A stretch of DNA of 41,046 nucleotides, taken from assembly GCA_018971025.1 (NCBI GenBank), contig JAGWVE010000012.1, positions 1 to 41,046 of the forward strand. The letters run 5' to 3'. A program made the position numbers and the translations under genes. The stretch's first letter is position 1. Every line of letters starts with the position of its first letter. Of the stretch, positions 1 to 41,046 are shown in pieces. The notes below the pieces were generated by a model. That model saw only the letters and a program-made list of their open reading frames with translations. It had not been told where the DNA came from and did no database searches. The DNA comes from Bacteroidota bacterium. Its GTDB lineage: Bacteria; Bacteroidota; Bacteroidia; Chitinophagales; Chitinophagaceae.

Positions 1-53
1 AGAGCAAAGGACTGAAAATCCTTGTGTCGCCGGTTCGATCCCGGCCCACACCA
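1..53 (+). tRNA. tRNA-Phe (GAA), 3' part only
   Basis: The left edge cuts this tRNA; about the first 20 bases are missing. The end of the D stem is at 2-5. The anticodon stem is 7-11 paired with 19-23, around a 7-base loop with anticodon GAA at 14-16. The T arm is 29-33 paired with 41-45 around TTCGATC. The 3' acceptor strand is 46-52, with discriminator A at 53. CCA is not encoded, since the next bases are CGA. Confidence 0.93.
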
Positions 54-56
54 CGA

Positions 57-85
57 AGCCTCAGTTATAACAACTGGGGCTTTTT
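57..85 (+). terminator. Rho-independent terminator after tRNA-Phe
   Basis: A 10-bp stem (57-66 with 72-81, one G-T pair) closes a 5-base loop, and a run of T follows at 81-85. It starts four bases after the tRNA. In the other direction there is no T-run, so it should not serve the minus-strand photolyase gene that ends at 93. Confidence 0.85.
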
Positions 86-92
86 AATGCGC

Positions 93-1559
93 TTACTGTA
101 AGGAGCTCGTATGTTTTTTTAAGATTCTTTTTCCTTCTGATTTAACGCGGTCCGTTTTTTTAAAAGCCCAAACAATATCACTCGCTTTTTTTCTGGATCG
201 TTCAATGTCAACAATGGGCGAAGGATAATCTTTATCAATGATACAACCATACATTTCCTGTTCAATGGCACTCATTTTCCAAGGTTCATGAATCAGTGAT
301 GCCGGTACGTTTTTGAGTTCTTTGACCCACTGTTTTATAAAAAGCCCTTCACTATCATGTTCTTGCGAGTTTTTAATAGGGTTATAAATCCGAATCGTAT
401 TAATGCCCGTAACGCCTGATTGCATTTGTAACTGTGGGTAATGAATACCGGGCTCATAGTCTAAAAATTGGCGTGCTAAAAAATGAAGTTCCCTCCAATC
501 CTGCCAAAGATTGTACACAAAAAAAGAAACAACCATAGCCCGCATTCTAAAATTAATATAACCCGTTTCTTGTAAACAGCGCATGCATGCATCTACAATA
601 GGAACGCCCGTTTTTCCTTCCTGCCATGCAGTAATATAAGCTTCGTTTTTAGGTTTTATGATGGCATCATAGGCTTTATTGACGTGCTCAAATTCCATTC
701 GACATTCGTCTTCAAATTTTTGAATGAAATGACAATGCCAGTGTAAGCGTGAAATGAAATTAGAAAGTGCCCGCTTATTTTTAGCATTAACGTAAGCTGC
801 AATTGTATATTGATATACCGAGCGCATACTTATATTACCATAGGCTAGATAAGGAGAGATTCTACTACATCCTTTTCTACTCAACAGCGGTTTAGAAATA
901 TGATAACTATAATTTTTATGACGGTCCAGAATAAAGCTTTCTAAATAGCGCCAAGCAGTTGTAGCACCGCCTTTTTGAAAATTTGGATGCGGTGTTGTAA
1001 TGCGTTTTGACAAGTCCGGTCCTTTCAGTGATTCGTATAGTGAAGGATTTAGTGTTACAGTATTCCAGTCATTTTCTGGTGTAACAGCAACGGGCGATGT
1101 CATGGTTTGTTCCCAGCGCTGTTTCCAATTTTTTCTTGACTTTAGTTTTCGAATAACACCATGTATTTGAAATTCTTTCCAAATAATATTTTGTTCAATG
1201 CAAAAAGATTGGATGTCTAGATCGCGGTCGTAAGTTTTTTTATTACCTACTTCTATATGCGAAAACATGTTTTGAATGTTGTAGACTTCAAGTAGACCGC
1301 GTAATACAGGTTTTACTTCATTATAAAAATAATAAAGTCTTGCATTTTTTTTATTGAGTGCTGTTTGTAAGTCTTGGATGGATTCATAAATAAATCGCCA
1401 ATGCCTTTCGTCACTATCTTCCCCAGCCATTATGGAAGGCTCAAAACAATATAGCAAAAGCGTGGGTATATCCGCCTGAATAGCGGCTACAAGTGGCTCA
1501 TGATCCGTTAATCGAAGGTCTCTTTTAAACCAGACAATATTAATTTTTTGCTTTTCCAA
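93..1559 (-). CDS. Photolyase/cryptochrome family protein, divergent FAD pocket
   Basis: 488 aa in the canonical order: an N-terminal alpha/beta photolyase domain (opening [16 protein letters not shown], residues 8-23) followed by a helical FAD domain from about residue 200. The FAD phosphate-binding segment [13 protein letters not shown] (232-244) is clear. The rest of the pocket is unusual. The usual WRE(F/Y) motif reads [13 protein letters not shown], the usual HNRxRM reads INFRMRAM, and residues 373-379 (HYPQLQM) stand where canonical enzymes have N-N-G-G-W-Q-W. The FAD-facing Asn and the FAD-proximal Trp of the electron-transfer chain (E. coli N378, W382) therefore appear replaced. The family uses blue light and reduced FAD to repair pyrimidine dimers or to signal; which applies here cannot be told. 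The gene starts 26 bp after the DUF4249 gene on the same strand, so the two are probably co-transcribed. Confidence 0.9.
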
Positions 1560-1585
1560 AAGAGTTGGTTTGCGGATGAATCTAT

Positions 1586-2380
1586 TTACCGAATCGTAAT
1601 CGTTTTTCGTTGCACGGTATGTGCCGAAAAAATTCCGAGTGCACCCCCTTCTATATTAGATGGCGGATTAGATGGTGCAGTGCCGCCACCCGGTCCTGCG
1701 CCACTTTGTTGATTTAAACTATTGTAGTAGAGGTAACTAGCATTTGAAATACACTGCATTTCTACAAACACATTGTCTTTGAGTTTAACTTTTAAATTAT
1801 CGTCACCACCGCGTAAGGGTCGTTGATTTACTTTACCATTATTAAGGTTATCATCAAATACATGAAACGTTGGATCGAGGGTGTCATTTATTTTTTGAAT
1901 AAAGCGGTAGCTGTTGCCCAGTGTTACGGGATCTGTGTAGACAGGAATAACGCTGTATCTAATTTCTCCATTAAATGGAAAAGTATTGATGCGAAGGCTA
2001 TCTAAATTTACTTTTTTGGGCATGGTAGCCGACGCCGTATATTTTTTTTGATCTACTACTACTTCTAAGTTGTAGGTGCCGCCTTCTATTCCTTTTATTT
2101 TTTGTGTTTTATAAAGGCCATTGCTAACAAAAAGCAAACTGTCTTTAACGCCTGTTTGATCGGAAATGATTACGCGTGCATTGTTAACGCCCACAATTGT
2201 AGTAGGTGTGGTTATCGGGGTAGACAAAGAAAGTTGTACAAAATATGGACCCGCCTGATCTGTAATGCTACCATCAATAACCAGCGTAGGGTTATTATTA
2301 TCTAGTACCAAACTAATTTCTTTGTCACAACCCACTAGTATAGTGGCACAAAACGATATAAGAAATAATATTTTTTTCAT
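1586..2380 (-). CDS. DUF4249 family lipoprotein
   Basis: 264 aa. It opens with a lipoprotein signal, [21 protein letters not shown], with the lipobox Cys at residue 18. The next part (about 30-125) resembles the immunoglobulin-like N-terminal half of DUF4249 proteins: [19 protein letters not shown], then [11 protein letters not shown] and [10 protein letters not shown]. The ending [11 protein letters not shown] is typical of the family. It lies 2 bp after the TonB-dependent receptor gene, the usual partnership in Bacteroidota, which suggests an outer-membrane accessory of that receptor. It is at the short end for the family. The transported substrate is unknown. Confidence 0.82.
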
Positions 2381-2382
2381 GC

Positions 2383-4695
2383 CTAAAATTTAAATTGATA
2401 CGTTACACTTGGAACCCATTTAAAAAGAGCGGTTCTAATAATTTGTGTTCTTGTAGGATTGTTAGGATCGTCTTTAAAACTAATGCGGTACGCATTTTCT
2501 CTACCATATACATTGTACAAACTAAAGTTCCAAGATCCGTGCATTCTTTTGGTTTTGTTTTTTTCGTAGGTAGCGCTAAAATCGAGTCGGTGATAGGCCG
2601 GCATACGATTGGCGTTTCTAGCAGCGTATTGATAAAGTGTTTGACCTTGAAGGGTGTATTTTCCAGTTGGATAGGTAACCGCGTCGCCGGTATTGTAAAC
2701 AAACACACCAGAAATGGACCAGCGCTGGTTTAGATCATAAATACCCACCACAGAAATATCATGGGTTCGATCCTGTCTTGCATTGTACCAATTGTTTCCA
2801 TTAATACCATCAATTTTTCTTTCTGTTTTAGAAAGGGTGTAACCAATCCAACCGGTAAAGCGCCCTTCTTTTTTCTTCAGTAACAACTCTACACCATAAG
2901 CTCTTCCTATGCCATATAATAATACACTTTCAACATCTGAAACCGTATTGATTTCGGCACCATCTTTATAGTCTATTTGATTTTGTAAGTATTTATAGTA
3001 AGCTTCGGCAGTAAATTCAAAATTACTTTTAAATACTTTTGTTACATATCCCACACTCCATTGATCGGCAACTTCTGGTTTAATATTATAGGAATTACCA
3101 ATCCACTGATCGGAAGGGCTAGACGCAACAGCGTTACTTAATAAATGTAAATGTTGAATGTTTCTTGCATAACCCGCTTTAATACTGGTTTCATCATTAA
3201 TGCGGAAGTTGGTGGTAATTCTGGGCTCAGGATTGACATATGTTTTTCCAAAACTTGATCTGCTAAGTTTTACAGACGAATTGACAATCCCATTTTGGTA
3301 GACATTATACACATCTCCACCCATTAAAGTGTACATTGATAGGCGAACACCGTAGTCGATGGTGAATTGACTATTGGCTCTATAATTGTTGGTGAGGTAA
3401 AGTGCGTTTTCGAACCCATTTCTACCCTCTTTAGACACACTATTAATAACGGTTCCGCTAAATGTACTTGGTTTAATCGTGTGTAAAATGGAATTAAAGC
3501 CAAAGCGCAAAGTGTTGGCACCATTAGCATAGAAGGTATAATCTTGTTTGAGGTTTAAATCTTTAATATTGGAATTGATATTAAAATTGGTTTCCCCATT
3601 TTTTAATTTGACGTTGTAATTGTAGTCGCTATAAATTAAAGAAGTATTTAAAAAGAGTTTGTTGCTAATAATTTTATTCCATCTGATTGTACCGGTTTTA
3701 TTACCCCAGTCGATACCAAAGTCTTGACCTAGCCCGAGCTCGTCTCTTCCAAAATATCCCGAAATGTAAATTTTATTTTTTGCGTTGATTTGATAATTGG
3801 CTTTTGCATTTAAATCATAGAAATACAAAATGTTGTCTTTAAATTTTTCGGTTGCTTTTAAAAACACATCGGCGTAGGTTCTTCTACCAGAAAGAATAAA
3901 CGATGATTTATTTTTTTGAAGCGGACCCTCAATACTTAGTTTACTACTAATAAGCCCAAGGCCTCCATTAACTGTATAATTTTGATTGTTGCCTTCTTTC
4001 ATTTTTACATCGAGTACAGATGAAAGCCTGCCACCGTATTGACTGGGGCTATTGCCTTTTATGATGGTCGCATCTTTAATGGCATCACTATTAAAAGTGC
4101 TAAAAAACCCAAGTAAATGCGTGGCATTGTATACGGGTGCTTCATCCAGTAAAATTAAATTTTGATCTGCACTACCGCCGCGCACAAAAAATCCGCTATT
4201 GCCCTCGCCCGCCGATTTTACGCCGGGTAACAATTGTATTGTTTTTAAAAGATCCTTTTCTCCAAAAATGACGGGCACTTTATTAATCGAAGACATATTA
4301 ATGGTTTCGGTTCCCATTTGTGCCTTTGTTAAATTGTCGTTTTTTCTAGACGACTCCACCACCACTTCTTTTAAAACATTTTTTGTTTGTAAATAAAAAT
4401 TAATGGATTGACTGCTGTCTAATTTTATTTTTTGAATCAGCGTTTCATAACCTACTTGAGTTACTACAACAGAGTAATTGCCTTTTGGAAGTGACAGGGA
4501 GTAAAAACCGTACTCATTGGAAATAATACCAGCACTCGGTAATTCCTGTATACGCACCACAGCCTTAATTAAGGATTCGCCGGTTTGTTTGTCGCGTACA
4601 CTACCGCTTAAGACAAGGGTTTGTTGGGCGGTAGCAGTTGCAAAATCTGCCCCAAGGAAAATAAGAAAACAAAAAACATATATTTTATAACGCAT
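2383..4695 (-). CDS. TonB-dependent receptor with carboxypeptidase-like N-terminal domain
   Basis: 770 aa. A signal peptide (to about residue 24) precedes a carboxypeptidase-regulatory-like beta-sandwich (about 27-110, GSVRDKQTGESLIKAVVRI). The plug domain follows (about 125-230, with FFVRGGSADQNLILLDEAP), then a beta-barrel ending in the aromatic residue of VTYQFKF. It imports a bound ligand through the outer membrane using TonB energy. It is first in a minus-strand unit with the DUF4249 lipoprotein. It is not a SusC protein: it is shorter than SusC and has no SusD next to it. Nothing in the sequence or neighbours identifies the ligand. Confidence 0.92.
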   Translation of the reverse strand: MRYKIYVFCFLIFLGADFATATAQQTLVLSGSVRDKQTGESLIKAVVRIQELPSAGIISNEYGFYSLSLPKGNYSVVVTQVGYETLIQKIKLDSSQSINFYLQTKNVLKEVVVESSRKNDNLTKAQMGTETINMSSINKVPVIFGEKDLLKTIQLLPGVKSAGEGNSGFFVRGGSADQNLILLDEAPVYNATHLLGFFSTFNSDAIKDATIIKGNSPSQYGGRLSSVLDVKMKEGNNQNYTVNGGLGLISSKLSIEGPLQKNKSSFILSGRRTYADVFLKATEKFKDNILYFYDLNAKANYQINAKNKIYISGYFGRDELGLGQDFGIDWGNKTGTIRWNKIISNKLFLNTSLIYSDYNYNVKLKNGETNFNINSNIKDLNLKQDYTFYANGANTLRFGFNSILHTIKPSTFSGTVINSVSKEGRNGFENALYLTNNYRANSQFTIDYGVRLSMYTLMGGDVYNVYQNGIVNSSVKLSRSSFGKTYVNPEPRITTNFRINDETSIKAGYARNIQHLHLLSNAVASSPSDQWIGNSYNIKPEVADQWSVGYVTKVFKSNFEFTAEAYYKYLQNQIDYKDGAEINTVSDVESVLLYGIGRAYGVELLLKKKEGRFTGWIGYTLSKTERKIDGINGNNWYNARQDRTHDISVVGIYDLNQRWSISGVFVYNTGDAVTYPTGKYTLQGQTLYQYAARNANRMPAYHRLDFSATYEKNKTKRMHGSWNFSLYNVYGRENAYRISFKDDPNNPTRTQIIRTALFKWVPSVTYQFKF

Positions 4696-4745
4696 AGATA
4701 ATTGTTAAACAATAGAATCTTCAATTGGTTGAATACTATAACGTT

Positions 4746-4760
4746 TAGACCGTTCGTCTA
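4746..4760. promoter_or_regulatory. TetR-type palindrome, candidate operator
   Basis: TAGAC-CGTTC-GTCTA is a perfect 5-bp inverted repeat around 5 bases. Its half-site resembles TAGACCG-like sites bound by many TetR-family repressors. It lies about 50 bp upstream of the TonB-dependent receptor start. Its last three bases double as the stop codon of the SOUL remnant. No TetR gene is in the window, so the regulator is unknown. Confidence 0.35.
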
Positions 4761-4850
4761 TTGTTCGGTCCATTCAATGGGAATAGCAATTTCATTGGTC
4801 CTTGCAATCATTTGATAAGGTGCATTGTAGCCTAGAAATGTATAAAGCTT
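4758..4850 (-). pseudogene. C-terminal remnant of a SOUL heme-binding protein gene
   Basis: On the minus strand, 30 codons run from 4850 to a TAG stop at 4758-4760. They read KLYTFLGYNAPYQ followed by MIARTNEIAIPIEWTEQ. This matches the end of SOUL/heme-binding proteins, where a GY(D/N)xP segment precedes (R)RNE and a short hydrophobic strand. An in-frame TGA sits at 4851-4853, no start codon exists, and the DNA beyond shows no similarity in any frame. The rest of the gene (normally about 180-200 codons) is missing, so this is a deletion remnant. The family assignment rests on the motif only. Confidence 0.6.
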
Positions 4851-4988
4851 TCATGTTGTTGTTTAATAAAATAACAACATATACTTAAATAGGTTCAAAA
4901 TGGGCTAAAGCCCAATATCTTATAGGTTAATAACCCATTTAATTTAATGGTATATTTAAGTCCTATTTTGTGTAAGAACAGCGTGAAC

Positions 4989-6209
4989 ATGGTAAAAAAA
5001 ATTGCAACCAATTTAACTTTTTGGGTATTATTTGCGATCACATCAGGAATACTTGTAGGACATTTTTTTCCTGCTACAGGCGTAGCTATGCAACCACTTG
5101 GAAAATATTTTATTGACGTTATTAAATTATTTATCTATCCCATTATACTACTAACCATCGTAACAGGTATTTGTGGAATGGGTGATTTAAAAAAAGTGGG
5201 AAAAGTTGGTGGTAAAGCACTTATTTATTTTGAAATTATAACAACCCTTGCTTTATTCATTGGTATCTGCGTTGGTTACTTGTTAGAGCCAGGCTCTTCT
5301 GTAAATACTAGTATTGTAGCGAAAGGAGATATTTCAAAATATAGTAGTGGTAATGTTTCTATTTCATGGATTCAATTTTTCCAAGACAATTTGACCATTC
5401 AGGTTTTACTTTTTGCAATCATAGCTGGCATTGTTGTTAGTAAACTAAAAAACAAAGAAACTATTTTACCTAAAGTGTACTTGCTTTCAAAATATGTATT
5501 TAGGGGGCTACATATTGTTATGAAACTCGCGCCCATTGGTGCTTTTGGTGGCATGGCCTTCACCATTGGAAAATATGGTGTTGCTACTTTATTACCACTC
5601 GGAAAATTAATGGCATCTGTATACATTACAATGACATTGTTTGTATTCATTGTTTTAGGTCTTGTATTGCGTTATTATAAAATCAGTATTTGGAAATATT
5701 TGGGATACATCAAAAATGAATTACTCATTGTTTTAGGTACTTCTTCTTCAGAAGCTGCATTACCATCGCTGATGGAAAAGTTAGAACATATGGGATGCCA
5801 CAAATCTGTGGTAGGCTTAGTGGTTCCTGCTGGCTATTCATTTAATTTAGATGGGACTTCTATTTATTTATCCATGGCCATTATATTTTTGGCCCAGGTT
5901 TTTCATATTCAACTTAGTTTGGAGCAAATCATTACCATCATTGGTATTTTAATGGTAACCTCTAAAGGCGCCGCTGGTGTAACAGGCAGCGGTTTTATTA
6001 TTTTGGCTTCTACCCTAACTGCCACCAAGGTAATTCCAATAGAAGGACTTGCATTATTACTAGGAGTAGACCGCTTTATGTCTGAAGCTAGGGCTATAAC
6101 TAATTTTATAGGTAATGGCGTTGCCACTATTTTCATCTCCAACAACGAAAAAATGTTTGACAGGTCTAGGATGTATAAAGCTTTTGGTATGCACAAAAAC
6201 GAACTTTAG
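4989..6209 (+). CDS. dctA: Dicarboxylate:cation symporter, DctA-like (DAACS family)
   Basis: 406 aa from the ATG at 4989; a start at 4947 would add 14 residues that look unlike the family's N-terminus. It has about eight hydrophobic segments plus the re-entrant loops of the glutamate/C4-dicarboxylate symporters. Signatures are GTSSSEAALPSLMEKLE (serine-rich loop), YSFNLDGTSIY (normally NMDGT), TSKGAAGVTGSGF and the closing GVDRFMSEARAITNFIGNGVATI. The last is characteristic of DctA-like members, so C4-dicarboxylates such as succinate, fumarate or malate are the most likely substrates. Amino acids cannot be excluded. It sits in the inner membrane. The next gene starts 28 bp downstream, so read-through into the vWA/MoxR genes is possible. 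Confidence 0.88.
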   Translation: MVKKIATNLTFWVLFAITSGILVGHFFPATGVAMQPLGKYFIDVIKLFIYPIILLTIVTGICGMGDLKKVGKVGGKALIYFEIITTLALFIGICVGYLLEPGSSVNTSIVAKGDISKYSSGNVSISWIQFFQDNLTIQVLLFAIIAGIVVSKLKNKETILPKVYLLSKYVFRGLHIVMKLAPIGAFGGMAFTIGKYGVATLLPLGKLMASVYITMTLFVFIVLGLVLRYYKISIWKYLGYIKNELLIVLGTSSSEAALPSLMEKLEHMGCHKSVVGLVVPAGYSFNLDGTSIYLSMAIIFLAQVFHIQLSLEQIITIIGILMVTSKGAAGVTGSGFIILASTLTATKVIPIEGLALLLGVDRFMSEARAITNFIGNGVATIFISNNEKMFDRSRMYKAFGMHKNEL

Positions 6210-6237
6210 TGCTTACTATTTGTTACTTTAGTTACCT

Positions 6238-7335
6238 ATGATTGGACACCGATTTATCAATTTTGTACCTGGGGAAAACTCAAAATCCAAATTTGAGCAG
6301 ATGCTAGACATCTTTACCCAGCTATTAAACTATACAAGTGGAGACGCTACGGAGGCCTTAGATTGGCTTAACCAACTAGACCGTACCCACAAATTTACCG
6401 ACGATGAGTACGGGGTGGGTGATTTTATAGAAGACCTAAAGCAAAATGGTTACTTAAAAGAAAATCCTCAAGACGGAAGGTTTGCCATTACCGCAAAAAC
6501 CGAACAAACCATTCGTCAAAAAAGCCTCGAAGAGATTTTTGGAAAACTTAAAAAAGGAAAACAAGGAAACCATAGCACCACCAAAGCGGGTCCCACCGGT
6601 GATATCAATTCAGACACCCGCTCGTTTCAGTTTGGTGATTTGATGGAACAAATAGATTTCACAGAGAGCATTAAAAATGCTCAAATTAATAGAGGTGTCG
6701 ATTCTTTTTCGATGCACGAAGATGATTTGGTGATCAGAGAAGCGGATTTTAAAACGCAAACATCTACGGTGCTCATGATTGATATTTCACACTCTATGAT
6801 TTTATATGGAGAAGATAGAATCACGCCTGCAAAAAAAGTGGCGATGGCACTTTGTGAACTGATCACAAAAAAATATCCAAAAGACACCATCGATATTGTG
6901 GTGTTTGGAAACGATGCATGGCAGGTAGAAATTAAAGACCTTCCTTATTTACAAGTAGGACCCTACCATACCAATACCGTTGCTGGGCTTGAGTTAGCGA
7001 TGGATATACTCCGCAAACGTAAAACATCTAACAAGCAAATTTTTATGATTACGGATGGCAAGCCTACTTGTTTAAAAATAGGTGGACGTTATTATAAAAA
7101 CAGTTTTGGATTAGATCGTAAAGTGGTGAACCGTTGTATTAACCTTGCAGCACAATGCAAAAAATTAAAAATTCCGATCACTACTTTTATGATTGCTTCG
7201 GATCCCTATTTGCAAAAGTTTGTAGAAGAGTTTACGGAAATGAATAATGGTAAAGCCTATTTTGCGTCGCTAGACAATTTAGGCAGTTTTATATTTAATG
7301 ATTTTGAAAGCGGTAAAAGAAAAACATTGTATTAA
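6238..7335 (+). CDS. von Willebrand factor type A domain protein (MoxR partner)
   Basis: 365 aa with no signal peptide or membrane segment, so probably cytoplasmic. Residues 1-170 are a mostly helical, charged region with a flexible Gly/Lys/Thr-rich stretch (about 104-122). From about 176 a vWA domain follows with an intact metal-ion-dependent adhesion site: DISHS (182-186), the Thr in HTNT (244-247) and ITDG (271-274). Such proteins pair with MoxR AAA+ ATPases in chaperone-like or metal-inserting machines, in the manner of magnesium chelatase D with I subunits. The AAA+ gene begins 2 bp after its stop. The target of this pair is unknown; the downstream genes raise the possibility of flavoproteins. 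Confidence 0.85.
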   Translation: MIGHRFINFVPGENSKSKFEQMLDIFTQLLNYTSGDATEALDWLNQLDRTHKFTDDEYGVGDFIEDLKQNGYLKENPQDGRFAITAKTEQTIRQKSLEEIFGKLKKGKQGNHSTTKAGPTGDINSDTRSFQFGDLMEQIDFTESIKNAQINRGVDSFSMHEDDLVIREADFKTQTSTVLMIDISHSMILYGEDRITPAKKVAMALCELITKKYPKDTIDIVVFGNDAWQVEIKDLPYLQVGPYHTNTVAGLELAMDILRKRKTSNKQIFMITDGKPTCLKIGGRYYKNSFGLDRKVVNRCINLAAQCKKLKIPITTFMIASDPYLQKFVEEFTEMNNGKAYFASLDNLGSFIFNDFESGKRKTLY

Positions 7336-7337
7336 TT

Positions 7338-8894
7338 ATGAGCAAGCAAATCGATATAACAAAAATTGTAACATTAGGTGATTTAAAAAAATCGGGGTAT
7401 CAGCCAAAATCTATAAAAGATGAAGTGCGTGATAATTTAATTGCCAGCATTCAAAATAAAGAAAACGCTTTTGAAGGAATATTGGGTTATGAAGACACAG
7501 TAATACCAGATGTGGAGCGCGCACTACTAAGTAGGCATAATATCTTGTTTTTAGGGCTTCGCGGCCAGGCTAAAACCAGGATGGCACGCCAAATGGTAGA
7601 CCTACTAGACGAATACATTCCTACCATTGCTGGAAGCGAAGTAAACGATGATCCCCTGCAACCGCTAAGTGGCTTTGCTGTAGACTTAATAGCTGAGCAT
7701 GGTGATGAAACCCCTATTCATTGGGTGCATAGAAGTGCTCGTTATGGTGAAAAACTAGCCACCCCGGACGTAAGTGTGTCTGATTTAATTGGTGATATTG
7801 ACCCTATTAAAGCGGCCAACTTAAAACTGAGTTTTGCCGATGAAAAAGTAATTCACTATGGTATTATTCCAAGAAGCAATAGAGGCATTTTTGTGATTAA
7901 TGAATTACCCGATTTGCAAGCTAGAATTCAGGTTTCCTTATTTAATATTTTACAAGAAGGTGATATCCAAATTAGAGGTTTTAAACTTCGTATGCCACTT
8001 GATATTTTGTTTGTGTTTACTGCTAACCCCGAAGACTATACCAATAGAGGAAGTATTGTAACACCGTTAAAAGATAGAATCGAAAGTCAGATATTAACGC
8101 ACTATCCAAAAACAATTGAAACATCACTTGCCATTACAGAGCAAGAAGCTAATATAAGCGCTGCGCAAAAAGAAAAAGTGGAAGTGAGTGATTTAGTAAA
8201 AAGACTTATTGAGCAGGTTTCTTTTGAAGCAAGAACCAACGAGTTTGTAGATAAAAAAAGTGGCGTGAGTGCGCGTTTAACCATTGCTGCATATGAAGCA
8301 GCAGTGAGCAGTGCAGAAAGACGTGCAATTATTCATGGTCAAAAACAAACACAGGTTTGGATAAGTGATTTATCGGGTATTATACCTGCTATCACCGGAA
8401 AAATAGAACTGGTATATGAAGGAGAACAAGAGGGTCCTTACGAAGTAGCACTTAACTTATTAAACAAATCAATTCGTACTTTATTTGTTACCTATTTTCC
8501 CAATCCGGATGATGTAAAAAAACGAAAGGCGCCTAAAAAATCAGCTGCCAATACACCTGAGCAAAAGCAACCTGAAAACCCGTATAATGCTATCACCAAA
8601 TGGTTTGACGCAGGCAACCACCTCGATTTGTTTTTGGATATGAAAGACGAAGACAAAATAATTGAACTCTATAAAGTGGACGGTTTATTTGGGATTGTTA
8701 AAAAACATTTTCCGCAAGCTGGCGAAAAACAATCGGCATTGCTCATGGAGTTTGTACTTCACGGACTTTCTTCTTATTCTATGATCAGTAAAAAAATGAT
8801 TGACGGAAAAATTGAGTTTAATGATATGATGGGAAGCATGATTAACCTAGGAGCAATGGGTATGGACGACGATACTTATAACGATTATGCGTAA
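7338..8894 (+). CDS. MoxR/ChlI-type AAA+ ATPase with Asn in Walker B
   Basis: 518 aa. Walker A is GLRGQAKT (73-80). The Walker B strand is GIFVINELPDLQ (183-194), with Asn188 where most AAA+ proteins have Asp before the catalytic Glu189. Sensor-1-like FVFTANPEDYTNRG (225-238) and an arginine-finger-type PLKDRIES (243-250) follow. The fold resembles magnesium chelatase I and MoxR proteins. The C-terminal 110 residues, after a Lys/Pro/Gln-rich linker (395-415), are a separate helical domain. It should act with the vWA protein 2 bp upstream as an ATP-driven remodeller. Its last 8 bases overlap the start of the photolyase gene, which implies translational coupling. Confidence 0.85.
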   Translation: MSKQIDITKIVTLGDLKKSGYQPKSIKDEVRDNLIASIQNKENAFEGILGYEDTVIPDVERALLSRHNILFLGLRGQAKTRMARQMVDLLDEYIPTIAGSEVNDDPLQPLSGFAVDLIAEHGDETPIHWVHRSARYGEKLATPDVSVSDLIGDIDPIKAANLKLSFADEKVIHYGIIPRSNRGIFVINELPDLQARIQVSLFNILQEGDIQIRGFKLRMPLDILFVFTANPEDYTNRGSIVTPLKDRIESQILTHYPKTIETSLAITEQEANISAAQKEKVEVSDLVKRLIEQVSFEARTNEFVDKKSGVSARLTIAAYEAAVSSAERRAIIHGQKQTQVWISDLSGIIPAITGKIELVYEGEQEGPYEVALNLLNKSIRTLFVTYFPNPDDVKKRKAPKKSAANTPEQKQPENPYNAITKWFDAGNHLDLFLDMKDEDKIIELYKVDGLFGIVKKHFPQAGEKQSALLMEFVLHGLSSYSMISKKMIDGKIEFNDMMGSMINLGAMGMDDDTYNDYA

Positions 8895-10374
8895 GAAAGC
8901 CTTTGTTATATTCCCCCACCAGCTTTTCAAAAACATATCGTTACTAGAAAAAGGAACGTCCATTTTTTTAGTGGAAGAACACCTCTTTTTTAGACAATAT
9001 TCATTTCATAAAGAAAAACTGATACTCCATAGGGCTTCCATGAAAGCCTATGAGCAGTATCTTATACAGGAAGGCTACCCCGTAAACTATATTGATACCA
9101 ACCATCCTTTACAAGATTGCAGGTTATTAATGGAAGCGCTGGCGAAAGAAAAATATACAAGCGTTAGCACCATTGATCCAGTCGATTATTTATTAATGAG
9201 GCGTATTAAACGGGCCTGTGCTTCTAATAATATAGCGTTGCAGGTATTTGACAGCCCCAATTTTTTAAATACAATTGATGGCACAAAAAATTATTTTGAC
9301 GCCAAAAAAAAATATTTCCAAACCGATTTTTATACGGCGCAAAGAAAGCAGCGTAAAATACTATTAACCCCCGACGAAAAACCTGTAGGCGGTAAATGGA
9401 CCTATGATGCAGAAAACAGGGCTAAATTTCCTAAAAAAGAAACGGTACCAAATTTAGATTTTGAAAAGGATAATAGCTACCTACAAGAAGCGGAAACGTA
9501 TGTCCAAAAACACTTTCCTAAAAATTATGGGGAGGTCAATACGAATCACTTGTTTGCGACAAATTTTTTGAGTGCCCAAAAATGGCTCGATCAATTTATG
9601 AATGAGCGTTTTGAAAAATTTGGCATCTATGAAGACGCGATTGTAGAAAAAGAATCGGTTTTATACCATTCTGTTTTATCGCCTATGCTCAATATAGGAT
9701 TAATAACACCTGAGCAAATCATTGATAAAGCATTGAAAACCGCAGCATCAAAAGAAATCCCACTCAACTCACTAGAAGGATTTATTAGACAAATAGTTGG
9801 TTGGCGTGAATTTATACGACTTGTTTATGAGCGTGAAGGAACGAAACAAAGAACAACCAATTACTGGCAGTTTACAAGAAAAATTCCAAAAACGTTTTGG
9901 ACCGGAGACACCGGCATTGCGCCCATTGATTGTACCATTAAAAAGATTTTGAAAACAGGGTATGCGCATCATATTGAAAGACTGATGGTGCTAGGCAATT
10001 TTATGTTACTCTGTGAATTTGATCCGGATGAAGTGCACAAATGGTTTATGGAAATGTTTATTGATGCTTACGACTGGGTGATGGTGCCCAATATATATGG
10101 CATGACTCAGTTTGCAGATGGTGGACTGATGACCACCAAGCCTTATATCAGTGGCAGTAACTATCTAATGAAAATGAGCGATTATGAAAAGGGAAGCTGG
10201 CAACCCATTTGGGATGGATTGTTTTGGAGGTTTATGCATGTGCACCGTGATTTCTTTTTACAAAATCCACGAATAGGCATGCTCGTAAAAACATTTGATA
10301 AAATGCCCGAAGAAAAACGAAATGCACATTTACAAAATGCCAATCAATATTTACAAGATTTAGACAAGCAGTAA
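8887..10374 (+). CDS. FeS-BCP-lineage photolyase/cryptochrome (COG3046) lacking three of four cluster cysteines
   Basis: 495 aa. It begins with FVIFPHQLF (7-15), as in the prokaryotic (6-4) photolyase PhrB/CryB group, and continues with EGFIRQIVGWREFIRLVY (297-314), YAHHIERLMVLGNF (359-372, with the His pair used in (6-4) repair) and GMTQFADGGLMTTKPYIS (405-422). Members normally bind a [4Fe-4S] cluster through four Cys. Here Cys349 is kept, but the later SDYCKGCxY-type motif reads SDYEKGSWQ (431-439), and the fourth Cys, with its short insertion, is absent. A cluster therefore looks impossible in the usual form. The family repairs (6-4) photoproducts or senses light with FAD and a lumazine antenna. 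It overlaps the MoxR gene by 8 bp and is followed after 3 bp by the flavin reductase. Confidence 0.9.
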   Translation: MRKKAFVIFPHQLFKNISLLEKGTSIFLVEEHLFFRQYSFHKEKLILHRASMKAYEQYLIQEGYPVNYIDTNHPLQDCRLLMEALAKEKYTSVSTIDPVDYLLMRRIKRACASNNIALQVFDSPNFLNTIDGTKNYFDAKKKYFQTDFYTAQRKQRKILLTPDEKPVGGKWTYDAENRAKFPKKETVPNLDFEKDNSYLQEAETYVQKHFPKNYGEVNTNHLFATNFLSAQKWLDQFMNERFEKFGIYEDAIVEKESVLYHSVLSPMLNIGLITPEQIIDKALKTAASKEIPLNSLEGFIRQIVGWREFIRLVYEREGTKQRTTNYWQFTRKIPKTFWTGDTGIAPIDCTIKKILKTGYAHHIERLMVLGNFMLLCEFDPDEVHKWFMEMFIDAYDWVMVPNIYGMTQFADGGLMTTKPYISGSNYLMKMSDYEKGSWQPIWDGLFWRFMHVHRDFFLQNPRIGMLVKTFDKMPEEKRNAHLQNANQYLQDLDKQ

Positions 10375-10377
10375 CCT

Positions 10378-10992
10378 ATGAAATCGACCTTAACACTTGA
10401 ACAGTTAATGGAAATGGAGCAGCGTCAAAGAGCCCATCTAATCAATAGTATTGGTGGCTTTAAAAGTGTTGCCCTCATTGGTTCTATAGACCTACAAGGT
10501 CAAACCAATGTGGCTATCTTTAGTTCTATTGTACATATTGGTTCTAATCCACCATTACTAAGTTTTATTATGCGCCCAGATTCTGTAGAGCGTCATACCC
10601 TTGCTAATATATTGGAAACGGGCTTTTATACCATCAACCATATTAATGCCCAAATATATGAGCAGGCTCATCAAACATCTGCTCGCTATCCAAAATCAAT
10701 GTCTGAATTTGATGCCACTGGTTTAACGCCACAATTTAAAAATGATTTTGTGGCTCCATTTGTTGAGGAGAGTCAGATTCAATTGGCGATGGAATTTAAA
10801 GAGCGTTTAGATATTACTATCAATCAAACCATCATGATTATTGGTGAGGTTAAAGCCATCCATTTTCCGTCCGATTGCTTAGCTCCAGACGGTTTTATGA
10901 ATATTGAAAAAGCTGGCACTATTACTGTTGCTGGTTTAGACAGCTATCACACCACACAACCCCTGCAAAGACTACCTTATGCCAAACCTTAA
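10378..10992 (+). CDS. Flavin reductase-like FMN-binding protein
   Basis: 204 aa, a single flavin-reductase-like split-barrel domain. Recognisable parts are the early GGFKSVALIGSIDLQGQTNVAIFSS (26-50), the strand IGSNPPLLSFIMRP (53-66) and THTLANILETGFYTINH-like sequence (about 72-87). Such proteins bind FMN and reduce free flavin with NAD(P)H, or act as flavin-dependent oxidoreductases. It lies between two photolyase genes, 3 bp after one and overlapping the other by 14 bp, so supply of reduced flavin to photolyases is a natural guess. It is only a guess: photolyases normally become reduced by light-driven electron transfer. Confidence 0.85.
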   Translation: MKSTLTLEQLMEMEQRQRAHLINSIGGFKSVALIGSIDLQGQTNVAIFSSIVHIGSNPPLLSFIMRPDSVERHTLANILETGFYTINHINAQIYEQAHQTSARYPKSMSEFDATGLTPQFKNDFVAPFVEESQIQLAMEFKERLDITINQTIMIIGEVKAIHFPSDCLAPDGFMNIEKAGTITVAGLDSYHTTQPLQRLPYAKP

Positions 10993-12133
10993 TATGCAAA
11001 ATGAGCAGCCTTTATTTCCTACAGATTATGTAAGTATCATGCAGCGTGTTGATGCGGTTAATCCTATCAAGTATGCAAAGACAAGAAATTTTATTCATGG
11101 AGATGTCACTTATTTATCGGCCTATATAGCTAGAGGTGTTATCAGTGTAAGGCAAATAATGGAGGCTGTTTTGCAAAAAGGATACAAGCCTTATGCCATT
11201 GAAAAATTTTTACAAGAACTTGCATGGCGTGAATATTATCAGCGTGTATGGCAAATAAAAAAAGAGGATATTTTTTCTGATTTAAAACAGGAGCAGCCTG
11301 ATTATTTACATTATCAAATACCTGCTGCTATTGTACATGCGGCAACGGGTATTCAAATTTTAGACAATCAAATTAATGCATTCTATACAACTGGTTATTT
11401 GCATAACCATATCAGAATGTATTTGGCTTCTATTGTTTGTAATAATGCAAAATCACACTGGCTTGCTCCAGCACGATGGATGTACTATCACTTATTAGAT
11501 GGAGACCTAGCAAGTAATAGTTGTAGTTGGCAGTGGGTGGCCGGTAGTTTTTCATCTAAAAAATATTACTGCAACCAGGAAAATATTAATAAGTATACAA
11601 GTACAAATCAGCAGCAAACATTTTTAGACCATAGTTATGAGTATATTGCTACAATGCCCGTCCCTGCTGTATTACAAGAGACATTGACGGAAAACTATGA
11701 AACTATTTTACCAGCAACAGCAGCCCCAAAACTTGATACAACAAAGCCTACTTTATTATACAATGGATACAATTTAGACCCACTGTGGAGGTCTTCTGAA
11801 AATGTAAATCGTGTTTTATTGTTAGAGCCATCTCATTTTAAAAAATATCCGGTTAGTAAAAAAGTAATTGATTTTATGATGGCTCTCTCCACCAATATTG
11901 ATGGTATTGTGATCTATACAGGTGAAGTAGATGCATTAACAAAACAATACGAAAATGGTGACCTAACCATTTCAAATGCATTTATTTCAAAAGAACATCC
12001 TGCTTTTGACTATTACCCGGGTACAAAAGATTGTAGAGATTGGATGTTTGCTAAAGTTGAAGGTTATTATCCTTCATTTTTTAGTTTTTGGAAAAAAGGA
12101 GCACAGGCGCTTTCAAAAAATAAAACAAATTAA
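10979..12133 (+). CDS. Photolyase-like FAD-domain protein, apparently circularly permuted
   Basis: 384 aa from 10979; an equally good start is the ATG at 10994 (residue 6), one base after the flavin reductase stop. There is no N-terminal alpha/beta domain. The FAD-binding domain begins almost at once: FPTDYVSIMQRV (13-24), TYLSAYIARGVIS (44-56), ELAWREYYQRVWQ (80-92), HNHIRMYLAS (142-151), DGDLASN (174-180) and SWQWVAGSF (183-191). The FAD-proximal Trp region is thus intact. After a linker, residues 255-378 form a second globular region (LLYNGYNLDPLW, RVLLLEPSHFKKYP, DGIVIYTGE, then DWMFAKVEGYYPSFFSFW). Its strand/helix alternation resembles the photolyase antenna domain placed at the C-terminus. 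Repair specificity is unknown. Confidence 0.85.
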   Translation: MPNLNMQNEQPLFPTDYVSIMQRVDAVNPIKYAKTRNFIHGDVTYLSAYIARGVISVRQIMEAVLQKGYKPYAIEKFLQELAWREYYQRVWQIKKEDIFSDLKQEQPDYLHYQIPAAIVHAATGIQILDNQINAFYTTGYLHNHIRMYLASIVCNNAKSHWLAPARWMYYHLLDGDLASNSCSWQWVAGSFSSKKYYCNQENINKYTSTNQQQTFLDHSYEYIATMPVPAVLQETLTENYETILPATAAPKLDTTKPTLLYNGYNLDPLWRSSENVNRVLLLEPSHFKKYPVSKKVIDFMMALSTNIDGIVIYTGEVDALTKQYENGDLTISNAFISKEHPAFDYYPGTKDCRDWMFAKVEGYYPSFFSFWKKGAQALSKNKTN

Positions 12134-12642
12134 CGGCGCATTTCATACACATAATTAAGTCGGTCGGGTTCGCTATAGTAAGCCACCATTTCTTCAGCTA
12201 TTTTTTTCGCTCCTAATTTTTCCATAGCAATTTGCGAACGAATATTTTGAGCGCCCACATGAAAAATTACTTTTTCTACATAAATAAATGCATAGTTGAG
12301 CAGCAGCGTTTTAACTTCTTTGTTGATTCCCTTTCCCCAGCAGTCTCTACTAAAAAAAGTATAACCGATTTTAATTTCATCATGAGGCCTGTTGTAGTCA
12401 TATAACCTTGTTGACCCAAGCGCTTTACCGGAATCCATACTTCTGATGATAAAAGCACCACCAGATGCTAGTGCCCCTTCAAAAAAAGAGGTAAACACTT
12501 CTTTTTGGTATCTGTTGGGATTGGGATGTTGTTCCCATATGAGCGGATCAGCTGCAACCGAGTAAAGCTCCTCAAAATGCATGCGTTGCAAGGGCTCTAA
12601 CCAAATATTGGTTCCAGATAAATGGTTGGGTTGAAGGTTCAT
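12130..12642 (-). CDS. GNAT family N-acetyltransferase (RimJ/RimL type)
   Basis: 170 aa, one acetyltransferase domain. The N-terminal LSGTNIWLEPLQRMHFEELY (8-27) is the first strand-helix unit of RimJ/RimL-like enzymes. The acetyl-CoA loop is degenerate but placed as expected (SRDCWGKGINKEVKTLLLNYAF, with W-G-K-G-I). NIRSQIAMEKLGAKKIAEE is the usual late Asn/helix segment. It transfers acetyl from acetyl-CoA to an amine, perhaps a protein N-terminus or a small molecule. Its stop codon overlaps that of the convergent photolyase-like gene by 4 bp. No substrate can be read from the neighbourhood. Confidence 0.85.
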   Translation of the reverse strand: MNLQPNHLSGTNIWLEPLQRMHFEELYSVAADPLIWEQHPNPNRYQKEVFTSFFEGALASGGAFIIRSMDSGKALGSTRLYDYNRPHDEIKIGYTFFSRDCWGKGINKEVKTLLLNYAFIYVEKVIFHVGAQNIRSQIAMEKLGAKKIAEEMVAYYSEPDRLNYVYEMRR

Positions 12643-12658
12643 GCATTTAAATATAAAC

Positions 12659-13555
12659 CTAATTCAGCGTAAAAAGATCACCTACTGCCGCAAAATGGAA
12701 TCCTTGTTTTTCTAATCCCAATCTTTGTGGGCTTTGTGCATTGTGCGCTGGATTGGTATGGTTTAAGTGGATGAAATATATTTTTTGCTTAACTGCTAAA
12801 GGCTCGTTTTTAAACAGGGCTACTGTTTCACTTATAAAAGGATGCGGTACTTCTTTAATCGGTCTATTAATTTCTCCGTCGGCAAAAAAAGTGCCGTCGA
12901 TAAATGCATAATCAACGCTTTTAACCGATTCAACAATATTTTTTTCCCAGACATTCCATTTGTCAATATCGGGTATAAATAAAGCAGATTTTTTTGCACC
13001 TAAAATTTTAAATCCAACCGTTTCAGAAAACTCATCTCTATGCGGAACGCTTATAGGTATCACAATTAAATCACCACCAAGTTCTATGGGCGTTTCTGCG
13101 CGAAGTGGCTTAAGATCTATATTGTTGAGGGTAACAAGTTGACTCCAGGGTCCACTCGTTGTCAAATATTTTTTTAAGCGGGGCATGGCATACACCGGAA
13201 TTTTACTAGCATTCATGCCTTCTTTACCGAGGTACATTAAACCTGTATAATGTCCAGTATGTGCGTGTGTTATAAAAATTCCATCGATAGATTGCGCACC
13301 CGTTTTTGTATGTAGTAGTTGATATTGTGCTGTAATATCGGGGGTTGCGTCAAAAAAATAATTTTTATTGTTTTTGGTATCGGTAACACCTAGGCTAGCA
13401 ACGTAAAATCTATTTTTTAAATTTGAGCAACAGCTTTGTTGACAACCTATTTGGGGCTTTCCGGCGTCTTGTGTGGTACCAAGTACTACAAGTTTTTGAG
13501 CCATTACCTGCAGCGTACAAAAAACCACAAAACAAACTAGTAATAATTTTTTCAT
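12659..13555 (-). CDS. Secreted PqqB-like metallo-beta-lactamase-fold protein
   Basis: 298 aa from the ATG at 13555, which gives a clean signal peptide (MKKLLLVCFVVFCTLQVMAQ); a start at 13585 would bury it. The mature part begins VVLGTTQDAGKPQIGC and carries C38, C42 and C43, like the N-terminal Cys motif of PqqB-type proteins. The metal motif is HAHTGH (97-102), with Gly instead of the Asp of HxHxDH. PHRDE and HLNHTNPAHN supply further His. PqqB belongs to PQQ biosynthesis, but no other pqq gene is present and this protein is exported, so a different hydrolase role is likely. It is probably co-transcribed with the acetyltransferase gene 16 bp downstream. Confidence 0.8.
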   Translation of the reverse strand: MKKLLLVCFVVFCTLQVMAQKLVVLGTTQDAGKPQIGCQQSCCSNLKNRFYVASLGVTDTKNNKNYFFDATPDITAQYQLLHTKTGAQSIDGIFITHAHTGHYTGLMYLGKEGMNASKIPVYAMPRLKKYLTTSGPWSQLVTLNNIDLKPLRAETPIELGGDLIVIPISVPHRDEFSETVGFKILGAKKSALFIPDIDKWNVWEKNIVESVKSVDYAFIDGTFFADGEINRPIKEVPHPFISETVALFKNEPLAVKQKIYFIHLNHTNPAHNAQSPQRLGLEKQGFHFAAVGDLFTLN

Positions 13556-13645
13556 ACGCTTTAATGGATGATGTGTATTAAACAAGAATAGTAAGGCTAA
13601 AAGTAATTATTATTTTTATTACATTGTAGCATTATCAATAACACT
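13556..13645. promoter_or_regulatory. Divergent promoter region
   Basis: These 90 AT-rich bases separate the PqqB-like gene (minus) from the one-helix membrane protein (plus). An inverted repeat GTAAT/ATTAC lies at 13603-13622. TACATTG at 13620-13626 is near the Bacteroidota -7 consensus TAnnTTTG and about 20 bp from the plus-strand start, but no matching -33 TTG is present. The assignment rests mainly on gene arrangement. Confidence 0.35.
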
Positions 13646-14395
13646 ATGGAAGTACATCACCCACATCACCACCACGCTGGTCATCAAAAGAAAAAATGGA
13701 AAGAGTATGTTACAGAGTTTGTAATGCTTTTTGCCGCAGTAACACTTGGTTTTTTTGCTGAAAATCAACGTGAACATTATATCGAGCATTTAAGAGAACA
13801 GCAGTACATGCAAAGTATGTATGAAGACATTAAAAAAGACACCATTGAATTAAACACATTAAAAAGGTTATACCGTGCTCAAATGCTCCGTATAGATACT
13901 ACTATTGAATTGTTTAGACAGGGCAAATGGAATGATTCTACCCTTACAAAGCTTTATGTGCTTAATCTTTCTGTCCTAGGAAATAGGGGTATCAATTTGA
14001 CGGAACGCACCAGTGTTCAATTAAAAAATGCAGGCGGCATGCGCCTCATTAAGAGCCCAAAAATCAGTGATGAAATTTCCAATTATTGGCACTGGCAGGA
14101 ATACGCTAAGGCTTATGGCGCTACTACAGAAGAGCTTAAAATAAAGGCTAGAGAACGCTCCTATTACATTTTTGATCAATTTTATTACAATGAAATTAAT
14201 AGGGATGAAATCAAAACAACAAAAGCTGGAGCACAATTGATGACTTATGACAAAACCATATTGACAGAATATGTGAATAGATTGGCACATATAAAAAACT
14301 CAATTAAAAATGCGCAGCTGTATCAGCTTGATAAAATACACGCATCTGCAGATACTTTACTTGCCAATTTAAAAACCGAGTATCAAGTAAAATAA
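13646..14395 (+). CDS. His-rich single-helix membrane protein (DUF6090-like)
   Basis: 249 aa. The first 13 residues are MEVHHPHHHHAGH, a possible metal-binding tail. A basic stretch (QKKKWKEY) and one hydrophobic helix follow (about 22-39, EFVMLFAAVTLGFFAEN). The remainder (40-249) is polar and largely helical and probably lies in the periplasm. Short proteins with this His/Lys/one-helix opening are common in Bacteroidota and have no known function; the similarity to DUF6090 is from memory of the N-terminal pattern. It ends directly against the M61 peptidase start, so the two are likely co-transcribed. Confidence 0.75.
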   Translation: MEVHHPHHHHAGHQKKKWKEYVTEFVMLFAAVTLGFFAENQREHYIEHLREQQYMQSMYEDIKKDTIELNTLKRLYRAQMLRIDTTIELFRQGKWNDSTLTKLYVLNLSVLGNRGINLTERTSVQLKNAGGMRLIKSPKISDEISNYWHWQEYAKAYGATTEELKIKARERSYYIFDQFYYNEINRDEIKTTKAGAQLMTYDKTILTEYVNRLAHIKNSIKNAQLYQLDKIHASADTLLANLKTEYQVK

Positions 14396-14401
14396 ATGCA
14401 T

Positions 14402-15931
14402 ATGAAAAAGGCAGCCATTGTTTTCATTTTAGTTGTTTTTGGGATAAGCACATTAATGGCTCAAAAACCTGGTGTAAAGGTTCATTACAGGGTTTCATTT
14501 GATAGTGCATCAAAAAATAAAATGCACGTAATCATGATGATGGATAATGTTAAACCAGGAACGATCACATGTAAAATGCCTGAATGGATGCCGGGTTATT
14601 ATCAAATCATGCATTATGCAAATGCGGTTTCGGACTTTCAAATAAAAGATGCAAACAATACAACTATTGCCTATACAAATACCATAAAAAATGCTTGGAC
14701 TTTTACCAATAAGAGCAGTAAAAAAATAATTATTTCTTATTCGGTTAAAGCAACCAAAAAATTTGTAGCGAATAGTTATGTAGATACGAGTAGGGCATAT
14801 ATTATTCCATGTGCTACTTTTTTATACCTCGATAATCAATTAGAAATTGCACCTACGGTACAAATTGATAAGCCCAGTGCCTGGTCATCGATAGCAACAG
14901 GCTTGACCCTGTTATCGGCTACAACCCATACCTACAAGGCTTCTAGCTATGATATACTTTTTGATTCACCTATTTTAATTGGAAACTTAGAAGCACTTCC
15001 ATCCTTTTATATTGGTGGTATTCAACACCGTTTTATTGGGTATGGATTGGGAACATTTAACAAAGAAAAATTTATTCAAGACTTATCTAAAGTGGTTAAA
15101 GCAGGAATCGATATTATAGGTGATATTCCTTACACGGATTATACATTTATTGGCATTGGACCAGGTAGAGGTGGCATTGAACATCTAAATAATACAACCG
15201 TAAGTTTTGATGGAAAGGGACTTGAAACAGAAGCTGGTCTTAATAAAACGATGTCGTTTTTAGCCCACGAATTTTTTCACAACTACAATGTAAAACGAAT
15301 TCGTCCATATGAGCTAGGTCCATTTAATTATGACGCTGGTAGTAAAACCAATTTGCTTTGGGTTAGCGAAGGTCTTTCTGTGTATTACGAATATTTGATG
15401 GTTAAAAGAGCTGGCATCATGTCAGAAAAAGCATTACTCCAATCTTTTGATAACAACATCACCGCGTTTGAAAATGGACCTGGTAAATACCATCAATCCT
15501 TAACGCAATCCAGTTATTTTACTTGGCAGGATGGTCCATTTGGAACGGCTGGTCCCGACAAAAACAAGTCTATTTCTTATTACGATAAAGGTCCGATTGT
15601 GGGCCTACTTTTAGACTTTGCCATCCGCCACAACACCAACAATCAAAAGGGTTTAGATGACGTTATGCGACTCGTGTACCAAGAATATTATCAAACAAAA
15701 AAACGAGGCTTTACGGATGCAGAATTTCAAATGGCCTGCGAACAAATAGCAGGGACTTCGTTAAATGAAGTTTTTGAATACGTGTATACTGCTAAACCTT
15801 TGGATTATGCTAAATTTTTAGGGTATGGAGGTCTTTCCCTTACTGTTTCCGAAGATAAAAAATACAGGTTGCAACCCCTAGCAGCAAAGGATTCTCTTCA
15901 ATCAGTAATATATGACAGCTGGTTGCATTAA
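14402..15931 (+). CDS. M61 family metallopeptidase (glycyl aminopeptidase-like)
   Basis: 509 aa from the second ATG (14402), which begins the signal peptide MKKAAIVFILVVFGISTLMAQ; the ATG at 14396 is also possible. A beta-rich N-terminal domain (about 20-190) precedes the zinc catalytic domain. This has AHEFFHNYNVKRIRP (HExxH) and LLWVSEGLSVYYE (third zinc ligand Glu), as in M61 peptidases. Many M61 proteins run to about 600 residues with a C-terminal PDZ domain. This one stops shortly after GYGGLSLTVSEDKKY, so PDZ is absent or rudimentary. It should act in the periplasm on peptides with small N-terminal residues, by family knowledge only. Confidence 0.88.
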   Translation: MKKAAIVFILVVFGISTLMAQKPGVKVHYRVSFDSASKNKMHVIMMMDNVKPGTITCKMPEWMPGYYQIMHYANAVSDFQIKDANNTTIAYTNTIKNAWTFTNKSSKKIIISYSVKATKKFVANSYVDTSRAYIIPCATFLYLDNQLEIAPTVQIDKPSAWSSIATGLTLLSATTHTYKASSYDILFDSPILIGNLEALPSFYIGGIQHRFIGYGLGTFNKEKFIQDLSKVVKAGIDIIGDIPYTDYTFIGIGPGRGGIEHLNNTTVSFDGKGLETEAGLNKTMSFLAHEFFHNYNVKRIRPYELGPFNYDAGSKTNLLWVSEGLSVYYEYLMVKRAGIMSEKALLQSFDNNITAFENGPGKYHQSLTQSSYFTWQDGPFGTAGPDKNKSISYYDKGPIVGLLLDFAIRHNTNNQKGLDDVMRLVYQEYYQTKKRGFTDAEFQMACEQIAGTSLNEVFEYVYTAKPLDYAKFLGYGGLSLTVSEDKKYRLQPLAAKDSLQSVIYDSWLH

Positions 15932-16052
15932 TAATCCATTTGATACATATTAAAAAATACTTGCTTAGCATTATCTTGTGTGTTTATTGAAACAATATTT
16001 AAGTATATTGTTTATCAAAATACTGTGTTTAAAAGCAGTACAATAAACAACT
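15932..16052 (+). promoter_or_regulatory. Likely promoter region of the fucose/glycan gene run
   Basis: These 121 AT-rich bases are the only sizeable non-coding stretch before 25 kb of co-directional genes, so the main promoter should lie here. TATATTG at 16004-16010 is close to the Bacteroidota -7 box and sits inside the right arm of the palindrome at 15990-16013. TTG occurs at 15961, 15976 and 15987, none at the ideal spacing. No terminator for the M61 gene is evident. Confidence 0.5.
15990..16013. promoter_or_regulatory. Perfect 9+9 palindrome, candidate operator for the fucose genes
   Basis: AAACAATAT, six bases (TTAAGT), then ATATTGTTT form a perfect inverted repeat 40 bp upstream of the fucP-like start. 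Size and symmetry fit a dimeric repressor such as GntR or LacI. It overlaps a -7-like element, so binding would block transcription. No regulator gene lies in the window. AT-rich DNA can give such repeats by chance, but nine matched pairs beside the key start are suggestive. Confidence 0.5.
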
Positions 16053-17339
16053 ATGGCAATACCTTCAACCACACCAAATAATACCACGGTTAGTGGTCAA
16101 AGCAATCATTGGCTTTTTCCATTTATACTTGTTACAAGCCTATTTTTCTTTTGGGGATTTGTACACAACCTAGATCCAATTTTAATTCCACATTTACGTA
16201 AATCGTTTCGTTTAAACGATTTGCAGTCGTCACTCATAGACTCTTCGGTATTCATTGCCTACTTTGCAATGGCACTTCCTGCAGGTTATGTAATGCGTAA
16301 ATATGGCTATAAATCAGGTATTGTAGGTGGACTACTTCTTTTTGCGCTGGGCTGCTTCTTGTTTTTACCAGCAGCAGATACCCATCAATATATTTATTTT
16401 TTAGGAGCCCTTTTTATTATTGCTAGCGGACTTACTTTTTTAGAAACAGCAGCAAACCCATATGCAACTGTTATTGGTCCTCCAGAAACGGCAACTCGTC
16501 GTTTAAACTTTGCCCAATCATTTAACGGACTAGCAGCGATGGTAGCACCTATTATTGGAGGTCAATTTATTTTATCCGGAACAGAAATGTCTGACGAAGC
16601 TTATGCAAAATTATCTCCAGAGTCGCTAAATACCTATTTAACTACAGAAGCACAAAGTGTAAAAATGCCTTACCTCATTTTAGGTATCCTTGTTTTACTA
16701 GTTGCCATTTTATTTATGGTGACAAAGCTACCTGATGTTAAAGAAGGAGACGATAATAATGCAGGTAACAATCCGCTAAAAGCCTTTAGACACAAGCATT
16801 TGACATGGGCTGTTGCCGCACAATTCTTTTATGTTGGTGCACAGGTTTGTGTAGGTAGTTTTTTTATTAAAATGGCAAGAACGGGTGCTGGCATGGATGA
16901 AAAAACAGCTGCACAATATTTAGGATGGGGCTATGGTGCCGCCTTTATGCTTGGAAGATTTGTAGGTACTTTTTTAATGGGCAAGTATGCTTCTGAAAAA
17001 TTATTAAGTGTATATGCACTCATTAATATTGTTTTATCTGCGGTTGCCATTTTTGGTTCTGGCATGGTGGTCGTGTATGCACTTATAGCCATTGCATTTT
17101 TTATGTCAATTATGTTTCCAACGATATTTTCACTCGGAATTAAAGATTTAGGAGCAGATACTAAAATGGCTTCTAGCTTAATTGTAATGTCCATTGTTGG
17201 CGGTGCATTATTGCCTCCCATTTTAGGCGTGATATCGGATGCAACCGGAAGTATTCAAAATGGATACATCGTTCCACTAGTTTGTTTTGTAGTGGTTTTT
17301 TTATTTGGAACAAAAGGACATAAAGTAAAATCTGTGTAG
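16053..17339 (+). CDS. fucP: L-fucose:H+ symporter (FucP-like MFS permease)
   Basis: 428 aa with about 12 membrane segments. Family motifs are FFFWGFVHNLDPILIPHLRK (with Asp41, matching the proton-coupling Asp46 of E. coli FucP), FLETAANPYATVIGP (Glu131, matching Glu135), LNFAQSFNGLAAMVAPIIGG and the late MFPTIFSLGIKDLG. It moves a sugar across the inner membrane with protons. The family also contains glucose/galactose permeases. L-fucose is chosen because the next five genes encode an oxidative deoxysugar pathway. It is the first gene of the 25-kb run, and the altronate dehydratase-like start follows 5 bp after its stop. Confidence 0.88.
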   Translation: MAIPSTTPNNTTVSGQSNHWLFPFILVTSLFFFWGFVHNLDPILIPHLRKSFRLNDLQSSLIDSSVFIAYFAMALPAGYVMRKYGYKSGIVGGLLLFALGCFLFLPAADTHQYIYFLGALFIIASGLTFLETAANPYATVIGPPETATRRLNFAQSFNGLAAMVAPIIGGQFILSGTEMSDEAYAKLSPESLNTYLTTEAQSVKMPYLILGILVLLVAILFMVTKLPDVKEGDDNNAGNNPLKAFRHKHLTWAVAAQFFYVGAQVCVGSFFIKMARTGAGMDEKTAAQYLGWGYGAAFMLGRFVGTFLMGKYASEKLLSVYALINIVLSAVAIFGSGMVVVYALIAIAFFMSIMFPTIFSLGIKDLGADTKMASSLIVMSIVGGALLPPILGVISDATGSIQNGYIVPLVCFVVVFLFGTKGHKVKSV

Positions 17340-17344
17340 TGCCC

Positions 17345-19000
17345 ATGATAACCACAGCCACAAAAAGATTCGTTATTGAGATGCACCCCAAGGACAATGT
17401 ACTTGTGGCGCTTTCTAATTTGGCTGCGGGTCAAGTAGTAGAACATAATGGACAGGTATATCATATTGTAGAACCTATTCAGAGCAAGCATAAATTTTAT
17501 ACCGAAGATTTAGACAAAGGTGCGGCTGTTTATATGTATGGTGTACTGGTTGGAACCACTCAACAGGACGTTGTAAAAGGTAGCCTTGTTAGTACTTCTA
17601 ATTTGCATCATGCTGCTGAGCCTTATGCGTATAGAGCAACCGAATACCAATGGGAGAAACCAGCGGTAATAGATTTTGCAAATAAAACATTCAATGGTTT
17701 TTTAAGATCAGATGGTCAGGTAGGTACGGCCAATTATTGGTTGTTCATACCAACTGTATTTTGTGAAAACCGAAATTTAGACGTCATTAAAGAAGCCTTA
17801 CACCATAAACTGGGATATGCTGTAAGTGATAAATATAGTAAGTATACACAATCACTATTAGAGGCATATGAAAATGGAACACCTATTGATGCAGTAGATT
17901 TTACACCAAGTAATACACCGCATGTTAACCGTGTTTTTAAAAATGTTGATGGCATCAAATTTTTAAACCATAGTGGTGGATGTGGCGGAACAAGAGCAGA
18001 CGCTGCAACACTTAGTGCACTTCTTGCTGCATACGCCAATCATCCAAATGTAGGCGGGATAACGGTTTTAAGCCTTGGCTGTCAACATTTGCAGGTACAG
18101 GACTTAAAAAATGATATTCATAAAAGAGCACCAAATTTTAATAAGCCACTTTACATTTTTGAGCAACAACAAACTGAAAGTGAAGAAGCGCTTGTTGCAT
18201 CGGCTATTAAAAAAACCTTTGAAGGTTTAATTGAGATTAATAAATTCGAAAGAACACCAGCTCCATTAAGTGCATTAACACTGGGTGTAAAATGTGGTGG
18301 TAGTGATGGCTTTAGTGGTGTATCTGCAAATCCTGCAGTAGGTTATGCCGCAGATTTGTTAGTAGCACTTGGCGGAAAAGTATTGTTAGCAGAATTTCCA
18401 GAACTATGTGGCGCAGAACAAGATTTAGTTGATCGTTGTGAAACAGAAGCATCGGCTAATAAATTTATAGAACTCATGCGCAGTTATGATGCACTGGCAC
18501 ATAAAGTGGGTTCTGGTTTTCATATGAATCCATCTCCTGGAAATATTAAAGATGGATTAATTACAGATGCGATTAAAAGTGCAGGTGCAGCTAAAAAAGG
18601 AGGCACTTCTCCCATTGTAGACGTTTTAGATTACACCGAACCTGCTACAAAACCCGGACTTAGCCTGGTTTGTACGCCTGGTAACGATGTTGAAGCGACC
18701 ACCGGCAAAGCAGCAGCAGGCGCTACCCTGATATTGTTTACTACAGGTCTTGGCACACCAACAGGTAATCCAGTTTGCCCGGTCATTAAAGTGGCAACCA
18801 ATGCTTCACTTGCAAAACGGATGAAAGATATTATTGACATTGATTGTGGTCCAATTATCAGTGGCGAAAAAACCATTGAACAAATGGGCATTGAAATTTT
18901 AGAATATTGTATTAAAGCAGCTAGCGGAGAAATTACGCCAAAAGCTGTATTATTAAACCAAGACGATTTTATTCCGTGGAAGCGCGGTGTTTCATTATAA
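17345..19000 (+). CDS. UxaA-family (altronate/galactarate) dehydratase, probable L-fuconate dehydratase
   Basis: 551 aa from the ATG at 17345; a GTG two codons earlier at 17339 overlaps the permease stop. The N-terminal SAF-like domain covers about 8-95 (LVALSNLAAGQVVEHNG). The catalytic UxaA/GarD domain follows with GFLRSDGQVGTANYWLFIP, HSGGCGG, LGCQHLQVQ and LGVKCGGSDGFSGVSANPAVG, including the Cys expected to hold iron. It removes water from an aldonate to give a 2-keto-3-deoxy acid. The Campylobacter fucose locus also uses UxaA-type proteins, split in two, instead of an enolase-family fuconate dehydratase. The other five genes here support L-fuconate as substrate. Altronate is less likely because no uronate isomerase or reductase is present. 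Confidence 0.82.
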   Translation: MITTATKRFVIEMHPKDNVLVALSNLAAGQVVEHNGQVYHIVEPIQSKHKFYTEDLDKGAAVYMYGVLVGTTQQDVVKGSLVSTSNLHHAAEPYAYRATEYQWEKPAVIDFANKTFNGFLRSDGQVGTANYWLFIPTVFCENRNLDVIKEALHHKLGYAVSDKYSKYTQSLLEAYENGTPIDAVDFTPSNTPHVNRVFKNVDGIKFLNHSGGCGGTRADAATLSALLAAYANHPNVGGITVLSLGCQHLQVQDLKNDIHKRAPNFNKPLYIFEQQQTESEEALVASAIKKTFEGLIEINKFERTPAPLSALTLGVKCGGSDGFSGVSANPAVGYAADLLVALGGKVLLAEFPELCGAEQDLVDRCETEASANKFIELMRSYDALAHKVGSGFHMNPSPGNIKDGLITDAIKSAGAAKKGGTSPIVDVLDYTEPATKPGLSLVCTPGNDVEATTGKAAAGATLILFTTGLGTPTGNPVCPVIKVATNASLAKRMKDIIDIDCGPIISGEKTIEQMGIEILEYCIKAASGEITPKAVLLNQDDFIPWKRGVSL

Positions 19001-19016
19001 TTATTATTTATTTTTT

Positions 19017-19781
19017 ATGTTTTCATTAGCGAATAAAAAAGCAGTTGTTACGGGTGGCGGTAGTGGAATTGGCAAAGCCATTGCTGTAACTTTTGCTGCA
19101 CAAGGTGCAGTCGTGCATGTATTAGAACTAACTACAGAAGCTGGTGCAGATACCGCTGCTACTATTAAAGCAGCTGGCGGACAGGTGGAAGTGCATGCAT
19201 GTAATGTTGCAAATAAGGAAGAAGTTGCTGCAGTTTTTGCGCGCATTGGTGCACTCGATATTTTGGTGAACAATGCAGGGATTGCGCATGTAGGCAAAGC
19301 AGATACCACTTCAGAATCAGATTATGACAGGGTCATGAACATCAATGTTAAAGGGGTATTTAATTGCATAGCATCTGCCATACAAGGCTTTAGAGCCAAT
19401 GGCGGTGGCGTGATTATTAATATGGCTTCTATTGCTGCATGGGTAGGACTTGCAGATAGGTTTGTATATTCTACTGCAAAAGGAGCTGTTATGGCTATGA
19501 CACTTTCTGTTGCGAAAGATTACATGCACGAAAATATTAGGTGCAATTCTATTTCACCAGCGCGCGTACACACGCCGTTTGTGGATGGTTTTATTGCAAA
19601 AAATTATCCGGGTAAAGAACAAGAAATGTTTGAAAAATTATCAGCTTCTCAACCCATTGGTAGGATGGCACAACCTACAGAAATTGCATCACTAGCACTT
19701 TATTTAGCCAGTGATGAAGCGGCTTTTATTACGGGTTGCGATTATCCAATCGATGGTGGTTTTATCAAACTTAACAATTAA
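19017..19781 (+). CDS. SDR dehydrogenase, probable 2-keto-3-deoxy-L-fuconate dehydrogenase
   Basis: 254 aa from the ATG at 19017; a GTG at 18987 would overlap the dehydratase gene and add residues unlike an SDR. Classical short-chain dehydrogenase: nucleotide motif TGGGSGIGKA, NNAGIAHVG, catalytic Ser in INMASIAAW and YSTAK, with GCDYPIDGGF at the end. In the oxidative fucose pathway an SDR of this kind oxidises 2-keto-3-deoxy-L-fuconate to the 2,4-diketo acid with NAD+. That fits its place between the dehydratase and the FAH-fold hydrolase. SDR sequence alone does not fix the substrate. Confidence 0.82.
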   Translation: MFSLANKKAVVTGGGSGIGKAIAVTFAAQGAVVHVLELTTEAGADTAATIKAAGGQVEVHACNVANKEEVAAVFARIGALDILVNNAGIAHVGKADTTSESDYDRVMNINVKGVFNCIASAIQGFRANGGGVIINMASIAAWVGLADRFVYSTAKGAVMAMTLSVAKDYMHENIRCNSISPARVHTPFVDGFIAKNYPGKEQEMFEKLSASQPIGRMAQPTEIASLALYLASDEAAFITGCDYPIDGGFIKLNN

Positions 19782-19810
19782 AAAATTTAGCATTCATAAA
19801 ATAGTAAGCA

Positions 19811-20668
19811 ATGAAATTAATTAGATTTGGACAAGAAGGACATGAAAAACCGGGCATCATAATAAATGATATTTGGTATGATGTATCAGGTGTTGTAGCG
19901 GATTACAACGAAGCATTTTTTGCAAACAACGATATTCAAAAATTACAAGATGCCGTGGCTGCGGGTACTTCCTTTCCAGTAGTAGACCCTGCAACCAGAC
20001 TGGGTTCTGTGGTAGCGAGACCTTCAAAAATTGTTTGTATTGGTCTTAACTATGTAGACCACTGTTTAGAAACCAACGCACCTATTCCAGCAGAGCCTGT
20101 TTTGTTTTTTAAATCTACCACTGCATTATGTGGTCCAAACGACGATGTTGTCATTCCAAAAAATAGTGTGAAAACAGACTGGGAAGTAGAGCTTGCTTTT
20201 GTAATAGGTAAAAAAGCTTCTTATGTAGAAGAATCGGAAGCACTTGATTATGTAGCAGGCTATTGCTTACACAATGATTATAGCGAAAGAGAATTTCAAT
20301 TAGAAAGAGGGGGACAGTGGGATAAAGGAAAAGGTTGTGACACATTTGCACCACTCGGACCCTTTTTAGCTACACCCGATGAAATTGCAGACGTTAACAA
20401 TTTAAAAATGTGGTTAACCGTAAATGGTAAAACCTATCAAAATAGTAATACTCTAAATCTCGTATTTAAAATACCTTTTTTAGTTCATTACCTTAGCCAG
20501 TTTATGACCTTATTACCGGGCGACGTTATTAGCACAGGAACCCCTCCTGGCGTAGGTTTGGGCATTAAGCCAGAGCCTGTTTATGTAAAAGCCGGTGATG
20601 TTATAGAATTGGGTATAGAAGGACTCGGCACTAGCAAACAAACAGCGGTTGCGTATACAAAAAAATAA
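19811..20668 (+). CDS. FAH-family hydrolase, probable 2,4-diketo-3-deoxy-L-fuconate hydrolase
   Basis: 285 aa. The C-terminal fumarylacetoacetate hydrolase domain spans about 72-285. Signatures are IVCIGLNYVDHCLET, PVLFFKSTTALCGP, DWEVELAFVIGKKA (acidic metal ligands), HNDYSEREFQ and GDVISTGTPPGVG. Enzymes of this subgroup split 2,4-diketo-3-deoxy sugar acids, giving pyruvate and L-lactate from the fucose-derived substrate. This replaces the aldolase step of other fucose routes; no DapA-type aldolase is in the window. The gene follows the SDR by 29 bp and is followed after 4 bp by the mutarotase. Confidence 0.85.
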   Translation: MKLIRFGQEGHEKPGIIINDIWYDVSGVVADYNEAFFANNDIQKLQDAVAAGTSFPVVDPATRLGSVVARPSKIVCIGLNYVDHCLETNAPIPAEPVLFFKSTTALCGPNDDVVIPKNSVKTDWEVELAFVIGKKASYVEESEALDYVAGYCLHNDYSEREFQLERGGQWDKGKGCDTFAPLGPFLATPDEIADVNNLKMWLTVNGKTYQNSNTLNLVFKIPFLVHYLSQFMTLLPGDVISTGTPPGVGLGIKPEPVYVKAGDVIELGIEGLGTSKQTAVAYTKK

Positions 20669-20672
20669 AACC

Positions 20673-21014
20673 ATGGCAGCACAACAATATTTTTTGGCAC
20701 TCGATTTAAAAGATGATCCGGCATTAATTGCGGAGTACAAAGTGTACCATCAAAACGTGTGGCCAGAAATTATTGATAGCATTAAAAATTCAGGGATTAC
20801 ATGTCTTGATATTTACTGTGTAGCCAACCGTTTATTTATGGTAATTGAAGCGAACGAAAATTTTTCTTTTGAGGCCAAGGCTGCGGCGGATGCTGCAAGT
20901 GAGGTAGTTCAAAAATGGGAAACACTCATGTGGAAATACCAACAAGCCATGCCAGGCGCAAAGCCCGGAGAGAAATGGGTTTTTCTAGAAAAAATATTTA
21001 CACTTCCTCAATAA
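20673..21014 (+). CDS. L-rhamnose/L-fucose mutarotase (RhaM family)
   Basis: 113 aa from the ATG at 20673; a TTG at 20649 would overlap the hydrolase gene and add eight atypical residues. It matches the small ferredoxin-like-fold RhaM family: FLALDLKDDPALIAEYKVYHQNVWPEI (with the key H-x-x-x-W-P-E) and a C-terminal PGEKWVFLEKIF. It interconverts alpha and beta pyranose anomers, here presumably of L-fucose, so that the dehydrogenase 6 bp downstream gets its preferred anomer. A RhaM-type mutarotase is also part of the Campylobacter fucose locus. Confidence 0.87.
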   Translation: MAAQQYFLALDLKDDPALIAEYKVYHQNVWPEIIDSIKNSGITCLDIYCVANRLFMVIEANENFSFEAKAAADAASEVVQKWETLMWKYQQAMPGAKPGEKWVFLEKIFTLPQ

Positions 21015-21020
21015 AATAAA

Positions 21021-21803
21021 ATGGAATTAGGACTGTCAAATAAAATTATCGTTGTTTCAGGTGGTGCAAAAGGCATTGGCTTTGGTATCACTAAAGTACT
21101 TGCACAAGAAGGCGCAACCGTTTGTATTATTGGGCGCAGCGCCGCTGATAATAAAATGGCAGTTGACGCCGTGGTTGCAGCGGGCGGCAAAGCTTTTGGC
21201 GTAGAGGCAGAATTAACAGATCCAGCTGCATGTAAAAAAGCAATCGACACGGTCCTTGCAACCTATGGCACGATTGATGGTCTTGTTAATAATGCCGGCG
21301 TAAATGATGGCGTAGGTTTAGAAAATGGAAGCTATGAAGGTTTTATAGCCTCCCTGCATAAAAATTTAGTGCACTATTATTTATTAGCGCATCATGCACT
21401 TCCTGCTTTAAAAAAATCGAAAGGATCGATTGTAAACATTGGTTCTAAAACTGCCGAAACGGGTCAGGGAAATACATCGGCGTATGCCGCATCTAATGGT
21501 GGCAGAAACGCATTAACAAGAGAGTGGGCGGTTGAATTATTAAAATATGGTATTCGCGTAAACGCCGTGATTGTTGCCGAATGTTTTACACCACTCTATG
21601 AAAAATGGATTCAAACATTTGAAAACCCTTCTGAAAAATTAGCAAGCATTACAGCAAAAATTCCTTTAGAAAACCGAATGACCACCGATATTGAAATTGC
21701 TAATATGGTTGCTGTGTTGCTTTCTGAAGTATCGAGTCATACTACGGGACAACTGATTCATGTAGATGGTGGTTACACGCATTTAGATAGAGCGCTCTTA
21801 TAG
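21021..21803 (+). CDS. SDR dehydrogenase, probable L-fucose dehydrogenase, with atypical catalytic motif
   Basis: 260 aa. Cofactor motif SGGAKGIGFG (13-22) and NNAGVNDG (90-97) are standard. The active-site Ser is S142 and Tyr is Y155, but the YxxxK motif reads YAASN, so Lys159 is replaced by Asn. The rest of the helix (GGRNALTREWAVEL) is well formed and the protein is full length with a normal HVDGGYTHLDRALL end, so it does not look decayed. It would oxidise L-fucose, or L-galactose, to the lactone as the first step of the pathway. No lactonase gene is visible in the run, so lactone opening would be spontaneous or encoded elsewhere. Confidence 0.8.
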   Translation: MELGLSNKIIVVSGGAKGIGFGITKVLAQEGATVCIIGRSAADNKMAVDAVVAAGGKAFGVEAELTDPAACKKAIDTVLATYGTIDGLVNNAGVNDGVGLENGSYEGFIASLHKNLVHYYLLAHHALPALKKSKGSIVNIGSKTAETGQGNTSAYAASNGGRNALTREWAVELLKYGIRVNAVIVAECFTPLYEKWIQTFENPSEKLASITAKIPLENRMTTDIEIANMVAVLLSEVSSHTTGQLIHVDGGYTHLDRALL

Positions 21804-21834
21804 ACATTTTATTTTGGACACCTAAATTTCTTCC

Positions 21835-23988
21835 ATGCATTTTAAAAAATTATTTTTTGTTAGTTGCTTTGTTACACTGCAGCTAACTATAGTTGCGCGC
21901 GCACAAGATTGGTTGATTAATGCTAGTCCTTATAAAGCTGTAATTACGCAAAACGCTGGTACCATTGAACTTAACAACGGTTTAGTGCGTAGAAAATTTA
22001 CCATAAGCGCCAACTTTGCCTGTACCGATTATACCAACTTAGCCAACCATCAACAACTCTTACGTGCCATTAAACCGGAAGCGCGTATTGTATTAGATGG
22101 TGTGATGTACAATGTTGGCGGACTTGTAGGTCAAAAAGAAAATGGATATATTTTACCCGGACTTGCAGATACTTTAAAAGCGGGTGCTAATGATTTTACA
22201 TATGTTTCTCATAGAATAGAACCGCTGCAGCCATTTTTAAAATGGAAAAATAAAAGTTGGGCACACCATACAGCAGCGCCAACAGGTAAAGAATTAATTG
22301 TTAGCTATAAGCATGCGTCTGAAAAACTTGCTGGCATTACCGTAGAAGTACATTATGAACTCTATGATCATTTGCCACTGATTGTAAAATGGATTTCTAT
22401 ATTAAATACATCCAAAACACCTCACGCACTTGACAGAGTGGTCAATGAAGTATTAGGACTTGTAGAAGAAGAAAGTGCCGTAGTAGGAACACCCGAAGAA
22501 ATGAAAAAGCAACATGGTATTTATGTCGAAACCAATTATGCCTTTAACAATGCCATGCGTTATGATATCAGCGATCAAACTACGCACTGGAAAACAGATT
22601 CGGTATATACTTCGCAAGTAAATTATAATTACCAAACGCCTTGCCTTTTAGAAATATATCCTGAAAAGGCTCCTGGCATTGACTTACAGCCAGGTGAACT
22701 TTTTAAATCGGTGCGTACACACGAACTGCTCATGGATAGTTATGATAGACAGCGCAGGGGACTCATGATTCGAAAAATGTATACCGCTGTTGCACCATGG
22801 ACTGCACAGAATCCAATTTTTATGCACCTTGTTAGTAGAAATGACCAAGAAGTTAAAACGGCGATTGATCAGTGCGTAGCTACGGGATACGAAGCTGTGA
22901 TTTTAAGTTTTGGAAGTCATTTAAACATGGAAGACACGACACAAAAAAATTTGATTCGCTGGAAAGGATTAACTGATTATGCGCATACACGCGGCATTTT
23001 ATTAGGCGGCTATTCACTTTTTAGTAGTAGACGTATTTCAGATGCGGATGATGTAGTAGATATTAAGACAGGAAAACCGGGAGGTGCCTTTTTTGGAAAT
23101 GCGCCTTGCTTTGGAAGTAAGTGGGGCCTCGCGTACAGAGATAAAATAAAAAACTTTTTTACGACAACAGGTTTTGATATTTGGGAAAACGATGGTCCTT
23201 ACCCTGGTGATGTATGTGCTTCTACCACACATCCAGGACATAAAGGATACAATGATTCGCAGTGGCGTCAGATGGAAATTCAAAAAGAATTGTACCACTG
23301 GTTAAATGAAAGAGGTGTGTATATCAATGCACCCGATTGGTATTTTTTAGATGGCACACATAAAATTGCCATTGGCTACCGCGAGGTTAATTTTTCATTA
23401 CCGCGTGAACAACAACGCATCTTAAATAGACAAAATATTCATGACGGTACCATCGAAAAAACAGGATCTATGAGTTGGGGCTTTGTACCATTAACCAATT
23501 ACCAAGGTAACGACCCAAGAGCAGTGCTAGAGCCACTTTCGGAGCATTTGTCCGATTACGAACAACTCATGATTCAGTATTATGGCGCAGGTGTACAAGC
23601 CTGTTATAGAGGCCCAAGATTATATGACACAGAAACGACCAGACAAATGGTTGCGCGTACCATTAACTGGTATAAGAAATACCGCTCTATTTTAAATGCC
23701 GATATGATTCAGCTTCGAAGAGCGGATGGAAGAGATTGGGATGGTTTACTACATGTTGATCCTAGTTCAAAACAAAAAGCACTGGGCATGCTCTACAATC
23801 CAACCAAACAAAAAATTACAAGAACCATACCTATACCACTTTATTATACTGGCTTAACAACTACAGCAACCCTGGCTATTAAAGATGATAAGGGTATGGC
23901 AAAAAAATACACCCTCAACAGAAATTATGAACTTAAGTTGACGGTTACCATTGAGCCAGAAAGTTATACCTGGTTTACTGTTGAATAG
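21835..23988 (+). CDS. Exported glycoside hydrolase-like protein, clan GH-D-like
   Basis: 717 aa. Signal peptide to about residue 24 (MHFKKLFFVSCFVTLQLTIVARAQ). A beta-sandwich-rich N-terminal part (about 25-300, TIELNNGLVRRKFTIS) precedes a probable TIM barrel (about 315-600). Within it, FDIWENDGPYPGDVC (Asp448) looks like the nucleophile strand of alpha-galactosidase-type (GH27/GH36) enzymes, and INAPDWYFLDG (Asp501) could supply the acid/base. A small beta domain closes the protein. I recognise the general fold pattern but not a numbered GH family. Given the upstream fucose genes, the substrate may be an alpha-linked L-fucose or galactose residue. It starts 31 bp after the fucose dehydrogenase gene. 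Confidence 0.6.
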   Translation: MHFKKLFFVSCFVTLQLTIVARAQDWLINASPYKAVITQNAGTIELNNGLVRRKFTISANFACTDYTNLANHQQLLRAIKPEARIVLDGVMYNVGGLVGQKENGYILPGLADTLKAGANDFTYVSHRIEPLQPFLKWKNKSWAHHTAAPTGKELIVSYKHASEKLAGITVEVHYELYDHLPLIVKWISILNTSKTPHALDRVVNEVLGLVEEESAVVGTPEEMKKQHGIYVETNYAFNNAMRYDISDQTTHWKTDSVYTSQVNYNYQTPCLLEIYPEKAPGIDLQPGELFKSVRTHELLMDSYDRQRRGLMIRKMYTAVAPWTAQNPIFMHLVSRNDQEVKTAIDQCVATGYEAVILSFGSHLNMEDTTQKNLIRWKGLTDYAHTRGILLGGYSLFSSRRISDADDVVDIKTGKPGGAFFGNAPCFGSKWGLAYRDKIKNFFTTTGFDIWENDGPYPGDVCASTTHPGHKGYNDSQWRQMEIQKELYHWLNERGVYINAPDWYFLDGTHKIAIGYREVNFSLPREQQRILNRQNIHDGTIEKTGSMSWGFVPLTNYQGNDPRAVLEPLSEHLSDYEQLMIQYYGAGVQACYRGPRLYDTETTRQMVARTINWYKKYRSILNADMIQLRRADGRDWDGLLHVDPSSKQKALGMLYNPTKQKITRTIPIPLYYTGLTTTATLAIKDDKGMAKKYTLNRNYELKLTVTIEPESYTWFTVE

Positions 23989-24043
23989 TTTTTTGGAAAT
24001 TGTCCAATTTTTTAGGAAATTACCCGTTACAAAATAAACACTT

Positions 24044-27000
24044 ATGAAAAAGCTCCTTTCTGCGTTTGCATTTTTAGTTGTGGCCGTTTGCTCGAGTGCA
24101 CAAACAATTGATATTGCAAAGCATTTTAAATCTTTAAAACCAAGAAGCATTGGACCTGCAGGAATGAGCGGTCGTGTTACGGCTATTGATGCCGTATGGT
24201 CAAATCCTAATATTATTTATTTAGGAACAGCGAGTGGTGGTGTATGGAAATCTGAAAATGGTGGTGCTAGTTGGAACCCAATTTTTGACGAACAGCCTAT
24301 TTTAAATATTGGGTCGGTTGCTATTACACAAAGCAATCCAAGTGTTATTTGGGCAGGAACAGGAGAAGGTAACCCAAGAAACTCTGTGAGTTTAGGGGAA
24401 GGCATTTATAAAAGTTTAGATGGTGGTAAAACATGGAAGTGCATGGGCCTAGAAAAAACAAAGAACATCCACCGCATTATTGTAGATCCTACCAATCCAG
24501 ATGTTGTGTATGCTGGTGTTATGGGTAATCCATTTGTACCACATCCAGAAAGAGGTTTGTATAAAACAACAGATGGTGGACAAACATGGAAATTAATTTT
24601 ACACACCAATGATACAAGTGGTGTTGGTGATATGGTAATGGATCCAGTAAATCCAAACAAGTTATTTGTAAATATGTACCAGCACCAAAGAACGCCATGG
24701 AGCTTACAAGGTGGTGGAAAAGGAAGTGGATTTTATGTTACATATGATGGTGGAAAAACGTTTAAAAAATTAGGTAAAGAAGATGGCTTACCAGACGGAA
24801 ACCTAGGCCGCATAGGCATTACAGTGGGTCGTAACGATCCAAACAGAGTATATGCACTTGTGGAAGCAACAAAAAATGGTTTGTATAAATCAGAAGATGG
24901 TGGATTAAAATGGGAGCTTGTAAATAGTGAATCTTCGGTGGTTACAAATCGTGCATTTTATTTTCAGGACATTGCTATTGATCCAACAAACGAAAATAGA
25001 TTGTACAACATCAATCAAATGATTACCGTAAGTGAAGATGCTGGTAAAACATTTAAATCAGTCATTCCTTATAGTGGTATTCATCCAGATCACCACGCTT
25101 GGTGGATTCATCCGCAAAATGGAAATTTTATTATTGATGGTAACGATGGTGGTATTGCCATTTCAAGAGACCGTGGTAAAACATGGCAGTTTGATGAAAA
25201 ATTACCAGTAGGACAATTTTATCATATCAACGTTGACAACAAAATTCCATATAATGTTATGGGTGGCCTACAAGACAACGGAAGTTGGCATGGTCCAGCA
25301 TACGTTTGGGTAAACAGTGGCATTAGAAATGCATACTGGCAAGGCGTTGGCGGTGGTGATGGTTTTGATGTTGTTCCAGATGCAGAAGATGCAAACTGGG
25401 TATATAGCATGAGCCAAGGTGGTGCAGTGGGCCGTTATAATATAGCAACTGGTGAAGAGTGGAGCATTCGTCCTCCAAGTCCAGCACCAGGCGTGCGTCA
25501 GCGTTTTAACTGGAACGCCGCAATTGCACAAGATCCTTTTGATAAAAAAACAATTTATTATGGATCTCAATTTGTAAACAAGAGCACAGACAAAGGCGCT
25601 TCTTGGACACAAATTTCTGATGATCTTACAACGCGCGATAGTGCAAAAATGGATCAGTCTAATAATGGAGGATTAAACGTAGACATTACCGGTGCCGAAA
25701 ATTATTGCACGGTTATTTGTATTGAGCCTTCTGCAAAACAACAAGGTGTTATTTGGGCAGGTACCGATGATGGTAACGTTCAATTGACACAAGATGGCGG
25801 AAAAACATGGACCAACTTCAGGGGCAAAATCCCTGGAATGCCGCTTGGCGCATGGGTTCCACAGATTCGTGCTTCTCGTTTTAATGCAGCTGAAGCCTTT
25901 GTAGTAGCCAACGATTATAGAAGAGGTAACATGAAACCTACTATTTTTAGAACTACAGATTTTGGAAAAACATGGATCAATATTTTAGAAGATAAAAAAG
26001 TAATTGGCTACGCACTTTGTGTACTACAAGATCCTACACAACCTAATTTAATTTTTGTTGGAACAGAGCAGGGCTTATGGATTAGCCTTGATAACGCAGC
26101 AACATTCCAACAATTTAAAAATGGATATCCATCTGTATCTACTTATGATTTAGCGATTCAAGAAAGAGAAAACGATTTAGTAATCGCAACATTTGGTAGA
26201 GCACTTTATGTGTTAGATGATATTGGAGGTTTGAGAAAAGCGGCAGCAAACAGCGGTAAATTATTTACAAATAAAGTAACTGTATTTGCAGCACCAGCAG
26301 GCTATCAAGCTCACCGCAAAAATGCAATGGGTATCGAATATAGTATTTGGGGTAGCTACGAAGGAGAAAATAAAAAATCAGGATTACCTATTAGCTTCTT
26401 TGTACAAAAAGCAGCGTCTGATACTGGCAAAAATGCCATTGGCGATACCGCAACTTTACGTTTTTATGACGCTACCAACACACTCGTAAGAACCATACGT
26501 GCAAAAGCAGATTCTGGATTTAATAGATATTTCTGGGGTATGGAAGGACGTGGATTGCGCGCTAGTGGCGGCGGCGGTAGAGGCGGCGGCGGCGGAGGTA
26601 GAATGGGTGGTGGCGCAGGTTTTGGCGGCGGAACGCCACCGGAGGCACCAGGCTTACCAGTAGATCCAGGAACCTATAAAGTGGTTGTAAGTGTTGGTCG
26701 AAATTTTTCGGATAGCACTATGCTAGTAGTAAACGATGACCCGTATGCACCAACTTCTAAAGAGGTTCGTGATGCGATTAGAAAAGCAAATGATCGTTTG
26801 GATAAAACCACCGAAAAAATAAATACGTTAACAGAGCGCATGACAGAAGCAGATGGCATCATTGCAAAAATTGAGTCTAACTTAAGAGATATGGAAAAAA
26901 AACCAGCTGATACCATTCGTAAAACGGCAACAGCTGTTAAAGATGAATTAAAAGCAATTAGAGAAATGCTTAATGGTAAACCACAAACCAAGCAAGGCTA

Positions 27001-27238
27001 CGGAAATATTCCTCAGGTAACAGTGAGCAGCGTTTTTGCAGAAGCTAGAATGACAGTAATGGGTAAGCCTGTAGCACCAGGTGCACAAGAAGATAAATTA
27101 ATGACCAATGCAGAACAAAAAGTTGCGGAAGTGATTACGCGTGCCAACAAGTTTTTTGATGGCGCATGGAAATCTTTTAGAACCCTAGCAGAAGGCGCAC
27201 CTGTAAAAATCTTTAAGGACTATAAACCTATCGAGTAA
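24044..27238 (+). CDS. Exported Asp-box beta-propeller protein (sortilin/VPS10-like BNR repeats)
   Basis: 1064 aa with signal peptide MKKLLSAFAFLVVAVCSSAQ. Residues 30-740 carry about eleven Asp-box repeats of the S-x-D-G-G-x-T-W type (KSENGGASW, KSLDGGKTW, KTTDGGQTW, VTYDGGKTF, ISRDRGKTW, LTQDGGKTW, RTTDFGKTW and others), as in double ten-bladed propellers of sortilin-like proteins. A Gly-rich linker lies near 843-866. A beta-strand segment and a helical, coiled-coil-prone region (about 910-985, with DRLDKTTEKINTLTERMTEAD) follow. Databases often label such proteins glycosyl hydrolase, but I see no catalytic signature. A binding or scaffolding role is as likely. It sits between two carbohydrate enzymes, 55 bp after the first, the largest gap in the run. 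Confidence 0.8.
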   Translation: MKKLLSAFAFLVVAVCSSAQTIDIAKHFKSLKPRSIGPAGMSGRVTAIDAVWSNPNIIYLGTASGGVWKSENGGASWNPIFDEQPILNIGSVAITQSNPSVIWAGTGEGNPRNSVSLGEGIYKSLDGGKTWKCMGLEKTKNIHRIIVDPTNPDVVYAGVMGNPFVPHPERGLYKTTDGGQTWKLILHTNDTSGVGDMVMDPVNPNKLFVNMYQHQRTPWSLQGGGKGSGFYVTYDGGKTFKKLGKEDGLPDGNLGRIGITVGRNDPNRVYALVEATKNGLYKSEDGGLKWELVNSESSVVTNRAFYFQDIAIDPTNENRLYNINQMITVSEDAGKTFKSVIPYSGIHPDHHAWWIHPQNGNFIIDGNDGGIAISRDRGKTWQFDEKLPVGQFYHINVDNKIPYNVMGGLQDNGSWHGPAYVWVNSGIRNAYWQGVGGGDGFDVVPDAEDANWVYSMSQGGAVGRYNIATGEEWSIRPPSPAPGVRQRFNWNAAIAQDPFDKKTIYYGSQFVNKSTDKGASWTQISDDLTTRDSAKMDQSNNGGLNVDITGAENYCTVICIEPSAKQQGVIWAGTDDGNVQLTQDGGKTWTNFRGKIPGMPLGAWVPQIRASRFNAAEAFVVANDYRRGNMKPTIFRTTDFGKTWINILEDKKVIGYALCVLQDPTQPNLIFVGTEQGLWISLDNAATFQQFKNGYPSVSTYDLAIQERENDLVIATFGRALYVLDDIGGLRKAAANSGKLFTNKVTVFAAPAGYQAHRKNAMGIEYSIWGSYEGENKKSGLPISFFVQKAASDTGKNAIGDTATLRFYDATNTLVRTIRAKADSGFNRYFWGMEGRGLRASGGGGRGGGGGGRMGGGAGFGGGTPPEAPGLPVDPGTYKVVVSVGRNFSDSTMLVVNDDPYAPTSKEVRDAIRKANDRLDKTTEKINTLTERMTEADGIIAKIESNLRDMEKKPADTIRKTATAVKDELKAIREMLNGKPQTKQGYGNIPQVTVSSVFAEARMTVMGKPVAPGAQEDKLMTNAEQKVAEVITRANKFFDGAWKSFRTLAEGAPVKIFKDYKPIE
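26563..26635 (+). repeat. Low-complexity GGC-rich stretch encoding a glycine linker
   Basis: About 70 bases dense in GGC/GGT codons encode a Gly-rich, Arg/Met-spotted linker (GGGGRGGGGGGRMGGG) inside the propeller protein. It is far more GC-rich than its surroundings. It joins the propeller half to the C-terminal half and is a likely site of slippage length variation. Confidence 0.8.
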
Positions 27239-27263
27239 GTATTTAGTATTAAAATAACAGACA

Positions 27264-30200
27264 TTGAATTATAGCAGTCGTTCAGAAAAATTCCAATATA
27301 GCCTTCGAGTATCGAAGGCTATATTGCTTGTAACCTTATTGAGTGGTGCAGTCGCTGCTCAAAAGCCAAAACCCGTTAAACCCGCACTACCAGTAGCTTA
27401 TATCGGTAATAAGTTAGTGTATGTGCCAGATTCTTTGGGTAATCGAATTCCCGATTTTTCTTATTGTGGTTATAAAGCTTCATCAGTAGCTATACCTTTT
27501 GTTCCCGTGCAAGTTGTTGTGCCAATAGTTGTTGGTGATGCAACGCAAAAAATTCAAGCAGCTATCAATCAGGTAGCAAATTTACCAGTTGATGCCAATG
27601 GATTTAGAGGAGCGGTACTATTACAAAAGGGTATTTATCAAGTAATGGGACAATTAAAAATAGAAGCTTCTGGAATTGTTATTCGGGGATTTGGTGCGGG
27701 CTCGAATGGAACAAAAATTATTGGTGCTGGAACAGACCGACAAACACTGATTCGTATTGCTGGAAAAAATGACCGTACAGCTGCTCCTGAAATAAAAATT
27801 ACAAATGCATATGTACCGGTTAACGCGGTAGATTGTAATGTAGAAAATGCAGCTTCATTAAAAGTAGGTTCCACCGTAATAATTAGAAGACCTTCAACTG
27901 CAAATTGGATTGCTACATTAGGCACCGAACATTTTGGTGGTGGCATTACGGCACTGGGATGGAAACCTGGCGAACAAGATTTGTATTTTGACAGAACCAT
28001 TACAGCCATAGAAAATAACCACATCACATTTGATGTGCCCGTTACAACTGCATTAGATCAAAATTTTGGTGGTGGTTATATCAGTTCATATGACTGGAAA
28101 AGTAGAATTCAAAATGTTGGTATAGAAAATATTGCATTAAGTTCTAGCTATGACGCGTCCAATGTAAAAGATGAGGCACACCGCTGGATGGCTATTACCA
28201 TTGAGTCTGCGGAGGATGTGTGGGTTCGTCAAATTAATTTTTCTCATTTTGCTGGAAGCGCCGTTTCTGTTTTAGAAACAGCTAAACGTGTAACAGTCGA
28301 AGATTGTATATCTACCGCTCCTATTTCTGAAATTGGTGGACAGCGCAGATATACTTTTTTTACAACGGGTCAGCAAACACTCTTTCAACGTTGTTACGCC
28401 GAAGAAGGCTACCACGATTTTGCAACTGGATTTTGTGCGCCGGGTCCTAACGCTTTTGTTCAGTGCAGTTCGGTGCAGCCGTATCATTTTAGCGGCGGGA
28501 TAGATAGTTGGAGCAGTGGGATACTATTTGATGTTGTATATGTAGATGGACAAGCACTTCGTTTTGGAAATAGAGGCCAAGACGCACAGGGTGCTGGTTG
28601 GACTGCTGCTAATAGTATGTTTTGGAATTGCAGTGCTTCACGTATAGATTGTTATAAACCCCCTACGGCACAAAATTATAGCTTTGGAAGCTGGGCCGAA
28701 TTTTCGGGAGATGGCTTTTGGACAGCATCCAATGATGCCATGAATCCTAGAAGCTTTTATTACACGCAACTAAAAGAAAGATTACAAAAAAATGTAGATG
28801 CACAAGCGCAAATATTACCTGTTGCTTCAGAAGCTAGTAGTAGCCCTTCTGTAGAAGTAGCCGCACAATTAACACGCGAATCGGTACTTCCTAAAATGCA
28901 ATTAAATCAGTGGATTGCAGAAGCTGCTATAAGAAATCCTATTCCTACTAACTATGATGCAAGTGTAATCAAAACAACAACCCTTGATGCTAAACCATCA
29001 GATATAAAAACAAATACAGCAGCACCACTTACTATTACAAACGGATTACTTGTAAGAGGCAATGCACTTTTGTTTGGTAATAGACAAGGGGTGCCTTGGT
29101 GGAACGGTGGCGTTAAAGGAAAAGAGGCACAAAAAGCATCTTTGGCTTTAACAAGGTATGTACCAGGTAGAGAAGGCCATGGTTTAACAGACAATATAGA
29201 AGAAGTTGCTGCCAACATGAAACAGCGCAATATCATTGGCATTGAACAGCATTATGGTTTATGGTATGATAGAAGAAGAGATGATCACGAGCGTATTAGA
29301 AGAATGGATGGTGACGTATGGCCTCCGTTTTATGAACTTCCCTTTGCACGTTCTGGTAAAGAAACTGCATGGGATGGATTAAGTAAATATGATTTAACCA
29401 AATACAATACATGGTATTGGAGTAGGCTAAAACAATTTGCAGATGTAGCAGATAAAAAAGGATTATTGCTGGTGCATCAAAATTATTTTCAACATAATAT
29501 TATTGAAGCGGGTGCACACTACGCTGATTTTCCTTGGCGCTCTGCTAATAATATTAATAAGTCAGGATTTCCAGAACCGCCTCCTTACGCAGGTGATAAA
29601 AGAATATTTTTAGCCGAACAGTTTTATGATATTTCAAATCCAACCAGAAAAGAAATTCATAAAAAATATATTCGTCAGTGTTTGAATAATTTTAAAGACA
29701 ACAATGGCGTTATTCAACTTATTGGAGAAGAGTTTACGGGTCCTCAACATTTTGTAGCTTTTTGGTTAGACGTTATTAAAGAGTGGGAACAAGAAACCGG
29801 CAAAAAACAACTTATTGGACTGAGTTGCACTAAAGATGTACAAGACGCTATTTTACAAAATGAAAAATTAGCTGCTGTTGTAGATATTATTGATATCAGG
29901 TATTGGCATTATCAAGCCGATAGTAGCGTTTATGCACCCATGGGCGGTCAAAATTTAGCCCCAAGACAGCATGCCCGCCTTCTAAAACCACGTAAAACCA
30001 GTTTTGACCAGGTATATAGAGCAGTAAAAGAATATAAACTCAAGTTTCCGACTAAAGCGGTTGTATACAGCAGTGATAGTTATGATCAGTTTGGCTGGGC
30101 GGTCCTACTTGCTGGTGGTTCATTACCGGCACTTCCTGCGTCAGTAAACCCAGCAATGTTAGAAGCAGCCACTAAAATGCATGTAGTACCTGGCATTGAT

Positions 30201-30401
30201 TTTATGCTAACGGACAACAAATCAATGATTGGATACAATGTGACAGCAAAAACATTGCAGTCTATATTAAACGCCAGTCAAAGTTATAAAGTAGATATTG
30301 TTGATTTAAATACAGGGATCACTAGTAGTCAATCCGTCATGCATTTGGAGGAACTGGCATCACTACAAGTGACCGGAAAAATTATTTGGATAAGACCATA
30401 A
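27264..30401 (+). CDS. Exported beta-helix protein with C-terminal DUF6298-like domain
   Basis: 1045 aa. The frame opens after a stop at 27255 and contains no ATG before the signal peptide, so a TTG start at 27264 is the only sensible choice. Residues 1-32 then form an n-region and a hydrophobic core ending AVAAQ. Residues about 85-510 show a right-handed beta-helix of the pectate-lyase type (AINQVANLPVDANGFRGAVL, then VIRGFGAGSNGTKIIGAG, RVTVEDCIS, FQRCYAEEGYHDF). Residues about 590-1045 match the DUF6298 type (GNALLFGNRQGVPWWNG, EQHYGLWYDRRRDDHERIR, VVYSSDSYDQFGW) and look like a TIM-barrel enzyme. Several plant-glycan loci carry such fusions; the activity is unknown to me. Confidence 0.75.
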   Translation: MNYSSRSEKFQYSLRVSKAILLVTLLSGAVAAQKPKPVKPALPVAYIGNKLVYVPDSLGNRIPDFSYCGYKASSVAIPFVPVQVVVPIVVGDATQKIQAAINQVANLPVDANGFRGAVLLQKGIYQVMGQLKIEASGIVIRGFGAGSNGTKIIGAGTDRQTLIRIAGKNDRTAAPEIKITNAYVPVNAVDCNVENAASLKVGSTVIIRRPSTANWIATLGTEHFGGGITALGWKPGEQDLYFDRTITAIENNHITFDVPVTTALDQNFGGGYISSYDWKSRIQNVGIENIALSSSYDASNVKDEAHRWMAITIESAEDVWVRQINFSHFAGSAVSVLETAKRVTVEDCISTAPISEIGGQRRYTFFTTGQQTLFQRCYAEEGYHDFATGFCAPGPNAFVQCSSVQPYHFSGGIDSWSSGILFDVVYVDGQALRFGNRGQDAQGAGWTAANSMFWNCSASRIDCYKPPTAQNYSFGSWAEFSGDGFWTASNDAMNPRSFYYTQLKERLQKNVDAQAQILPVASEASSSPSVEVAAQLTRESVLPKMQLNQWIAEAAIRNPIPTNYDASVIKTTTLDAKPSDIKTNTAAPLTITNGLLVRGNALLFGNRQGVPWWNGGVKGKEAQKASLALTRYVPGREGHGLTDNIEEVAANMKQRNIIGIEQHYGLWYDRRRDDHERIRRMDGDVWPPFYELPFARSGKETAWDGLSKYDLTKYNTWYWSRLKQFADVADKKGLLLVHQNYFQHNIIEAGAHYADFPWRSANNINKSGFPEPPPYAGDKRIFLAEQFYDISNPTRKEIHKKYIRQCLNNFKDNNGVIQLIGEEFTGPQHFVAFWLDVIKEWEQETGKKQLIGLSCTKDVQDAILQNEKLAAVVDIIDIRYWHYQADSSVYAPMGGQNLAPRQHARLLKPRKTSFDQVYRAVKEYKLKFPTKAVVYSSDSYDQFGWAVLLAGGSLPALPASVNPAMLEAATKMHVVPGIDFMLTDNKSMIGYNVTAKTLQSILNASQSYKVDIVDLNTGITSSQSVMHLEELASLQVTGKIIWIRP

Positions 30402-30419
30402 CATAGACCAAAAAAATTC

Positions 30420-31754
30420 ATGAAAAAAGTATTCTTATTGATTGGTTTTTGTTTTGCACTGCAGTTTGTTGCGCAAAGTCAATTACTAAAAATTGCATCT
30501 GATCATAGAACTTTTACAACCAGTAATGACGCCCCATTTTTTTGGTTGGGTGATACGGGTTGGTTGCTTTTTAAAAAGTGCACGAAAGCAGAAGCCATCT
30601 ATTATTTAGATACAAGAAAAAAGCAGGGCTTTAACGTAATCCAAGCTATGTTGCTTCACGAATTAACGGTAACGGATGTTAAAGGTGATTCGGCGCTGAT
30701 TGATAGAGATGTGAGTAAACCCAATGCTAGCAAGGGTTACTGGGCAATGGTAGATTTTGTAATTGCAGAAGCTGCTAAAAGAAAAATGTATATGGCACTT
30801 GTTCCAGTTTGGGGCGGCAATGTAAAAAGTGGTCACGTTTCAGAAAATCAAGCGCGTGTGTATGCTTCTTTTTTAGCTGACAGATATAAGCAATACGATA
30901 ATATTATTTGGTTAAATGGTGGCGATATCAAAGGCAGCGAGGGAGAAAAAATTTGGAACATCATTGGTGAAACGCTCCATCAAAAAGATGGACGACATTT
31001 AATTACTTTTCATCCACGAGGACGTTCTACTTCCTCTACTTGGTTTCACCATCAACCATGGCTAGATTTTAATATGTTTCAGAGTGGACATAAAGATTAT
31101 GTGCAGGATACCACCGAACCAAAAATGGGCGAAGACAATTATAAATATGTTGCCAATGATCTTGCTTTACAACCTACAAAACCAACCATGGATGGTGAGC
31201 CTTCCTATGAAAATATTCCGCACGGCCTACACGATTCTTTAGCAGCCAGATGGACGGCCTCAGATATTAGAAGGTACGCTTATTGGAATTTGCTAGCAGG
31301 TGGTGCTGGATTTACCTATGGTGAAAATAGCGTCATGCAGTTTAAAACTACTTGGAGTAAAGACATCAGTTTTGGGCCCGTTAATCCATGGACCACCGAA
31401 ATCAATGCCCCTGGTGCCAACCAAATGAGGTATCTGAAGCAGTTGGTGGCTGGAATGACATTTATAGGCCGGACGCCAGCTCAAGAACTTATTCAAAATC
31501 AAGGAATTAGGTACCAATACCTCCCTGCTTTGCTTGACAACCACTGCTTATATGTTTATACCTATACCGGTAGAAATATTGAATTAGGATTAGGAAGATA
31601 TGAAGGTAAAAAAGTAAAATGTTCATGGTATAATCCTCGCAATGGTGGATACATTGCAATAGGTAACATAACAGCTGCTGCTCATCATTTATTTAATCCG
31701 CCTGGTGTAGAAAAGGATGGAAATGATTGGGTGTTGGTGGTAACAGGTTTGTAA
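30420..31754 (+). CDS. GH140 family protein, apiosidase-like (DUF4038)
   Basis: 444 aa with signal peptide MKKVFLLIGFCFALQFVAQS. The catalytic (beta/alpha)8 domain spans about 25-345: PFFWLGDTGWLLF, GFNVIQAMLLHE, NIIWLNGGDIKG (Asp169, candidate acid/base), PTMDGEPSYENIP (Glu260, candidate nucleophile) and GGAGFTYGENSVMQF. A small beta-sandwich (about 350-444) of the putative collagen-binding type, common in this family, closes it. The characterised GH140 founder from Bacteroides removes D-apiose from rhamnogalacturonan II, so apiose release is the first hypothesis, but the family holds many uncharacterised members. It lies 18 bp after the beta-helix gene. Confidence 0.82.
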   Translation: MKKVFLLIGFCFALQFVAQSQLLKIASDHRTFTTSNDAPFFWLGDTGWLLFKKCTKAEAIYYLDTRKKQGFNVIQAMLLHELTVTDVKGDSALIDRDVSKPNASKGYWAMVDFVIAEAAKRKMYMALVPVWGGNVKSGHVSENQARVYASFLADRYKQYDNIIWLNGGDIKGSEGEKIWNIIGETLHQKDGRHLITFHPRGRSTSSTWFHHQPWLDFNMFQSGHKDYVQDTTEPKMGEDNYKYVANDLALQPTKPTMDGEPSYENIPHGLHDSLAARWTASDIRRYAYWNLLAGGAGFTYGENSVMQFKTTWSKDISFGPVNPWTTEINAPGANQMRYLKQLVAGMTFIGRTPAQELIQNQGIRYQYLPALLDNHCLYVYTYTGRNIELGLGRYEGKKVKCSWYNPRNGGYIAIGNITAAAHHLFNPPGVEKDGNDWVLVVTGL

Positions 31755-31786
31755 TGTTAACCAATGTTTTTGTTACAAATGATTTC

Positions 31787-32722
31787 ATGATTGCAAAGCC
31801 AAACATATTAGTATATCTTTTTGTAGCATTTCTATTTGTTGGATGCAGTAGTCCTGTGTATTTGTTTACTTCTTTTAAAGAACCCGCCAACGAAGGACTT
31901 CGCATCTTAATAAGTAAAGACGGATACCATTGGAATTATATTGATACCATTTTATTAAAGCCAACCATTGGTGCGCAAAAAATTATGCGGGATCCATCTT
32001 GTGTTCAGGGTCCGGATGGAACTTTTCATTTGGTATGGACCACCGAGTGGAAGGGCGGCAATGGATTTGGTTATGCTTCTTCAAAAAATTTATTAGACTG
32101 GACTACACCAACTTATATTCCAGTCATGCAAAATGAAAAAGAAGTGGTGAATGTGTGGGCGCCTGAACTTTTTTATGATCAAGACCAGCAGCAATTTATT
32201 ATTATTTGGGCTAGTTGTATACCAGGAAAATTTACAACAGGGATAGAAGCACCTGATAATAACCACCGCCTGTATTACACGTCCACAAAGGATTTCGTAA
32301 GATTTGAACCTACAAAATTATACCTTGATCCAGGGTATAGCGCAATTGATGCAAGCATCATCAAAAGAAATAATCATGATTTTATTTTGGTGCTTAAAGA
32401 CAATACAAGACCAGAAAGAAATATAAAAGTAGCATTTGGAAAATCAGCTACTGGACCTTTTGAAAACATTTCAAAACCATTTACACAAAAATTTACTGAA
32501 GGGCCTGCACCTGTAAAAGTAAAAGATGGTTGGTTGATTTATTATGATGCGTATCAAGAAAAAAAATACGGCGCAGTATTTACTAAAGACTTTACAACGT
32601 TTACAAACGCAGACTCATTAATAGCTGTTCCTGAAGGGCATAAGCACGGAACAATTATTAAGACTAGAAAAAATAAAATTCGCTCATTGTTACAATTAAC
32701 GGTACCCAGCACTTCAAAATGA
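31787..32722 (+). CDS. GH43-like five-bladed propeller glycosidase, lipoprotein
   Basis: 311 aa from the ATG at 31787, which gives a lipoprotein signal (MIAKPNILVYLFVAFLFVGCSS, lipobox Cys). An upstream ATG overlapping the previous stop (31754) would push the signal inward. The GH43 catalytic triad is visible: Asp in IMRDPSCVQGPDG, Asp in YSAIDASIIKR and Glu in FTEGPAPVKV, plus NVWAPELFYD. GH43 members invert arabinofuranosides, xylosides, galactosides and others; the subfamily cannot be set by eye. It is expected to be anchored at the outer membrane or facing the periplasm. Its stop overlaps the next start (ATGA). Confidence 0.82.
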   Translation: MIAKPNILVYLFVAFLFVGCSSPVYLFTSFKEPANEGLRILISKDGYHWNYIDTILLKPTIGAQKIMRDPSCVQGPDGTFHLVWTTEWKGGNGFGYASSKNLLDWTTPTYIPVMQNEKEVVNVWAPELFYDQDQQQFIIIWASCIPGKFTTGIEAPDNNHRLYYTSTKDFVRFEPTKLYLDPGYSAIDASIIKRNNHDFILVLKDNTRPERNIKVAFGKSATGPFENISKPFTQKFTEGPAPVKVKDGWLIYYDAYQEKKYGAVFTKDFTTFTNADSLIAVPEGHKHGTIIKTRKNKIRSLLQLTVPSTSK

Positions 32723-34551
32723 AAAAAATAAACTACCTCATTATTGCGATTGCTGCTTTATTGGTAAGCCAACATTGTGATGCACAAGACACAGTGCGTT
32801 ACGTAGGATCTACCTTAAGTAACATTGATTATCATCATGGACAGCTCAGCCCGGCTATTGGCGTGCACAACATCCAAACCATGCGGGCCAATAGAGCAAG
32901 CGCTGCGGTTAACAATTGGACCTACAACCACGCCCCCATGCTGGCTTACTGGAACCATACCTTTTATCTAGAATATTTGAGTAATCCAGTAGGTGAGCAC
33001 CAAGATAAGGGCCGAAGTTTGCTTCAAACCTCTGCAAATGGCTATCATTGGTCAGATCCTGTGGTTGTTTTTCCAACCTATTTGGTACCCGACGGTTTTG
33101 TAAAAGAAGGCAAAAAAGACACGGCTAAAAATGCGTTTGCCGTTATGCATCAGCGGATTGGGTTTTATACTTCTACATCAAATCGATTATTTGTGCTAGG
33201 TTACTATGGCATTGTGCTTGGTCAAAAAGATGACCCCAATGATGGCAATGGTATTGGCAGGGTTATTAGAGAAGTAAATAAAGATGGAAGTTTTGGCAAC
33301 ATTTATTTCTTGCGTTACAACCACCGTTTTAATGAATCAAATACAAACTACCCTTTTTATACATCTTCAAAAGATGCAGGTTTTGTAAAAGCCTGTGAAG
33401 AAATTTTAAACACGCCACTGCTCATGCAACAAATGGTGGAAGAAGCGGATCGTGACGATGTTTTAATCCCATTAAAAAAAGATTTCAAAGCTTTTAACTA
33501 TTATCACTTGCCAAACGGTCATGTAGTGGGTTTGTGGAAGTATGCACTTACAAGTATTTCAAAAGACGAAGGAAAAACATGGACATACAATCCTACACGT
33601 GCACCAGGTTTTGTAAACGCCAATGCAAAAATTTGGGGTCAAAAAACAAGTGATCAAAAATATGCAACGGTATACAATCCTTCAGAATTTCGATGGCCGC
33701 TTGCAGTGAGTGTAAGTGATGATGGTTTGCAGTATAAAAACCTTTTACTGGTAAATGGAGAAATCACTTCACTACGTTATGGTGGAGCCTATAAAAGCTA
33801 CGGACCTCAATATGTACGCGGTATTCAGGAGATGGACGGAACGCCCCCAGATGGTAATATGTGGGTTACCTATAGCATGAACAAAGAAGATATTTGGGTG
33901 AGTAAAATACCTGTTCCAATTGTATCAGTGGTTACAAAAGAAGTGAATGATCATTTCGAAATCCTTGATAAAGTACACGCACTAGATGCATGGAATATTT
34001 ATGCACCGCTTTTATGTAATTCAAGTATTGAAAATATCAACAATAAAAATGCACTTGTTATTTCAGATGCAGATCCATTTGATTATGCAAAAGTAGAACG
34101 CGTTTTTCCGGCATCATCCAATAAAGAAATTTCATTTTCTATAACAGCAGGTCAACAAGATTTTGGTAACCTAGAAATTGAACTCGTAAATAGTAAAGGC
34201 TTGCCCTGTGTACGCATATTACTAGATAGTACGGGTGCTATTACCACCAAACAGGGATACCGTTTAAAATCACTTGGAAAATATACTAGCGGGGCGCGTA
34301 TGGACATCACACTCACCTGCAACACAAAAACCAGGATGTATACCGTTTCCATAAATGGCGGTAAACCAAGTACCAACTTGCTATTTGCGCCTGTTAGCGA
34401 AGTAGAACGGTTGGTGTTTAGAACAGGGAGCACTAGGCGTTTTCCGGATGCTGATACGCCCACCGATCAGGCCTATGATTTACAGCAACCTAATTTGATA
34501 GGAAAAAAAGCAGTGTTTTTAATTCATAACGTAACTACAAAATCATTATAA
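32719..34551 (+). CDS. Exported propeller plus jelly-roll protein, possible polysaccharide lyase or glycosidase
   Basis: 610 aa with signal peptide MKKINYLIIAIAALLVSQHCDAQ. Residues about 60-420 have the repeated aromatic/Asp-rich strands of a beta-propeller (NHTFYLEYLSNPVGEHQDKG, LLQTSANGYHWSDP, SISKDEGKTWTYNP, VSVSDDGLQYKNLL). Residues about 425-605 look like a concanavalin-type beta-sandwich (VERVFPASSNKEISFSIT, LEIELVNSKGLPCVRILLD, MDITLTCNTKTRMYTVSING). Similar two-domain proteins occur in plant-glycan loci, and some propeller enzymes are L-rhamnose-glucuronate lyases. I cannot assign a family. It overlaps the GH43 gene by 4 bp, so both probably attack the same glycan. Confidence 0.65.
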   Translation: MKKINYLIIAIAALLVSQHCDAQDTVRYVGSTLSNIDYHHGQLSPAIGVHNIQTMRANRASAAVNNWTYNHAPMLAYWNHTFYLEYLSNPVGEHQDKGRSLLQTSANGYHWSDPVVVFPTYLVPDGFVKEGKKDTAKNAFAVMHQRIGFYTSTSNRLFVLGYYGIVLGQKDDPNDGNGIGRVIREVNKDGSFGNIYFLRYNHRFNESNTNYPFYTSSKDAGFVKACEEILNTPLLMQQMVEEADRDDVLIPLKKDFKAFNYYHLPNGHVVGLWKYALTSISKDEGKTWTYNPTRAPGFVNANAKIWGQKTSDQKYATVYNPSEFRWPLAVSVSDDGLQYKNLLLVNGEITSLRYGGAYKSYGPQYVRGIQEMDGTPPDGNMWVTYSMNKEDIWVSKIPVPIVSVVTKEVNDHFEILDKVHALDAWNIYAPLLCNSSIENINNKNALVISDADPFDYAKVERVFPASSNKEISFSITAGQQDFGNLEIELVNSKGLPCVRILLDSTGAITTKQGYRLKSLGKYTSGARMDITLTCNTKTRMYTVSINGGKPSTNLLFAPVSEVERLVFRTGSTRRFPDADTPTDQAYDLQQPNLIGKKAVFLIHNVTTKSL

Positions 34552-34554
34552 ATT

Positions 34555-35970
34555 ATGGCAACAAATAGACAAACCACACTTGGTGTGATTATTGGCAATA
34601 GAGATTTTTTTCCGGACAAGTTGGTAGCAGAGGCAAGAAAAGAAGTGATTGAGCTTTTTGCTAAGCTAAATATTATACCCATTATGCTATCCGATGCAGA
34701 TACAAAGCTTGGTGGCGTAGAAACATTTTCAGATGCACAAAAATGTGCTACATTGTTTAAAGCACACGAAGCAAGTATTGAAGGTATTTTAGTGGTGCTT
34801 CCAAATTTTGGTGATGAAAAAGGGGTAGCAGAAACGATTCAGTGGAGTGGATTAAAAGTGCCTGTACTGGTGCAAGCTTACCCCGACGATTTGGATAAGA
34901 TGGATGTTGTTAATAGACGTGATGCATGGTGTGGTAAAATTTCAGTGTGTAATAATTTATACCAATTTGGTATTAAGTACTCACTCACTTCACAACATGT
35001 GTGCGCACTCAACAATCCAATTTTCGAAAAAGATTTATTGGAATTTACATCCGTATGTAAAGTGGTTACTGGATTAAAAAATTTACGCATTGGCGCAATC
35101 GGTGCAAGACCTACAGCATTTAATACAGTGCGTTACTCCGAAAAAATATTACAACGAAATGGTATTTCAGTTACAACAGTAGATTTAAGTGAAATACTAG
35201 GTAACGCTAATAAATTAACTGCGAATGATCCTTTGGTAAAAGACCGTATCGAAAAAATATTGGGCTATGCAAATAAAGGGAATACGCCTAACGAAGCACT
35301 TATTCAAATTGCTAAATTAGATATCGTACTCAACGACTTCATGCAAGAAAATAGTTTAGATGCTACAGCTATTCAGTGTTGGACATCGCTTCAAAAAAAT
35401 TATGGTTGTAACGTGTGTACGAGTATGAGTATGATGAGTGAAAACATGTTACCAAGTGCTTGTGAGGTAGATGTAACAGGCACTTTGAGCATGTATGCTA
35501 TGCAATTAGCGAGCGGCACACCTAGCGCTTTAGTTGACTGGAATAATAATTATGCCACCGATCAATCTAAAGTGGTGTTGTTTCATTGTGGCAACTGGGC
35601 TAAGCATTTCTTACCAGATATTACTATTAGCAATGCACCTATCTTAGGTACTTCTGTAGGGACCGAAAACACTTATGGCGCCTTAGATGGCAGAACACCA
35701 GCAATGCCCCTTACCTATGGTCGCATTACAACAGACGATACAAAAGGTATCATCAAAGCATATATTGGTGAAGGTGAATTAACCAATGATGCGCTAGCCA
35801 CTTTTGGTAATAGAGCCGTTGCTCAAATTGACAATTTAAATGGTTTGATGAACTATGTATGCAAAAATGGATTTGAGCATCACGTGGTTATGAATGCTAG
35901 CAAAACAGCTTCTGTATTAAAAGAATCTTTCGAAAACTATTTAGGTTGGGATACCTACTTACACGCTTAG
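34555..35970 (+). CDS. FucI/AraA-fold sugar isomerase, substrate unknown
   Basis: 471 aa, cytoplasmic. The fold is that of L-fucose/L-arabinose isomerases: two alpha/beta domains, then a C-terminal barrel. Likely metal ligands are Glu304 (ACEVDVTG), Asp328 (SALVDWNNNY) and His442 or His443 (GFEHHVVMN). The 24-residue Glu-Asp spacing equals that of E. coli FucI (E337/D361). It is shorter than FucI (about 590) and nearer AraA (about 500), but motifs differ from both. It should convert an aldose to a ketose. It is followed after 9 bp by a split transketolase. True L-fucose isomerase is unlikely because fucose is handled by the oxidative genes upstream. Apiose, a sulfosugar or another sugar are options. 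Confidence 0.75.
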   Translation: MATNRQTTLGVIIGNRDFFPDKLVAEARKEVIELFAKLNIIPIMLSDADTKLGGVETFSDAQKCATLFKAHEASIEGILVVLPNFGDEKGVAETIQWSGLKVPVLVQAYPDDLDKMDVVNRRDAWCGKISVCNNLYQFGIKYSLTSQHVCALNNPIFEKDLLEFTSVCKVVTGLKNLRIGAIGARPTAFNTVRYSEKILQRNGISVTTVDLSEILGNANKLTANDPLVKDRIEKILGYANKGNTPNEALIQIAKLDIVLNDFMQENSLDATAIQCWTSLQKNYGCNVCTSMSMMSENMLPSACEVDVTGTLSMYAMQLASGTPSALVDWNNNYATDQSKVVLFHCGNWAKHFLPDITISNAPILGTSVGTENTYGALDGRTPAMPLTYGRITTDDTKGIIKAYIGEGELTNDALATFGNRAVAQIDNLNGLMNYVCKNGFEHHVVMNASKTASVLKESFENYLGWDTYLHA

Positions 35971-35979
35971 GAAATAACT

Positions 35980-36810
35980 ATGACTGAAAAAGAACTTACG
36001 ATACAATCCGTATTATATCGAAAAAAAATCCTTCAATATATTTATCAGGCAAAAGCTGGTCATACGGGTGGCGATTTGTCTTGTATCGATATTTTAAATG
36101 TACTTTATAACAAAGTACTTCGCGTTTCACCAGAAACTTTTAATAGTCCGGACCGTGATAGGTACGTGCAAAGTAAAGGCCACTGTGTAGAAGCACTTTA
36201 TGTAGTGCTTGCTAGCAAAGGATATTTTGCTGAGGAGGATTTAAATACTATTTGCAAATACGAGTCGCATTACATTGGTCATCCTACAAAAAAAATTAAG
36301 GGTATTGAGCAAAATACCGGCGCACTAGGCCATGGACTTCCGATTTGCGTTGGTATGGCTATTGCTGCCAAATTGGATAAAAAAGATTACCGGGTCTACA
36401 CTTTACTTGGCGATGGTGAATTGCCAGAAGGCAGTAATTGGGAAGCAGCGCTCACAGCCGCTCAGTATAAGCTTGATAATATATGTGTTATCATAGACAA
36501 GAATCAATTGCAAATTACAGGTCCTACAAATGAAGTGTGTAGTACCGATCCGCTTCCTGAAAAATGGGAAAGTTTTGGTTGGGCTGTTAGAGAAATCGAT
36601 GGTAATGATATTGCAGCCCTTACAGCAGCTTTTGATGCTTTACCTTTTGAAAAAGGCAAGCCGTCTGTGATTATTGCCAATACAATTAAAGGGAAAGGTG
36701 TTTCATTTATGGAAAATCAAATTAAATGGCACCATGGTGTTCCTACCGAAGAGCAGTATCATCAGGCGCAACATGAACTCGACACTGTTTTACAAAGCTT
36801 AATAGATTAA
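35980..36810 (+). CDS. Transketolase N-terminal (thiamine diphosphate) subunit
   Basis: 276 aa, the pyrophosphate-binding half of transketolase as a separate chain. Signatures are AKAGHTGGDLSCIDIL, GHPTKKIKGIEQNTGALGHGLPICVGMAIAAK and the diphosphate motif GDGELPEGSNWEAA followed by KNQLQITG. It must pair with the next gene's product, 6 bp downstream, to form the active site. Two-chain transketolases are known in dedicated sugar pathways, such as the D-apulose-4-phosphate enzyme of apiose catabolism and the sulfofructose transketolase of one sulfoglycolysis route. Linkage to an isomerase and an ABC importer suggests such a dedicated role rather than the pentose phosphate pathway. Confidence 0.9.
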   Translation: MTEKELTIQSVLYRKKILQYIYQAKAGHTGGDLSCIDILNVLYNKVLRVSPETFNSPDRDRYVQSKGHCVEALYVVLASKGYFAEEDLNTICKYESHYIGHPTKKIKGIEQNTGALGHGLPICVGMAIAAKLDKKDYRVYTLLGDGELPEGSNWEAALTAAQYKLDNICVIIDKNQLQITGPTNEVCSTDPLPEKWESFGWAVREIDGNDIAALTAAFDALPFEKGKPSVIIANTIKGKGVSFMENQIKWHHGVPTEEQYHQAQHELDTVLQSLID

Positions 36811-36816
36811 TGATAC

Positions 36817-37785
36817 ATGGCAGATCAAAATATACATACAACTAGCACAAGCAACCAGGATATATTTTCTAAAACAGTAGAACAGTTGGCTGCAACAGAT
36901 ACAAACATTGTTGTAGTAACCAGTGACAGTAGAGGATCAGGCAAGCTGGTATCATTTGGTCAAAAATTTCCAGACCAACATATTGAAGTAGGTATTGCAG
37001 AACAAAATTTAGTAGGTGTTGCTGCAGGACTTGCGAGTTGTGGCAAAAAAACATTTGCGGTATCGCCTGCTTGTTTTTTAACAGCAAGGTCTTTTGAACA
37101 AATTAAAAATGATGTAGCCTATAGTAATAATCCTGTAACGCTTGTTGGTATTAGTGCGGGCGTAAGTTATGGTGCCCTAGGTAGTACACACCATAGCCTA
37201 CATGATTTTGCAGCATTACGAGCAGTTAACAATATAAGTATTGTGGTTCCTGCCGATAATTTTGAAACAGCTGCTGCGGTTGCTTATGCAGCAAACTGTA
37301 ATACCCCAGTGTATTTACGATTTGGTAAAAAAGCCATGCCGCATTTACAAGAAACTGGAAAAGAAAATTTTGAATTTGGTAAAGGGAGGGTTATTACTTC
37401 GGGAGCAGATATAGCTATTATTGCCTGCGGTGAAACAGTAGCACCTGCATTGGAGGCAGCAAAAAAACTTGCTACTCAAAATATACATGCAACCGTTATA
37501 AGCATGCATACCATTAAGCCGCTTGATACAAATTTACTTGCCAGTGTAGCCAATACATGTAAAGCAGTAATTACGATAGAAGAACATAGTGTGTATGGCG
37601 GACTTGGTGAGGCCTGCGCTGCATATTTACTTCAACAAGGTATTCATGTAGCGTTTAAAATAATGGGGATACCTGATGAATACACCGTAACCGGATCTCA
37701 GACAGAAATTTTGAATCATTATGGTATTAGTGAATCAGGTATTGTAGATGCGGCGGTTCGTTTAATACAACAAAAAGAAAAATAG
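36817..37785 (+). CDS. Transketolase C-terminal subunit
   Basis: 322 aa: the pyrimidine-binding domain (about 12-180, DSRGSGKLVSFGQKFPDQHIEVGIAEQNLVGVAAGLA, with the catalytic Glu of IAEQN) and the C-terminal domain (about 195-320, ADIAIIACGETVAPALEAAKKL, ITIEEHSVYGGLGEA). Together with the preceding 276-residue chain this equals a full transketolase that transfers a two-carbon ketol unit. The substrate-binding loops (STHHSLHDFAALRAV) are intact. The substrate-binding lipoprotein starts 3 bp later, so catabolism and import are co-expressed. Confidence 0.9.
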   Translation: MADQNIHTTSTSNQDIFSKTVEQLAATDTNIVVVTSDSRGSGKLVSFGQKFPDQHIEVGIAEQNLVGVAAGLASCGKKTFAVSPACFLTARSFEQIKNDVAYSNNPVTLVGISAGVSYGALGSTHHSLHDFAALRAVNNISIVVPADNFETAAAVAYAANCNTPVYLRFGKKAMPHLQETGKENFEFGKGRVITSGADIAIIACGETVAPALEAAKKLATQNIHATVISMHTIKPLDTNLLASVANTCKAVITIEEHSVYGGLGEACAAYLLQQGIHVAFKIMGIPDEYTVTGSQTEILNHYGISESGIVDAAVRLIQQKEK

Positions 37786-37788
37786 GAC

Positions 37789-38727
37789 ATGAAAAAATAT
37801 ACTTTCCTTTTTTTATTAATGATGATGGCTGTATTGGCTTGTAAGCAAAAGACAAATACAACATCGAATAAAAAAATCGCAATCGTAGTGTCTACCCTTA
37901 ACAATCCTTGGTTTGTTTTTTTAGCGGAAACAGCACAAAAAAAGGCACAACAATTAGGATATCAAGCAGATATATTTGATAGTCAAAACAATACTGCATT
38001 AGAAAGCGATCATTTTGAAAATATTATTGTAGCAGGTTTTGATGCTATTTTATTTAATTCTACAGATGCCAATGGATCCGTTGCCAATGTATTAAAAGCA
38101 AAAACGGCGGGTATTCCTGTATTTTGTATGGACCGCGAAATTAATTCGGTAGATGCAGCAACCTCTCAAATTTTATCTGATAGTTATGCTGGTGCGGTAT
38201 CCATAGGAACATATTTTACTCAGCAGTTGCATAAAAAAGGGACTTATGTAGAAATTTTAGGCATTGTTGGAGACAACAATACCTGGGCGCGCAGTAAGGG
38301 TTTTCATAGTGTAGTAGATCAGTACCCTAATTTAAAAATGGTAGCACAACAAAGTGCCGATTTTGATAGAAATAAAGCGCTAGAAGTGATGGAAAGTATT
38401 TTACAAGCACACCCTACTATTGATGCTATTTTTTGTGGTAACGACGGTATGGCAATGGGCGCCTATCAGGCACTCGTAAGTGCAGGTAAAGAAAAAAATG
38501 TAAAAGTGTTTGGCTTTGATGGCGCAGAAGATGTGATTACATCGATAGGAGAAAAAAAAGTGACAGCAACGGGCATGCAATTTCCAAAAGTGATGGCCGA
38601 AACGGCAGCCATTTTTGCGGATGAATATATCAAAGGGAAAAGAGATTTTCCTCAAAAAATTCCTGTGGCAGTGGAACTTGTTACCGAAAAAAATATTGAT
38701 CACTATATCGCCTATGGCAAAAAATAA
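37789..38727 (+). CDS. Sugar ABC transporter substrate-binding lipoprotein (ribose type)
   Basis: 312 aa. Lipoprotein signal [21 protein letters not shown] with lipobox Cys. The mature part is a type I periplasmic binding protein ([29 protein letters not shown], then [45 protein letters not shown]). The DREI Arg and the two Asp (ND, DG) are typical sugar contacts in ribose/xylitol-type binders. The ligand is presumably the substrate of the isomerase/transketolase module just upstream. A lipid anchor would tie it to the inner membrane beside the importer. Confidence 0.9.
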
Positions 38728-38732
38728 CGATC

Positions 38733-39365
38733 ATGAAAGCAAACACCATTAAAAATAGCATACTCCTTACTCTTTTACTCATTACCGGTTATAATGCTGT
38801 GTATTTTAAAAAGTTAAACGCCATTACAAAAGAAGGGGTACAAAAATTTGATGCTAAAACATATACAGCCGCGTTATGGAAAAATAAAATGCCGGCAGTA
38901 ATAGACGCTGCTATAGATTTTGATCAGTTATTATTGGCTATTGAAAAGGCTCCGCAGCAAGCTTTTGAAAAACATACCCATGCCCTAGCAATTGGTAATT
39001 ACAGATATGCGATGGTAAAAATGTCGGGCAGCGTTATTGCTGTAAATGAAGATGATTTTGTCATTGAAACATTATTAGGCGGAAATAAAAAGCAACTACG
39101 CGTAACCACCGAATTTATTTATGGTAGCGCTATAAGAGACGCTTCTGGCCTTATTGATATCAAAGACTTTACGAGCGCTTCGGATTTAAATGCCATTGCA
39201 GAATCGTTTAATGAAACCATTAAAAAAACAGTGGTTCAACCATTCAAAAAAAGTTTGGTAACAGGCCTTAAAATTGAATTGGTTGCAGCGGTTGAACTCA
39301 ATAAAGAAAATATGGTATTAGATCAATTGGTATTGTTACCTGTGCAAATAAAACCCATTTCCTAA
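38733..39365 (+). CDS. DUF2291 family protein, ABC transporter-associated
   Basis: 210 aa. An N-terminal hydrophobic segment (about 8-26, NSILLTLLLITGYNAVYF) with no lipobox suggests a membrane-anchored periplasmic protein. The body (FDAKTYTAALWKNKMPAVIDAAIDFDQLL, then VKMSGSVIAVNEDD and RVTTEFIYGSAIRDASGLIDIKDF) resembles DUF2291, a family found beside ribose-type ABC sugar importers and usually called a predicted periplasmic lipoprotein. Its function is unknown. Position between binding protein and ATPase, with gaps of 5 and 2 bp, implies a role in import or sugar sensing. Confidence 0.75.
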   Translation: MKANTIKNSILLTLLLITGYNAVYFKKLNAITKEGVQKFDAKTYTAALWKNKMPAVIDAAIDFDQLLLAIEKAPQQAFEKHTHALAIGNYRYAMVKMSGSVIAVNEDDFVIETLLGGNKKQLRVTTEFIYGSAIRDASGLIDIKDFTSASDLNAIAESFNETIKKTVVQPFKKSLVTGLKIELVAAVELNKENMVLDQLVLLPVQIKPIS

Positions 39366-39367
39366 GC

Positions 39368-40864
39368 ATGCTTATAGCCAATAACATATCTAAAAGCTTT
39401 GCTGGCGTTCAGGCACTCTCGAGCGTACATTTAAGTTTACAGCCAGGTATGGTGCATGCTATTATTGGTGAAAACGGAGCTGGAAAGTCTACGCTCATGA
39501 AAATATTATCTGGCGTCATTCATAACTATGAAGGTCAAATTGTATTAAACGAAAAGCCTGTACAATTTAATTCGACAAGAGATGCGGAAGCGGCAGGCAT
39601 TGCCATGATACACCAAGAACTCAATTTAGTTCCTCAACTTTCTATTGCTGAAAATATTTTTTTAGGTCGTGAAATAACAGACTCATTTGGCATGCTGGCA
39701 GATAAAACCATGCATGAACGTAGTGTAGAATTGCTGGCAAGGGTGGGCCTTGGTGTAGACCCTGCTACAAAAGTAGAAACTTTAAAAGTAGGCCAACAAC
39801 AACTGGTTGAAATTGCAAAAGCCCTGCATACAAAGGCCTCAATCATTATCATGGATGAACCTACATCTGCGTTAAGCGATACCGAAATTGCTACCCTTTT
39901 TACATGCATCCATGAATTAACAGCCGCTGGCGCAACCATTGTTTATATATCGCACAAGTTACAAGAGCTATACACCATTGCCAATACCTATGTTGTACTT
40001 AGAGATGGTGTGACGGTTGCGCGTGGTGATATGAAAGACATTGCAGAAGCCGACTTAATTGCACAAATGAGTGGGCGAAATACCAAAAATGAAAAAATAA
40101 ATACCACAAAAAAATTCGACACTGTTTTATTGGAAGTCGATGATCTTTATTTGAAACATGCAACGCTGCCCAATAAAAATCTACTTTCTTCCATTTCATT
40201 TAAGGTGTACCAAGGAGAAATACTGGGTATATATGGTTTGATGGGTGCTGGCAGGACAGAACTCATGGAATGTTTATTTGGCCTGCATCCTAAAAGAAGT
40301 TCAGGCAGTATAGTAGTAGCAGGCAAAAAATTAAATATCACATCGCCTACTGCTGCTATTGCCGCAGGCATGGCACTCGTACCAGAAGACAGAAAAACGG
40401 AAGGGCTGTTGCTAGACAATACCGTTAGAAGCAACATGAGTTTAACGGTATTGGATACCTTAGAAAAACTTGGTTTATATATCGATACGAAATCAGAAAA
40501 AGAGTTGTCCAAAAAATTTATAAGCGAACTGTCTATTAAAACAGCTTCTGATACCACGCTTGCAAAAAATTTAAGTGGCGGTAACCAACAAAAAATTGTA
40601 CTTGCCAAGTGGCTTGCCACCCATCCTACCCTTTTACTTTTGGATGAACCTACTAGAGGTATAGACGTAAACGCCAAAGCAGAAATTTATGCACTCATCA
40701 AATCCTTAGCAGTTAAGGGTTTGAGCGTCGTATTGGTATCTTCAGAAATTCCAGAAATTATGGCGGTATCGGATAGGGTGCTTGTAATGGCAAATGGAAA
40801 ACTTACTGCAAACATGCCTATTAGCGAGGCTAACGAATCCTTATTATTAATGAAAGCATTATAA
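39368..40864 (+). CDS. Sugar ABC transporter ATP-binding protein (RbsA-like, two ATPase domains)
   Basis: 498 aa, two fused ABC domains. The first has Walker A GENGAGKST, signature-like LKVGQQQLVEIAKAL and Walker B IIIMDEPTSAL. The second has the degenerate Walker A GLMGAGRTE usual for RbsA/XylG proteins, signature LSGGNQQKIVLAKWL and Walker B LLLLDEPTRGIDV. It powers import by the permease that follows 12 bp downstream. Length and architecture are standard for carbohydrate uptake (CUT2) transporters, which are uncommon in Bacteroidota. Confidence 0.93.
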   Translation: MLIANNISKSFAGVQALSSVHLSLQPGMVHAIIGENGAGKSTLMKILSGVIHNYEGQIVLNEKPVQFNSTRDAEAAGIAMIHQELNLVPQLSIAENIFLGREITDSFGMLADKTMHERSVELLARVGLGVDPATKVETLKVGQQQLVEIAKALHTKASIIIMDEPTSALSDTEIATLFTCIHELTAAGATIVYISHKLQELYTIANTYVVLRDGVTVARGDMKDIAEADLIAQMSGRNTKNEKINTTKKFDTVLLEVDDLYLKHATLPNKNLLSSISFKVYQGEILGIYGLMGAGRTELMECLFGLHPKRSSGSIVVAGKKLNITSPTAAIAAGMALVPEDRKTEGLLLDNTVRSNMSLTVLDTLEKLGLYIDTKSEKELSKKFISELSIKTASDTTLAKNLSGGNQQKIVLAKWLATHPTLLLLDEPTRGIDVNAKAEIYALIKSLAVKGLSVVLVSSEIPEIMAVSDRVLVMANGKLTANMPISEANESLLLMKAL

Positions 40865-40876
40865 AACATTGTAGAA

Positions 40877-41046
40877 ATGACATCCAATTTTCAAACTTCA
40901 TTACAAAAAATAAATAGGCTGCAGTCTTTTATAGCACTGTTTTTACTTTGTACCCTGCTTACTATTTTATCAGATAAATTTTTTACGCCCGAAAATGGTT
41001 TAAATGTTTTACGTCAAGTAGCTGTAAACATTTGTATTTCGGTAGG
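40877..41046 (+). CDS. Sugar ABC transporter permease (RbsC-like), cut by the window edge
   Basis: An ATG at 40877 opens a frame that runs off the right edge; 56 codons are visible. It begins MTSNFQTSLQKINRLQ, then a hydrophobic helix (FIALFLLCTLLTILS) and FFTPENGLNVLRQVAVN. This is the typical N-terminus of RbsC/XylH-type permeases, where a (F/L)xTPxNxxNxLRQ loop follows the first helix. With the binding protein, DUF2291 and ATPase genes it completes a CUT2 importer. Confidence 0.85.
   Translation, partial: MTSNFQTSLQKINRLQSFIALFLLCTLLTILSDKFFTPENGLNVLRQVAVNICISV

Follow-up and report, generated by a model that had tools for sequence, protein, structure and literature searches.

A further, mostly Bacteroidota branch of reversed-order photolyases whose C-terminal domain is most likely a displaced antenna domain

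Photolyases with the FAD domain in front have been described in several bacteria. According to a study in mBio (PMC9426592, 2022), Phr4/Phr5 and Phr6 of Synechococcus/Cyanobium show a 'reverse domain order', Phr4 and Phr5 being adjacent, with frameshifting to a single protein left open by the authors. In that study phr4 was disrupted in Synechococcus and phr4/phr5 were expressed in E. coli, where they protected against UV-C without a significant difference between light and dark and had little effect after UV-B. The study also describes Phr7, which consists of an FAD domain and a Z-domain and is named as being of the same kind as the short photolyase-like proteins (NewPHL/SPL) of Dinoroseobacter shibae and Methylobacterium mesophilicum. 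SPLs are described, after Xu et al. 2021, as being without an N-terminal domain (PMC9649867; the SPL class is also used in PMC9178010), and the D. shibae NewPHL is reported in PMC8948257 to have a 'mere Trp dyad'. The kind is therefore already published (NewPHL, SPL, Phr6), and the remark in the initial annotation that it knew of no experiments on proteins of this sort does not hold, since NewPHL/SPL and Phr4/5/6 are published as inverted photolyases with experiments.

The gene described here, found in a window of 41,046 nucleotides (the whole stretch of DNA analysed), adds to this kind another branch, most of whose members are Bacteroidota, and we consider it probable, at about 85%, that its product is a photolyase with the inverted topology of NewPHL/SPL acting by the mechanism proposed below. 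By the published descriptions, with which the window clade was compared, the protein shares with NewPHL/SPL the leading FAD domain, the lack of an N-terminal domain and the Trp dyad, and with Phr7 the lack of FeS cysteines. The clade differs from NewPHL/SPL in being separately supported in the tree, mostly Bacteroidota and often located near genes for FeS-BCP photolyases. Phr4/5/6 likewise carry the FAD domain before the antenna domain, partly in a split form that resembles pairs described below, but Phr4/6 have four FeS cysteines and the window type has none. A literature search, covering mainly titles and the beginnings of abstracts and few subscription papers, returned no paper reporting the Bacteroidota clade of the window or antenna genes that stand unlinked.

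The 384-aa ORF (Table 1) is a real and conserved reversed-order photolyase gene. Pfam found FAD_binding_7 at residues 77-225 (E 3.1e-21) and no match in the ORF to the antenna domain DNA_photolyase (PF00875) or to the DPRP domain PF04244; FeS-BCPs, in contrast, have a DPRP N-terminal domain and four cysteines. The ORF shares its first 14 bases with the 3' end of a flavin reductase-like gene and, among 79 homologous GTDB loci scored with an FAD-domain HMM, 77 had fewer than 60 open codons upstream, which leaves no space for a domain ahead of the FAD domain; the claim that the protein begins directly with the FAD domain is thereby borne out. At these loci a median of 12 open residues precedes the FAD domain and 134-153 follow it (80 loci fetched; L094 was omitted because the FAD domain itself is cut, and L092, which was scored, is cut by the contig end just before the FAD domain). 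The two exceptions, L110 and L106, have 79 and 280 open codons upstream, respectively, which read like non-coding read-through. The possibility that the ORF is a classical photolyase that has lost its start was ruled out by the short upstream frames of the homologues. Moreover, all 79 scored loci carry the fused form with FAD and C-terminal domain, and 54 homologues among the best 80 are collinear with the window protein at 53-78% identity. A full-length homologue is present in 22 of 98 sampled genomes of the family (own genome counted), showing that the ORF is not a chance one. AlphaFold2 modelled the whole protein with a mean pLDDT of 93.3 and a pTM of 0.91 (55-row alignment), with strands and helices spanning residues 258-383; the linker between the domains is longer in the same-genus homologue G087.

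Table 1. Location of the photolyase gene, its parts, its neighbours and related loci
Feature	Location	Strand	Evidence
Reversed-order photolyase gene, 384 aa	10979..12133	+	ATG ORF, Pfam, AlphaFold2
FAD/catalytic domain, residues 13-235	11015..11683	+	Pfam, VIA, alignments with PhrB
DGDLASNSCSWQWV, residues 174-187	11498..11539	+	phmmer alignment with PhrB
Interdomain linker, residues 236-257	11684..11749	+	AlphaFold2
C-terminal alpha/beta domain, residues 258-383, most likely displaced antenna-type	11750..12127	+	AlphaFold2, VIA, profiles
Flavin reductase-like gene (PF01613)	10378..10992	+	Pfam
FeS-BCP-type (prokaryotic 6-4) photolyase, DPRP and FAD domain	8887..10374	+	Pfam
Metallophosphoesterase gene, L125	2873-3588		annotated
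Metallophosphoesterase gene, L152	3384-4562		by reading
Metallophosphoesterase gene, L180	1425-2342		by reading
G484, FAD-only gene	L153 2769-3551		
G484, antenna ORF	L180 2367-2825		
G511, FAD-only gene	L154 3818-4597		
G511, antenna ORF	L181 2303-2746		
G642, FAD-only gene	L175		
G642, antenna ORF	L182 2349-2795		

In the window the gene order is FeS-BCP, flavin reductase, reversed photolyase. Counted as lower bounds, some contigs being short, an FeS-BCP homologue was found in at least 55 of the 80 loci (in 50 of them less than 2 kb away and in the same orientation) and a flavin reductase in at least 23, and 18 loci lacked both of these as well as any homologue of the photolyase at window 93-1559. 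The proximity suggests that FeS-BCP and the reversed photolyase form a pair for (6-4) and CPD repair. At 6238-12133, genes for a VWA protein, an AAA protein (MoxR-like by reading), the FeS-BCP, the flavin reductase and the reversed photolyase lie head to tail, separated by gaps of few bases or overlapping, and are probably an operon. Another photolyase/cryptochrome of classical domain order is encoded at 93-1559 on the minus strand; this protein and six relatives have His at the position of PhrB N378 and no equivalents of W382, W384, N341 and M345, suggesting that it is perhaps not a CPD photolyase. The 2.0-Mb assembly has four FAD_binding_7 genes (window 93-12133 and G000:C46), three of them within about 12 kb.

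Residues 7-235 of the AlphaFold2 model match photolyases, with E. coli PhrB, a class I CPD photolyase, aligned by VIA at Z 17.3 over 218 residues and 2.8 Å. The DGDLASN and SWQWVAG motifs, which the initial annotation had singled out, occupy residues 174-180 and 183-189 and align with PhrB D372-N378 and W382/W384 (D174 and D176 with D372 and D374, N180 with N378, W184 with W382, W186 with W384). PhrB residues E274, W277, N341, R344, M345, W359, D372, D374, N378, W382 and W384 are identical in the window protein, which thus shares active-site and FAD residues with the class I enzyme, and the CPD-type active site comprises E80, W83, N143, M147, N180, W184 and W186. These positions are invariant across the 55-row alignment; in a 66-row alignment, one of 31 window-type rows has Q instead of E274. 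Besides the antenna domain at the opposite end, the window protein differs from PhrB at R342, replaced by His144, and at W306, replaced by E105. The W306 column, which lies ten residues ahead of W316 in 12 of 13 class I rows as in PhrB, holds W in all 13 class I rows versus none of 46 reversed, split or FAD-only rows (66-row alignment), 45 of which have an N-H-x-R-M signature in common. A Trp dyad is therefore present instead of a triad, the W382 and W359 equivalents being kept and the W306 equivalent gone, in agreement with the dyad of the D. shibae NewPHL.

In the mechanism proposed, the N-terminal helical domain would bind FAD, blue light would excite the reduced FAD, and electron transfer would split cyclobutane pyrimidine dimers, with the tryptophan dyad W184-W161, rather than a triad as is usual, serving for photoreduction. 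The alpha/beta domain at the C-terminus, which would descend from the antenna domain placed first in classical photolyases, is predicted to pack on the FAD domain, most likely as a structural lid or possibly for light harvesting. Single-stranded DNA is perhaps preferred, by analogy with NewPHL. Compatible with this reading, and favoured by the probable antenna ancestry of the domain and by a conserved motif at its second strand (LLLEPSHF..YPVS.KV), is a true antenna that would hold a second chromophore and transfer energy to FAD; we regard it as doubtful, because the domain has a length of just about 125 residues and a divergent sequence, no binding site can be assigned, and work on NewPHL reportedly gives the C-terminal domain a sealing role.

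As to the substrate, CPD is suggested by the class I-like N143 and M147. H144 in place of PhrB R342 would fit a (6-4) photolyase or a light sensor lacking repair activity, and in PMC9426592 (6-4) activity is predicted for the related Phr4/5 from their FeS cysteines; such a protein is unlikely here, however, as neither FeS cysteine motif occurs in any of 140 window-type ORFs (a total that includes repeats of a gene found at more than one locus), N143 and M147 match class I CPD photolyases, and an FeS-BCP, the known prokaryotic (6-4) type, adjoins the reversed photolyase gene.

The initial annotation had taken the C-terminal part for a displaced antenna domain and proposed a fold search with this part alone. 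Modelled by itself (residues 249-384, 28-row alignment), it adopts an alpha/beta fold with a pLDDT of 89.2. Foldseek gave nothing at E ≤ 0.001, its top match being to an unrelated protein at E 0.16, and the 50 matches listed include no photolyase, but VIA-align, run on the 1000 best Foldseek chains, placed photolyase antenna domains at the top: the V. cholerae (6-4) photolyase antenna domain came first as 8a1h (residues 21-152, 2.6 Å over 100 residues) at Z 7.5, a value within the range that the tool calls common for models lacking a clear match, and second as 7ykn (residues 2-132, Z 7.4), followed by PhrB (Z 6.7). Among the 23 VIA rows at Z ≥ 5, 14 were photolyases or cryptochromes whose aligned part starts in the N-terminal domain, pointing to a moderate likeness of the predicted fold to antenna domains. 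In several rows the alignment extends to chain residues 362-421; there the last helix was probably superposed on part of the FAD domain, and its position is therefore uncertain.

The antenna ancestry was traced mainly through intermediates. The intermediates INTERMEDIATES are other photolyases without an N-terminal domain carried by plasmids, and three Deinococcus plasmids encode a fused, FAD-first photolyase, with PF00875 matched below the Pfam cut-off in two of the three C-terminal parts (E 7e-4 and 1e-3) and not at all in the third. In Deinococcus sp. QL22 the FAD and antenna parts are adjacent genes with a four-base overlap (L111 2869-4160), the second ORF matching PF00875 with an E of 2.3e-4 that again falls short of the Pfam threshold, and the Bacteroidota genome G369 has a like pair with a four-base overlap (L152 2087-3321; antenna ORF E 0.017). 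All eight Deinococcus-type, split and FAD-only proteins have FeS cysteine motifs. A metallophosphoesterase gene adjoins the Deinococcus-type photolyase or antenna ORF in three phyla.

PF00875 was matched by none of 28 C-terminal domains homologous to that of the window protein, and the direct profile match to classical antenna domains was weak and covered part of the domain (E 0.034-0.035, score 18.99, barely above the 18.37 of unrelated controls). Classical and FeS-BCP antenna domain profiles also match each other weakly (E 0.035), and distance may thus explain the weak direct match. Among 52 profiles, the set of eight Deinococcus-type domains ranked first against a profile of 111 homologous C-terminal domains (E 2.7e-5), over 33 columns that comprise the second strand and the next helix. 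In another run the Deinococcus-type domain ranked first of 53 (E 0.003, 97 columns), and the built-in comparison A2-A3 of smaller alignments covered the last helix only (12 columns, E 0.0021). Between the Deinococcus-type profile and that of classical antenna domains the match in turn reached E 5.6e-11 (136 columns), and E 2.1e-11 (140 columns) with eight members. Of the 48 control profiles, seven were inspected by eye; ctl_12 was left out of the 52-profile run as it was found to consist of FeS-BCP photolyases, and before its removal ranked fifth against the Deinococcus-type domain and first against the alphaproteobacterial domain, the latter match covering its C-terminal columns and not its antenna domain. 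Other Pfam identities were rejected: a CBM-like match was sub-threshold (E 0.02-0.11) in one of 28 members, and matches to TagH_C (E 0.0038), DUF1877 and Antirestrict, each in a single member, were taken as chance.

These comparisons support the order of FAD domain first and putative antenna-type domain last, and the C-terminal domain is most likely a displaced antenna domain linked to the classical one through intermediates; of the earlier claim, the ancestry thus stands by way of the intermediates and the fold moderately, and the direct profile link is weak. That an unrelated Rossmann-like domain, antenna-like in fold only, was independently recruited would agree with the absence of antenna matches in Pfam and Foldseek and with the direct score close to that of the controls, but is very unlikely given that the Deinococcus-type domain ranks first in both runs and is itself an antenna domain, and that it takes the same position behind an FAD domain that is itself homologous, with Deinococcus P0005 aligning through both domains with homologues such as L071. 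The fetched alphaproteobacterial proteins, which we take to be NewPHL, have a C-terminal domain that did not match the window-type profile (E 0.31 and 0.24), leaving a 'Z-domain' identity of the window domain without support. This alphaproteobacterial domain matched classical antenna domains weakly (E 0.012, behind two other profiles), and the protein gave no close match in the PDB, the best being ordinary photolyases (E 1.9e-16).

FAD and antenna parts also occur as unlinked genes. Three Acidobacteriota genomes (G484, G511 and G642) encode the FAD part alone, a protein of about 260 aa with FeS cysteines, and the fetched 5.5-7.5 kb surrounding the gene contain no antenna-like ORF. All three carry in addition a free-standing antenna ORF that shares 40-42% identity with its Deinococcus counterpart and lies about 1.45, 0.99 and 0.97 Mb away, respectively, in coordinates of the same contig. 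By reading, the antenna ORF is flanked by tRNA thiouridylase-like and metallophosphoesterase-like genes in L180 and L182. Among 297 sampled genomes of the phylum, with up to 13 candidates scored per genome, an antenna ORF at E ≤ 1e-6 was present in these three only, as was a Deinococcus-type FAD part at E < 1e-60; four more Acidobacteriota genomes match at 1e-31 to 1e-36 via window-type or alphaproteobacterial-type proteins. The three genomes are close relatives and therefore count as one or two events, not three. It is possible, and we put it forward tentatively, that the reversed lineage includes two-subunit photolyases made from separate or unlinked genes, and that the fused ones are such subunits joined in the order opposite to the classical one, the antenna having been attached twice at opposite ends. 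The circular permutation suggested at the outset applies at the level of whole domains only. Given the split and unlinked pairs, a route by fission and later refusion, or one from an ancestral enzyme of two subunits, is just as likely as a classical permutation.

A tree had been proposed to see whether one clade shares the reversed order, and in a 75-row FAD-domain tree the 31 window-type rows indeed formed one group (99/99). FeS-BCPs, on a very long branch (6.9 changes per column), fell on the reversed side, so that this tree does not support a single origin of the reversed order. In a reduced tree, which omits FeS-BCPs and the divergent 'OTHERcan' canonical rows and whose bootstrap had not settled, the 46 rows of reversed, split or FAD-only type fell on one side of a 100/100 branch and the 13 class I rows on the other. 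Grouping of the window clade with the alphaproteobacterial NewPHL-like proteins (p-AU 0.343) or with the Deinococcus type (p-AU 0.378) was in each case neither rejected nor established. A tblastn scan of GTDB gave 518 relatives at E ≤ 1e-3; the analysis covers the 80 best of these, and the remainder may include ordinary photolyases. Full-length homologues were present in 17 of 296 genomes of the phylum (rows at E < 1e-100, search cut-off 1e-25), and Acidobacteriota members exist as well (L106, L110, G634 and G658). In genome G194, a 100-aa ORF (L156 3483-3785, minus strand) holds the first third of the FAD domain only and is perhaps a broken copy of a window-type gene.

The window clade widens the inverted group across Bacteroidota and into Acidobacteriota, and ties its own C-terminal domain, which most likely is an antenna domain, to that of classical photolyases. 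Reversed-order photolyases bear on the origin of the photolyase/cryptochrome family, in which the antenna may have started out as an independent partner or may have been added later, and the unlinked FAD and antenna genes would allow a direct test of whether a photolyase works as two free subunits.
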